The translations under genes were made by a program, and so were the position numbers. This document shows positions 1 through 64,000 of a DNA stretch of 64,000 nucleotides, piece by piece (within the stretch, counting starts at the first letter, position 1; each line of letters opens with the position of its first letter). Below the pieces are notes generated by a model. The model was not told where the DNA came from. It worked only from the letters and a program-made list of their open reading frames with translations, and searched no databases. Origin of the DNA: Phymorhynchus buccinoides (taxonomy: Eukaryota; Mollusca; Gastropoda; Neogastropoda; Raphitomidae); the NCBI GenBank assembly GCA_017654935.2, contig CM065695.1, forward strand, positions 37,182,431-37,246,430, in the 5' to 3' direction.

Positions 1-1295
1 CAGATCATGGAACCTCTTCACTGCAAAGCAATTAAACGCAAGCTGAAGCGATCAATTTCCCTGAGTAGGAAAGTCATGGAGTATTGTGAAATTCTGAAAA
101 GATTAAAGAAGTGCAAATACTTATCATCCTTTCTTCTTTTTTTGGGGTGGGGGTGGTGCAAAATTGATATAATCATAGTTCATTGAATCAAAAAACAAAA
201 CAATACGATAACTAAGCAGTGTTGAATGATGCTTATCTTTAAAACAATGTATCAAACCCTTCCTTTAGATTTCTTACCAGAAGTTGAGAATTCTCAGTCT
301 GTTGTTAAATCAGTATGTTGAAAGAACAGTGCTAAAGAAATAAGAACCTTTAACAACATTAAAACCCTTTTTTTTAAAAATAATACAAAAACCTTTTAAA
401 ATGTCTATGCAGCTCAGCAAATTTACAACCAAAAAAAGATCAACGAATTTGAAGCTTGAAAACTGCCAATATAAAAGCTGAAAGTTGTTGCAAATCTCAC
501 CTGACTGAAATGCAGCACACATGTCCGTGTGCCGGCTCCTTTGTGCAGTCCCACAGCTGAAATGGCTGATCCTTGATGTGATGCGCCTAACGTGGAAGAT
601 GCTAGTGCTGACTGGCCATGCTGGTCACATCTTCCTTTCAATCATCACACTAGCTGGATTTAGCTATTTCTTAATAGGAATTGTTTGGAAATAATTAAGG
701 GGAGTACTTTCATGGTGTGTGGGAGTGATCTCGCCTCTTTCAATTGGTCAAACAGGGGAAATTACTCTACCTTCAGGAAGATCCCCAGCCCTCGCTTCGT
801 GTGTTTGAGGAGACACACAGCATGTAGAACGCAGTGCGTCATTCTAAATTTGATGTAATTTATATTTTTTACGTCACAGTTTGCAAGTTCTATCACTTTG
901 TAGCAACCCCTTATTTTTAAAAAAAAATGTTTGCAAGTCGCTGACTGGCATCCTACGGTTTGAAGCTTTGACGCCATTGTTGCTATGGCGTTTGACCGAG
1001 TAATGGAGGTAAGCAACTCTAATTTTTACGAAGTGCTCCAAGTGCTCTCCCCTAGTTTATTCCAAAAATCGGCTGTTCAAAGACGCACATCATTTCTTTA
1101 TCAGCAATGTCTTTGTGTTGCAACCATGTCAACTGAACATTCTTCCTTTGTACACATTTGCGCACACAGACAGGTACAAGTGCAGATACACATAGCAAAA
1201 CTTTGGGAAGAAGGGGAGGGAAGAGGGCTGGAGCAACAACAAAAAAAGAACAAAAGATGCTTAGCCAAAAATAGTTTCTACTTCTTTCTGATCCT
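1..1295. other. Non-coding stretch, no recognisable element
   Basis: I see no gene that I can support. There is an A/T-rich background with a short poly-G patch near 146-156. A minus-strand open stretch (about 494-641) ends at a donor-like CAG/GTGAGA, and a plus-strand ATGGCG at 985 runs to a donor-like GAG/GTAAGC; neither has a recognisable protein, so both are treated as unproven. Confidence 0.5.
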
Positions 1296-1299
1296 TTAA

Positions 1300-1537
1300 C
1301 CCTTTTACCGCCAGCCATATTTCAGCCAAAATTGTCCATTAAATGTAACTGGGTAGAGAACAAAATCCATCTGCAGTATTGGGGATTCTTCCGTGACGTA
1401 TATAAAATAAGGTCTATCCATACTTCCCAAAACTAAGACAATAGGGTCTTTGGATAATAGACTCCAATTTGATGCCTTTTAGTGACATAGGTGTTAAATC
1501 ACTGTGGTGCTAAAATGCGACTTTGGCGGTGAAAGGG
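1300..1537. mobile_element. TTAA-flanked MITE, family A copy 1 (238 bp)
   Basis: The element is flanked on both sides by TTAA (1296-1299 and 1538-1541). Its inverted ends read CCCTTTTACCGCCAGCC on the left and the complement of CCCTTTCACCGCCAAAG on the right. At least five other copies occur in this window. A TTAA target with ends beginning CCC is characteristic of piggyBac-type transposons, so this is probably a non-autonomous derivative. No coding capacity is visible. Confidence 0.85.
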
Positions 1538-1541
1538 TTAA

Positions 1542-2028
1542 AAGGTAACAGACTTTAGCATAAGAAAGGTTAAATAGAGATGGGGGGCTGAAGAATAGTG
1601 ATATGATAGAGGGGACAAAGAGGCATAGAATGAAGTGATGCTGAAAAGGACAGCATGTTTTCTCAAAAGGTAGGGGATATAATAATAATGATGACGCTTA
1701 GGAGAAACGGAGGAAGACATTCTACGTGACTGTCGTAAGCTTCGACCCATACTTGAGCTCTCAACCTACAGTCACCTTAATGCTACATCTTTTCTCTTTC
1801 CCTCCCTCCTCTGTAACATTTTCAGCTTTCTTCAAATCTGTCCATCTTTCTCCAAGCAGGCTCTCACTGTACTTGCTTCTCAGCCTTCTGCTAACTAACC
1901 GTAACCAGAGAGCTTATGCCATAACACAAACAGTTGTGTATTTAACATTGTTGCATCTGGCGCAAGAAATCAATAAACTGACCAAGAACTTCATAATAGC
2001 CTTTCTGCTGTTGTTTTTGTTTTAGCGA
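1542..2028. other. Non-coding spacer
   Basis: Pyrimidine-rich plus strand (about 1790-1890) with no conserved protein or RNA signature. The 41-bp array begins at its right edge. Confidence 0.5.
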
Positions 2029-3483
2029 GTGCAATAACGTTGAGAGAAGAAAATCATTAATGCAATGAAGTGCAATAACATTGAGAGAAGAAAATCATTA
2101 ATGCAATGAAGTGCAATAACGTTGAGAGAAGAAAATCATTAATGCAATGAAGTGCAATAACGTTGAGAGAAGAAAATCATTAATGCAATGAAGTGCAATA
2201 ACGTTGAGAGAAGAAAATCATTAATGCAATGAAGTGCAATAACGTTGAGAGAAGAAAATCATTAATGCAATGAAGTGCAATAACGTTGAGAGAAGAAAAT
2301 CATTAATGCAATGAAGTGCAATAACATTGAGAGAAGAAAATCATTAATGCGATGAAGTGCAATAACATTGAGAGAAGAAAATCATTAATGCAATGAAGTG
2401 CAATAACATTGAGAGAAGAAAATCATTAATGCAATGAAGTGCAATAACGTTGAGAGAAGAAAATCATTAATGCAATGAAGTGCAATAACGTTGAGAGAAG
2501 AAAATCATTAATGCAATGAAGTCAATAACGCAATAGTGATATTGAGAGAAGAAAATCATTAATGCAATGAAGTGCAATAACGTTGAGAGAAGAAAATCAT
2601 TAATGCAATGAAGTGCAATAACGTTGAGAGAAGAAAATCATTAATGCAATGAAGTGCAATAACGTTGAGAGAAGAAAATCATTAATGCAATGAAGTGCAA
2701 TAACATTGAGAGAAGAAAATCATTAATGCAATGAAGTGCAATAACATTGAGAGAAGAAAATCATTAATGCAATGAAGTGCAATAACGTTGAGAGAAGAAA
2801 ATCATTAATGCAATGAAGTGCAATAACATTGAGAGAAGAAAATCATTAATGCAATGAAGTGCAATAACATTGAGAGAAGAAAATCATTAATGCAATGAAG
2901 TGCAATAACATTGAGAGAAGAAAATCATTAATGCAATGAAGTGCAATAACAGTTGAGAGAAGAAAATCATTAATGCAATGAAGTGCAATAACATTGAGAG
3001 AAGAAAATCATTAATGCAATGAAGTGCAATAACGTTGAGAGAAGAAAATCATTAATGCAATGAAGTGCAATAACATTGAGAGAAGAAAATCATTAATGCA
3101 ATGAAGTGCAATAACATTGAGAGAAGAAAATCATTAATGCAATGAAGTGCAATAACATTGAGAGAAGAAAATCATTAATGCAATGAAGTGCAATAACATT
3201 GAGAGAAGAAAATCATTAATGCAATGAAGTGCAATAACATTGAGAGAAGAAAATCATTAATGCAATGAAGTGCAATAACATTGAGAGAAGAAAATCATTA
3301 ATGCAATGAAGTGCAATAACATTGAGAGAAGAAAATCATTAATGCAATGAAGTGCAATAACGTTGAGAGAAGAAAATCATTAATGCAATGAAGTGCAATA
3401 ACGTTGAGAGAAGAAAATCATTAATGCAATGAAGTGCAATAACATTAATAGAAGAAAACATTAATGCATTGATTACAATGAAG
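2029..3483. repeat. Minisatellite, 41-bp unit, about 35 copies
   Basis: A 41-bp unit beginning GTGCAATAAC and containing GAGAGAAGAAAATCATTAA repeats almost without change. The main variable site is AACGTT versus AACATT in each unit, a CpG to CpA difference. One unit near 2520-2550 is rearranged, one near 2951 has a 1-bp insertion, and the last unit (about 3440-3483) is degenerate. Period 41 is not a multiple of 3, and units carry stops, so it is not coding. Confidence 0.97.
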
Positions 3484-3816
3484 GTAACGGGATTAACAAT
3501 CGTGCTAACAACGTTGTTAGGAAAACTATAATACGAATACATTTGAATTGACAATCGGAAAGCATGTAGCAATTCTGCTTGATGAAATACCTGAAGCGTC
3601 TCTGACCACCACTTTATGTTATGATAGGGTGTCGCCCCTTCGGTCGTTCTACCGCTCTTTCTCTCAGAATTAAAAGGTATGTATTGATGAACTCACTCGT
3701 TCACTGTTCCAGACCCTGCTTCATTTCATTCAATTTTGTCAATGGCTTGTTTCTGTCGGCCTTTTTGTTGCATGCCTTTGTCAGGTCTTTGTAGCTTTGT
3801 GTCTTTTAAAGACAGT
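3484..3816. other. Non-coding spacer
   Basis: No gene, RNA or repeat boundary that I can support. Confidence 0.5.
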
Positions 3817-3820
3817 TTAA

Positions 3821-4050
3821 CCCTTTCACCGCCATCCATTTTTCAGCAAGAAAATTCCATTAAGCTTAACTGGGTAGTGATAAAAAATGTTTCTGCAATA
3901 TTGGGATTTCTTTTGTAGTATGTATAACATTAGACCTCCCAAAATTAAGAAAATAGGGTCTTCGGATAACAGGCCCTGATTTGATGCCTTTTAGTAACAT
4001 GGGTGTTAAACCGTTGTGGTGCATAAATGCGACATTGGCAGTGAAATAGT
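3821..4050. mobile_element. TTAA-flanked MITE, family A copy 2 (degraded right end)
   Basis: The left side has TTAA (3817-3820) followed by CCCTTTCACCGCCATCC. The body matches the other copies (for example GATTTGATGCCTTTTAGTAA). The right end GGCAGTGAAATAGTTCA has lost the intact GGGTTAA, so this is an older copy. Same family as 1300-1537. Confidence 0.8.
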
Positions 4051-4077
4051 TCATGTCTGAAAAGAAAGTTATACATT

Positions 4078-5095
4078 CAGGGCTGCCTACCGTCCCCCCT
4101 AAGGGGTATTTGTCCCGGGAAATGGTTAAAAATGACACCCTGTCCCTGGAATCCTCTTGTCTCTCTGGTGTCCCTGGAAACTGAGTAAAATCAAAACGTT
4201 TGTCGAGCAGTCGCTTGTCTTGTTAGTTGAGCTTACTGTTGAACACAGGAACACCCAAACAACAGACACTGACGACATTTTCTTTACAGACATGTTACAC
4301 TTAGGTTACTGAACACCAAATTATGATTAAGAGAAGACTGCCAGAAAATCCACTTGCAGAAATGTTGCTACGTTCATCACGAAATAATCGAAGGTGTTCA
4401 TTTTGACCCTGATGCGTGACATTGTGATGTTTGTCCCTGGAAATAAGTCTGTGTCCCTGGTTTTTAAAGGTGGACCCTGACGGATGAGTCTTTGCAAGAA
4501 ACACGTCGAGATCACCAGAAAGACAGCCTTTTCAAGGATCGGAACACTCACTTTGCTCTGGTTTCCTAGAAATTAAATCGTCAAAACGGCAATTCCTCCT
4601 TAGTGGAGATGCCGGAGAGAGTAGCCATTTTGGATAGGGTGGGTGGAGGTCACTCATTGTGGTTGAAGCGTTTTCTTTTTTTGTAGTGCAGTGGAAAAAA
4701 ATTGGAGCTATTTCCTTTGTTCTGAGCGAAACTCCTTTAGATACACTGTATAAAATTGAAAAATATAATAAAAGGCTTGTATTGCAAACATTTTGTGCAA
4801 ACGATTTGGCGGCCATTAGAAAAGAGACGCCTTCTCTTTGGGTGAAAGAATTTGACTTCCAGCACCTCCGCCAAGGAGGAATCGCCGATTTGACGGTTTG
4901 ATTTCTAAGAAACCAGTGGGAAGTGAGTGTTGCAATCTCTGTAAAGGGTGTTTTCCTGGTGATCTCTACGTGTTTCTTACAAAAACTTATCAGTCAGGGT
5001 GCCCCTTTAAGCAGTTTGTCCCTGGAAATAAGTCTTGGTCCCTGGTTTTTAAGCAGTTTGTCCCTGGAAATTGTAACAGAGGGTAGGCAGCCCTG
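4078..5095. mobile_element. Foldback DNA transposon, hAT-like ends, 6-bp TSD
   Basis: The ends are CAGGGCTGCCTACC and GGGTAGGCAGCCCTG, inverted. The direct repeat TACATT flanks both sides (4072-4077 and 5096-5101). The arms are long imperfect inverted repeats: the segment around 4440-4610 (ACACGTCGAGATCACC, CGTCAAAACGGC) is answered in reverse near 4870-5060 (GGTGATCTCTACGTGT, GCCGATTTGACGG). TGTCCCTGG is repeated near both ends. CAGGG termini with a short TSD are hAT-like. An open frame spans 4659-4901 but has no recognised transposase motif. Confidence 0.8.
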
Positions 5096-5642
5096 TACAT
5101 TGGGTAAAGAGGCTGTAGTTAATTAAATAAATGAATCAAAGAAATATGCTACACAATACTGGCAAACGTACCACAGCTGTTGTGAAGTGATACCTGGCTG
5201 GCTGAGCTTATTCATCCTAAAAAAGGAACAGGCGGTATGTTGCTTTTTATTTGAGTGATAAATGTTAACATCTACAGACAAAATGTTTCAGAACAGTTTT
5301 AGATACTTGGTGGTGTGAGTTCTTTTATCTCTAAATATAATGGACCAATCCACAGGTAAAATATTTCATAACAGATGCAAAAAATTTTGATGTACTTGGA
5401 GTTGTGCTTTTATCTCTAAATATAACAGACCAATCCAGAATAAATCTTTTAATTTGAAGCATGTATAGAAAATAACATTTTTTGCAAGTCTTTCTTTTCA
5501 TACAGCCACACCCATAGTTCAATGTTTGGGGTCACCAAACAAATAGTTTATTTGGAGCTGTCATTGATAGTCGATCATAAGGTTGCCCTACACAGCTGTA
5601 AGATGATCCTCATTGGGACTAGTCCTGAAACAAGATCTGGCA
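5096..5642. other. Non-coding spacer with a small duplication
   Basis: Two related segments near 5290-5360 and 5365-5440 share TTTTATCTCTAAATATAA and GACCAATCCA, indicating an old local duplication of about 80 bp. Nothing else is recognised. Confidence 0.5.
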
Positions 5643-5878
5643 CAGTGGAACCTCCCTTATAAGACCTCCCATTATAAGACTCCCTCCCACATAAGACCTA
5701 CTTCTCTGGGACTGCCATTCTTTGTAAGTATTAAAATTACCTCTCTTACAAGACCCATCCCTTGCAAGACCTTCAAAATGTATCCAAAATGAGGTCTTAT
5801 AAGGGAGGGGTCTTGTAAGAGAGGTAATTTTAATACATTTGGATACATTTTGAAGGTCTTATAAGGGAGGTTCCACTG
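5643..5878. mobile_element. TA-target MITE, pogo/Tigger-like ends
   Basis: The inverted ends are CAGTGGAACCTCCCTTATAA and its complement at 5859-5878. The right side is followed by TA; the left dinucleotide is CA, probably a mutated TA. Internal segments repeat TACAAGACC/AAGGTCTTATAAGGG in both directions. The CAGTnGAACCTC terminus resembles pogo/Tigger-type elements; the superfamily call is inference. Confidence 0.75.
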
Positions 5879-6102
5879 TAATAGTTCCACTACCGGGTAA
5901 TGAATCAGTCAGCTGTACTGTCAGTTCATTCCATGGTGTTTTTCTTCTTACCCTTTCTCTCACTCCGCTTGATCAGCTGTATGCTTCCCAGGTTCATTCA
6001 TATGTTACGATTTTGTTTGAGCGCAACAGGTCCTTCAAACAGAATGCTAATAACATATACACAGTCAAAATTGTTCTTCAAGCTACCTGTAAATACTTTT
6101 TG

Positions 6103-6163
6103 TAATAATAATAATAATAAACATACACTTATATAGCGCTTTTTATCGAGCACAAAGCGCTTA
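6103..6163 (-). repeat. LINE/SINE 3' tail fragment
   Basis: An (ATA)n tract followed by TATATAGCGCTTTTTATCG and AAAGCGC. The same tail recurs at 45846-45910 and, in other forms, at 25110, 28785 and 46590. Read on the minus strand it is a GCGC-TATATAA-(TAT)n retroposon 3' end. Confidence 0.65.
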
Positions 6164-6366
6164 CAGACCTGTTTACTCTACTCTTTAGTAGTATTCTACT
6201 CTATTTGGATCTCTACTATTCAAAATTGAAAATAATGCTAGATTCTACTCATTTTCAGTGAACATTGCTTGATGGTTTAATGAATAAAAGTACACCTTTC
6301 ACACCAAAACTACTCATTTCAGCTACCCAGACTACTCAAGACTTGTGTAGGGGGTAAACAGGTCTG
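6164..6366. mobile_element. Inverted-repeat element CAGACCTGTTTAC, copy 1 (203 bp)
   Basis: It begins CAGACCTGTTTAC and ends GTAAACAGGTCTG. A second copy in opposite orientation lies at 51036-51243. It sits inside the retroposon tail immediately to its left. No TSD is obvious here. Confidence 0.75.
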
Positions 6367-7015
6367 CCGCGGCTTATGCCATAACACACCTTTTCAAAAA
6401 CGCAGGGGTGCATATGGGCAATTCGATGCAGGTTCAGGCAATGGTTTCCCTGAAGAAAATCCTCTCCCACAAAGGTGCTATGCTCTCAAACTGATCATTG
6501 GGCTTAAGAGCTGGAAATGAAAATTCAAGGCAGAGCGGTGCCATAGCCGATGAGGTTTAACCGAGGCGTGGTCACCGCTACAGCTATCTGTATTAATTTT
6601 AAAAATCGGGACTTTACTGGTTTCGTACTGCCTCCGGGCATTGCCTCCAGTATTGTTCCAACCATATTTGTATTTACAAATGTCCCATATGTGTCTGATT
6701 CAGACCAAGAGGACGTAAAACTCAATTTTCTCTCTCTCTCAAGGCAGAGCTTTGCATCATCACACCCACCCACGAGAAAGAGGCACTCAGTACTGTCAAC
6801 TGTACATGCATACAATTACCTGTGCAGATTCAAAAGGTCAAACATTTTAAAGATTAGCTTGAGCAGATGAGAAATGAAGAGGTGCACGAAAAGTCATTGC
6901 TTGGGTCTGGTATTTTATTTGCTTTTGTCATGTTTTTAGTCTGCATTTGGAATAAAGGGGAACTCACCTGTGCTATTGGTGGCTTGGGGCTTACGTTCAC
7001 ATTGAGTTACTAACA
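6367..7015. other. Spacer containing a dispersed repeat (family Q, reversed)
   Basis: About 6598-6715 is the reverse of a segment also found at 24425-24560 and 59515-59625, with shared pieces such as GGGACTTT, TGCCTCC and ATATGTGTC. On the minus strand it reads TYGTFVNTNMVGTILEAMPG, similar to frames in the other two copies. The rest is unremarkable. Confidence 0.55.
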
Positions 7016-7019
7016 AGCT

Positions 7020-7462
7020 CTACTTGCCTGCCTCTCTCTCTGTCTCTGTCTCTCTCCAACACCAACACCACCACCCCCTCCCTCCCTCTCTCTCTCCAAC
7101 ACCACCCCTCTCTCTCTCTCTCTCTCCCAACACCACCACCCTACTCTCCAACACCACCCTCTCTCTCTCTCCAACACCACCACCCTCTCTCTCTCTCCAA
7201 CACCACCACCCTCTCTCTCTCCAACACCACCACCCTCTCTCTCTCCAACACCAACACCCCCACCCTCTCTCTCTCTCCAACACCACCACCCTCTCTCTCT
7301 CTCCAACACCAACACCCCCACCCTCTCTCTCTCTCCAACACCACCACCCTCTCTCTCTCTCTCCAACACCAACACCCCCACCCTCTCTCTCTCTCCAACA
7401 CCACCACCCTCTCTCTCTCTCTCTCTATCTCCAACACCAACACCCCCACCCTCTCTCACCTT
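7020..7462. repeat. Compound CT / AACACCACC satellite
   Basis: Alternating (CT)n and CCAACACCACCACC or CCAACACCAACACC blocks with a variable period of about 24-33 bp. Several frames stay open purely through low complexity (SLSLQHHHPL-type repeats); I do not call a gene. Confidence 0.9.
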
Positions 7463-7484
7463 GTGTTTTTATTACATGGTAAGA

Positions 7485-7560
7485 TTTAATGTGGTGACAG
7501 CCCTGACATGGCCTTTGTTGTCGACGGGGCTATAATTTTAATCTTAATCTTAATCTCTCC
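7485..7560 (+). repeat. Probable LINE 3' tail with (TTAATC)n
   Basis: GACGGGGCTATAATTTTAA followed by three TCTTAA-type repeats is the form of a non-LTR retrotransposon 3' end with a short tandem tail. The body is not recognisable. Confidence 0.4.
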
Positions 7561-7636
7561 CACCCTCTCCCACTCTCTTTCTCCAACACCCCCACCGGCA
7601 CCCCCACCCTCTCTCTCTGTGCTTGAGGTCTCTTCC

Positions 7637-8236
7637 CTTCTCCACCTTGGTGTTCCGTCTTCCTAGCTTCTCCACCTTGGTGTTCCGTCTTCCTAGCTTC
7701 TCCACCTTGGTGTTCCGTCTTCCTAGCTTCTCCACCTTGGTGTTCCGTCTTCCTAGCTTCTCCACCTTGGTGTTCCGTCTTCCTAGCTTCTCCACCTTGG
7801 TGTTCCGTCTTCCTAGCTTCTCCACCTTGGTGTTCCGTCTTCCTAGCTTCTCCACCTTGGTGTTCCGTCTTCCTAGCTTCTCCACCTTGGTGTTCCGTCT
7901 TCCTAGCTTCTCCACCTTGGTGTTCCGTCTTCCTAGCTTCTCCACCTTGGTGTTCCGTCTTCCTAGCTTCTCCACCTTGGTGTTCCGTCTTCCTAGCTTC
8001 TCCACCTTGGTGTTCCGTCTTCCTAGCTTCTCCACCTTGGTGTTCCGTCTTCCTAGCTTCTCCACCTTGGTGTTCCGTCTTCCTAGCTTCTCCACCTTGG
8101 TGTTCCGTCTTCCTAGCTTCTCCACCTTGGTGTTCCGTCTTCCTAGCTTCTCCACCTTGGTGTTCCGTCTTCCTAGCTTCTCCACCTTGGTGTTCCGTCT
8201 TCCTAGCTTCTCCACCTTGGTGTTCCGTCTTCCTAG
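7637..8236. repeat. Minisatellite, 30-bp unit, exactly 20 identical copies
   Basis: The unit begins CTTCTCCACCTTGGTG and ends CGTCTTCCTAG. All 20 copies read the same by eye. Because 30 is divisible by 3, several frames stay open across the whole array (plus frame FSTLVFRLPS, minus frame KTEHQGGEAR as 10-residue repeats). There is no flanking coding signal, so the open frames are a by-product. Confidence 0.97.
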
Positions 8237-8585
8237 CATCTCTTTTTTTTTTTAACATACCCTCGTTTCTCTCAACTATGGGATGTCCGTGTTTATTTGT
8301 TGGGAGGGGTGTGTGTGTGGTTTTTGTTTGTTTTGTTTTTTGCTCATAATATTGGCAGGGCTATTAGGCAACATGATTTGATCTGGTGCTGCTCTCCCAC
8401 CTTTCCTCCCTTCGTTCGTTTTGGGGTGTCTTTGGTTTTTAAGTCAACAGAGCTGTTGGCAATTCTGTTTGATTTGATGTTACTGTCCCTATACAGCCGT
8501 GGGATATCTTCTTAAAGTGAATAGGGCTGTAAGCAGTATGATTTGATGTATGAAATTCCCTCCCACACACAAATACTGTTAACAA
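8237..8585. other. Non-coding spacer
   Basis: T-rich with nothing recognised. Confidence 0.5.

Positions 8586-8654
<69 letters not shown>
8586..8654. repeat. (GT)n(GA)n microsatellite
   Basis: A short GT run passes directly into about 28 GA repeats. Confidence 0.95.
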
Positions 8655-8656
<2 letters not shown>

Positions 8657-8956
8657 AAACTGGCCGACAAGAGTTGCATATGCATAATCTCTCTGTATAT
8701 TAAACCATCATCATGATCAAGGCATCATTCGCTGTTAAACCTGATCATTTTTGGCAAAGCATAAATTGAAGCAATATCAGGACTAATCAGACATGAATGA
8801 CACGTTTCATGCTAAATTTAGATTGGACAGTTTCAAGCGCTGTCCTGCACTCCCTGTTTCAAGTCCTTCTTTGTGCCTGTTTTTTAGCACTCATCACCAA
8901 AGTTTTCATCCCTTCATTTGTTGGGGTACAACACTTGTAAGGTCTTTCCCTTACCT

Positions 8957-9278
8957 TAAAGGAGACAGACAGCCTCTTGTTGCTGAAAAATCGTTTCAAA
9001 TCGGCTCCCAGCGAAAAATACACTTTTGTTGACTACTGTGGCTTGCTCGTTTCCAACTCGCTCTTGCTGACTTTTAACTGCTATAAGATTTTTATGTGCG
9101 TAAACTGCACGGGTCAATCTAGCTTTAAGTCCCCATCCGAAGAACTCGACGTTCATTTTTATTTTCCTGTCAAAGTATGTACGAAAGAAAGGGCATGGCT
9201 GGGTTCGAACCCGGGTCACTCTGGCATTGAATTGGAAGGTGAACATCTTAACCACTCTGCCACCTTTCTTTCTTTGCT
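8957..9278 (-). mobile_element. tRNA-derived SINE, family S1, reversed
   Basis: Read on the minus strand, the head has AAGGTGGCAGAGTGGTTAA (A-box type) and GACCCGGGTTCGAACCC (B-box) about 50 bp apart, then TCGGATGGGGACTTAAAGCT. The same order occurs at 27685-28110 and 46920-47495. The tRNA part looks Leu/Ser-like but the attached body shows it is a retroposon. The 38-bp array starts within about 15 bp of its 5' end. Confidence 0.85.
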
Positions 9279-12200
9279 GATGTATAAAGTGGTTGATGTG
9301 GGCAGTGTGTGTGTTACAGCTGTAAAGTGGTTGGTGTGGGCAGTGTGTGTGTTACAGCTGTAAAGTGGTTGATGTGGGCAGTGTGTGTGTTACAGCTGTA
9401 AAGTGGTTGATGTGGGCGGTGTGTGTGTTACAGCTGTAAAGTGGTTGATGTGGGCAGTGTGTGTGTTACAGCTGTAAAGTGGTTGATGTGGGCGGTGTGT
9501 GTGTTACAGCTGTAAAGTGGTTGATGTGGGCAGTGTGTGTGTTACAGCTGTAAAGTGGTTGATGTGGGCAGTGTGTGTGAGTGTTACAGCTGTAAAGTGG
9601 TTGATGTGGGCAGTGTGTGTGTTACAGCTGTAAAGTGGTTGATGTGAGCACTGTGTGTGTTACAGCTGTAAAGTGGTTGATGTGGGCAGTGTGTGTGTTA
9701 CAGCTGTAAAGTGGTTGATGTGGGCAGTGTGTGTGTTACAGCTGTAAAGTGGTTGATGTGGGCAGTGTGTGTGTTACAGCTGTAAAGTGGTTGATGTGGG
9801 CAGTGTGTGTGTGTTACAGCTGTAAAGTGGTTGATGTGGGCAGTGTGTGTGTTACAGCTGTAAAGTGGTTGATGTGGGCAGTGTGTGTGTTACAGCTGTA
9901 AAGTGGTTGATGTGGGCAGTGTGTGTGTTACAGCTGTAAAGTGGTTGATGTGGGCATTGTGTGTGTTACAGCTGTAAAGTGGTTGATGTGGGCAGTGTGT
10001 GTGTTACAGCTGTAAAGTGGTTGATGTCGGCAGTGTGTGTGTGTTACAGTTGTAAAGTGGTTGATGTGGGCAGTGTGTGTGTTACAGCTGTAAAGTGGTT
10101 GATGTGGGCAGTGTGTGTGTTACAGCTGTAAAGTGGTTGATGTGGACAGTGTGTGTGTTACAGCTGTAAAGTGGTTGATGTGGGCAGTGTGTGTGTGTTA
10201 CAGCTGTAAAGTGGTTGATGTGGGCAGTGTGTGTGTTACAGCTGTAAAGTGGTTGATGTGGGCAGTGTGTGTGTTACAGCTGTAAAGTGGTTGATGTGGG
10301 CAGTGTGTGTGTTACAGCTGTAAAGTGGTTGATGTGGGCAGTGTGTGTGTTACAGCTGTAAAGTGGTTGATGTGGGCAGTGTGTGTGTGTTACAGCTGTA
10401 AAGTGGTTGATGTGGGCAGTGTGTGTGTGTGTGTTACAGCTGTAAAGTGGTTGATGTGGGCAGTGTGTGTGTTACAGCTGTAAAGTGGTTGATGTGGGCA
10501 CTGTGTGTGTTACAGCTGTAAAGTGGTTGATGTGGGCAGTGTGTGTGTGTGTTACAGTTGTAAAGTGGTTGAAGTGGGCAGTGTGTGTGTGTGTGTAACA
10601 GTGTTTAAAGTGAGCACTGTGTGTGTTGCAGCTGTAAAGTGGTTGATGTGGGCAGTGTGTGTTACAGCTGTAAAGTGGTTGATGTGGGCAGTGTGTGTGT
10701 TACAGCTGTAAAGTGGTTGATGTGGGCAGTGTGTGTGTTACAGCTGTAAAGTGGTTGATGTGGGCACTGTGTGTGTTACAGCTGTAAAGTGGTTGATGTG
10801 GGCAGTGTGTGTGTGTGTTACAGCTGTAAAGTGGTTGATGTGGGCAGTGTGTGTGTTACAGCTGTAAAGTGGTTGATGTGGGCAGTGTGTGTGTGTTACA
10901 GCTGTAAAGTGGTTGATGTGGGCAGTGTGTGTGTTACAGCTGTAAAGTGGTTGATGTGAGCACTGTGTGTGTTACAGCTGTAAAGTGGTTGATGTGGGCA
11001 CTGTGTGTGTTACAGCTGTAAAGTGGTTGATGTGGGCAGTGTGTGTGTGTGTACAGCTGTAAAGTGGTTGATGTGTGCAGTGTGTGTACAGTGTGTGTGG
11101 TTGTGTGTGTGTGTGTTACAGCTGTAAAGTGGTTGATGTGGGCAGTGTGTGTGTGTTACAGCTGTAAAGTGGTTGATGTGGGCAGTGTGTGTGTTACAGC
11201 TGTAAAGTGGTTGATGTGGGCAGTGTGTGTGTTACAGCTGTAAAGTGGTTGATGTGGGCAGTGTGTGTGTGTTACAGCTGTAAAGTGGTTGATGTGGGCA
11301 GTGTGTGTGTTACAGCTGTAAAGTGGTTGATGTGGGCAGTGTGTGTGTTACAGCTGTAAAGTGGTTGATGTGGGCAGTGTGTGTGTTACAGCTGTAAAGT
11401 GGTTGATGTGGGCAGTGTGTGTGTGTTACAGCTGTAAAGTGGTTGATGTGGGCAGTGTGTGTGTGTGTGTGTGTTACAGCTGTAAAGTGGTTGATGTGGG
11501 CAGTGTGTGTGTTACAGCTGTAAAGTGGTTGATGTGGGCAGTGTGTGTGTTACAGCTGTAAAGTGGTTGATGTGGGCAGTGTGTGTGTGTGTGTGTTACA
11601 GCTGTAAAGTGGTTGATGTGGGCAGTGTGTGTGTGTTACAGCTGTAAAGTGGTTGATGTGGGCAGTGTGTGTGTGTGTGTGTTACAGCTGTAAAGTGGTT
11701 GATGTGGGCAGTGTGTGTGTTACAGTTGTAAAGTGGTTGATGTGGGCAGTGTGTGTTACAGCTGTAAAGTGGTTGATGTGGGCGGTGTGTGTGTTACAGC
11801 TGTAAAGTGGTTGATGTGGGCAGTGTGTGTGTGTTACAGCTGTAAAGTGGTTGATGTGGGCAGTGTGTGTGTGTGTTACAGCTGTAAAGTGGTTGATGTG
11901 GGCAGTGTGTGTGTTACAGCTGTAAAGTGGTTGATGTGGGCAGTGTGTGTTACAGCTGTAAAGTGGTTGATGTGGGCGGTGTGTGTGTTACAGCTGTAAA
12001 GTGGTTGATGTGGGCGGTGTGTGTGTTACAGCTGTAAAGTGGTTGATGTGGGCAGTGTGTGTGTTACAGTTGTAAGGTGGTTGATGTGGGCAGTGTGTGT
12101 GTGTTACAGCTGTAAAGTGGTTGATGTGGGCAGTGTGTGTGTGTTACAGCTGTAAAGTGGTTGATGTGGGTGGTGTGTGTGTTACAGCTGTAAAGTGGTT

Positions 12201-15200
12201 GATGTGGGCAGTGTGTGTGTTACAGCTGTAAAGTGGTTGATGTGAGCACTGTGTGTGTTACAGCTGTAAAGTGGTTGATGTGAGCAGTGTGTGTGTGTTA
12301 CATGTGTAAAGTGGTTGATGTGAGCAGTGTGTGTGTTACAGCTGTAAAGTGGTTGATGTGAGCACTGTGTGTGTTACAGCTGTAAAGTGGTTGATGTGAG
12401 CAGTGTATGTGTTACAGCTGTAAAGTGGTTGATGTGGGCAGTGTGTGTGTTACAGCTGTAAAGTGGTTGATGTGAGCAGTGTGTGTGTTACAGCTGTAAA
12501 GTGGTTGATGTGGGCAGTGTGTGTGTGTTACAGTTGTAAAGTGGTTGATGTGGGCAGTGTGTGTGTTACAGCTGTAAAGTGGTTGATGTGGGCAGTGTGT
12601 GTGTGTGTGTTACAGCTGTAAAGTGGTTGATGTGAGCAGTGTGTGTGTTACAGCTGTAAAGTGGTTGATGTGGGCAGTGTGTGTGTGTGTGTTACAGCTG
12701 TAAAGTGGTTGATGTGAGCACTGTGTGTGTTACAGCTGTAAAGTGGTTGATGTGGGCAGTGTGTGTGTTACAGCTGTAAAGTGGTTGATGTGGGCAGTGT
12801 GTGTGTGTGTGTGTGTTACAGCTGTAAAGTGGTTGATGTGGGCAGTGTGTGTGTTACAGCTGTAAAGTGGTTGATGTGGGCAGTGTGTGTGTGTTACAGC
12901 TGTAAAGTGGTTGATGTGGGCAGTGTGTGTGTGTTACAGCTGTAAAGTGGTTGATGTGGGCAGTGTGTGTGTTACAGCTGTAAAGTGGTTGATGTGGGCA
13001 GTGTGTGTGTTACAGCTGTAAAGTGGTTGATGTGGGCAGTGTGTGTGTTACAGTTGTAAAGTGGTTGATGTGGGCAGTGTGTGTGTTACAGCTGTAAAGT
13101 GGTTGATGTGGGCAGTGTGTGTGTTACAGCTGTAAAGTGGTTGATGTGGGCAGTGTGTGTGTTACAGCTGTAAAGTGGTTGATGTGGGCAGTGTGTGTGT
13201 TACAGCTGTAAAGTGGTTGATGTGAGCAGTGTGTGTGTTACAGCTGTAAAGTGGTTGATGTGGGCAGTGTGTGTGTGTTACAGCTGTAAAGTGGTTGATG
13301 TGGGCAGTGTGTGTGTTACAGCTGTAAAGTGGTTGATGTGGGCAGTGTGTGTGTTACAGCTGTAAAGTGGTTGATGTGGGCAGTGTGTGTGTGTTACAGC
13401 TGTAAAGTGGTTGATGTGGGCAGTGTGTGTGTTACAGCTGTAAAGTGGTTGATGTGGGCAGTGTGTGTGTTACAGCTGTAAAGTGGTTGATGTGGGCAGT
13501 GTGTGTGTTACAGTTGTAAAGTGGTTGATGTGGGCAGTGTGTGTGTTACAGCTGTAAAGTGGTTGATGTGGGCAGTGTGTGTGTTACAGCTGTAAAGTGG
13601 TTGATGTGGGCAGTGTGTGTGTTACAGCTGTAAAGTGGTTGATGTGGGCAGTGTGTGTGTTACAGCTGTAAAGTGGTTGATGTGGGCAGTGTGTGTGTTA
13701 CAGCTGTAAAGTGGTTGATGTGGGCAGTGTGTGTGTTACAGCTGTAAAGTGGTTGATGTGGGCAGTGTGTGTGTTACAGCTGTAAAGTGGTTGATGTGGG
13801 CAGTGTGTGTGTTACAGCTGTAAAGTGGTTGATGTGGGCAGTGTGTGTGTGTTACAGCTGTAAAGTGGTTGATGTGGGCAGTGTGTGTGTTACAGCTGTA
13901 AAGTGGTTGATGTGGGCAGTGTGTGTTACAGCTGTAAAGTGGTTGATGTGGGCAGTGTGTGTGTTACAGCTGTAAAGTGGTTGATGTCGGCAGTGTGTGT
14001 GTGTTACAGTTGTAAAGTGGTTGATGTGGGCAGTGTGTGTGTTACAGCTGTAAAGTGGTTGATGTGGGCAGTGTGTGTGCTACAGCTGTAAAGTGGTTGA
14101 TGTGGGCAGTGTGTGTGTTACAGCTGTAAAGTGGTTGATGTGGGCAGTGTGTGTTTTACAGCTGTATAGTGGTTGATGTGGGCAGTGTGTGTGTTACAGC
14201 TGTAAAGTGGTTGATGTGGGCAGTGTGTGTTACAGCTGTATAGTGGTTGATGTGGGCAGTGTGTGTGTGTGTTACAGCTGTAAAGTGGTTGATGTGGGCA
14301 GTGTGTGTGTGTGTGTTACAGCTGTAAAGTGGTTGATGTGGGCAGTGTGTGTGTTACAGCTGTAAAGTGGTTGATGTGGGCAGTGTGTGTGTTACAGTTG
14401 TAAGGTGGTTGATGTGGGCAGTGTGTGTGTGTGTGTTACAGTTGTAAAGTGGTTGAAGTGGGCAGTGTGTGTGTGTGTTGTAAAGTTGTAAAGTGAGCAC
14501 TGTGTGTGTTGCAGCTGTAAAGTGGTTGATGTGGGCACTGTGTGTGTTACAGCTGTAAAGTGGTTGATGTGGGCAGTGTGTGTGTTACAGCTGTAAAGTG
14601 GTTGATGTGGGCAGTGTGTGTGTGTTACAGCTGTAAAGTGGTTGATGTGAGCACTGTGTGTGTTACAGCTGTAAAGTGGTTGATGTGGGCAGTGTGTGTG
14701 TTACAGCTGTAAAGTGGTTGATGTGGGCAGTGTGTGTGTTACAGCTGTAAAGTGGTTGATGTGGGCAGTGTGTGTGTGTTACAGTTGTAAAGTGGTTGAT
14801 GTGGGCAGTGTGTGTGTTACAGCTGTAAAGTGGTTGATGTGAGCACTGTGTGTGTTGCAGCTGTAAAGTGGTTGATGTGGGCACTGTGTGTGTTACAGCT
14901 GTAAAGTGGTTGATGTGGGCAGTGTGTGTGTGTGTTACAGCTGTAAAGTGGTTGATGTGGGCAGTGTGTGTGTGTGTGTGTTACAGCTGTAAAGTGGTTG
15001 ATGTGGGTGTGTGTGTGTTACAGCTGTAAAGTGGTTGATGTGGGCAGTGTGTGTGTTACAGCTGTAAAGTGGTTGATGTGGGCAGTGTGTGTGTTACAGC
15101 TGTAAAGTGGTTGATGTGGGCAGTGTGTGTGTGTTACAGCTGTAAAGTGGTTGATGTGTGGCAGTGTGTGTGTGTTACAGCTGTAAAGTGGTTGATGTGG

Positions 15201-18200
15201 GCAGTGTGTGTTTTACAGCTGTATAGTGGTTGATGTGAGCAGTGTGTGTGTTACAGCTGTAAAGTGGTTGATGTGGGCAGTGTGTGTGTTACAGCTGTAA
15301 AGTGGTTGATGTGGGCAGTGTGTGTGTGTGTGTGTTACAGCTGTAAAGTGGTTGATGTGGGCAGTGTGTGTGTGTTACAGTTGTAAAGTGGTTGATGTGG
15401 GCAGTGTGTGTGTGTGTGTGTTACAGCTGTAAAGTGGTTGATGTGGGCAGTGTGTGTGTTACAGCTGTAAGGTGGTTGATGTGGGCAGTGTGTGTTACAG
15501 CTGTAAAGTGGTTGATGTGGGCGGTGTGTGTGTTACAGCTGTAAAGTGGTTGATGTGGGCGGTGTGTGTGTTACAGCTGTAAAGTGGTTGATGTGGGCAG
15601 TGTGTGTGTGTGTGTGTGTTACAGCTGTAAAGTGGTTGATGTGGGCAGTGTGTGTGTTACAGTTGTAAAGTGGTTGATGTGGGCAGTGTGTGTGTTACAG
15701 CTGTAAAGTGGTTGATGTGGGCGGTGTGTGTGTTACAGCTGTAAAGTGGTTGATGTGGGCGGTGTGTGTGTTACAGCTGTAAAGTGGTTGATGTGAGCAG
15801 TGTGTGTGTTACAGTTGTAAGGTGGTTGATGTGGGCAGTGTGTGTTACAGCTGTAAAGTGGTTGATGTGGGCGGTGTGTGTGTGTTACAGCTGTAAAGTG
15901 GTTGATGTGGGTGGTGTGTGTGTTACAGCTGTAAAGTGGTTGATGTGGGCAGTGTGTGTTACAGCTGTAAAGTGGTTGATGTGAGCACTGTGTGTGTTAC
16001 AGCTGTAAAGTGGTTGATGTGAGCAGTGTGTTACAGCAGGGACTGATGTGTAAAGTGGTTGATGTGAGCAGTGTGTGTGTTACAGCTGTAAAGTGGTTGA
16101 TGTGAGCACTGTGTGTGTTGCAGTTGTAAAGTGGTTGATGTGAGCAGTGTATGTGTTACAGCTGTAAAGTGGTTGATGTGGGCAGTGTGTGTGTGTGTTA
16201 CAGTTGTAAAGTGGTTGATGTGAGCAGTGTGTGTGTTACAGCTGTAAAGTGGTTGATGTGGGCAGTGTGTGTGTGTTACAGTTGTAAAGTGGTTGATGTG
16301 AGCACTGTGTGTGTTACAGCTGTAAAGTGGTTGATGTGGGCAGTGTGTGTGTGTGTTACAGCTGTAAAGTGGTTGATGTGAGCAGTGTGTGTTACAGCTG
16401 TAAGGTGGTTGATGTGGGCAGTGTGTGTGTGTGTGTTACAGTTGTAAAGTGGTTGATGTGAGCACTGTGTGTGTTACAGCTGTAAAGTGGTTGATGTGGG
16501 CAGTGTGTGTGTTACAGCTGTAAAGTGGTTGATGTGGGCAGTGTGTGTGTGTGTGTGTGTGACAGCTGTAAAGCTGTTGAGTGTTGATGTGTGTGTGTTA
16601 CAGTTGTAAAGTGGTTGATGTGGGCAGTGTGTGTGTTACAGCTGTAAAGTGGTTGATGTGGGCAGTGTGTGTGTGTTACAGCTGTAAAGTGGTTGATGTG
16701 GGCGGTGTGTGTGTTACAGCTGTAAAGTGGTTGATGTGGGCAGTGTGTGTGTTACAGCTGTAAAGTGGTTGATGTGGGCAGTGTGTGTGTTACAGCTGTA
16801 AAGTGGTTGATGTGGGCAGTGTGTGTGTTACAGCTGTAAAGTGGTTGATGTGGGCAGTGTGTGTGTTACAGCTGTAAAGTGGTTGATGTGGGCAGTGTGT
16901 GTGTTACAGCTGTAAAGTGGTTGATGTGGGCAGTGTGTGTGTTACAGCTGTAAAGTGGTTGATGTGGGCAGTGTGTGTGTTACAGCTGTAAAGTGGTTGA
17001 TGTGGGCAGTGTGTGTGTGTTACAGCTGTAAAGTGGTTGATGTGGGCAGTGTGTGTGTTACAGCTGTAAAGTGGTTGATGTGGGCAGTGTGTGTGTTACA
17101 GCTGTAAAGTGGTTGATGTGGGGGGTGTGTGTGTTACAGCTGTAAAGTGGTTGATGTGGGCAGTGTGTGTGTTACAGCTGTAAAGTGGTTGATGTGGGCA
17201 GTGTGTGTGTTACAGCTGTAAAGTGGTTGATGTGGGCAGTGTGTGTGTTACAGCTGTAAAGTGGTTGATGTGGGCAGTGTGTGTGTTACAGCTGTAAAGT
17301 GGTTGATGTGGGCAGTGTGTGTGTTACAGCTGTAAAGTGGTTGATGTGGGCAGTGTGTGTGTTACAGCTGTAAAGTGGTTGATGTGGGCAGTGTGTGTGT
17401 TACAGCTGTAAAGTGGTTGATGTGGGCAGTGTGTGTGTTACAGCTGTAAAGTGGTTGATGTGGGCAGTGTGTGTGTGTTACAGCTGTAAAGTGGTTGATG
17501 TGGGCAGTGTGTGTGTTACAGCTGTAAAGTGGTTGATGTGGGCAGTGTGTGTGTGTTACAGCTGTAAAGTGGTTGATGTGGGCAGTGTGTGTGTGTTACA
17601 GCTGTAAAGTGGTTGATGTGGGCAGTGTGTGTGTGTTACAGCTGTAAAGTGGTTGATGTGGGCAGTGTGTGTGTTACAGCTGTAAAGTGGTTGATGTGGG
17701 CAGTGTGTGTGTTACAGTTGTAAGGTGGTTGGTGTGGGCAGTGTGTGTGTGTGTTACAGTTGTAAAGTGGTTGAAGTGGGCAGTGTGTGTGTGTGTGTTA
17801 CAGTTGTAAAGTGAGCACTGTGTGTGTTGCAGCTGTAAAGTGGTTGATGTGGGCAGTGTGTGTGTTACAGCTGTAAAGTGGTTGATGTGGGCAGTGTGTG
17901 TGTTACAGCTGTAAAGTGGTTGATGTGGGCAGTGTGTGTGTTACAGCTGTAAAGTGGTTGATGTGAGCACTGTGTGTGTTACAGCTGTAAAGTGGTTGAT
18001 GTGGGCAGTGTGTGTGTTACAGCTGTAAAGTGGTTGATGTGGGCAGTGTGTGTGTTACAGCTGTAAAGTGGTTGATGTGGGCAGTGTGTGTGTGTTACAG
18101 CTGTAAAGTGGTTGATGTGGGCAGTGTGTGTGTTACAGCTGTAAAGTGGTTGATGTGGGCAGTGTGTGTGTGTTACAGCTGTAAAGTGGTTGATGTGGGC

Positions 18201-21198
18201 AGTGTGTGTGTTACAGCTGTAAAGTGGTTGATGTGGGGGTGTGTGTGTGTGTTACAGCTGTAAAGTGGTTGATGTGGGGTGTGTGTGTGTGTGTGTGTGT
18301 TACAGCTGTAAAGTGGTTGATGTGGGCAGTGTGTGTGTGTTACAGCTGTAAAGTGGTTGATGTGGGCAGTGTGTGTGTTACAGCTGTAAAGTGGTTGATG
18401 TGGGCAGTGTGTGTGTTACAGCTGTAAAGTGGTTGATGTGGGCAGTGTGTGTGTGTTACAGCTGTAAAGTGGTTGATGTGGGGTGTGTGTGTTACAGCTG
18501 TAAAGTGGTTGATGTGGGCAGTGTGTGTGTTACAGCTGTAAAGTGGTTGATGTGAGCAGTGTGTGTGTTACAGCTGTAAAGTGGTTGATGTGGGCAGTGT
18601 GTGTGTTACAGCTGTAAAGTGGTTGATGTGGGCAGTGTGTGTGTGTGTGTGTTACAGCTGTAAAGTGGTTGATGTGGGCAGTGTGTGTGTTACAGCTGTA
18701 AAGTGGTTGATGTGGGCGGTGTGTGTGTTACAGCTGTAAAGTGGTTGATGTGGGCGGTGTGTGTGTGTGTGTGTGTGTGTGTTACAGCTGTAAAGTGGTT
18801 GATGTGGGCAGTGTGTGTGTTACAGCTGTAAAGTGGTTGATGTGGGCAGTGTGTGTGTGTTACAGCTGTAAAGTGGTTGATGTGGGCAGGTGTGTGTGTT
18901 ACAGCTGTAAAGTGGTTGATGTGGGCAGTGTGTGTGTTACAGCTGTAAAGTGGTTGATGTGGGCGTGTGTGTGTGTTACAGCTGTAAAGTGGTTGATGTG
19001 GGCAGTGTGTGTGTTACAGCTGTAAAGTGGTTGATGTGGGCACTGTGTGTGTTACAGCTGTAAAGTGGTTGATGTGAGCACTGTGTGTGTTACAGCTGTA
19101 AAGTGGTTGATGTGGGCAGTGTGTGTGTGTTACAGCTGTAAAGTGGTTGATGTGGGCAGTGTGTGTGTTACAGCTGTAAAGTGGTTGATGTGAGCAGTGT
19201 GTGTGTTACAGCTGTAAAGTGGTTGATGTGGGCAGTGTGTGTGTGTTACAGCTGTAAAGTGGTTGATGTGAGCAGTGTGTGTGTTACAGCTGTAAAGTGG
19301 TTGATGTGGGCAGTGTGTGTGTGTGTTACAGCTGTAAAGTGGTTGATGTGAGCAGTGTGTGTGTTACAGCTGTAAGGTGGTTGATGTGGGCAGTGTGTGT
19401 GTGTGTTACAGCTGTAAAGTGGTTGATGTGAGCACTGTGTGTGTTACAGCTGTAAAGTGGTTGATGTGGGCAGTGTGTGTGTGTGTTACAGCTGTAAAGT
19501 GGTTGATGTGGGCAGTGTGTGTGTTACAGCTGTAAAGTGGTTGATGTGGGCAGTGTGTGTACAGTGTAAAGTGGTTGACAGCACTGTGAGCAGTGTGTGT
19601 GTAAAGTGGTTGATGTGGGATGTGTGTGTGTGTGTGTTACAGTTGATGTGTAAAGTGGTTGATGTGGGCAGTGTGTGTGTTACAGCTGTAAAGTGGTTGA
19701 TGTGGGCAGTGTGTGTGTTACAGCTGTAAAGTGGTTGATGTGGGCAGTGTGTGTGTTACAGCTGTAAAGTGGTTGATGTGGGCAGTGTGTGTGTGTTACA
19801 GCTGTAAAGTGGTTGATGTGGGCAGTGTGTGTGTTACAGCTGTAAAGTGGTTGATGTGGGCAGTGTGTGTGTTACAGCTGTAAAGTGGTTGATGTGGGCA
19901 GTGTGTGTGTTACAGCTGTAAAGTGGTTGATGTGGGCAGTGTGTGTGTGTTACAGCTGTAAAGTGGTTGATGTGGGCAGTGTGTGTGTTACAGCTGTAAG
20001 TGGTTGATGTGCAGTGTGTGTGTTACAGCTGTAAAGTGGTTGATGTGGGCAGTGTGTGTGTTACAGCTGTAAAGTGGTTGATGTGGGCAGTGTGTGTGTG
20101 TGTTACAGCTGTAAAGTGGTTGATGTGGGCAGTGTGTGTGTACAGTGTGTGTGTTACAGCTGTAAAGTGGTTGATGTGGGCAGTGTGTGTGTTACAGCTG
20201 TAAAGTAAAGTGGTTGTGTGTGTTACAGCTGTAAAGTGGTTGATGTGGGCAGTGTGTGTGTTACAGCTGTAAAGTGGTTGATGTGGGCAGTGTGTGTGTG
20301 TTACAGCTGTAAAGTGGTTGATGTGGGCAGTGTGTGTGTTACAGCTGTAAAGTGGTTGATGTGGGCAGTGTGTGTGTTACAGCTGTAAAGTGGTTGATGT
20401 GGGCAGTGTGTGTGTGTTACAGCTGTAAAGTGGTTGATGTGGGCAGTGTGTGTGTTACAGCTGTAAAGTGGTTGATGTGGGCATGTGGGCAGTGTGTGTG
20501 TGTTACAGCTGTAAAGTGGTTGATGTGGGCAGTGTGTGTGTTACAGCTGTAAAGTGGTTGATGTGGGCAGTGTGTGTGTTACAGCTGTAAAGTGGTTGAT
20601 GTGGGCAGTGTGTGTGTTACAGCTGTAAAGTGGTTGATGTGGGCAGTGTGTGTGTTACAGCTGTAAAGTGGTTGATGTGGGCAGTGTGTGTGTGTTACAG
20701 CTGTAAAGTGGTTGATGTGGGCAGTGTGTGTGTTACAGCTGTAAAGTGGTTGATGTGAGCAGTGTGTGTGGTTACAGCTGTAAAGTGGTTGATGTGGCAC
20801 TGTGTGTGTTACAGCTGTAAAGTGGTTGATGTGGGCAGTGTGTGTGTGTTACAGCTGTAAAGTGGTTGATGTGGGCAGTGTGTGTGTTACAGCTGTAAAG
20901 TGGTTGATGTGAGCAGTGTGTGTGTTACAGCTGTAAAGTGGTTGATGTGGGCAGTGTGTGTGTGTTACAGCTGTAAAGTGGTTGATGTGGGCAGTGTGTG
21001 TGTTACAGCTGTAAAGTGGTTGATGTGAGCAGTGTGTGTGTTACAGCTGTAAAGTGGTTGATGTGGGCAGTGTGTGTGTTACAGCTGTAAAGTGGTTGAT
21101 GTGGGCAGTGTGTGTGTTACAGCTGTAAAGTGGTTGATGTGGGCAGTGTGTGTGTTACAGCTGTAAAGTGGTTGATGTGGGCAGTGTGTGTGTTACAG
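9279..21198. repeat. Giant 38-bp minisatellite, about 300 units, ending at a splice acceptor
   Basis: The unit is TTACAGCTGTAAAGTGG + TTGATGTGGGCAG + (TG)n. The basic period is 38 bp; the TG tail varies so spacing is mostly 36-50 bp. Common variants are GAGCAC or GGCGGT for GGGCAGT and TTGTAA for CTGTAA. Each unit holds the 12-bp palindrome TTACAGCTGTAA, a branch-point-like TTGAT and a (TG)n-TTACAG acceptor-like block. The last TTACAG (21193-21198) is the presumed acceptor of the exon at 21199. Recurrent rare variants show that multi-kilobase segments were duplicated inside the array. I place it in the last intron of that gene. Confidence 0.95.
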
Positions 21199-21307
21199 CA
21201 GGGACTCCTCGCCCCCTACCCAGCGAAGCAGCACCCTGAACATCAAACGCAATTCCGGCTGGCCCTGGATGGACATCAAGAAGGACTCCTTCAAGCTCTT
21301 CTACTGA
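21199..21307 (+). CDS. Candidate terminal coding exon of an unrecognised gene
   Basis: After TTACAG, one frame (codons from 21200) reads 35 residues ending SGWPWMDIKKDSFKLFY and a TGA at 21305-21307. The sequence changes abruptly from array to balanced, GC-rich, protein-like DNA, and the reading frame starts at a good AG. The acceptor is a tandem CAGCAG (NAGNAG), so the first exon base could be 21199 or 21202. I do not recognise the protein family. No upstream exon is visible in the window: the preceding 12 kb is array, and the 9 kb before it has no supported coding exon, so the previous exon is probably to the left of the window. A second frame is also open across this region (QGLLAPYPAK...), which weakens the call. 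The gene would be convergent with the minus-strand G alpha s gene. Confidence 0.45.
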
Positions 21308-21690
21308 TCCTATGCTGCTTCTACGCTGCCGCTCCCCCCCTCCTCCCCTTCCTTCATCTCCCTGTTCAACACCCCACACCCACCCCTCGGACATCAAGGA
21401 GTATTGCATCAAAGAATGTCGACATCTTAGAAATCAAGACGCCTGTGAGAGAAAGTTATAAAACACTCTGATCTGTGTGAATTTCGCACGGCCAACATTA
21501 CATGGCTGCTTTTAACATGGGCGGCCATACTCTGACTTCAGGGGAAGAGAGTATCATGATCTGTTTGGAATTTCAACAACAGTTATCTGTTCAATGTTAT
21601 AGAGTGGATCCAAATCATCTTTATTATCTCATAACAGAGAAATTGCAGCCAGGTGCACATAAGAAAAACAACAATAAAGACATTTATCAA
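21308..21690 (+). other. Candidate 3' UTR with AATAAA
   Basis: Pyrimidine-rich sequence follows the stop. An AATAAA hexamer lies at 21673-21678. About 21478-21547 matches part of the GTT-tailed retroposon at 28358-28515 (TTTCGCACGGCC, TGGCTGCTTTTAA, GACTTCAGGGGA). UTR status depends on the exon call. Confidence 0.4.
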
Positions 21691-21806
21691 CAACAAAGAA
21701 TATGAACTAATAACTAATAACACTGCAATGTTGTAATTAACAAACCGGACAAATGTGAACAAGTAGTCCAGTAAAAAAGCAGAACGCATTTTAAAGATAC
21801 GCTTAA

Positions 21807-22045
21807 CCCTTTCACCGCCAGCCACCTTTGAGCCAAAAATTTCCACTAAACTTACTTGGCTACAGAAAAGATTTTGTCTGCAATATTGTGGGATTTCTCT
21901 GTGACACATCTAGAATGGGGTCAATCCTTACTGCCCAAATGTAGGAACACAATATCATTGAATACCAGACCCTGATTTCAAGAGTTTTAATGACATGGGT
22001 GTTAGATCATTTTGGTGCAAAAACGCGACATTGGCGGTGAAAGGG
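21807..22045. mobile_element. TTAA-flanked MITE, family A copy 3 (239 bp)
   Basis: TTAA flanks at 21803-21806 and 22046-22049, with ends CCCTTTCACCGCCAGCC and GGCGGTGAAAGGG. Well preserved. Confidence 0.9.
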
Positions 22046-22297
22046 TTAAAATACATTTTAAATGAAGACATAATCAGTTGAAAAACGAGGCAAGAATAGC
22101 GCTTTAAAATGCGGCAATAATAGTACCTACACCATCTCTGCACAGACAATGTATGGGCAAAGGTACAGGTTACCTACATTTCTAATTGAAAATGTTCACT
22201 GAGAAACAACATGTCGTATTGGTCTGGGAAGGGATAGGGGTTCAACCCGGTTAGGACTAGGTTGGGGTTAAGTATCGTCAAAAAAAAAAGAACAGTA

Positions 22298-22911
22298 CAC
22301 TAGCAACCAAAAGTTAAGGCCCAGAAAGACAATCATCTCCGAAAACTCTTCTTCTCAATTCTTCTTCGCCCAGCTCATAACAAAACTGAATTTATTCTGC
22401 TTAACTTTAAGTTCATTCGAAAAAAATCATTAATCAGAACGAGTTCAGTCTGTAGAAAGTGCCCCTTTCAAGAACTTCCCCCTCCTCTTGAAAAGTCAAC
22501 ACATTCAGAATCAATGCATTTTGGATACACCGTCAGTAATGTGGATGGATGTTTATGTTTTCTGTCTGTCCCAAGGATATCTCCCGAACCGCTTAACCGA
22601 ATCGCTTCAAAATTTAAAAAAAAATGTGTCACCATGAGACAGACAAACCTCTATTTTAAGACTTCCAAAATGTCAGTAATGTGTACTGACTGTTCCAAAT
22701 TGCATTGATTCTGAGTGTGACTTTTCCAGAGGAGGGGGAAGTTGTTGAAAGGGGCATTTTGTTGAGTTGAACTCTCTGATTAATGATTTTTTGGAATGAA
22801 CTTATGTTAAACTGAATACATTCAGTTTTGTTATGACTGGGTGCGTTTTATTGAGTTTGTGAGTTTTCGGAGATGACTGTCTTTCTGGGCCTTAACTTTT
22901 GGTCGCTAGTG
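22298..22911. mobile_element. Long-arm palindromic element, TA target
   Basis: The ends CACTAGCAACCAAAAGTTAA and its near-perfect complement lie just inside TA (22296-22297 and 22912-22913). Inverted similarity continues for roughly 250 bp per arm (AGGCCCAGAAAGACA, CTCCGAAAACTC, ACTTCCCCCTCCTC, ATTCAGAATCAATGCA all have inverted partners). The centre carries a fragment of another family (CAGACAAACCTCTATTTTAA at 22642) also seen at 53880. Tc1/mariner-like by the TA target; no transposase is visible. Confidence 0.8.
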
Positions 22912-22964
22912 TACTTTGAAATTGAAAGCAGAGAGCATGAAGAGGGTAACTGTGTGCGCCTGCT

Positions 22965-23060
22965 TTTTCTTCTTCTTCTTCTTCTTCTTCTTCAACTTCT
23001 TCTTCTTCTTCGCCTTAGGCAGCCAACTTCATCACGTTGAAGATTCTGCTGCACTTTAGG
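22965..23060. repeat. (CTT)n tract plus short dispersed repeat
   Basis: A (TTC)n run is followed by GGCAGCCAACTTCATCACG and TTGAAGATTCTGCTGCACTT. The same joined sequence occurs at 32487-32545, so it is part of a dispersed repeat. Confidence 0.7.
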
Positions 23061-24424
23061 GGGTAGTACAAAAAGAAACAACGTTCAGCAAAATACTGTA
23101 GAAAGTGAACTGATGTAATATCGTGGGGAGAAGATAAATCCCAAAACAGTCAGGGATAATTTAAATATTTCTAGATACACCGTTTGTTGTGCAGATGGAT
23201 GTTTATGAGATTCAAAAACAATTTTTTTTCTTTTCCTTTCGCTTAAAAAAAAAAAAAAATTTTTAGGTTAGTCAGATATTGAAAATTGATTTTGATTAAA
23301 AAATAAAATAAACCTTTGCAGAATACTAAATACGTTTTGCTAAAATATGGTTTTTTTAATTTTCTTGTCAGACTCTATGGCGGTACTTTTTTTTCCGAGA
23401 CCCCTGCGCCCAATAATGTGACTGATGTAATATAGTAAGGAAATATAATAACAAAATGTGAATTTTGTGTAAACGTTTTTTGGGTGTGCCTTATAATAAA
23501 GTGCGCCTTATAGTCTGAACAATATGGTACATGGGCCCTCTTGAACTGTTTGCTTGAAACCACTGCTGGGGAGATTGGGGTGGGGGGAAAGGTGCGAGGA
23601 GAGAGAGAGAGTGTAAATACATCCAAAGTTTGCTCAAACTGGGCTATCCCAGACTGATATTGATGTTTGTAAGCTACTGCCATTGTACTGGAATAGTGTA
23701 TGGATGCAACATTGCCTCGGATACGAAGCGGCGCCTGGTTTTATTTTAAATTGAAAACCAGGCGGCGCCTGTTTTTCAAAATTTTGACCACCCAAAAAAA
23801 TTTGATTAAAAGTTCAAGGGGAAAAAAGTGTTGAATTTTCACTTTACAAGCTTGGAATAAGCTTCAAATTGAGTATGATTTTGCTTTTCTTCAGCTTCAG
23901 GGGGGCGATGCCCCCTGCCCCCCCAGCCCTGTACCCTGCCAGGGCCCTGGGCGGCCCCTGGACCCCTGCCTTGCCTGTTTTTCGATTTTCTCCAGTTGCA
24001 TCTATGATAGTGGGAATAGTGGATAGCACAGTTGTCTGGAGTGAAGACAAATTGAAGAGAAAAATAGATGAATGTGATGGCTAGAATTAGCTCTTATGCT
24101 GCTGTTATGCTTTGTATGTAGTTCATCAGTGTATTAGAAATTGTGCGGGTTTTTTTTTATGTGTGTGTGTGAGTGTCTCTCTGTGTGTGTGTGTGGTCTT
24201 TAAAGGTTTGAAGAGACTGTATAGAATCGTGTTGAAACAGGTCAATTTATGAATACTTAACATGAATATATAAGATTAAGGAAAATACCTGGAAATGCCT
24301 ATAACAATAAATAAACTTATTTTTCTGTGCTTCTCTGTCTGTGTTTATGTCCTGCCTGTATATATGATAATTACAAAAATGCCATAGCTTTTAGCTACGG
24401 AACTGATCATTTGAAGATTGCCAG
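23061..24424. other. Non-coding stretch with element fragments
   Basis: About 23487-23530 is a half-element ending in GCGCCTTATAGTCTGAACA and ATATGGTA, related to the TA MITE at 32237. About 23890-24000 (GGGGCGATGCCCCCTG, GGGCCCTGGGCGGCCCCTGG) resembles 31815-31915. A TG microsatellite lies near 24161-24194. No gene seen. Confidence 0.5.
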
Positions 24425-24560
24425 ATTAGTTCCCAACGTTTCATGATACCTATATCACCAGAAGATTTGACACATACGGAACATTAGTAGATATAAAGAT
24501 GGTGGGAACGATCCTGGAGGCAGTGCAACACCAGGAAAGTCCCGATTTTTTTAACAATAC
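24425..24560. repeat. Dispersed repeat family Q, copy 2
   Basis: ACACATACGGAACATTAGT, GGTGGGAACGATCCTGGAGG and CAGGAAAGTCCC are shared with 59515-59625 and, reversed, with 6598-6715. On the plus strand it reads TYGTLVDIKMVGTILEA. The protein-like match in three copies hints at a former coding region of a mobile element. Confidence 0.55.
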
Positions 24561-25105
24561 AGATGTGTATTAAAGGCAGCAAAAATATCTTTCCCTTATT
24601 TTTATTTTTTATTTTTTTTACACTCTCTCTCCCATGCTTTTTTTTTAATTGATAGGCTTCATAAATTTGAAGCACAAGACAGCATTTACCAATAGCATGG
24701 TAACTTGTGAATTGAGCCCCAAAAATCTTGTAGTCTTCATTTCATTTGTTTTTGCTGTAAACAGATAGTAGTCTGTGTATATATTATTTGTATGTCGTAG
24801 CACAGGGCAGAGAACGTGTACTGTGTTTAATGCGCTGCTTCGTATGGTTTAGTGTTGTAGTTGTTTTCAGAAATGTTACGTGTTGAGTGTCATCTGCTGG
24901 AGGTTGTGACCTGGGACCAAGGACATTAGCAATGATGTTTGGGGTTTTCATGCGCTTTGAGTAGTAATTCTATCTCCAAGCCAAAACAAAAAACGTCAAT
25001 TACAACATAGAAATCAACTTCACTCTATTCTTTTTCCTTTCCTCTCTTCCTTTTTTATCCCACTATGTAACTGGCTTTCTTTTCTTTTTAGCTTTCTTTC
25101 TTCCT
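24561..25105. other. Non-coding spacer
   Basis: T-rich; nothing recognised. Confidence 0.5.
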
Positions 25106-25277
25106 TTACTTAATAATAATAATAATAATGAGGAAAATGTATATAGCGCCCATCCTACTATGTAGGCTACAGGGCGCTTTACACAAAATTGAAATGGAAT
25201 AAAAACATGAAACACAAATCCAATAACATCAGCAGACAAAACAATACACATATCAATCAGCAACAACAACTGCTGTG

Positions 25278-25324
<47 letters not shown>

Positions 25325-25425
25325 AGTACACCCCGCTTATAGTAAAGTGCAGGGGAGCAAGGCTTTTCCTTTACTATAACAGGTTTTTCTTATAAACGAT
25401 GTTCGGATATAGTAAAGTTTTGATG
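25106..25425. repeat. Retroposon tail, (CTA)n microsatellite and partial TA MITE
   Basis: 25110-25190 is an (AAT)n-ATATAGCGCCC retroposon 3' end, reversed. 25278-25323 is (CTA)n. From 25324, CAGTACACCCCGCTTATAGT directly after TA resembles a pogo-like terminus; I cannot find the matching right end, so it is partial. Confidence 0.6.
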
Positions 25426-26879
25426 GTATTTTTTATCTTATCCGATGACTTCTTTTCTTTTCTTCTTGTTCCTTTCTTTTCCACTACGTGCTACCGATTC
25501 TCACACGTGCAACTTGTTGAAATACAAGCTTTAATCAATTATTTTATTTTTGTTTTTGCCTTCTTTTTTTTGGATGACATGGGATGATGATTTGTTGCTT
25601 CAAACAATCAGTTGGCCAACGTTTTAGCTGGACAAAGATTTTATTATAAATCGAAATATCGCTCTTTTAAGGTTTAATTATTCTTTACGTCCTCTCGGCC
25701 GAAGCCATATGGGACATTACATTTTATTTTTAGATATTGGAAGAAGGGGGGAGGGGAAGAAAAAAAGAAGTTTTAATTTACTTTAGATTTTTATTTTACT
25801 GTCTATAAATGTTTTTATCTTGAATAAAGGTCAAGGGACGCTCTTTTAACACAGTGTTGCTGATTTTATTTCATCTTGTCTGAAATAGAAATCAACTCTG
25901 TAAAATGGTTATTGAATAATTTTATATAATTTTTTCCCTCCAAAATTGTTTATTTGCATTAGTCATTATTTTATTTTTTTAATCTGTTAAATAGTTTCTT
26001 TTTTTTTTTAAAGTATGTATTGCGTTAGACTGAATCTAAGGACTTAGACAGGGAATTTACATGAAAAAAAAGAATATGAAATAAGAAGCTACTACTAAGA
26101 ATGACGATTTTTTTTGTGTGTATGTGAAGTTTTTGTTGTTGTTGTTATTAATGGATTCTGGACTTTTGTTGGTTTTTCGTTTTGAGATGATGAGTTTTCT
26201 TCTCCTTTTTTTTCCACGCCATGTGCTGAAAATGTCTTTTTGGTATAGTATTATTAAAAGTAAACATGTATGAATATATAAAAGTCATTAACTATAGACA
26301 GAATTATTTGAGGAGACACATATTGTGGTTCACAAGTATGCTCAAGTGCTCAAGTGCTCAACCTGCAGGGATGTGAGAGGGCCCAAAACAAAACAAGCGT
26401 AGCCGATGGCATTGTCAAAAGTACTCCAAACCAAACTTTTGCCTGCGACATCAAATTTGCGACTTGTCTTCACAGTCCGATACAGTTTCATCCAGCTAAG
26501 CCCTGTCAAATTTGTGTTGACATCCTTTGTCAATCTCCTCTTTATTCAATCCATAATGTGATGCATCATTTTCATGATTGAAAATGAAAACATTCACGCT
26601 GCAATCTTCTTTCGCCTTCACCGTGTGCATAAGAAGAAAGTCTACCAAATTCAACAATCTGTACGATCTTGTCTCCTCTCTGCACATTTTTTTCTTTTTA
26701 TTAAATTAGGCAGTTGAATAGAAAAAGCGTATTTACGCAATTACGCGTAACACACATTCCTGAACCTGTGAGAAAATGCCTAAAGTTATGACAATGCACT
26801 TGTGTCATGTGTAACCGAAAAGAAAGTGACAAAACTTCATACAGTGCTCTAGTCAATCTTTTTTTTTTTTCAAAATGGC
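25426..26879. other. A/T-rich non-coding stretch
   Basis: About 25685-25735 (TTTACGTCCTCTCGGCCGAA, CATATGGGACATTA) matches short segments at 29165-29205 and 45520-45560, a dispersed repeat of unknown type. Otherwise nothing is seen. Confidence 0.5.
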
Positions 26880-26883
26880 TTAA

Positions 26884-27119
26884 CCCTTTCACCACCAAAG
26901 TCGCATTTTAGCACCACAGTGATTTAACACATATGTCACTAAAAGGCATCAAATTGAGGTCTATTATCCAAAGACCCCATCGTCTTAGTTTTGGGAAGCA
27001 AGGATAGACCTTATTTTATATGTCACAGGAGAATCCCCAATACTGCAGATGGATTTTGTTCTCTACCCAGGTAAATTTAATGGACATTTTTGGCTGAAAT
27101 ATGGCTGGCAGCGAAAGGG
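26884..27119. mobile_element. TTAA-flanked MITE, family A copy 4, reversed
   Basis: TTAA flanks at 26880-26883 and 27120-27123. It starts with the right-end version (CCCTTTCACCACCAAAG) and ends with the left-end version (GGCTGGCAGCGAAAGGG). The right TTAA is shared with the next copy. Confidence 0.9.
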
Positions 27120-27123
27120 TTAA

Positions 27124-27671
27124 CCCTTTCGCTGCCAGCCATTTTTCAACCAAACATTTATGTCAAACTTATCTGGGTACAAAAAAAGTTGGTGTCTATG
27201 ACATGTATCAAACAAGGCCTATCCCTATCTCCCAAAATTAACAACAAAAGGTGATCTTCTTCTTCTTCGATCGCTCACAGTTTCATGTCAATTATGAGCG
27301 CAGATGCGTCAAGCTGCCGTTATGCACCTAACTAAGAAATAGTTAGGCCCAGCAAGTCCGACTTCGGCTGGAGGAAATGTTTTTGAAAGTGTTTCGCGAA
27401 AAATGGCAGGAGAATGGACCGGGTAAGACAGAAAGATAGTAGATGACAGTAAGCAAAGGGAAAAGGCAGAGTCAAAGAGAGTGACAGATTAGAGGAAGTT
27501 ACAACCACTGAACTTCCAGAAGGTGGGGGAACTATTTATACAAAAGACCCCCCAGTATCCCCACGGGGGGGAAAGGTGATTAGATAACAGACCCCCAATT
27601 TCATGCCTTTAGCGACAAGGGTGTTCATTCAATCAGTATGGCGCAGAAATGCGACGTTGGCGGTGAAAGGG
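27124..27671. mobile_element. TTAA-flanked MITE, family A copy 5, split by a SINE
   Basis: It starts CCCTTTCGCTGCCAGCC straight after the shared TTAA (27120-27123) and ends GGCGGTGAAAGGG before TTAA at 27672-27675. A CTT-tailed retroposon occupies 27256-27571. Confidence 0.9.
27256..27571 (-). mobile_element. CTT/GAA-tailed retroposon (family S3) nested in a MITE
   Basis: It is bounded by the direct repeat AAAGGTGAT (27247-27255 and 27572-27580). The left end is (CTT)n, that is, a GAA-type tail read on the minus strand. It matches 37225-37546 and about 29345-29640, with shared GTTCCCCCACCTTCTGGAAG on the opposite strand. A short TSD plus tail indicates retroposition. Confidence 0.85.
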
Positions 27672-27684
27672 TTAAAGCATTAAC

Positions 27685-28110
27685 GGGAGAAAGGTGGCAG
27701 AGTGGTCAAGATGTTCACCTGCCACATGTAATGCGTGACTGCAGCGTGAGTGACCTGGGTTCGAATCCCGGCCTCACCCTTTCTTTCTAGTTTGACAGGA
27801 AAATTGAACTGAATGTTCAGTCCTTCGGATGGGGACTTAAAGCTAGTCTGACCCGTGTGCTTTACGCATGTAAAAATTCCACGGCAGTTGAAAGTCGGTA
27901 AGAGCAGGGAGAAATCCCGCTGCCTGGTATGGCCAAATTGATAGCTAGGTTTTCCAAGTGTGCCCCCCCCCCCCCCCTCCTCACCCTGTGCCCCCCCCCC
28001 CCCCAAATTATTTTTTATTTTTTATTGGGTAGGCGCTGAACTTAAAGTGACGCACCTTCCGGGGGAGAGCAGCCCGAATTTCCAGCTCAGTGACTTGAAT
28101 ATACCAAATT
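27685..28110 (+). mobile_element. tRNA-derived SINE, family S1
   Basis: The head has AAGGTGGCAGAGTGGTCAAG and CTGGGTTCGAATCCCGG. The body has CCTTCGGATGGGGACTTAAA, GGTAAGAGCAGGGAGAAAT and poly-C tracts near 27965-28005. The 3' domain has GGGGGAGAGCAGCCCGAATT. It is a SINE rather than a tRNA gene because the same body follows in three copies. Confidence 0.9.
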
Positions 28111-28357
28111 ATGAAGGATAAAGCACTGCTTTGTATATCCAAATTACTGAACGTTATCTCAGTGTGTACTGCATGTATCATGTATTTAAACAGTATTTGC
28201 ATGTATTCATTGGGCAAGAATTTCTGTTAAAATGAACTCACTCGGGACAAATGAGCCTGATCCGGCTCATGGCCTACACAACCGTAAAGGACTGATGATC
28301 CTGATTGCTCTCATGAAAGTTTTTTATTTCTGGCGTGTAACCAGCTTTCCAGGATGA
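28111..28357. other. Non-coding spacer
   Basis: Nothing recognised. Confidence 0.5.
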
Positions 28358-28515
28358 TGATGTTGTTGTTTTCGTTCCCAGCTTAAACACTCTGGAGGCA
28401 CACCCAGTGCCATGTGAACATTTCGCACGGCCTTGGGTGGGAAGATTACGTGTATGGCTGCTTTTAAAGGGCCCCGCCACATGGGCAGCCATACTCCCTC
28501 CGACTTCAGGGGACT
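28358..28515 (-). mobile_element. GTT/CAA-tailed retroposon (family S4), reversed
   Basis: It matches 53289-53426 in reverse: TTGTTGTTTTCGTTCCCAGC, CACACCCAGTGCCATGTGAA, GGGTGGGAAGATTACGTGTA. A fragment is at 21478-21547. The tail is on the left, so it reads on the minus strand. Confidence 0.8.
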
Positions 28516-29115
28516 AGGATGATGTTCAAAATCTATTTTTAGTTTACCTTGACCTTTCCTCTCTTGAAAACCGCCAATCATTTCAGACTTTACTTTTACG
28601 TTGTTTGTATTGGAGGGGGTTGAAAGGTTGGGTTGTAAAGAATTCTGTTGTTTTATGTATAAGCCGTTTCTGTCAATAGAAGGCAATCGAAGGTATGGAA
28701 TCTGATATTTTACAATCAAGTAGTGCATGGTGTTGCTAATCTTTTCAATAAATATCAATGATAGACTCTTCATAACGTATTTGATAATAATGATGATGTA
28801 CATTTATGAAGCAGCTTATTGAAGTTATTCTCCTTACGGGGCTCTAAGTGCCTTACAAAGGAATAAAAACTTGAAAACTAATACTGTACACAAATTAGAA
28901 CGAACGACGCAAAACGGAATGACAACTAGGCCTACACCTCCCATTTACCTCCCGTTCCGACCCCCCCCCCCCCAAATCCCGATCCTAACGACTGTCAACA
29001 CAACAAAATTGGCTCCATTTTTGGTGTGTTTTTGTTGTTGAAATCAATTCAATGCCCAATCCACACAGGGAAGCAAACGAGTCCCCAGTCCCAAGTGAGT
29101 GAAATATTTCCAATA
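28516..29115. other. Non-coding spacer with retroposon tail
   Basis: About 28785-28860 holds an (AATG)n/TTTATGAAGC plus GCTCTAAGTGCCTTAC retroposon-tail segment. A poly-C run lies near 28961-28973. No gene seen. Confidence 0.5.
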
Positions 29116-29335
29116 CAGTGGAACCTCCCTTATAAGACCTTCAGAAACAGGTGAAAATAAAGTTTTACGTCTTCTCGACCTAAGTCATATGAGACATTAC
29201 TTTAGATTTAGTTGGGATTTCATAAACATCCAAAATGAGGTCTTATAAGGGAGGGGTCTTATAAGGGAGGTAAGTTTAATACTTACAAAGAAGGGCAATG
29301 TCTCAGAGAAGTAGGTCTTATGTGGGAGGGGGATA
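29116..29335. mobile_element. Pogo-like TA MITE, partial copy
   Basis: TA (29114-29115) is followed by CAGTGGAACCTCCCTTATAA, as at 5643. The body has GAGGTCTTATAAGGGAGGGG and GTAGGTCTTATGTGGGAGGG. The right end is replaced by poly-G and an S3 retroposon. Confidence 0.7.
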
Positions 29336-29344
29336 CTGGGCGTG

Positions 29345-29640
29345 GGGGGGGGGGGGGGGGTTCGTAAAAATAGTTCCCCCACCTTCTGGAAGTTTTGTGC
29401 TTGTAAATTTCTCTAATCTGCCACTCTCTTTGACTCTCTGCCTTTTCCCTTTGCTTTCTATCATCTGTATTTCTGACTTATTGATCCATTCTCCTGCCTT
29501 TTTTCAAAAAAATCTTTCAAATAATTTTTTTGCTTTGAGCTCCTCCGAAATCTGAATGTGTCGGCTGTACTTAGTGGGGAGACCAGTGAAAACCGGACAC
29601 ATACGTGCTTTACCCATTATGGCCATATGGCTTGGGAACG
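29345..29640 (+). mobile_element. S3 retroposon copy with GAA tail
   Basis: AATAGTTCCCCCACCTTCTG, CCTTTTCCCTTTGCTTTC and TCCATTCTCCTGCCTTTTTT match 37225-37546. The 3' half diverges from the other copies, and it ends GAAGAAGAAG. Confidence 0.7.
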
Positions 29641-29939
29641 AAGAAGAAGTACATGTATTGTATGTATGCCTTAATTAACGAGTGTCTGACTCTGAGCGAG
29701 TGGAATTTTTCAACCGAATTATACACCTGTTTTTTCATCAGGTTGAGTTAAGTTCAATTGATTCCTATGGCTTGTACCCACGTGTCGTCATATCCGGCCA
29801 CCTTAGTCAGTGACTTTGTGACTAAGATGGCGACACTTCCGTTGGAAGGGTCGAGATGCGCACGCAGGTGGGGGGGAGCCATAGTACCCATGTACAAATA
29901 AACTGGAATCCCCATTATTTTTTTCTCCAATACACATTT
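29641..29939. other. Non-coding spacer
   Basis: Nothing recognised. An AAGATGGCG motif near 29822 resembles promoter/YY1 motifs but has no supporting context. Confidence 0.45.
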
Positions 29940-30049
29940 ATCACATCGTGGTATCGCATTCGCTTCGTGTCAAGTAAACCCGAGTTCGAACCTGGGTACA
30001 GGGGATTTTTTCCTCATTCTGCACTAGGCCTTAACGGTCTGAATGTGGA

Positions 30050-30083
<34 letters not shown>

Positions 30084-30315
30084 GTGCCCATGCGCTTAGC
30101 ATACGTTAAACCGAGTGGCAACGAAAAAGTTGTCATTTGGTCAAAATTTACCACCACCACCCCCTCTCCCTCATCAGTGACAAAAATCGCATGCAAATTT
30201 TTTTTTTAAATTGGGTGGTGCGCCTCTGGCTGCGGGCTGCGACGCGCTCTCCAGGTGGGAGCAACCCGAATTTCACAGAGACGCCTCTGTGACCATGTAC
30301 CTAGTACCTAATACC
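29940..30315 (+). mobile_element. tRNA-derived SINE, family S2, copy 1
   Basis: The head has TCGTGGTATCGCATTCGCTT and CCCGAGTTCGAACCTGGG (B-box). The body has CACTAGGCCTTAACGGTCTG and TCTTTCGGATGAGACGATAA. Its 3' domain (GAGCAACCCGAATTTCACAG, CCTCTGTGACC) is shared with family S1. Confidence 0.85.
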
Positions 30316-31814
30316 TAATTTAGCGCAGTTTGGGTATTCTGCAATTGCGGGTACATGTATTCTGCAATTGCAGAATACATTACAAGGATTGATTTTGCTG
30401 ACACACAAAATCACTCTTAACGGTGCTAGGCAAGTGAGAATGTCAGACTTCAGTGAATGGTCAACAGTTTCCGTAAAGAGAATAAAATGTGAATATGTAC
30501 ATGCATGCCAGTGAGCCTGCTGTGGTTGTGAACGTTTTCTGTTTCATTGTCTGAACTTTTTTCTTCTCTCTCTCACACAGACCATGCATTAGTTTTATCT
30601 TCCATTGTTTTTGTTGTTTGTTTTTTAAGTTATGTTCCATTCTTCATGTCAGTGTTCTTATGCAGTTTGATCAAAGACACTGGAAAGAAAAGACTAACAC
30701 CCGGTCCCTTTTCCCTATACGAGTAGTGAGGACAGAAACACTGGTTATGTCCCTTTTAAACGTGACACATTTAGGTTAAGAACACGTCGATAGGCCAGTT
30801 GAATTCTCCGTTCAAATTCCAGTCTGAGTCTTTGGATAGCCGCCACTGTGAATGATGTAACTACCCCACTAACGATAACTCCCAGCCCGGCTCGCCGTAA
30901 CTCTTAAGTAGTCCATCTTACCCTTTTAGAGTCTTTGGTTTGAGGGAAAGACAGCTTTTTATGAAGAAACGAGTAACCTCTCCCACCAGACACCAATATT
31001 TCTGCAACCATTAATCCTCTGAAATTTGCTAATCTTAAACACAACGCTTATACCTGTAATATTCTGTATGCTCTCTAATGTTCTGAAACATTTGGGGGAG
31101 GGAGTATATCTCCACCCGGAAATTAAACTATCGTAAATCAAAAGTGGTCAACTTCGGTGTATTGGACTTACCAGTTGATCAAGGCAAGATGCATCATCTA
31201 ACAAAGTGGTAAACAAAACAAAAAAATTTGCAAAGATAAATCGTCGACGGTAATGCCAAATGACTAAAAAAAAAAATGAATGGAACATTGAGGTTTTTTT
31301 CTTAAGTGAAGTGACGTCTCAACATTTATGTTCTTTAACAAAAAATAACTGACCATCAATCAAGATCATGAGGCATTTTACACAAATTTCTACACTTTTC
31401 ACGTCACTTGTGTGTACTAGTATAGCCAGTTATGTCCGACAATGATCTTTAGAGGAGGCAACTGCTGTCCAGGAAAGCTGGACTGGCATTTGTGTGTACA
31501 TGTGTGCAACTCTTTCAGTTTTATACCAATTTCAGTTAGTGTTTTTTCAATTTCACCAGAAAATGAACTTTTTAAAACAAAAATTCATCCCCCCCAAAAC
31601 ATTTACCACAAGCGATTTGGGGCATTATGAACTTGGTTGTGCTATCCTGGAAATCTCTCAGGGAATCTTGAAAACAGCATGGTGATGCCATTTTGTTTTC
31701 AAAGGCAATGTAATCATTTTACGAGGCTTATCGGACTCAAACTGTCTGTCCCATCATTATCTGTCTGTCTCGTTATCTCTCCTATCATTTACGTTTCATC
31801 CACTGAACCGTCCA
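30316..31814. other. Non-coding stretch
   Basis: A 15-bp segment TATTCTGCAATTGCGG is partly duplicated as TATTCTGCAATTGCAG at 30334-30372. No gene, RNA or repeat that I can support otherwise. Confidence 0.5.
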
Positions 31815-31915
31815 ACGGGGCTCTGCCCCTGTACCCGTTGGGGCCCTGGGTGGACCCTGGATCCCTGCGCCTTTCAGTTTTTTTCAGTTTGGGGAGTTGC
31901 ACCCATGGATAGGAG
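31815..31915. repeat. Element-end fragment related to 39134-39360
   Basis: GGGGCTCTGCCCC, GGGGCCCTGGGTGGACCCTG and a terminal GAGTTGCACCCATGG match the GGTGCAACT-ended family and the region near 23890. Confidence 0.5.
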
Positions 31916-31964
31916 AGATGCTTTAACAAAGAAAAATAACCACTCTCATGCAGAAACTCTAGTG

Positions 31965-32225
31965 TAGAGTGGCACAGTGGTAGCGTGTTTGCCTCATGTC
32001 AAGTGTAAACCCGAGTTCGAACCTGGGTACAGGGTTTTCCTCACTTTGCACTAGGCCTTACGGTCTGAACGTGGAGTCTGAGCGTGTGTGCGTGCGCGCG
32101 CGCATGTACGTGTGAAGTATCGGATTTGTATTTAATATATGTTATTGTTGTTGTCTAAAGTTAACTTTGTAAGCGCTCTGAGCTCTTTGGAGAAAGAGCG
32201 CAACAAATATCCATTATTATTATGA
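31965..32225 (+). mobile_element. tRNA-derived SINE, family S2, copy 2, with LINE-like tail
   Basis: The head has GTGGCACAGTGGTAGCGTGT and CCCGAGTTCGAACCTGGG. The body has CACTAGGCCTTACGGTCTGA. The 3' end differs from copy 1: TAAGCGCTCTGAGCTCTTTG followed by (ATT)n, a LINE-type tail. Confidence 0.85.
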
Positions 32226-32236
32226 TTATTAAAGTA

Positions 32237-32414
32237 CTGTATTTTACGGACTATAAGGCGCACCTGATTATAAGGCACACACCTCAAATTTAACACAAAA
32301 GCATATTTTGTTAAACTTTTCTGTTATCTTACTATATTATCAGTCATATCGTAAGGCCCAGGGGTCTCAGTCTGGATTAAAAAAAAGTATCGCCTTATAG
32401 TCCGTAAAATATGG
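32237..32414. mobile_element. TA-target MITE, 178 bp
   Basis: TA flanks at 32235-32236 and 32415-32416. The ends CTGTATTTTACGGACTATAA and the complement CCATATTTTACGGACTATAA are inverted. Relatives are at 23487-23530, 53077-53484 and possibly 39973. Confidence 0.85.
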
Positions 32415-33258
32415 TACTTATTTGTGGATATGTGCTTGAGGTTTCCGTGCATAATGTGCACAGCCTCTCAGATTCAGCATACAGCTCTTCTTCGCCATAG
32501 GCAGCCAACTTCATCACGTTGAAGATTCTGCTGCACTTTAGAGCTACAATGGTACTTGCAGCTACACACACAAACGCATTTTCTTCCAGAAAAGCAACAA
32601 CAATCCAATCATCTGTAGTTAATGTTACCTTTAACTTTTATTGAAAATCCCAGCTCAAAAGTTTTGTGTAATAGAGAATGCACGTCATTCAGGGTTCCAC
32701 ACTATGGAGACTGGGACAAGGAGTGAAGCACCCACCCACCCACCCACCCACACCCCTGCCCAATCACAATTGTTTTGTACTAATTTACATCCTCTCTGGA
32801 TTGAATAGACAGACCGTTACACATCGACAAGAGAAACTGAGAAGAAAACAAAAGAACAAACAGAATGATCTCTAACCCGAAGCTGTTCGCTACACATGCC
32901 AAGTGACACATCTATGGTTAATTAATGGTAACATCGTCGCACGTCAACTCAATCGCCGATTGTGTTTATGAAACGAGGCACTAATTTAACACATTGCCAA
33001 TCAGGACAGAATCAGAATGGGTCAGCAACAAACATCACACAGCCAGACCCAATCCACGAAGAAAAGAAAGCAACTCCCATGTTACAGGACATTTGACGCA
33101 GGGAGAGATTTTTGGGGCCTACAACACTCAACATAGGATTGTAGGGAGGGGCAGTGTGAAGAAGTCATTTTAATAATTATAAAATAAAAAAACCAGACAT
33201 ACACGCGTACAAAACTTGCTCGTGAAACGTGTAATATTGAGCAGTATGAAACCCCACC
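32415..33258. other. Non-coding spacer
   Basis: 32495-32545 repeats GGCAGCCAACTTCATCACG and TTGAAGATTCTGCTGCACTT from 23010-23055. A (CCCA)n patch is at 32712-32742. Nothing else is seen. Confidence 0.5.
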
Positions 33259-33260
33259 AC

Positions 33261-33388
33261 TTTTTCTGCTGGCTCTTTATAACAGCACTTACCACAAGAC
33301 ATTAAAAGCAGTTCAGATAACACCTTTTTCTGCTGGCTCTTTATAACAGCACTTACCACAAGACATTAAAAGCAGTTCAGATAACACC
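33261..33388. repeat. Perfect 64-bp tandem duplication
   Basis: TTTTTCTGCTGGCTCTTTAT starts at 33261 and again at 33325, and the whole 64-bp unit is identical by eye. Confidence 0.95.
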
Positions 33389-33673
33389 TTTTTTTTCACC
33401 CTTTTTGGCATACTCATAAAAACAAAACAACAACAAAAAGTCCAGCCAATCGCTTTCACTCTTGAAGTCTACGAAGAGAAATGACGAGCCAAACCAGACA
33501 AGAACAGAGGGGAAAACAGGCAGCGCAGACAACGGCACAGAGGAGTTGTGGAAATATGGCAGCAGGCAGGGCGAGAAGCGGGGACACACCCATACCATGT
33601 CTGGACAACGGCTTCACACCAGTCCACTGGCAACAAGGGTGAACATTTCACCCGCCACACTGCAGCCGGCTAC
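33389..33673. other. Non-coding spacer
   Basis: Nothing recognised. Confidence 0.45.
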
Positions 33674-34575
33674 TGTAGGACTGAGGAACTGACATCCACT
33701 CCTTACCTACCGCTTACAAACACCAAGCCGTGCACAGTGAGCTCCAAATTGCCGCATTGTAGAACCCTTGATCCACTGCCACAGAACAGGAGGCAGCTAG
33801 TGTAGGACTGAGGAACTGACATCCACTCCTTACCTACCGCTTACAAACACCAAGCCGTGCACAGTGAGCTCCAAATTACTGCATTGTAGAACCCTTGATG
33901 ATCCACTGCCACAGAACAGGAGGCAGCTACTGTAGGACTGAGGAACAGACAATACACTCTTTACCTATTGCTTACAAACACCAAGCCGTGCACAGTGAGC
34001 TCCAAATTACCGCATTGTAGAACCCTTGATGATCCACTGCCACAGAACAGGAGGCAGCTACTGTAGGACAGAGGAACTAACATCCACTCTATCTACCGCT
34101 TACAAACACCAAGCCATGCACAGTGAGCTCCAAATTACCGCATTGTAGAACCCTTGATGATCCACTGCCACAGAACAGGAGGCAGCTACTGTAGGACAGA
34201 GGAACTGACATCCACTCTTTACCTATTGCTTACAAACACCAAGCCGTGCACAGTGAGCTCCAAATTACCGCATTGTAGAACCCTTGATCCACTGCCACAG
34301 AACAGGAGGCAGCTACTGTAGGACAGAGGAACTGACATCCACTCTTTACCTACTGCTTACAAACACCAAGCCGTGCACAGTGAGCTCCAAATTACTGCAT
34401 TGTAGAACCCTTGATCCACTGCCACAGAACAGGAGGCAGCTACTGTAGGACAGAGGAACTGACATCCACTCTTTACCTATTGCTTACAAACACCAAGTCG
34501 TGCACAGTGAGCTCCAAATTACCGTACCAGCGCGTTGTAGAACCCTTGATGATCCACTGCCACAAAACAGGAGGC
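33674..34575. repeat. Tandem repeat, about 127-131-bp unit, seven copies
   Basis: TGTAGGAC recurs at 33674, 33801, 33931, 34062, 34190, 34317 and 34444. Shared pieces include CTTACAAACACCAAGCCGTG, CACAGTGAGCTCCAAATT and CCACTGCCACAGAACAGGAG. Length variation comes mainly from a GAT insertion (CTTGATCC versus CTTGATGATCC). The final copy decays after 34560. Not coding. Confidence 0.95.
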
Positions 34576-37216
34576 ACCACAACACGATAAGCCCAACACA
34601 AACAAAACAACTTCCAAACAACTGCACAGCGTCTGGTAAAGATGGTTGTCACTGTCCTGTCCACAAACGGGCCTACAGAGCACAGAAAAGCGCTACTGGC
34701 CATTTTCCATGCAACCCAAAGGATACAAGAGATCACACACACACACACAGCGTGGCCCAAAAGGATAAGCACAGGGATGGACATGCAAGGCAAGCCGACC
34801 GGCTCAAAAAAGCTTTAACAACGGACAGTTTTCTGATGACAACAAGGTATTATAATAGAGCAGGGAGAGGATGTAGGTGGTCATGCGTAGTAAGTAGACC
34901 CCAGGGACACTGGGCCCTTTCTGCATGCACACGGGCCAGGTGTAGTACAGAAACACAGTGCATGGTCCACAGCACTAGCACTAGTATCAGCAGACTTCAA
35001 AGCATTCTCAACACACATCATCATCATCATCGTTTCACTCAAACTTTCCAAAAAATCGGCCACTATCTGAATATTCATGGTCACAACATTCACTATCATA
35101 TGAGTAGCAAGTTGTATTCACAGAAATCGTCCAGCGTAAAGCAGTTTTTCTATATTATAAAACCAAAAAAAATGCACAATTAGAATTTTTTGTTAAATGT
35201 CTGTATATCATTTATCGTTTTCTGGATACCAGCCATTTCAAACCATCATATAAAGACATGAGCTACAAAAGGTACATAATAAATGACAGAAACCTCAAAG
35301 TTTGCAACTATTTTACAAATACAATGAAGGACACTTCAAAATCTACATTACGTACAGGTATTACAGACAGACTTGATAAGTTACAGTCATCCTCACTATT
35401 CGCATTAAAAAAAACTTTCCACAATGGGACAATGGGATTTTTCTGTGCTCTCCATTTTGTTAATACATTTTGGCAGTTTTTCTTTTGTAGATCTGTTAAT
35501 TTTGCCCACAAATTAATTCAATTTGTAGTAATTCAACGTTGATTAAATATAACGAGGTTTTCTTTTTCCCTATTCAAGTGGCTAATCCATGGTCGAAAAC
35601 AATCCTGAATATCTGTCTCCTTGCTCACAATTCAGTGCCGAAGTCACAGCAACGGGCCCATATGTATACAACAGGCATCAGAACAGTCTTAAGTCCAATC
35701 CTGTGAAAACCATGGTATACGGGCCATCAAGACCCAGACAGCAGAAGGACAACACTGAAATCAGTTCCCAACATGACCCTAAGGCTTAATGCAGTGATAA
35801 ATCACTTTAAAATGCTATTCACCAGAAAAGATAACACTCAACAAAAAGGCAAAACCTCTCACAGAAGAAGTTAATCCTCTGAAATTAGCAGATCCTCTGA
35901 CAATTCTGATGCCTGATACAAACCCCAGGCACACAAAAGCATGTTTTTACAAACTGGTCGCATATAGGGCCAAATGTATGCTCTGTGCCTGTCGATCTGG
36001 ACTTGAAAATGTATAAATTCTATACATATATATTTTATTACGAATACGACTGAAATCTCTCCGACTTGTCAAATAAGTAAAATAGTTTCTTAGGACAAGT
36101 GTTTCTTATAAATATTTAAAAGATTTTCGTTTCTTCTGATTACCACGACTACAGTGCATTAGCATTTGCGCCTTAATGCGTCTTTATAAATCAGTTTTAT
36201 TTTGGGGCTAAGCGTCATGTCATGCTTATGCATATACACTACATTATTTGAAGCATTTATAGACAAGTCAGCTCTATAAAGTATTAGTAATCACATCAAT
36301 TTATAACTAATGAATATGGAACGGTTTTCTGCAATTATGTCAGCAGGCATCAATTTATGGTTTGGAACATGGAAGCGAAACATTATCCGCAAAACAACTG
36401 AGAACTTGAGAGCTACAAAACAAAACAAAAAGCTATTTATTGACTCATACATTTATTCAGTCATTTATTTATTTGTGTATTTGTAATTTGTTCATGAAAA
36501 ACATGCACACAAAAAAGGTTTAAGAAAACAAAAAAGTTATAAAAAAAAAGCAAAAAAAAGCTTCTATCTCTGCAAGGAAAACGTGGTTCTGAACTTTTGA
36601 CAGCGAAAATGTTGAATTGTTCCCACCATTCTGCAGTTTCTCTGCTGTGCGCTAATCGTCCTTTCCGTCTCTTTCAAGGGCAGATTGTAAGAATAGGCAT
36701 CGCCTAAAATCTTTATCCTTGTTAACTCTTTGGTTTCTGTATTTAGAGAAGTTTCAACTACTGTTCATTCCTGAGAACCTCTTTAGCTGCTGAGAAAATT
36801 TATCCCGTCGATTCCTACGGGCCTCTTTTGCTCGTAATATCATGCAACATGATGCAACTGTTATTACTTTGCTCTTCTATAATTGCAATGAGGGTTTTTC
36901 CCTTTTCTTACTGGGGCAAGTATTGTTTATGAAAGAGAAACATGCCACATATTCACAATAACATAACACCCTTTTATACAGTTTTACTCTCTCTGGAAAC
37001 CCAGGAATAGGGAGATAGAGAGCTCTATAAAGCTAGGAATCTGCAGTTACTCCCATTCAGCCTCAAAAGCGGTTATCAGGAACGAAAGAGTTAAATAAAG
37101 TTTTTCAGTGTTCAATGTTCTGAACGGGCGAGACAAACAGAACCAGGAAGAGCCTCAGCAGACGCACCAAACGATAAATACTGGTCACCATCCCAGGTGA
37201 GAGGGGGTGATAATGT
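34576..37216. other. Repeat-poor non-coding stretch
   Basis: I see no gene or mobile element here. An open frame running through 34500-35183 has no protein-like family signal. It lies downstream of the G alpha s stop codon on the minus strand and could be distal 3' UTR or intergenic; sequence alone cannot decide. Confidence 0.4.
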
Positions 37217-37224
37217 AAGGAAAC

Positions 37225-37546
37225 CCCCCCCCCCCCCCCCCCCCCCCCAGGGGGTTATTTTGTATAAATAGTTCCCCCACCTTCTGGAAGTTCTGTGCTT
37301 GCAACTTCCTCTAATCTGTCACTCTCTTTTGACTCTGCCTTTTCCCTTTGCTTACTGTCATCTGCTATCTTTCTATCTTACCGGTCCATTCTCCTGCCTT
37401 TTTTCACGAAACACTTTCAAAAACATTTCCTCCAGCCGAAGTCGGACTTGCTGGGCCTAACTACTTCTTAGTTAGGCGCATAACGGCAGCATGAAGCATC
37501 TGCGCTCATAATTGACAGGAAACTGTCTGAGCGGTCGAAGAAGAAG
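37225..37546 (+). mobile_element. S3 retroposon, full copy with GAA tail
   Basis: The direct repeat AAGGAAAC flanks it (37217-37224 and 37547-37554). It starts with a ~25-bp poly-C run, has GTTCCCCCACCTTCTGGAAG and ends GTCGAAGAAGAAG. It matches 27256-27571 in reverse. Confidence 0.85.
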
Positions 37547-37554
37547 AAGGAAAC

Positions 37555-39133
37555 ACATTACAATAACGTGACAGTTACTGTGGCAGTTACTGTTACACTC
37601 ACAAAGCTCCCTTTCACATCAGGCACGGCACGCTTGCGTTTTTACACATCTAACTTGTACACACACACACTGCGTGGAAAGTGGAGGGGGGGAGGGGGGA
37701 GATAAGAGAGCTATGTTGAAGTCTGAGCTGTTGCATCAAGTCAAAACATTCATAAAAGCCCAGCCAAACCATGCAGGTAAGCTTTTGCGTCCGATAAATG
37801 ACCTTCACGGTCCCAGCGGGGAAACAAATCCTCACTCAAAGCATGCTGGTCGCTAGCCATCTAGCAAATAATACTAAACGCCACAAGATGGTAACTTGCT
37901 GTATGGAAAAAAGTCATCTCTGCACATAAACCACGGATATTAACACCTAGGCCACACATTTTCAGCACATTTCATGGATTTATCAAACTATAAAAAATAT
38001 CACACTTTCATCCTCTCAGGGTCACACTCAAGTGCTAGGACACACACATCGCACATTTTGGGGCTACATGACCAACTTTTTCTTCTTTGATAGTGCATCT
38101 GAAGGTTTCATTCATACCAGTAAAGAAGGGGGGGGGGGGGAGTACTAACTTTAAAACCGGCATCCTGTTTGTAAAAAGAAAACAAAAAACATACTTATTT
38201 TGACAAGAGACCAACCATTTCAAGACAGTATGCCATGTTGTGTAGTAATATGCCCGCGTTAGTTTTAAAAACGAATCAGTCGATTTTTGTTTATACATAT
38301 AGGAGCCAAGAAAAGCTCGAAAATAAAAAGCATCTGTCTATGACATCATTTATGGATTGGATTCTCACTCTCTCACCACTTTATATCCCTGCGTTACCCA
38401 TTATCTTCCCCCCCCCCCCCCCCTCCTCTTCTTTCAACTCGCTCTTTTTACATATTTAGTTCACATCACATTTATATAGTAAGAGGAAAAACAAATTATT
38501 GTACAAAAGTTGGTGATATAGTCCGTCTCTTTCAAACTTACGTAAGCACAACACTGTTCAAAGTATAAAATAACCACACTTTATACAACAAAATATAAGC
38601 AGTTAATTGATCAACCAACATTACGCACAAACAAAATAATATTTCAGATCTTGGCAAACAAAAACAAAACAAAAAAGAGGGGGCTGGGGGGGGGGCGGGT
38701 CATTAATTTTTTTTAAAATCATCACACATGAAAACAATAGACGATATTGCCAATCAACAAGTTTACCATATATAAACCAGAAAACAAAATGAAACAATAA
38801 AACATTTACATTTATAGTGACATGCGCAAACGCATCTCTGATTCAGCAGATCACACACACACACAGAGCAACAACATCTTATGTAAAAACAAAGTGTATC
38901 TTATGTAAAAACAAAGTGTAAATCGTGCTGAATGAATATTCTCTGACAATGATAAATGGTCTGCTCACAAACCGTCAAAACCATTCAATCCATTCTATAA
39001 AAAAGGGCCACTTTTTTTTTAAAATAAAAAAAACACAAAATAAAATTCTACATACAATGCTTCTACTACCTAAGCCAAGATAAAAATGTTTTTAAAACAA
39101 CAACAAAAACAAAGGGTCATTTTGCCATATAAA
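37555..39133. other. Non-coding stretch with homopolymer runs
   Basis: A poly-G run lies near 38129-38140 and poly-C near 38409-38422. No gene is seen. Possibly part of a long G alpha s 3' UTR. Confidence 0.4.
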
Positions 39134-39360
39134 CATGGGTGCAACTACACAACATGAAAAAACCCTGAAAGGCCGGGGTCCAGGGGTAATGTCCCCCTGC
39201 AGCTGAAGAAAAAATTGATTTATGAAGGTATTTTAGTTTGCTTTTTCCACAAAGTGTTTGAAAAATACAGTACACACAGAAAAAGATCTTGTTTGACAAA
39301 ATTTAAAGGTAAAATTCAAAAACAGGAAATCCTTGTATACCAGGAAAAGTTGCACCCATG
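39134..39360. mobile_element. CATGGGTGCAACT-ended inverted-repeat element, copy 1
   Basis: The ends are CATGGGTGCAACT and AGTTGCACCCATG. The body has CCTGAAAGGCCGGGGTCCAG, CCCCTGCAGCTGAAGAA and GGAAATCCTTGTATACCAGG. The second copy at 46321-46587 is very similar. Confidence 0.8.
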
Positions 39361-41584
39361 CATACAGCAACAATTATAAACTACTTGTTTTATTCCAAAA
39401 AGCAGAAGTATTGTACACTGAAACGTGGGAAATGTGTAATGAAGAACAAAGGCTGTTTACTTACTCATTGGCTCTGTTCTTAAAATATCTTCCAAGCGGA
39501 ATTACTGAAAAAAATTGTAAAAAGAAGCAAATTATTTATTATCTTTTTCTGCCATGATCTACATGAATAAAACAAACAAGGGGCAAATGTTTTTGAAAAA
39601 GTTAAACTGATAAGTTTTATGTCAACCCACTAAATATCTAAATGATCATATCACACAATTAATGAAATCAGCATACTTATCTCCACAATGCATGCTTTAA
39701 AAAAAATAAATTGAAGTATCACATCTTTGCCGGACAAAAATAAAAAATCCAAACCAACCAAAACAAGTGTAAATCCACTTTCTCAAGCATGTCCAAATAG
39801 CAACTGCCCACCCATACCCTATCCCCGCTATATTTCCAACCCTTTCAATGCTACCTACCTTTACGTTACGTTACGAGTGATAAATAACCAATGTGTGCAA
39901 CAAAGCTGTTATCAGCCATTTCATTTTCTTTACTATAAAAGACTAGCTTTTAGACTTCAAAGCAACTACCCTAAATCGCAGACTATAAGCCGCAACTTTT
40001 GTTTTGGGACATCATGCATCGCCATTCTTCCGCGGCTTATGCTTCGACGCAGCTTATGCATTACTTTTTTCAGATTTTTTTTTCAAAATAGGGGGTGCGG
40101 CTTATATTACGAAGCGGCTTGTAGTCGGTGAATTACGGTATTATCATACAATTATAGGAACTGTGTTACCAGAACATTACAATTTGACTTGTCATTTCCA
40201 ACGTAGTTAGATATATTTCACAAATGACCTTGGACAGATTGTAAACAACAGTTCTTTTATACTGCATGTACCTCCCACCCCATTCTCACCCTAACCCCTA
40301 AGTCTCTGACAAAAATGAATGATTCAAATCTCTGACAGCCCAACCAGTTACCGTAACTCCCTCAGTGCACGTACAGCAGTAGTTTCACTCGGCAGAACAT
40401 CTAGTAGCAGTACATCTTGCCCTAGTTTACAGGGGCATCTCTACTACAGGCATACCACCTAACCTACACTTTCTACTCTCACATATTTTTCATTTGAATC
40501 AAATGCTTTGGGGGACCAAAAAACAAACGAACAAAAAAAGTCGACAGGTGCTTTGAGAAAACAAAGAAGTATATAATAAAACAGAAAGTACAAAAGCGTC
40601 CATTTTAACTATGAATTCTGTGAGCACTTTCGCCACGTTATTTTGTTTATATCACCTGATTAGCTCACTTGGCCTTCACTAGCACGCACACACAATCAAT
40701 ATTGAATTTCATTCATATGAAGTAAACTGTTCTAAAAGCTAAAAGTTCATTAAAAAATATACATATAATCACACTCAGCACACACACTTTTCCAGCATCT
40801 AATAAGCACATACTAAATGTTGTTGCGGCTCACAACGCTAAAAACAAAACAAAATGTAATAATAAACAGCATTTAACGTGATTCGCTCGACATTTCAATT
40901 TTTCAATCGACATAAAAAAAAGATTAGTGGAAAGAGGAGGCAGTTCATTAAACACGAATCGACATGATCATCTCCAAAAAAAGGATGCATTGCAGACGGA
41001 TGAAAACACTGCGTTCCTACAACTGTGATAACCTGAAAACTGATGACCATGCGTATGCAATAAACAAGTGTTTGTGTGCCTGTCAAGTGTGTGCTTGAGA
41101 GATATCATGACACGGATCGAAAATCACAAACATAGATTCTTATTTCTGAATGTGCTCCAACAATCGATAATAAACTAACATCTATTGTAAGTCAGAATGA
41201 AAGAGCTAGAAGTGCATTAGTTGTTTAAAAAACAAAAATACAAGAAAAACTATACACACACACATAATCATGACTGATTTTCCACCTCAAGCGGAGAAAC
41301 CCCCCCCCCCTCAACAAAATCAGCCACAGTTACGTTAGTACCCTAGAGGTTGTCACACGCATGCGCTGTCAGTTGGCGTCAAACATCTTTGTACAGGTTC
41401 ATTATATGCGTTCCGTATACACTCAAGCCAGCGCAGAACTGAAGAGGACATGCACAGAGAAGGTAGTAGTAACCAAATCCAATCTGCAAGAACGGGAGAG
41501 AAAATAAGACACACTCATTAATATAAAACAACAGGCAAACCAACCAACAGAGTGGGAGAGAAAGCAAGAGGGGGCAGGGGAAAT
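39361..41584. other. Non-coding stretch with one degraded TA element
   Basis: 39973-40139 has GCAGACTATAAGCCGCAACT and ends GCGGCTTGTAGTCGGTGAA then TTACGGTA, a degraded relative of the elements at 44850 and 61048. The remainder shows nothing I can support. Confidence 0.5.
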
Positions 41585-42050
41585 GGGGGGGTAGCAATCA
41601 TAATGGAAATGGGGGGGGGGGTAGCAATCACAATGGAATTGGGGGGGGGGGGGGGGGGGTAGCAATCAGAATGGAACTAAGTCAGGACAAAAGGCAGGGG
41701 GGGGGGGGGGGGTAGCAATCAGAATGGAACTAAGTCAGAACAAAAGGCAGGGAGGGGGGTAAGCAATCAGAATGGAACTAAGTCAGGACAAAAGGCAGGG
41801 GGGGGGGGGGGGGTAGCAATCAGAATGGAACTAAGTCAGGACAAAAAGCAGGGAGGGGGGGGGGGGGGGTAAGCAATCAGAATGGAACTAAGTCAGGACA
41901 AAAGGCAGGGAGGGGGGGGGGGGGGGGGGGGGGTAGCAATCAGAATGGAACCAAGTCAGGACAAAAGGCAGGGAGGGGGGGGGGGGGTAGCAATCAGAAT
42001 GGAACCAAGTCAGGACAAAAGGCAGGGAGGGGGGGGGGGGGGGGGGTCTA
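41585..42050. repeat. Minisatellite with variable poly-G tracts
   Basis: Units read (G)n-TAGCAATCAGAATGGAACTA then AGTCAGGACAAAAGGCAGG. The G tract ranges from about 6 to 25 and sets most of the length variation; there are about eight full or partial units. It lies about 1.8 kb 3' of the G alpha s stop, where the transcript would be C-rich. Confidence 0.93.
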
Positions 42051-43811
42051 CAAAAAGGGCACAAAAACTGGGGTGAGGAGAGGGAGGGTAGGTGGGGGAG
42101 TGTCACATTGACACGGTTCTCAGCCGTTTTAAGTCTGGATTGGACAAGCCCTTCTACTTCTCCTCAGCTCTTGCTGCGGGGTAAGTCGCGTCGCTCTGAA
42201 CCAGCCCCACAGTGACGAAACAGAAAACAGCAGATGTCCTCCTGTTGGAGTGAAGGTCCAGCACAGAGTGGACAGCAGCCATGCCTCTCTGTCTTCCTCT
42301 CTGGTCAGCCCGCACCCTCCCTTCCCCAATCCCCTACCTCCCACCAGCACACACAGTCCAGCCCAGCCCACAGTACATGCTCCGTCTCGGCAGCACAGGC
42401 ACCACCGACAGCACACCCTTAGCAGTCACACGAAGCTACCGGCCCTACAACAAACCGCCACCGAGCCTCCACTGTAAAAAAGAAAATCACACCCACGACA
42501 GTCGCACAATAATACCGGCCTAGCAACAAACTGCCATCAAAGTCTTGAATATAAAAAAGAAAATCATTTCCAAGCCTCTTCTTTACTCTACTCCTTCCAC
42601 GCTTTTCGTCGTTCTCACCCTTTGCTTTCTGTACATATTGGGACTATTGTTTTTACAGAGCTGCATTTCTTCAAAACCGATGTTGTTGCCATTCTCCTTC
42701 CTAAAGGAGGGGGGTGGGGGGGGGGGGAACATGTGTGAGTGAAGATTCCAAATGCCTTGCTGAGACTTGGTGGGAAGTGTAACAATAACATGCATAAACT
42801 TTGCAATGCTCACTCTTAGAATACAGCAACTGGCCTTAGAAGAAAACAGAGGAAAACCAAATGCAAAGGTTGACTAAAGCTGAGCCTCCCAATTTGAACT
42901 CCGAAAACAAAATCGGATTTAACCCAGATGTTGACGATCCTTTCAGAGTGTCTTTCCTCCGTCCCCCCATCTCTCCCCAGAAGTCCAATTGGACAATGAA
43001 AGCTAACTGAACCTAAACTGCTAATGCATCACTCAGCCGTCTCAAGATGATGATGATGCACAGGAGAGAAGGGTCTGCAAACAGCATTCATGGCTCCTCT
43101 CCGTCAACAAGAACTTCCCTTTGCTCTTCTATCCAACATTATTGTCCAGCGTCTCCACACCCTTCACCCCCCCCCCCCTTTCCTGCATACATTGAAAATA
43201 AACGAGAGAAAAAATAGAAGAAGAAGAGGAGGAAAGCACCTGGTTGCCCACAAAGTTCTTTCAACCATCTACCTAACAAACCATCGTCAACGCCAGGGGG
43301 TCAACCATTTTGCATTTCCCTGCTATTTCTCTTATCAAGAAGTTGTTTAGAAAATGCTAAAACACACACTTCAAACACACACTCACACGCACAGATAGAT
43401 AGATCGGCCATGTCCTCTTCTGATGAGCCATGATATGATCACATGCAAAAAGGAGTAAGGGGCGTGGCGGGGTGGGGTGGGGGGACAGGGAGGGATGACC
43501 CGTACAGCTGTCTCTCCGTGTGACCAAGCTATCTGTCGGACTGTGCACGCAGTCGCTACGTGGTGTGCTTGTGCGTGGGATGGGTGAAGAGAGAGCTGGG
43601 TTCACCGATCAGTGCCGCTTCATCTTGTTCTTCTTCTTCTTCTTGTCGTCCGTTCCTGACCCCCGTGCGGATGATGAAAACAGGCGCATGGCCTCCCCCA
43701 AGAGAAGCAGAGGTGCATCATCACATTGTTTGTTGTTTGTTTGCTTTGAGATTAGTCCTGGTTCACCGAAACAAACAAACAAAAAAAACCACAGTGGTCC
43801 AGGCACACGCA
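42051..43811 (-). other. Downstream of G alpha s stop, probable proximal 3' UTR
   Basis: The stretch directly follows the stop codon on the minus strand. Long stretches lack mobile elements. CA- and C-rich patches occur, with a (TTC)n tract near 43626-43645. UTR extent is inferred from position alone; I found no decisive poly(A) site. Confidence 0.45.
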
Positions 43812-44045
<234 letters not shown>

Positions 44046-44074
44046 TCACTTTCTAATGGGGAGAATAATTAGCC

Positions 44075-44293
44075 CAGGGCTCCCAATCGTCCTGCAAAAC
44101 AAGGGGTCCCAGGGACTCCTTCACTTACAGTAGAGAGGGTCCTAGAGACAGGATATAGGGTCCCAGTGGTATTGCGGATGCCCAAAAGAATTTTTTCTAG
44201 CGCATCCCTGGGATCCCCTGCACATTATTTTAGAGGGTCCTTTAGAATTTTAGTGCTTCATAGACCCCCAAATGGGGGTCCATGGGAGCCCTG
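44075..44293. mobile_element. hAT-like MITE, copy 1 (219 bp), in intron
   Basis: The ends are CAGGGCTCCCAATCGTCC and the inverted GGGAGCCCTG. Flanks AATTAGCC (44067-44074) and AATTAGCT (44294-44301) match 7 of 8, the TSD length typical of hAT. A reversed copy is at 54919-55136. Confidence 0.85.
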
Positions 44294-44301
44294 AATTAGC
44301 T

Positions 44302-44849
44302 CTCATAAACATATCCCCTCTGCAAAGATTGGGTGAAATTTCAGTGTTTTCAATTACATCATAGCATTTTTATCATACGAAATAGTGTATTTTTATTTCA
44401 CTTGAAATAGATACTTTTCATTATTTTTTTCTCAACAACATAAAAAAACCTTTTTATTGTCTTAAGTTTATTCGTGTTTTGGGTCAGATACCTTCATATT
44501 GCATAAACTATACCTAGGATTTTCATTCAAACTGTTTGAGACTTCCAACGATCTATAAGAAAACACCATAAAGAGAAAGAAAAATAAAAATAAAAAATTC
44601 AGAGGTTGCATAACAAGTCCAGTTCATTTTTTTTAAACATTATTAACACACGAGTTGAATGTACTGTACTATAAGATTTCAGCTACTCTATAATGTAAAG
44701 CACAAAAATGACACATATTTTACAGATTATACAGCACTACTTTCTTTTTCCAGACTGAGAACCCTACACCTTATTATTCTGATGGCTTGGAGTCAAAATG
44801 GACTATCTTTAGATTGTCCATTGACATATTGAACTTAGTACGAAAATTA
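44302..44849. other. Intronic A/T-rich spacer
   Basis: Nothing recognised. Confidence 0.5.
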
Positions 44850-45249
44850 CCGTAAAGTGCGGACTATAAGCCGCTACTTTTTTTCAACTTTGGCCCATGC
44901 GGCTTATAAACTGATGCGGCTTATCTGTGGATTTTTTTCCATTCTACATTTATCAGTATGATTAAATCTGTTTCTGGACACTTTCTTCAGCCTATTTTGA
45001 GCTTCTTTAGACTCAAAACTGGTTTTGGTAATCAATAGATTCAAATTATCTCATGTTAAAAGTGTCTGAGAACATCAAATACTCATGCTCTGATAGGAGA
45101 ATTTCTATATTTGTGTTGGCTTGTGCACATACAATTTTCTCTGCGGCTTATAAACTGGTGCGTCTTATATGTGGATAAACACATAATATTTTGTTAATTT
45201 AAGGGATGCGGCTTATATACAGGTGTGTCTTATAGTCCAGTTTTTACGG
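44850..45249. mobile_element. TA-target MITE (GCGGCTTATA family), 400 bp, in intron
   Basis: TA flanks at 44848-44849 and 45250-45251. The ends CCGTAAAGTGCGGACTATAA and the complement of CCGTAAAAACTGGACTATAA are inverted. Internal repeats of GCGGCTTATA occur in both halves. The copy at 61048-61700 has the same body. Tc1/mariner-like by target site only. Confidence 0.87.
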
Positions 45250-45251
45250 TA

Positions 45252-45768
45252 ATAACTTGTATAAAAAAAATACTGCAGAAATATAAAAAGCATTACTCCC
45301 TTTATATATTTCTGCAGTTATTGTTTGATACAAATTATTAGCTTTTGTAATAGGTTCAATAATACGTCAATGGACTCCAAGCCATCAGTATTATTTTCTA
45401 ATAATAAAGAAAGAAACTTATAACAAAATCAGATTTTTTTTTTTAAATGTGGAGGTGCTCATTATAGAGTCGATAAAATATGGTTAACTATTCACTCTAA
45501 CTGTATGCATGAAAATAATGCTTTACGCCCTCTTTGGCCTTTCGGCCATGTGGGGCATTGGGATTTTACTTGGGGATATAATAAATGCAAATGGTGGATG
45601 CTTAAAGTAGATTGGGGTTTTATGTTTATACTACATCTTGGTGATGGGAAACAAACTGAAATCCATGTAAAAAAGAAACAGTTGCACCAATGTAGTAGTT
45701 ATCTGTGGACAGGCATTCCACAAAGAAACCCCAGCCCACACTCTGACACAGACTGAAGGCATACCCAC
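45252..45768. other. Intronic spacer
   Basis: About 45518-45560 holds the TTTACGCCCTC/GGCCATGTGGGGCATT dispersed segment. No exon other than the adjoining one. Confidence 0.5.
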
Positions 45769-45836
45769 CAGAAATTCATCCCTGATGTAGTATTTTGCAC
45801 GGACAACTTCAGGGTCATCTCCAGGTTCTGTGGTGG
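45769..45836 (-). CDS. GNAS: G protein alpha-s subunit, penultimate exon
   Basis: 68 bp. The acceptor GTGTGCAG/CCACCA and donor TTTCTG/GTGGGT are both canonical. With the G from the previous exon it reads ATTEPGDDPEVVRAKYYIRD then EFL. This corresponds to the alpha-4 to beta-6 stretch of the Ras-like domain that contacts receptor and effector in G alpha s. The vertebrate counterpart ends with the same EFLR junction, and the Arg is completed at the start of the terminal exon. Confidence 0.96.
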
Positions 45837-45845
45837 CTGCACACA

Positions 45846-46320
45846 TAATAATAATAAACGGATATTTATATAGCGCTTTTTATCGAGCACAAACTGACAA
45901 AGCGCTTTACAATCAGCATTAAAACACTCACACACGCACAGCAGACACACACGCAAAACAGAAACACATGCACGTACGTGTACGCACGAGAGTGAACGCG
46001 TTCTTGCACACAGACATACACACACATATTTCATCAAACACACAGAAAACACATTCTCACTGAAACGCACACAAACTTAACCAAACATACACTTGTACAA
46101 ACACGCGCACACGCACACACACGCGCGCACACACACACACGCACTCACATACACATACACAAAACACACGTGTACTCACACTCAGACACATGCTCACACA
46201 CACTCCTCCTACCCCCCTCTAGCCGAACACAGTCTCTCCTGCGCACGCATACACTCATACACATGCAAGCAAATATACCCACACAGAACACACAATAAAA
46301 ATAATAATAATAACAACACA
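45846..46320. repeat. Retroposon tail plus CA-rich microsatellite
   Basis: 45847-45910 is an (ATA)n-TATATAGCGCTTTTTATCG tail as at 6103. 45925-46320 is an irregular CACACA/CGCACA tract ending in (ATA)n. Confidence 0.8.
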
Positions 46321-46587
46321 GGTGCAACTACACAAAATGAAAAAACCCTGAAAGGCCGGGGTCTAGGGGTAACGTTCCCCTGCAGCTGAAGAAAACATTG
46401 ATTTTTGAAGGTATTTTAGTTTGCTTTTTCCACAATTTAAATATACAAATGCTTATTTTAAAGTGTTTAAAAAATACAGTAGACACACAAAGATCTTGTT
46501 TGACAAATTCAAAAAAAAGGAAATTCCTTTTCTGGTAAAATTCAAAAACAGGAAATCCTTGTATACCAGGAAAAGTTGCACCCATGG
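46321..46587. mobile_element. GGTGCAACT-ended inverted-repeat element, copy 2, in intron
   Basis: The ends are GGTGCAACTACACAA and GAAAAGTTGCACCCATGG. The body matches 39134-39360 with an extra internal segment of about 40 bp. Confidence 0.8.
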
Positions 46588-46919
46588 AATAATAATAATA
46601 ATGCTATTTGTATAGCGCACACACAAAAATCATGCCACAGGCAAGCTCTAAGTGCCCCATACAAAACAATATGTTATACAGAAAGCAATAAATACAACTC
46701 ATTGACAAAACCATGTAGAAAATCAATCACTACACGGTTCTCACTGTCATTTCATAGCTTTGGGACCACGTTTCCTGATTTGATAATGGCTTCACCCGCT
46801 GCTTTTTTTCCCCCAAGCATGAGCTGTGCTCACAGTCGCGTGCCCTGCTCCACAAATCGCCGCACGGCAGGCATCATCGCTGAAGAAAGGAGCATGACGC
46901 TACCCGAAAGCTACGAAGG
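46588..46919. other. Intronic spacer with retroposon tail
   Basis: 46589-46660 is (AAT)n-ATTTGTATAGCGCAC with GCTCTAAGTGCCCCATAC, as at 28785. Nothing else. Confidence 0.5.
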
Positions 46920-47495
46920 AGGGAGAAAGGTGGCAGAGTGGTTAAAGACCCACCACGTCACGTGTCAAAATCACGGCTTTCACGTGTTTTCCCTCTTATG
47001 GCTGGTAAGAAATCTTAAATCTTCCAAGCATAAGAGGGAATGTGACACGTGACGTGGGGGGTCTTTAAGACGTTTGCCTGCCAAATGTAATACGTGACTG
47101 CAGCATGAGTGACCCGGGTTCGAATCCCGGCCTCGCCCTTTCTTTCTAGTTTGACAGGAGAATCGAACTGAACATCAAGTCCTTCGGATGGGGACTTAAA
47201 GCTAGTCTGACCCGTGTGCTTTACGCATGCAAAAATCCCACGGCACTTGAAAGTCGGTAAGAGCAGGGAGAAATCCCGCTAGAATGGCCAAATTCAGCTA
47301 GGTTTTCCAAGTGTGCCCCCCCCCCCTCTCCTCACCCTGTGCCCCCCCCCCCCCCTCCTCACCCTGTGCCCCCCCCCAAAAAAAAAACCCCCACCCAAAT
47401 TGGGTAGGCGCTGCACTTGCGGCGACGTGCTCTCCGGGGGAGAGCAGCCCGAATTTCATAGATAAGTCTCTGTGACTAGAATAAACCAAATACCC
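46920..47495 (+). mobile_element. tRNA-derived SINE, family S1, interrupted
   Basis: The head AAAGGTGGCAGAGTGGTTAA is cut by a 119-bp TTAA element, and then the SINE resumes at about 47069 with the B-box CCCGGGTTCGAATCCCGG, CCTTCGGATGGGGACTTAAA and the common tail GGGGGAGAGCAGCCCGAATT. It has two poly-C tracts. It lies in the intron between the 47648 and 45769 exons. Confidence 0.88.
46946..47064. mobile_element. 119-bp TTAA element inside a SINE head
   Basis: TTAA on both sides (46942-46945 and 47065-47068). The ends AGACCCACCACGTCACGTGT and the complement AGACCCCCCACGTCACGTGT are inverted. Removing one TTAA copy plus the element restores a normal SINE A-box region, which supports a real insertion. 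The ends differ from family A. Confidence 0.85.
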
Positions 47496-47647
47496 AAAGA
47501 TTAATTTCACTTTGAGAAAAAATTGTCCTAATTTTTATTATTATCATGTGAAACAGCACTGGGTATCCAATGACATGGCTTCAAAATGGTTTGACTTGTC
47601 ATTTTTGTAACATGTAAAAAGGAAAGGGAAAAAAAGACATTACTAAC

Positions 47648-47778
47648 CATCTGGAGGGACCTGGTATCGAGCGTACTCCGGGAAGTAGTCCTCTATCTTG
47701 GACTTGCCCGACTTCACCTTGTCTGCCAACAGGTCTTGCTTGTTCAGAAATAAAATCACTGATATCGTCCGCAACCAC
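47648..47778 (-). CDS. GNAS: G protein alpha-s subunit, NKQD exon
   Basis: 131 bp. The acceptor is GTGTTGCAG/GTGGTTGCGG; the donor is CCAGATG/GTTAGT. The first base completes Arg, then [20 protein letters not shown] follows, ending [12 protein letters not shown] is the G4 motif that confers guanine specificity. The same region in vertebrate G alpha s has [20 protein letters not shown], so identity is clear. The first 33 bases of this exon and its acceptor have been tandemly copied into the upstream intron (47779-48110), giving at least three decoy acceptors. The exon itself is intact and in phase. Confidence 0.97.
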
Positions 47779-48110
47779 CTGCAACACCCCAGAAATAATA
47801 TCACAGATATCGTCCGCAACACCCCAGAAATAACATCACCGATATAGTCCGCAACCACCTGCAACACCCCAGAAATAGCATCACCAATATCGTCCACAAC
47901 CACCTGCAACACCCCAGAAATAATATCACCAATATCGTCCGCAACACCCCAGAAATAACAACACCGATATCGTCCGCAACCACCTGCAACACCCCAGAAA
48001 AAATATAACCGATATCGTCCGCAACACCCCAGAAATAACATAACCGATACCGTCCGCAACACCCCAGACCTAACATCGCTGATATCATCCGCAACCATGT
48101 GCAATAATAT
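47779..48110. repeat. Exon-derived minisatellite (35/45-bp units) at a G alpha s splice acceptor
   Basis: The exon copy (47746-47790) plus eight further units start at 47791, 47826, 47871, 47916, 47951, 47996, 48031 and 48066. Units of 45 bp contain exon start, acceptor CTGCAAC (plus strand) and ACACCCC; 35-bp units lack the 10-bp CACCTGCAAC. On the minus strand each copies the codons for (R)[10 protein letters not shown]. Units at 47826, 47871 and 47951 retain TTGCAG/GTGG; the 48066 unit has lost the AG. Confidence 0.95.
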
Positions 48111-48794
48111 GACGCTGAGAAGTAATGTGACGTTCGATGTCTTTATACCCTCCATGGGGGACTTTAAAGTCTAGTGAGCACATCATATATCAAGCGTGAT
48201 GCACACTTTCTTTTTTTTTTTTGCTGTCCCATCTTCTGGGCCATACAGTGGCGTTGCTCCCACGCCGCTCATTCCGAGTCCCAACACGCAGCCACACACC
48301 CGACTTGTTCAGGTCGCAGAATCCGCAACCAGCAGTCCAAGGGGAGTGAATCTATGTTAGGCTGTCAAGAGGCAACCAACCGAGGAGACACTGTAAAGCT
48401 GCTGAGTCACTTTGGTAGAGTTCAGTGGAGCCTGTACGCACGACACCACCTACTAAGCCCCCTACTGACAACAATTATGTCTTAGTCGTGGAGCCAGTGT
48501 GAGTGAGGTCCTCCTTCGAAGGCGCAACCAACGTCCGTCCAGCGACAGCTCCCCAGAACATACTGATCCCCATGACTTTGACCTGAACGCACCACAGAAT
48601 TTGACTTTTTTTTTCTTGTTTGATGATTGACAGAAATGAGGCGGATGACAATGACAATGATGATGCTATGGAGTTCTGTATTGGTCTGAGACTATGTGAC
48701 AGGGCTGTATTCTACGCTTCCTTTCATACTGATATCCCGACGTTAACCAGGCCCGAGAACTACAGACACCTGCAGTGTTGGTCATGAAATTAGA
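48111..48794. other. Intronic spacer
   Basis: A poly-T run lies near 48209-48221. No exon or element is recognised. Confidence 0.5.
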
Positions 48795-48995
48795 GCAAAA
48801 CACTCGGAATCGCATCCGTTAAGTGGATGAAGCTCAACTGCGCGGTTTCAGTCTTCCCACCGAGCCCATAGCCACTCACTCTGGGTAGGAGTCGGTCCAG
48901 GACCGAAAAAATCCTCGCCTATGATGGGATTCGAACCTGTGACCTCCCAGCCAGCAGTCCGCGATTATACCACAACTCTACGGCGGCTGGTGTGA
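48795..48995 (-). mobile_element. tRNA-derived SINE, family S5, reversed
   Basis: Read on the minus strand, ACAGGTTCGAATCCCATC is a B-box and CCGTAGAGTTGTGGTATAAT the A-box side, followed by CGGTCCTGGACCGACTCCTA. Different from S1 and S2. Only one copy is in the window, so it could be a tRNA-derived pseudogene. Confidence 0.65.
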
Positions 48996-49388
48996 TGCAC
49001 ACTTTCTTGATCTCTGAATGCACGGATACTTTTCCAGGTATTCTTGGTGGAAATGTTGATCTATTCTTTCTTTTCTTCAGCTAGTAAGCAGCTAGATTGT
49101 CGTGCACATCGATTTCTTGACAGAAGTGGACAGCCAGAAATGCTTATATAGACTGCAAAGTTGGCTATACGCACGGCAGCTGTGCCGCTCTGTACATAAG
49201 ACGATCGATTTGTATCACTTTTTTATAAAAAAAATCAAAGTTTAGAAAGCGGAATTTTATGGATTCGGGCGGAAGAAATTCCGTTCAAAGCGGAAAGGTT
49301 GGCGGGTCTGGGCATGGTCTGCATGTTATTCTTACCAGCGTTATAATGTGTAACTCCATGAAACAGCCCCATTCAACTCGGCACCGAC
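48996..49388. other. Intronic spacer
   Basis: Nothing recognised. It ends at the donor of the next exon. Confidence 0.5.
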
Positions 49389-49568
49389 CTGTTGTTCCAG
49401 ATGCTCTTGAACAGCTCTAGGGACTCCCGGAGGCGGTTTTGGCTTGCATCTTCTCGTAACACCAGGTTGTAGCCGCTGCAGGCCGTGACAAAGATGATGG
49501 CCGTCACGTCGTTGAAGCACTGGATCCACTTCCTCCTCTCATCACGCTGGCCCCCCACGTCAAACATG
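49389..49568 (-). CDS. GNAS: G protein alpha-s subunit, DVGGQR exon
   Basis: 180 bp. The acceptor is CGCTGCAG/CATGTTTGAC. Its first base completes His; then [18 protein letters not shown] and so on to LFKSIWNN, with AG left for the next Arg codon. DVGGQ is the G3/switch II motif, whose Gln positions the hydrolytic water. [10 protein letters not shown] and the following helix are typical of G alpha s. The donor is AACAG/GTCGGT, unusual in having C at +3 and G at +4, so it is a weak site. The downstream intron (47779-49388) holds the exon-derived minisatellite at its 3' end and a SINE. Confidence 0.97.
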
Positions 49569-49733
49569 CTGCAGCGATCAGAGAGAAAACATCGTCAGCT
49601 GATGGCCATGAGGTGCTATCTGCCTTTAACTCAATTGAGTCACATACAAAATGACATAGTTTCTCCCTCAGATCGCATTATCTTAGGTCATTTTCTAAAG
49701 ATTGCCAAAAAATCAAATTGACATCATATATAA

Positions 49734-50007
49734 CAGGCATGAGATTGAGAAATTATGATGATGCTGAAAAGCGTATCAAAACGGCTGAAAAAAAGCTGAA
49801 GCACCCTAAAACTAAAGGTTGGTTTTTTTGGAGCAATCTAAGCCTTAAAAACAACATTAGAAGTAGAATTGATATATTTAGTTCATTTTGCATTCATTCT
49901 TAAAAGTATTTATATACTCAATTGATCTCTTTTAGATCTCAAAAAATGACTTCTGGGGCCACCAAAAAGCCTGAAATCAGTCTAAAAGCTGAAAAATCTC
50001 ATGCCTG
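49734..50007. mobile_element. CAGGCATGAGATT element, copy 1, 5-bp TSD, in intron
   Basis: The ends are CAGGCATGAGATT and AATCTCATGCCTG, inverted. The TSD is TATAA (49729-49733 and 50008-50012). The body has GCAATCTAAGCCTTAAAAAC and AATGACTTCTGGGGCCACCA, shared with 61224-61474. The superfamily is uncertain; a 5-bp TSD with CAGG ends would fit some hAT-type groups. Confidence 0.85.
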
Positions 50008-50039
50008 TATAAACATGAAACATGTACCGAGTGATACTA

Positions 50040-50525
50040 TATATACTCCTCACAAAAAGTCAAGCAACAAAATCAAATTGGTGTTTGTCACCCTTTGAAA
50101 ATGCACGGGCTAGCTTTTAATGTGAAACGATGCGTCTGGATTTTAATGATGGGCGTCAGCAAGTGTAAAGACGGCCTGGGGGGAGATGTTTGGCCTTTGC
50201 TGTTGCTGAGCATGCCCGTTAGTGCGTTATGGAGGTGGCAATCTGATGGTCTGGGTGGCATTTGGACTGGAGGACGTACCCATGTAGGGGTCATCCGGAG
50301 GGGCACCGTGAACGCTATACACTACTTGAATGACATCATCAGACCTCAAGTGATCCCCCTGATGAAATAGCATGGTGCTAGCTTTGTTTTTGTGTACGAC
50401 AGCGCACCATGTTACAGGGCTCATGTAATCAGCAACGAGTTGAACACCCACAACATCGCCCATCTTGACTGGCCACCCCAGTTCCCTGACCTCAACCCGA
50501 TTGAACAGGGCATGGGACATGCTTA
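50040..50525 (+). pseudogene. Tc1/mariner transposase relic, in intron
   Basis: Plus-strand frame: GGIWTGGRTHVGVIRRG, then VYDSAPCYRAH, then LDWPPQFPDLNPIEQ. These are the central and C-terminal catalytic blocks of a Tc1/mariner transposase; the D in VYDSAP and the E in NPIEQ fit the second and third catalytic acids. There is an in-frame stop after VIPLMK, and the N-terminal domain and first catalytic D are not recognisable. It is broken and inactive, and opposite in strand to its host gene. Confidence 0.88.
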
Positions 50526-50711
50526 GGTGAGCACAGGGGTACGTTTATACAGCTTGCCATTTGGTAAGCCAACAACAACAACAACAAACATGCATATGTA
50601 TATCCTGGAATATCACCTATAATAATTAAAAAAATCAAGGGTAACAAAGTAACTATAGCATTAAAAATGGTTGGAAAAAAACAACAACAGAAGAAGAAGA
50701 AATCTACTCAC

Positions 50712-50840
50712 TGAAAATTAACTTTATCGACAATGAACTTGGTTTCAAAGATGCCCGATGTTAACACGCGACACCGCAGTATATCCTGTTCTGTGGGTGT
50801 GTAGTCTGGCTGCTTCACTATGTGCACTCGGTCTAAAAAA
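50712..50840 (-). CDS. GNAS: G protein alpha-s subunit, switch I exon (most 5' in window)
   Basis: 129 bp. The acceptor is TGTTGCAG/TTTTTTAGAC; the donor is TTTTCA/GTGAGT. The first T completes a Tyr codon of the missing upstream exon, then [35 protein letters not shown] and IVDKVNF follow. [11 protein letters not shown] is switch I; its Arg (vertebrate Arg201) stabilises GTP hydrolysis and is the known ADP-ribosylation target. The exon precedes DVGGQR in the correct order. No earlier exon (P-loop GAGESGKST, helical domain) was found up to 64000, so the next intron exceeds 13 kb or the gene starts beyond the window. Confidence 0.97.
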
Positions 50841-51035
50841 CTGCAACAAAACAAAAAGAAGACATTCCTTGGTTAGTGGAGCTCCATCATAATAGCAGAC
50901 AGCATTTTCTGATACACACAAAGTAAAAACATTAATCAGCCCCCAAAAGAAAGACAACATCACATGAATTTATGAGCATTGGACATATAAACTCTGTGTC
51001 AACAGAACAAACAATATAGAAACAACACATATTAA
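50841..51035. other. Start of the long upstream intron
   Basis: No element recognised. Confidence 0.5.
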
Positions 51036-51243
51036 CAAACAAGTTTACCCCCTACACAAGTCTTGAGTAGTCTGGATAGCTGAAATGAGTAGTTTTGGTG
51101 TGAAATGAGTAGTCCTCTTCATTAAACCATCAAATAATGTTCACTGAAAATGAGTAATTAGAGCATTATTTTCAATTTTGAAGAGTAGTAGAGGTCCAAA
51201 TTGAGTAGAATACTATTCGAAAAGAGTAGAGTAAACAGGTCTG
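51036..51243. mobile_element. CAGACCTGTTTAC element, copy 2, reversed, 6-bp TSD
   Basis: The diverged left end CAAACAAGTTTACC and intact right end GTAAACAGGTCTG are flanked by TATTAA (51030-51035 and 51244-51249). The body is the reverse of 6164-6366 (GTCTTGAGTAGTCTGGATAG, GAGTAGTTTTGGTGTGAAAT). Confidence 0.82.
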
Positions 51244-52122
<879 letters not shown>

Positions 52123-52147
52123 ACTGTACTCCTAGATCCTGTTCGCA

Positions 52148-53006
52148 TAGAAATGCGAGTACTGTTAACCGCCGTTTTGTCCAAATTTTCTATTATGATT
52201 TGGACAAAACGGCGGTTCAACAATCTGCCGTTTTGTCTATAGACAAAACGGCGCCCGATTTTGAACCGCCGTTTTGTCCAAATGAAAGTTGGAGTTATAA
52301 AAACTCATTCTTGACAAGTTCTCATATTTTTTTTTTAATCTTTGTTAAATAAAATGAATAACAAGCTGACCACTGACACTGGTCACTTTGGACTAATCTT
52401 ACCGTTTGAATGCTAATTAGTGTATTAGGAGATCATATGAACAATTGTTGATGTGGTTCACCAGTGGTCAGTGTTACTGACCAGTGGTCACTTTGGCCTA
52501 TTTTCTCTGTTTGACTGCAAATTAGTGTATTAGGAGTTCAAATGAACAAGGTTTGATGTGGTTGACCAGTGGTCAGTGTCACTGGCCAGTGGTCACTTTG
52601 GCCTATTTTCACTGTTTGACTGCAGATTAGTGTATTAGGAGTTCAAATGAACAAATTTTGATGTCTGTGTAAGATGGGTTTTTTTAAAAAGTGAATCCCT
52701 TCCCCTTGGCTTTGCCTTCACTACTTTGACTTTCTTTTCAATTTTTTTGTTGTTTTTGTTTTTTGGTACTGTTAACCGCCGTTTTGTCCAAATTAGACAA
52801 AGCGGCGGGGTTAGATCTGCCGTTTTGTCCAAATTTTCTATTTTGATTTGGACAAAACGGCGGTTCAACAATCTGCCGTTTTGTTTTGTCTATAGACAAA
52901 ACGGCGGTTAACGGTACAAAAAAAAGAAAAAAAAGAAAGTCAAAGTAGTGAAGGCAAAGCCAAGGGGAAGGGATTCACTTTTTTTTTACAAACATCTTGC
53001 ACAGAA
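52148..53006. repeat. Composite inverted-repeat cluster (GCCGTTTTGTCC) with 105-bp tandem
   Basis: CCGCCGTTTTGTCCAAA or its complement occurs at least seven times in both orientations (52170-52290, 52775-52915). 52766-52917 is a compact unit with ends GTACTGTTAACCGCCGTTTT and complement GTACCGTTAACCGCCGTTTT. It is embedded between two inverted arms of about 110 bp (52670-52760 and 52930-53006: GTGAATCCCTTCCCCTTGGC inverted). Between the clusters, 52380-52660 is a 105-bp tandem in about 2.7 copies (GGTCACTTTGG at 52381, 52486, 52591). Confidence 0.88.
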
Positions 53007-53076
53007 TCCAAGAGAACAACATTTGGCAAACTTATGACACCCCCCTCATGCTCATTACCCTCAATCTGAAAGTCTA

Positions 53077-53484
53077 CCATATTTTCCGGACTATAAGGGT
53101 TAAAGGCGCACCCCCAAAATTTGACACAAAAATTAAGATTTTTACAATGAAAATACCCAAACCCGCGCCCACTTAAAACCGTAAATATTTCAAATTTTAA
53201 TAATTCTTTATTGTATACACCCAACCACGGACTGAACTTAAGATTTTGTTATCTTACTATATTTTTGAGTCATTGTAAAAGGCGCAGGTGGCGGGGGCCC
53301 TTTAAAAAGTAGCCATACACGTAATCTTCCCACCCAAGGCCAATACGAAATGTTCACATGGCACTGGGTGTGTGCCCCCAGAGCGTTTAAGCTGGGGAAC
53401 GAAAACAACAACAACAACAACAACAAAAAAGGCGCAGGGGTCTCTCACTCAGTCTGGGGAAAAAAGTATCGCCTTATAGTCCGT
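53077..53484. mobile_element. TA-target MITE (GGACTATAAGG family), interrupted
   Basis: TA then CCATATTTTCCGGACTATAA at the left and TATCGCCTTATAGTCCGT at the right, as in 32237-32414. Split by the S4 retroposon; the right terminus is cut by LINE sequence. Confidence 0.75.
53289..53426 (+). mobile_element. S4 retroposon with (CAA)n tail, 12-bp TSD
   Basis: The direct repeat AAAAGGCGCAGG flanks it (53277-53288 and 53427-53438). It has the same body as 28358-28515, with a GGGGAACGAAAACAACAACA tail. Confidence 0.87.
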
Positions 53485-53755
53485 TTCAGTGCCCCTGCTG
53501 TTTGGAATTCACTCCCAGTCGATCTCTCCGCCATGAGCCAACTATTTCTACTTTCAAAGCTAAACTCAAGACTCACTACTTTCAAAGCTCATTCGGTTTG
53601 TAAATGTTTCCTTCTTGATCTTGTGCCTGGGTGAATGATTGGGTAATAATGTCTTGTGTGACTGCGGGTGTATCAGTGAATGGAAGCGCCTTGAGTATAA
53701 AATAATTTATAGAAAGGCGCTATAGAAATGCTATAAATTATTATTATTATCATTT
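53485..53755 (+). mobile_element. LINE 3' end with C-terminus of reverse-transcriptase ORF
   Basis: The frame reads FSAPAVWNSLPVDLSAMSQ, then SKLNSRLTTFKAHS, matching the typical C-terminal block of non-LTR retrotransposon ORF2 (WNSLP ... FK..L). Then GGAAGCGCCTTGAGTAT, AGGCGCTATAGAAATGCTAT and (ATT)n. Heavily 5'-truncated. Confidence 0.8.
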
Positions 53756-53879
53756 TACTTCTTTCAGTTTTACAAAACATACTCCTAACCCTAGAGCCCT
53801 TTCCCAAGAATGGCAGAACGTTGCTTCTCGGTGAACATTTTCAATGCGAAAATATTCAATGGAGGTTGGGTACAAAATA

Positions 53880-54443
53880 CAGACAAACCTCTATTTTAAG
53901 ACTTCCAAAATGTCCGGAAAAATCGGTCGTAAATTGGAGGGGTCGTATGACGGAGGTTTTCACTGGCAGCCGTAGAAAGAAAAAGTTCAGCACAGTTCAT
54001 ACTCTCTTCTTCATGCACACATACAATGACATATTAAAACTGGATTTGGGTCTTTCCAACTCCATAGGATTGTGCAATCGATGTATTACAGTTTCACTTC
54101 GCTGACTTCTGTTAATCACCTCCACTCTCGTCCAAAGTCAGTGGTTTTCTTTTTCAAAGTCAGTGGTTTTCATGCTTTTCCTACGCTTTCCGCCATCTTT
54201 TCTACAACAAGGGAAGTGACTCCGCTTTCAGGCCCTTGACCGTGGTTGTTTCCCTTTGCTCGAAGTCTATGCAGACGACAACAACGGTCGTAAAAACCAA
54301 CAAAATGGCAGTCGTAAGTCGCGTTTTAGAGGAAGTCGTTTAAGAGAGGTCGTTTACATAGTAAAATGCATCCGTGCCAACAAATCCAGTCTCAAATGAG
54401 AGGTGGTCGCTTAACAGAGGGTCGTAAAATAGGGGTTTGTCTG
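53880..54443. mobile_element. TA-target element CAGACAAACCTCTATTTTAAG, 564 bp
   Basis: TA at 53878-53879 and 54444-54445. The ends CAGACAAACCTCTATTTTAA and complement CAGACAAACCCCTATTTTAC are inverted. Fragments of the same end occur at 22642. No transposase frame. Tc1/mariner/pogo-like by target and end style. Confidence 0.85.
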
Positions 54444-54445
54444 TA

Positions 54446-54918
54446 GCTCAAAACCTTATATCCTTATCTAAAGTAAAACTAAAGAAAATGTGGGCTAATC
54501 TTTTCTTCTCTTTTAAACGAGGAGAGACAAGGTTGGACTGGGCTGGCGGAATCTCTCTAAACCACTTATCGTTTGGCCACCATTTCTAAAATAGCAAGTT
54601 GAACATCCCAAAGAACAAACTAATATTTAAACGTAACTCTTAACCTATTTTTACTACAACATACATAATTTCAACGCACCAATAAAGAGAAGGGTCCCTT
54701 TAAATAGAACACTGGAACAGAGGGGGACTGTGTGAAACAGGACAAGTGCTGACACCCCCCCCACCCCCACCCCCAAAATAGCCACAATCTTCTTTGTACA
54801 GCAACATTTGAGTATTTCGCAACACCCACCAGGCAGATAATTATTCAAGTTCCTGGTTTGTCAGTCACTCTGCCTGCTGTGCGCCCCGCCACACAGGCAT
54901 TTCATCATAAACCATGGG
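54446..54918. other. Intronic spacer
   Basis: A poly-C patch lies near 54753-54775. Nothing recognised. Confidence 0.5.
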
Positions 54919-55136
54919 CAGGGTTCCCAGGGACCCCCATTTGGGGGTCTATGAAGCACTAACATTCTCAAGGACCCTCTAAAAGAATGTGCAGGGGATC
55001 CCAGGGATGCACTAGAAAAATTATTTTTAGCATTCACAATGCCACTGGGACCCTCTATCCCGCCTCTAGGACCCTCTATACTGTAAGTACAGGAGTCCCT
55101 GGGACCCCTTGTAATGCGGGACGATTGGGAGCCCTG
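54919..55136. mobile_element. hAT-like MITE, copy 2, reversed (218 bp)
   Basis: The reverse of 44075-44293: it begins CAGGGTTCCCAGGGACCCCC and ends CGATTGGGAGCCCTG. It is flanked by ATGGG on both sides (54914-54918 and 55137-55141). Confidence 0.83.
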
Positions 55137-55294
55137 ATGGGACAAGTTACTAAAATAAAACCACAAATCACTCTGACTGGTAACTGTCTGCAAAAGGGGG
55201 AGAATAAGACCAGGGCACAGAAAGAGAATATCTCTGCCGTTTTAGACACAAATCAGAATCTGTTCCTGATTGCATTCCAGAAAGGTCACGCATT

Positions 55295-55298
<4 letters not shown>

Positions 55299-55366
<68 letters not shown>

Positions 55367-55388
55367 AGGAGAGAGAGAGAGAGAGAAT

Positions 55389-55424
<36 letters not shown>
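55299..55424. repeat. (GA)n and (GT)n compound microsatellite
   Basis: A long GA run, a G patch, more GA, then (GT)n. Confidence 0.93.
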
Positions 55425-55425
<1 letters not shown>

Positions 55426-55439
55426 AGCGTGTGTCAGCG

Positions 55440-55700
55440 ACAGCGACCGACTCTCTCTGCTTTCAAAGCTAACCTCAAAACCCACCTGTTCCCCCGTCAT
55501 TAAAGCTCCTCTCTCTTTATCTTCTCTCTATTGCCATTAGGTCTGTTTCTGCTATATTCCATTTATGTTATCCGTGTGTGTTCGCTTTGTATTGCGTTTT
55601 GTTTGAATGCGCTTTGAATGCTAACGTGTGTGTGCGCTTTGATTTGATTTATATCAAGATTCAGCGCCGTATAAATACTGTATGTTGTTGTTGTGTGATT
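55440..55700 (+). mobile_element. LINE 3' end fragment
   Basis: It reads LSAFKANLKTHLFPRH and stops, the same C-terminal signature as at 53485. It then has TTGAATGCGCTTTGAATGCT and GATTCAGCGCCGTATAAATA before a GTT-rich tail. Confidence 0.7.
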
Positions 55701-56689
55701 AGGAGTGTGTGTGTGATTAGGTGTGTGTGTGTTTGTATTGGAACACTGTGTTCATGAAAGTAGAGTAATAAACTAACGAGCTACAGTTAAAAAACGTTGA
55801 TACACAATTAGTTCTTTACACAGAATAGTGTGTGTGTGCATGCATGTGTGTATGTATGTGTGCACATGTGCATGCATGTGTGAATATAACCATACATGCA
55901 ACAAGTGATACTCGTGACAGTCATGTGGGCTGAAATAGGGATGTTTGCTTCCGTGTTGACTTTTTGTACATGTTCATACATATAAATAACAATTAATGTT
56001 TTTTAAATGATGTATCGTTGTATGCATGCATTGCATGTGCTTATAATTGCATACAATATTTGCTTTCCTTACAAGTGCCTCCATTTATCTCCGTGTCCTA
56101 ACACATTCTAAAAAAAACTGTTCTGCATTTCCAGAGCTTAAAAAACTGAAAGAAAGAAAGAAAAAGCTCCACCCATAACACACACTAGAAATGGTTGGAA
56201 AGAGGGCAGTTCTGAATGTGTTGATAGTCGCTTGTATCTGACCCTATGTTCATTTTTTTGTTTTTTTGTTTTTTTGGTGAAGCATGATTTGTTATTCATT
56301 TTTCCATAGTTTTGTTTCCATTTTTAATGCATGCAAATGTGTTTCCTTGCTTGTATTGTGCTTGTACGAGACCACACTGTAATTTCACCTAACGTGATAA
56401 TAAAGTATTTCTGACTTTGACTTGACACACATTCTCTTCTTTCCCTTCCTCTCCCCTGCCCTTCTCCCACCTCCACCCCCACCCTCCTTTCTCGTTTACT
56501 CATAAATTACTGTACACACCAAACAATGCATACAGGACATACATACAACTAGGCCCAACTACATTACAACACATCACAATGTGGACTGAACAGAGCAGCG
56601 GAACAGCAACGAAACCGTCTGTCTGCCCAACAGCAGAGACTGCTCAGTCATCATGCCCTCTTTCAATCGATTCCCATACTGTACCCTAC
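55701..56689. other. Intronic spacer
   Basis: TGTG/CATG-rich patches at 55840-55900. An AATAAAG followed by TATTTCTGACTTTGACTTGA at about 56399-56425 resembles a retroposon 3' end. No exon is seen. Confidence 0.45.
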
Positions 56690-57129
56690 CCCCCCCCCCC
56701 CCCCCCCCCAACACACACACACCATTATTTTCCCTCCCTTCCCCCCCCCCCCCAGCCAGCTCTCGGCCTAGTGCTATTTTTTAGCCCCCCCCCCCCCCCC
56801 CCCCCCCAACAAAATTAGCCCCGTACCACTCTGTACTGGTAGGAAGCAAACCGAAACACAGATCTTTTCCCTTCTTTACCACCCAACCCCTACTCTCTCT
56901 CTCTCGCTCTCTCTTCTGTTGTACCACTAGGCCTACACAAGATAGGTGTGTGGTGGTGAGTGAGTGAAGAAGGGGAAAAAGGGGGGGGGGGGGGCTGGTG
57001 TGTAGGGAGGGGGGGGGGGGGATCTGGATACTGGATAAACGTATGAGCAAACACATTGTGTGTGTGTGTGTGTGGAGGGAGGGTGTGTGTGTGTGTGTGA
57101 TCTGGATACACGTATGAGCAAACACACAG

Positions 57130-57183
<54 letters not shown>

Positions 57184-57237
57184 TGGAGGGGGTGTGTGTG
57201 TGTGTGTGTGATCTGGATAAACGTATGAGCAAACACA

Positions 57238-57276
<39 letters not shown>

Positions 57277-57300
57277 CGTGTGTGTGTGTTTGGTGGAGTT
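56690..57300. repeat. Poly-C runs and GT cassettes
   Basis: Three poly-C runs lie in 56691-56806 and poly-G runs near 56981-57020. 57020-57300 holds three cassettes of GATCTGGATA(C/A)ACGTATGAG + CAAACACA separated by long (TG)n blocks: a compound minisatellite. Confidence 0.88.
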
Positions 57301-57625
57301 GTTGTTTTTCAGCATTGGAACCGTCTTTGGTGGGTGAAGCTGAAAGGGGGAGGCTAGGCATACAAAAAGAACTGTAAGGTGGAAGATTAGATGGGTGTGA
57401 TGTTGCAAAGACAAAGCTGTAGCAGTGATGGTATAGTACTAGTAAACTACTACTATACAAAATTCCTGGCAGTAATGAGCCTTGGAAAACATGCTGCACA
57501 AAAGTGAGGCAAGCCAACAAATGGGGTAAACTACACTAGCCTAAAAAGACTGAACCGGTTTCACATAAATAAAAACCTTCTCCTGGTTCTTTCTATTTAG
57601 AGGCCTGTATGTTACTTGTCAGAGC

Positions 57626-57658
<33 letters not shown>

Positions 57659-59079
57659 TGTCTGTGTGTGTGTGTGTGTCTGTGTGTGTATGTGTGCACG
57701 CGCGTATGTGTGAATTTGCTTGGTGTCCCCGGTCCGCTACCCCCACCCCTTTTCATACTGGTAGTGGTATACACACACATAAAACTATATTTTTAAAAAA
57801 AGGGCAAACTCGGCCACAGTTACTTTTAGAAAAAACGTGGTGAATATAATCGCAGCGCGTTCTCAGGGAAGTTTTGCCTGTCGCTATCATTCTCGTAACG
57901 GGTCGGCACGGTCAACTCTACGGTCACGTCTATACTCACGACGTGTTGCAAAAATAATAAAAAGCCACGTTGATCAAAAGAATAGGCCTATCAAGTATGC
58001 AAAACAATTTTCTTGGATGATCGTAAACTATTAAAAGGGTCTGCCAATGAGCAATGACTTTTCAACGATTAGGGCTTTCTGCAGTCTTGCATAATTTTAT
58101 ATTTGGGGCAACGTCATTAGCTTACTAAAAAGTAATGATTGTGTTCATGCATGAATCATAATTTTAATGCGTCATCACACCCCCTATGTAAGACGTCAAA
58201 GGGTAAATCTCACGCATGGTTTGAGATTCTAGGGGGTGATTTGAGGGTTCTAGTGCGTAAATACGCACAATCTGTACATTTTCAGAAACCCTGTTCAATG
58301 AGAAAAACAGGGGATTGCAACTAAGACTGATTTTAAGTTCCAGACAAATTCAAACAGCAGGAACTGAACCGATTCATGCTCTTATAATGCCACTTTCGTT
58401 TTCTTCTGAAAGTGAAAGGAGAAAAAAATCAAGGAAACCTGTAAGTCTATATATATTTAAGCGCTTAGAGCTTAAAGGCGAAGCACTATATCAATGTTCT
58501 TAAATATATAACGCTTGGATCTGTGAACAGAAGACCCTGTAATAAATAACAAAGCCTTGAATAGAACCATTGTTTGCTTGCCTGTCTTTTTTTTAACAAT
58601 GACCAGTGTGTGAGGTGCATGATAGCGGGTATAATACACAATACATCAAACTAATCCTTTCTTCTCCACTTCACAAGAGTTCAGTGACTCCGCCCAGTTT
58701 TGGGATACACGCCAATGATAACATGCATGCAGCAAACATCCATGTAAATCATACAACAACAACAAAACCCTTGACGCACAAAAATCAAATAAAAACCCGA
58801 TCCTCGCCCACTATGCTAGGGGGTTAATTGGGAATATTAGGCCGATGCTACTGATACCCATCATTAAACTGTCATACCGTGGGTGTTAAACTGTAACCCA
58901 ATAGGGCTCTACAGGTTAGTCATGGCTCTACAGGTTAGTCAAAAACATCCCTAAGACCTGCACAGTCCCTATAGAAGCATTCTCCTTTCAGGATATGAAT
59001 ACCGGTCCGTATTTTAGAGATTAAAAGGCGATGCTTCTTTTTCTGCCTGACACCCTTGAGCTTTGTAATGTCACTTTAA
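57301..59079. other. Intronic stretch without recognised elements
   Basis: A (TG)n tract is at 57625-57710. A short tandem GGCTCTACAGGTTAGTCA is at 58903-58940. No coding similarity. Confidence 0.5.
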
Positions 59080-59319
59080 CCCTTTTCGCTGCCAGCATAT
59101 TTTCAGCAATTTGTTCCCATTAATCTTACCTGGTTAGAGAAAAAAAAGTAATCTTCAATAGTGGGGATTCCTCTATGACATATTTAAAGGAAGGCCTATC
59201 CTTACCTCCCAAAATAAAGAAAACAGGGTCTTTGGATAACAGACCCTGGTTTGATGCCCTTTAGTGGCATGGGTGTTAAATCATTGTGGTGCAAAAATGC
59301 GACATTGGCGGTGAAAGGG
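59080..59319. mobile_element. TTAA-flanked MITE, family A copy 6 (240 bp)
   Basis: TTAA at 59076-59079 and 59320-59323; ends CCCTTTTCGCTGCCAGC and GGCGGTGAAAGGG. Confidence 0.9.
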
Positions 59320-59514
59320 TTAACAAAAAAGTTAACTATTAGATTTTTTTTTAGATTTTTGTTTTGTTTTTTTGGGGGTGTTATGATGGGCAATTCCAAC
59401 ATAACTGACAAGTCATTCAGACAAATCTTATCTGCTAAAAACATTCAGTCTGAACAAGAGAAACGTTTTAAGAACTTAAAACTTATTGATTCATATGATG
59501 AAAGTTCGTTTAAC

Positions 59515-59625
59515 TTCCTCCGGCCCGGAACAGGCACATATGCGACATTAATAACTAGAAAGATAGTGGGACGATCCTGGAGGTACTGCAATACTAGGAA
59601 AGTCCCAAAGTTGTTTTTTTAATAA
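59515..59625. repeat. Dispersed repeat family Q, copy 3
   Basis: GGCACATATGCGACATTAAT, GTGGGACGATCCTGGAGG and ACTAGGAAAGTCCC match 24425-24560. Confidence 0.55.
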
Positions 59626-59990
59626 TCAAGATAAAACGAGTGATTGATTCATATCCAGAACAGGGCCCTTTATTATGATCAGTCTGCAAATTATGCAAAA
59701 CGAAAAAAATCAATGTTGTGGCATTCACACACACACATGCACACACTGTTACACACACACACACATAGAGAAGTGTGCTGGGGAAGCAATGAGTCTTGGT
59801 TGTCAACAACATTACATAAAAACCATGACTGGAGATGATAATCCCTGTGCAAAATAGATTGGATGACTTACTTTATCAGTTTATGTATCTATCAAACATT
59901 GATGATCAATGCTGTGTGTTTGTCTAGATGCTAAAACATCAACAATGAAGTCTTTTGTGGATTAAAAACAATCAGTTGTAAGATGGAGAA

Positions 59991-60021
<31 letters not shown>

Positions 60022-60299
60022 GACAAACAAATTTGCCCCCAAAACAACAACACAACAAAGAAACAAAGAAACATACACGAACAAATTCATACTCCTTTGC
60101 GATCGTAGATCCGCAAAGGACAAAAAAGTAAGAGAGGCAGACAAACTTGTCTGCCAGAAGGACAGAGACAAAGAGAGTGAGTCAGAGTTTTCTCATACAC
60201 TGTACTGTAATTTGATAGGTGTAATGCAATACTTGTGTGTTGGGGCCAATGACTTTTTTTTATGGTTTGGGCAAGCTAGGATAACAACTCACACAGCAG

Positions 60300-60362
<63 letters not shown>

Positions 60363-60398
60363 AGCACACAGATATGTCCAAGAAGTAGACCAGCACTG
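59626..60398. repeat. Spacer with CA tract, poly-G (59991-60020) and 63-bp poly-C (60300-60362)
   Basis: A CACACA tract is at 59727-59764. The poly-C run is an uninterrupted 63 C as given and may be imprecise in length because of sequencing. No gene. Confidence 0.8.
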
Positions 60399-60640
60399 CA
60401 GGGCCGGATCTAGGGGCGTTTCCTGGTTTCCGGACACCCCCCCTCCCCCCCTGCCCCAAACATGTACCTTGTACAGTGTGAAGTCACAAAATAACCATGT
60501 TTTTCGCCTTGATATAATAATAATCACTAAATTGCAAAAAGGCACTACCTTTTAATCCAAAAGCTATGCAGCTCCCTAGACCCACCCCCACCCCAGTGGA
60601 ACACCCCCCCCCCCCTTATGAATCACTTGGTCCGGCCCTG
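60399..60640. mobile_element. CAGGGCCGGATC element, hAT-like ends
   Basis: It begins CAGGGCCGGATCTAGGGGCG and ends TTGGTCCGGCCCTG, inverted over about 12 bp. No clear TSD. Part of another copy is at about 63750-63794 (CCCTGGATCCGGCCCTG). Poly-C tracts lie inside. Confidence 0.65.
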
Positions 60641-61047
60641 AGCTGCAGTGTAATCATTCCCACGCAAACTTGCCTACTGCCTGAGCATTCAGGGTCATTG
60701 CTAAAATCCACTGCCATCTGTCACATACCTACTCATAGCTGTACATCAAACAAAAACAAAATGGGCTATCTTGTATTTTGAAAGAAAATGTTTGGGCAAT
60801 CTTGCATTTTTTTAATTTATAGACCCCCTCCCCCCTCTCATGTTTACGAACCTCAATCTCAAAGTCTTTTTCTCCAGTTTTATGACAATAACCCTACGGC
60901 TGATACTAACCCTATCCCTTTCCTGAAAATGGTAGGCTGTAGTTAAGAAGCATATTCAACACCCCCCTCAATGTCTTGGTTCATTGTGTATTCTACTATG
61001 AGTAAATGCATATTTTTAATTGCTTAAAAAAATGAAAATCAACTTTA
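60641..61047. other. Intronic spacer
   Basis: Nothing recognised. Confidence 0.5.
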
Positions 61048-61700
61048 CCGTAAAATGCGGACTATAAGTTGCTAGGGTTTTTTCCTCAACTTTGACCCAT
61101 GCGGCTTGTAGACTGATGCGGCTTATCTGTGTGTGTTTTTTTTTCATTCTACATTTATCAATATGATTTATTGATTAAATCTGTTTCTGGCCAGATTCTT
61201 CAGCCTATTCTGAGCTTCTTTAGCCGGCATGAGATTGAAAAATTGTGATTTAGGAAAAGGCTGAAAAAAGGCTGAAGCCCCCTGAAACTGGAGCCTTTTA
61301 GCAATCTAAGCCTTAAAAACAACATTAAAAGTGGAATTGATACATTTAGTTCATTTTTAATCACTTATAAGAGGCATTTCTATACTCATTTTGTATATAT
61401 TTTTTCTCAAAAATGACTTCTGGGGCCATCAAAAAGCCTGAAATCAGCCTAAAGGCTGAAAAATCTCATGCCTGTTTAGACTCAAAACTGGTTTGGGTTA
61501 ATCAATAGAATCAAATCTCATGTTTAAAGTGTCTAAGAACATTAAATACTCATGTTCTGATAGGAACATTTCTATATTTGTGTTGCTTTGTGCATATATA
61601 AATTTTCTGTGCGGCTTATATGCGAATAAATACCTAATCTTTTGTTAATTTAAGGGATGCGGCTTATATACAGGTGCGTCTTATAGTCCAGTTTTTACGG
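61048..61700. mobile_element. TA-target MITE (GCGGCTTATA family), copy 2, carrying an insertion
   Basis: TA flanks at 61046-61047 and 61701-61702. The ends CCGTAAAATGCGGACTATAA and complement CCGTAAAAACTGGACTATAA are inverted. The body equals 44850-45249 except for the element at 61224-61474. Confidence 0.87.
61224..61474. mobile_element. CAGGCATGAGATT element, copy 2, nested, 5-bp TSD
   Basis: CCGGCATGAGATT and ATCTCATGCCTG ends, TSD TTTAG (61219-61223 and 61475-61479). The empty site is visible in the sister MITE at 44850-45249 (CTTCTTTAGACTCAAAACTG). Confidence 0.9.
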
Positions 61701-61702
61701 TA

Positions 61703-63099
61703 AATATAGAAAACGAATGAAGCGTATGTGCTCAATCTGCAGTAAGAAAGGCAAGACTAGGAGAGAGAAAAAAACCGGAAAGAACCGAAAAAATGGAAGG
61801 GGGGTATTAATCCGCATCATTGCCCAGGCTGTTGCTTTTCGGCTAAAAAACACACAATCGAAATGGGGTGTCTAAACTACAATATTGCCAGAGGGTTACA
61901 AAAACTTGGTCTTGCAGCAGCTGCCTTAATAAAATAAAAATAAAAATATTGCACAAACATTCTTTTCCATTTCATGCAAAGAAAATAATGCTAGAAACTT
62001 GGCAAGCCACCACATGCTGACTTAACTACAAGTACAAGTACAACATGCACTAAAGTTGCTGGGTTTTTCCGTGCAACACAAACGCAATACAAAGGAAAAA
62101 GACTGACATTTCTATGTGATTATGACCGTAGAAAGTGCAGTGATCGCATTTACCGGTAATCATCAGTAAAATACTGATTGCAAAACCAAAATACTGAGAG
62201 AAAAAAGATGACCTGTCAGTCCCAGGGACTTGTTTAACCGAGGCTTTAAAATTGTTTTTTCACTGGGTTTTGCTTCCCTGGGACTGGTTTTGACACCGGT
62301 TGTTGGGGGGCATTGTCGCTGATGGGACTGGTTTTCCAAATTCCTGCGCGATCACTGAGTAAAAACTATAATGTTTGGGCTATTTTGTATTTTAGTTACA
62401 CCCCCCCCCCCCCCTTAATAAACAGACTTTGAAGGTCGTAAACATGAGGGCGGGGGAAGGTGACTAAAGTACAAGATTGCAGAGCTTGAGATTGTTTTCA
62501 AACTTCATGGATTATACGACCCCTGCTTACAGAAAACGGTGGGTCAATTTCCAAAATAATGGGCCAGTAATGTGTCACTGTAGTATCACACTTAAATTTT
62601 ATTACAAACTTCATGGGTCAGATGACCCATGGGTGCACAAAATGAGGGGTCAAATAAATCACCTTCAATATTGACCCCACCGACAATCTGAAGCTCTGAC
62701 ATTGCCGTTTTGTTTTTGTTTATAGGAGGGGGGCAGGGTGTGTGTGTGTGGGGGGGGGGGGGGGGGGGGGGGGGTTGGCCAACATTGATGACATCAGCAA
62801 TCTCATTTGTTTTCATGACAAGCAACTGGCAGTGTTGCCTATACAGCATCTAGGCCTTTGTACTGCACGTCTTTATTTCAGCAAAGCGAAAATTGGAGCA
62901 CGTCACTAGGCCTAAGGCCTAGTGTAGTAGCAAGCTTCTAAGGTTGCGAACGAGAACCTCGCCATGCTTCTTTTTTTTCCCTTTTTTTTTGCACGAGCAC
63001 TTGCACTGCAGCCGCCTACTCTCTCTGTCCCACCCCCCACCTCACATCTACAACACGTGTGCTATACCGTGTGCTAAAGTGTAACAGTCAAAAAGGAGG
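61703..63099. other. Intronic/intergenic spacer
   Basis: Poly-C at 62401-62414 and a G run at about 62750-62774. 62485-62640 has a loose duplication of AAACTTCATGG...GACCC. No gene seen. Confidence 0.5.
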
Positions 63100-63260
63100 G
63101 CTATTTTTAACCTCGCGATGACTCACCGCTTCCCGATTTAGACCCGCGCGCGCCCGCGGCGGGCGAGAAGCTTTGGTTTAGTGAGTGAGAGGCCTGACCT
63201 GCCGAGGCCGGGTCACGGCTACTACCAGTACCAGGTCAATACTACGCCGTCAGAGGCAAA
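63100..63260. promoter_or_regulatory. CpG-rich island, possible promoter / 5' exon
   Basis: GACCCGCGCGCGCCCGCGGC is the most CpG-dense patch of the window. On the minus strand GGGAAGCG/GTGAGTCATC (about 63120-63135) is a strong donor-like site. A 5' non-coding exon of a minus-strand transcript is possible; nothing coding supports it. Confidence 0.3.
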
Positions 63261-64000
63261 CGGAAAATAGCACACACACACACGCACACGCACACAATAT
63301 GCGCGCGCACGTGCGCATGATGTGGAAAATCGAGCTTGTACTGCAAGTGAGCCCTCGTCAAAAGCCAATCATAATTATTGGAACCAAAATACCGCGCAAG
63401 TGAATGTCAGCGAATCCATTCCATCGACGGACTATCCATTCACGTCAGCAAAACACACAAGTCCAGACACACCCACACAATACAAACGCGCATACACACA
63501 GTGACACACACACACACACAGTGACACACGCACACAGACGCACGCGCGCGCACGCACACACAGTGGGGGTCTGGGGGCCGGCGTAGGTAAGCCTAAGGCC
63601 TCCTGAAGCTGAAGCTTTTTTTTTAAAATAAAATAATAAAGTGCCAAAACTTCCTATAAATTGTACCTTAGAAAAACAAAACAGTAAGTAGCCTCTGAAT
63701 TTATTTTCTCTCTCTTCTGGGTGTTTTTTTGGTGGGGGGGAGGGGGTTAGGAACCCAGGTAACCCCCTTCCCCTGGATCCGGCCCTGCAAATGCAGCCTT
63801 ACTGCTTTTGTGGGCCTATCCCAGACTGGCTGTTCTAGTAGAAACTTATTGATCTCTCTCTCATGCGCATACACATAGTGACAAACACACACATACGCAT
63901 GCGCGCACCCGCACACACACTTCCCCCCTTTTGTTCTATTTTTGTTTTTGTTGCATGCGTGTCCTCTAAATACAAAATACTCCTTTGCATGCATCATGTG
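63261..64000. repeat. CA/CG-alternating microsatellites and spacer
   Basis: CACACACGCACACG-type tracts at 63265-63320, 63470-63562 and 63865-63925. About 63750-63794 is an element end (see 60399). No gene. Confidence 0.7.

Follow-up and report, generated by a model that had tools for sequence, protein, structure and literature searches.

Our analysis revealed that the start of coding exon 8 of a G-alpha-s gene of Phymorhynchus buccinoides, together with the last bases of the preceding intron, is repeated eight times in that intron, and that three of the copies carry an intact splice acceptor. Very likely, this array is a "mirage" minisatellite, the product of indiscriminate tandem duplication that survived through exon-proximal splicing.

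The stretch of DNA analyzed here (64,000 nucleotides; the window) is contained in a 55.6-Mb contig (C16) of the 2.12-Gb genome, and its minus strand carries the last 5 of the 10 coding exons of the gene, which is central to cAMP signaling. Assembled from the window and neighboring stretches, the gene model comprises 10 coding exons and encodes 375 amino acids without an internal stop. The closest database proteins come from two gastropods, Nucella lapillus (93%) and Pomacea canaliculata (92%). In the gene model, use of the live acceptor joins AACAACAG in frame to GTGG. The donor of the array-bearing intron, CAG/GTCGGT (49380-49388, minus strand), has an unusual C at position +3.

A second intact G-alpha-s gene, with 10 exons and 375 amino acids, was found on a separate contig of 70.5 kb (C1201), which we treated as belonging to the same animal. 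The two proteins are identical at 347 of 376 alignment columns (stop included), and the exon lengths are equal at all 10 exons. We rejected an allele or second haplotype as an interpretation of C1201 in favor of a diverged second gene, as the exons are 71-93% identical. When 7-kb stretches of the two genes were compared, the alignment was limited to exons and simple repeats. The Nucella protein is nearer to the C1201 protein (360/375) than to that of the window (348/375). We also observed that coding exon 5 of the C1201 gene (L019) has an inverted copy of 87 bases, 100% identical and ~1.2 kb downstream, which spans most of the exon and its donor. In the G-alpha-s database protein of Magallana gigas (P0004, 413 amino acids), the exon EFYEHTEILW...CAQY is present twice consecutively, either because the exon was duplicated in tandem or through a similar error in the gene model.

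The features of the window that bear on the array are as follows (all on the minus strand; a slash marks an exon-intron boundary).

49389..49568, minus strand: coding exon 7 of G-alpha-s, the upstream partner; donor CAG/GTCGGT
47648..47778, minus strand: coding exon 8 of G-alpha-s, 131 nt, the source of the repeat; donor ATG/GTTAGT
47779..47784, minus strand: live splice acceptor TTGCAG, placed by inference from the protein; matrix score 11.3
47745..48104, minus strand: junction minisatellite, comprising the live junction and eight copies of 45 or 35 bp
47785..47819, minus strand: 35-bp unit without acceptor, directly before the live acceptor
47820..47864, minus strand: 45-bp unit with intact decoy acceptor, exon-equivalent start 47858 (+80 nt); score 9.9; predicted stop after 19 codons
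47865..47909, minus strand: 45-bp unit with intact decoy acceptor, exon-equivalent start 47903 (+125 nt); score 11.3; predicted stop after 34 codons
47910..47944, minus strand: 35-bp unit without acceptor
47945..47989, minus strand: 45-bp unit with intact decoy acceptor, exon-equivalent start 47983 (+205 nt); score 12.8; predicted stop after 19 codons
47990..48024, minus strand: 35-bp unit without acceptor
48025..48059, minus strand: 35-bp unit without acceptor
48060..48104, minus strand: distal edge unit, 45 bp, degenerate and most diverged; TTGCACATGG replaces TTGCAGGTGG
48115..48116, minus strand: AG beyond the array, a weak acceptor (score 3.3); its use would add 336 nt in frame, or 112 stop-free codons

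With TTGC taken as the first bases of each unit (minus strand), the units start at 48104, 48059, 48024, 47989, 47944, 47909, 47864, and 47819, with the live junction at 47784; from the far end, their lengths are 45, 35, 35, 45, 35, 45, 45, and 35 bp. These nine starts bear out the preliminary description, which had the acceptor and exon start repeated eight times in the adjoining intron as 45- and 35-bp units. The repeated part consists of 11 intron bases and 34 exon bases; the earlier account was right that the first part of the exon is repeated but had counted 33 coding bases. Its further statement that the copies still translate as a given peptide needs correction, as the peptides encoded by the intact decoys are not exactly the one claimed. 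The 35-bp units lack ten bases, AGGTGGTTGC, located between two TTGC repeats, and therefore have no acceptor. The TTATTTCTG before the live acceptor is itself a copy of coding sequence, supplied by the unit at 47785..47819.

TRF reported periods of 35, 45, 80, and 125 for the array. The 125-bp block at 47745-47869, inside which the live junction lies, is 93% identical to 47870-47994, implying that the live exon start itself has been involved in the turnover of the array. The local score of the array was 75, whereas 1000 dinucleotide shuffles of it scored no higher than 27, so the matches extend beyond chance, as had been argued from the aligned units. No further copy was detected in the remaining 1278 bases of the intron (best score 20, matched by 76 of 1000 shuffles). 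A DNA search of the genome with the array, which skips very common words, returned this place and a 41-bp match to the exon of the second G-alpha-s gene; with one place listed, a dispersed repeat is not supported. The distal edge unit has 5-8 mismatches in 26 bases to the other units, which differ mutually at 2-5; the opposite edge is the live exon. Probably, the distal edge unit is a relic of the original junction, with a lesser chance that its acceptor was lost through that same deletion of ten bases in another upstream setting.

The C1201 gene has an intron at the same place and contains the TTGCAG/GTGG junction of this exon in one copy only. This single clean junction identifies the exon as the source and the array as derived, in support of the earlier proposal that the array was seeded from the exon-intron junction. 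Intron gain by tandem duplication, which we also considered, does not apply, the intron position being common to both genes and all 10 exons equal in length. Since 45 bp, the length of the founding unit, is divisible by three, either acceptor would have preserved the frame after the first duplication, unlike in the present array.

We assessed what the decoys would do if they were used. Three intact TTGCAG/GTGG decoys had been announced, with exon-equivalent starts at 47858, 47903, and 47983 and offsets of 80, 125, and 205 nt; these values proved exact, and none of the offsets being a multiple of 3, the frame would shift as foreseen and run into stops after 19, 34, and 19 codons. All three predicted stops lie 221-346 nt before the last exon junction, a distance at which nonsense-mediated decay would usually be predicted. 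We scored the decoys on a small position matrix derived from acceptors of both G-alpha-s genes (18, the live site left out) and obtained 9.9, 11.3, and 12.8 compared with 11.3 for the live site. The decoy at 47903 is preceded by 20 bases identical to those upstream of the live site, and the decoy at 47983 outscores the live site. The sequence CAG/GTGGTT, checked as a donor for a recursive (ratchet) site, scored 0.8 on the small matrix, just under the live donor of this intron at 1.5. The genes being intact, we infer that the decoys are tolerated and the transcripts correctly spliced; decoys as good as the real site probably must be ignored. The preliminary description had called this tolerance notable. 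The decoys are indeed intact and frame-shifting, but tolerance is less remarkable than it had seemed, given the other intact G-alpha-s gene and the presence at further exons of comparable copies of the junction, mostly with intact sites (see below).

These properties could also be read as those of poison acceptors, used at a controlled rate and setting the dosage of G-alpha-s through nonsense-mediated decay. The decoy scores and the early stops after every decoy would fit such a role, as would the upstream donor, whose score of 1.5 is the lowest among the 18 donors of the two G-alpha-s genes. Against it, similar copies are found at other, unrelated exons, there is no sign that the array is maintained, and the acceptor has been lost in 5 of the 8 copies. 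We consider regulation of this kind improbable.

To place the array in context, we scanned 68 exons for their own copies within 3 kb, scoring as positive those with same-direction copies that cover at least 12 coding bases. This small, non-random sample comprised 40 G-alpha profile matches, the 20 exact exons of the two G-alpha-s genes, and 8 CCT matches. The 63 G-alpha rows yielded the 40 that were scanned as rows, 8 that were replaced by exact G-alpha-s exons, and 15 that were left out. The 8 CCT matches were drawn from 54 rows, C33 and C515 being compact clusters and C3552 having been chosen for its long open frame. Exon ends were taken from the profile matches, which in some cases extend beyond the exon.

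Same-direction local copies were present at 17 of the 68 exons and inverted copies at 1. The copies include the exon end at 14 of the 68, distributed over 6 of 18 contig groups (contigs or parts of contigs, which may not be single genes), so the load is uneven. Three of the 17 positive exons have one interior match only, at 75-90% identity. In a cross-family control, in which G-alpha exons were set against CCT neighborhoods and the reverse, 640 pairings gave 0 direct and 3 inverted hits. A first permuted control, in which related G-alpha genes were mixed, gave 15 direct and 2 inverted hits in 176 pairings; related G-alpha exons in the other neighborhoods may explain the 15. These data point to exon ends in this snail genome often being accompanied by intact copies, within the limits of a small, non-random sample.

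Among the individual arrays, we found six acceptor copies at C3272:12978, three at C31:30363502, 23 donor copies at C8:62474388, and seven at C8:62470116. The CCT gene on C33 has boundary copies at all three exons read; none were found in the 2.6 kb read around the C3552 match. In a third family, the last 111 matched bases of a myosin exon and the following 30 bases recur in no fewer than three further copies of 96-98% identity; this exon was picked for an overlapping second match in the table and thus shows occurrence, not frequency. Coding exon 5 of the window's own gene, which lies outside the window ~36 kb upstream of exon 6, has a donor-side array in which 7 exon bases and adjoining intron occur in four copies at ~113 bp. 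At the other exons of the two G-alpha-s genes, we found no same-direction boundary copies with at least 12 coding bases. Stop-free frames of ~700 to 1800 codons hold several exon matches (C27:30848853, 30851499, C3552:19065, C29:39030945-39031949, and C6:19574387). The C29 stretch contains a junction array; the matches other than those of C29 and C3552 may be long but ordinary exons.

In 15 junction arrays from the positive exons, GT is kept in 52 of 52 donor copies and AG in 30 of 38 acceptor copies, with sites placed by eye, approximate offsets for gapped copies, and 4 of the 8 "lost" acceptors being one-base gaps that are possibly alignment effects. The G-alpha-s array retains the acceptor AG in 3 of 8 copies, compared with 27 of 31 in the other acceptor arrays (p = 0.009); the former figure is from the full unit list, the 15-array count having captured seven of the eight copies. 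This loss could mean selection against decoys in the G-alpha-s array but is suggestive at best. The copies cannot be counted as independent, since one ten-base deletion, spread along with the array, accounts for four of the five losses.

If a splice-site feature such as the AG/GT core, or breaks linked to transcription, made junctions hotspots of minisatellite birth, seeding would be targeted to them. The exon end is included at 14 of the 17 exons with copies, as such targeting would predict, but a tandem copy within an intron must carry the boundary for purely geometric reasons, and copies will usually include the exon end. As a control, we drew 500 random noncoding segments of the same lengths from near the same exons, excluding known exons only. 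Direct copies were as frequent there (138/500, 27.6%) as at the exons (17/68, 25%; p = 0.77). Inverted copies were commoner in the noncoding segments (57/500 compared with 1/68, p = 0.009), which makes the excess of direct over inverted copies somewhat larger at exons and speaks for targeting. Tandem repeats with a period of at least 20 make up 15% of the 303 kb examined, ranging from 0 to 60% per stretch, with some stretches overlapping. Targeting of junctions is thus not supported, and we rate it as highly improbable. Of the proposed "seeding" from the junction, the part that stands is that the exon is the source; junctions are not special, as duplication is just as common in nearby noncoding sequence.

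Assemblers are known to have difficulty with tandem arrays. A supplement legend states that one of the amphioxus mirages had been assembled wrongly (PMC3087553). In the present case, all nine units are distinct, any two differing at 2 or more of 26 bases, which argues against a stutter of identical copies, and the array lies in the interior of a 55.6-Mb contig; that the assembler created the extra units is therefore extremely improbable. Just as little credence attaches to an alternative exon, in which an upstream AG (48069, 48078, or 48114) would be used and the array translated as an insertion of 97-112 residues between N-N and W-L-R: each of the three AGs found between 48069 and 48116 shares the frame of exon 8, and that frame is open through the array, but they score -10.4, 6.6, and 3.3 against 11.3 for the live site, the insertion is absent at this point from seven mollusc sequences, and the open frame was noticed after the fact.

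Two further observations were made in the window. On the plus strand, 9285-21199 is a 12-kb array of ~306 units of 38 bp with a consensus containing TGTGTGTTACAG. It ends in ...TTACAGC and is followed at 21200-21307 by the open frame RDSSPPTQRSSTLNIKRNSGWPWMDIKKDSFKLFY and a stop, with AATAAA ~370 bases on. Possibly, this is a giant array of acceptors preceding a putatively coding 3'-terminal exon; Pfam and PDB searches with the open frame gave no match. Within the array-bearing intron, at ~48880-49000 on the minus strand, is a stretch that resembles a tRNA-derived SINE, with a GGTTCGAATCC box.

We propose the following course of events for the mirage minisatellite. A 45-bp stretch of 11 intron and 34 exon bases would have been duplicated in tandem by slippage or unequal exchange, after which the array would have grown, some units losing ten bases, and become partially homogenized. 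Local tandem duplication would be frequent throughout the genome, striking exon ends about as often as other sequence, and copies of exon ends would persist because one copy stays joined to the body of the exon. The spliceosome would keep to the exon-proximal site, probably via exon definition, with the other copies removed as intron: only the proximal copy precedes a complete exon and its donor, whereas each decoy precedes 34 exon bases. Occasional use of a decoy would give transcripts with early stops that are presumably degraded by nonsense-mediated decay. The array need not have a function.

A broader proposal, to which we assign about an even chance, is that in this snail lineage a large proportion of exon ends (14/68 exons sampled) carry copies produced by runaway tandem duplication, mostly intact and, where measured, as strong as the real site, and hence that position next to a complete exon, not local splice-site sequence, picks the site. 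If this is true, each array is a natural experiment in competing splice sites, and the arrays are a permanent source of new introns, isoforms with a shifted frame, and variable splicing. The wider point, that exon ends often have intact copies, is more interesting than the single array. Near-identical splice sites beside a conserved gene allow the choice made by the spliceosome to be asked about in a living animal, and the tandem-duplication route to new introns becomes testable in another phylum. A further caution is that decoy junctions can find their way into the gene models of such genomes.

In the open-license literature, we found comparable structures for amphioxus and human segmental duplications, one such duplication for potato, and no molluscan case; for Conus introns, the part of the report consulted mentions only short simple repeats (PMC3862624). 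The mirages of amphioxus are described as tandem units across an exon-intron boundary, with either end of the exon affected; AG/GT is kept in many but not all copies, and edge units escape homogenization (PMC3087553). RT-PCR, haplotype differences, and somatic instability have been reported for them. The G-alpha-s array is a tandem, minisatellite-like repeat, as seen in its TRF periods and eight extra copies; its unit spans an exon-intron boundary of a real gene that is intact; and it is homogenized inside, with a diverged unit at its edge. By the features examined in the sequence, it is a mirage minisatellite. Its boundary-spanning unit is laid out as in BflGb6, where the 3' end of the intron and the 5' part of exon 2 are repeated (PMC3087553), and the diverged edge unit is a further likeness. 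It differs in belonging to a mollusc and to another gene and in being accompanied by a small survey suggesting that a sizeable share of exons carry such copies. Mirages at several snail genes suggest that high rates of minisatellite birth are the cause, not a peculiarity of lancelets.

Boundary-spanning duplications have also been reported outside amphioxus. A similar structure is described in PGBD5, with troponin C and Adh cited (PMC3902484). Human genes in segmental duplications have variable internal tandem repeats at their exon-intron boundaries (PMC2812944). As in the snail, these are minisatellites over the boundary that grow by copy number; they differ, in the portion of that work available to us, in mostly elongating exons or introns of young primate paralogs, in often having supported alternative transcripts, and in the novel introns proposed (PMC2812944). 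The snail array lies in a conserved gene, with the intron position unchanged. A potato RdRp gene acquired a new intron through one tandem duplication across an intron-exon boundary, which, like ours, ran from the 3' end of an intron into the beginning of the following exon and passed on the splice signals (PMC4974935). There, one duplication led to a new intron, whereas in the snail there are many copies and no new intron position. Lastly, Reed and Maniatis reportedly used test constructs with duplicated splice sites in 1986. Those constructs and the present array have in common near-identical splice sites competing in cis; the snail array differs in being natural and in placing 34 exon bases only behind each decoy.
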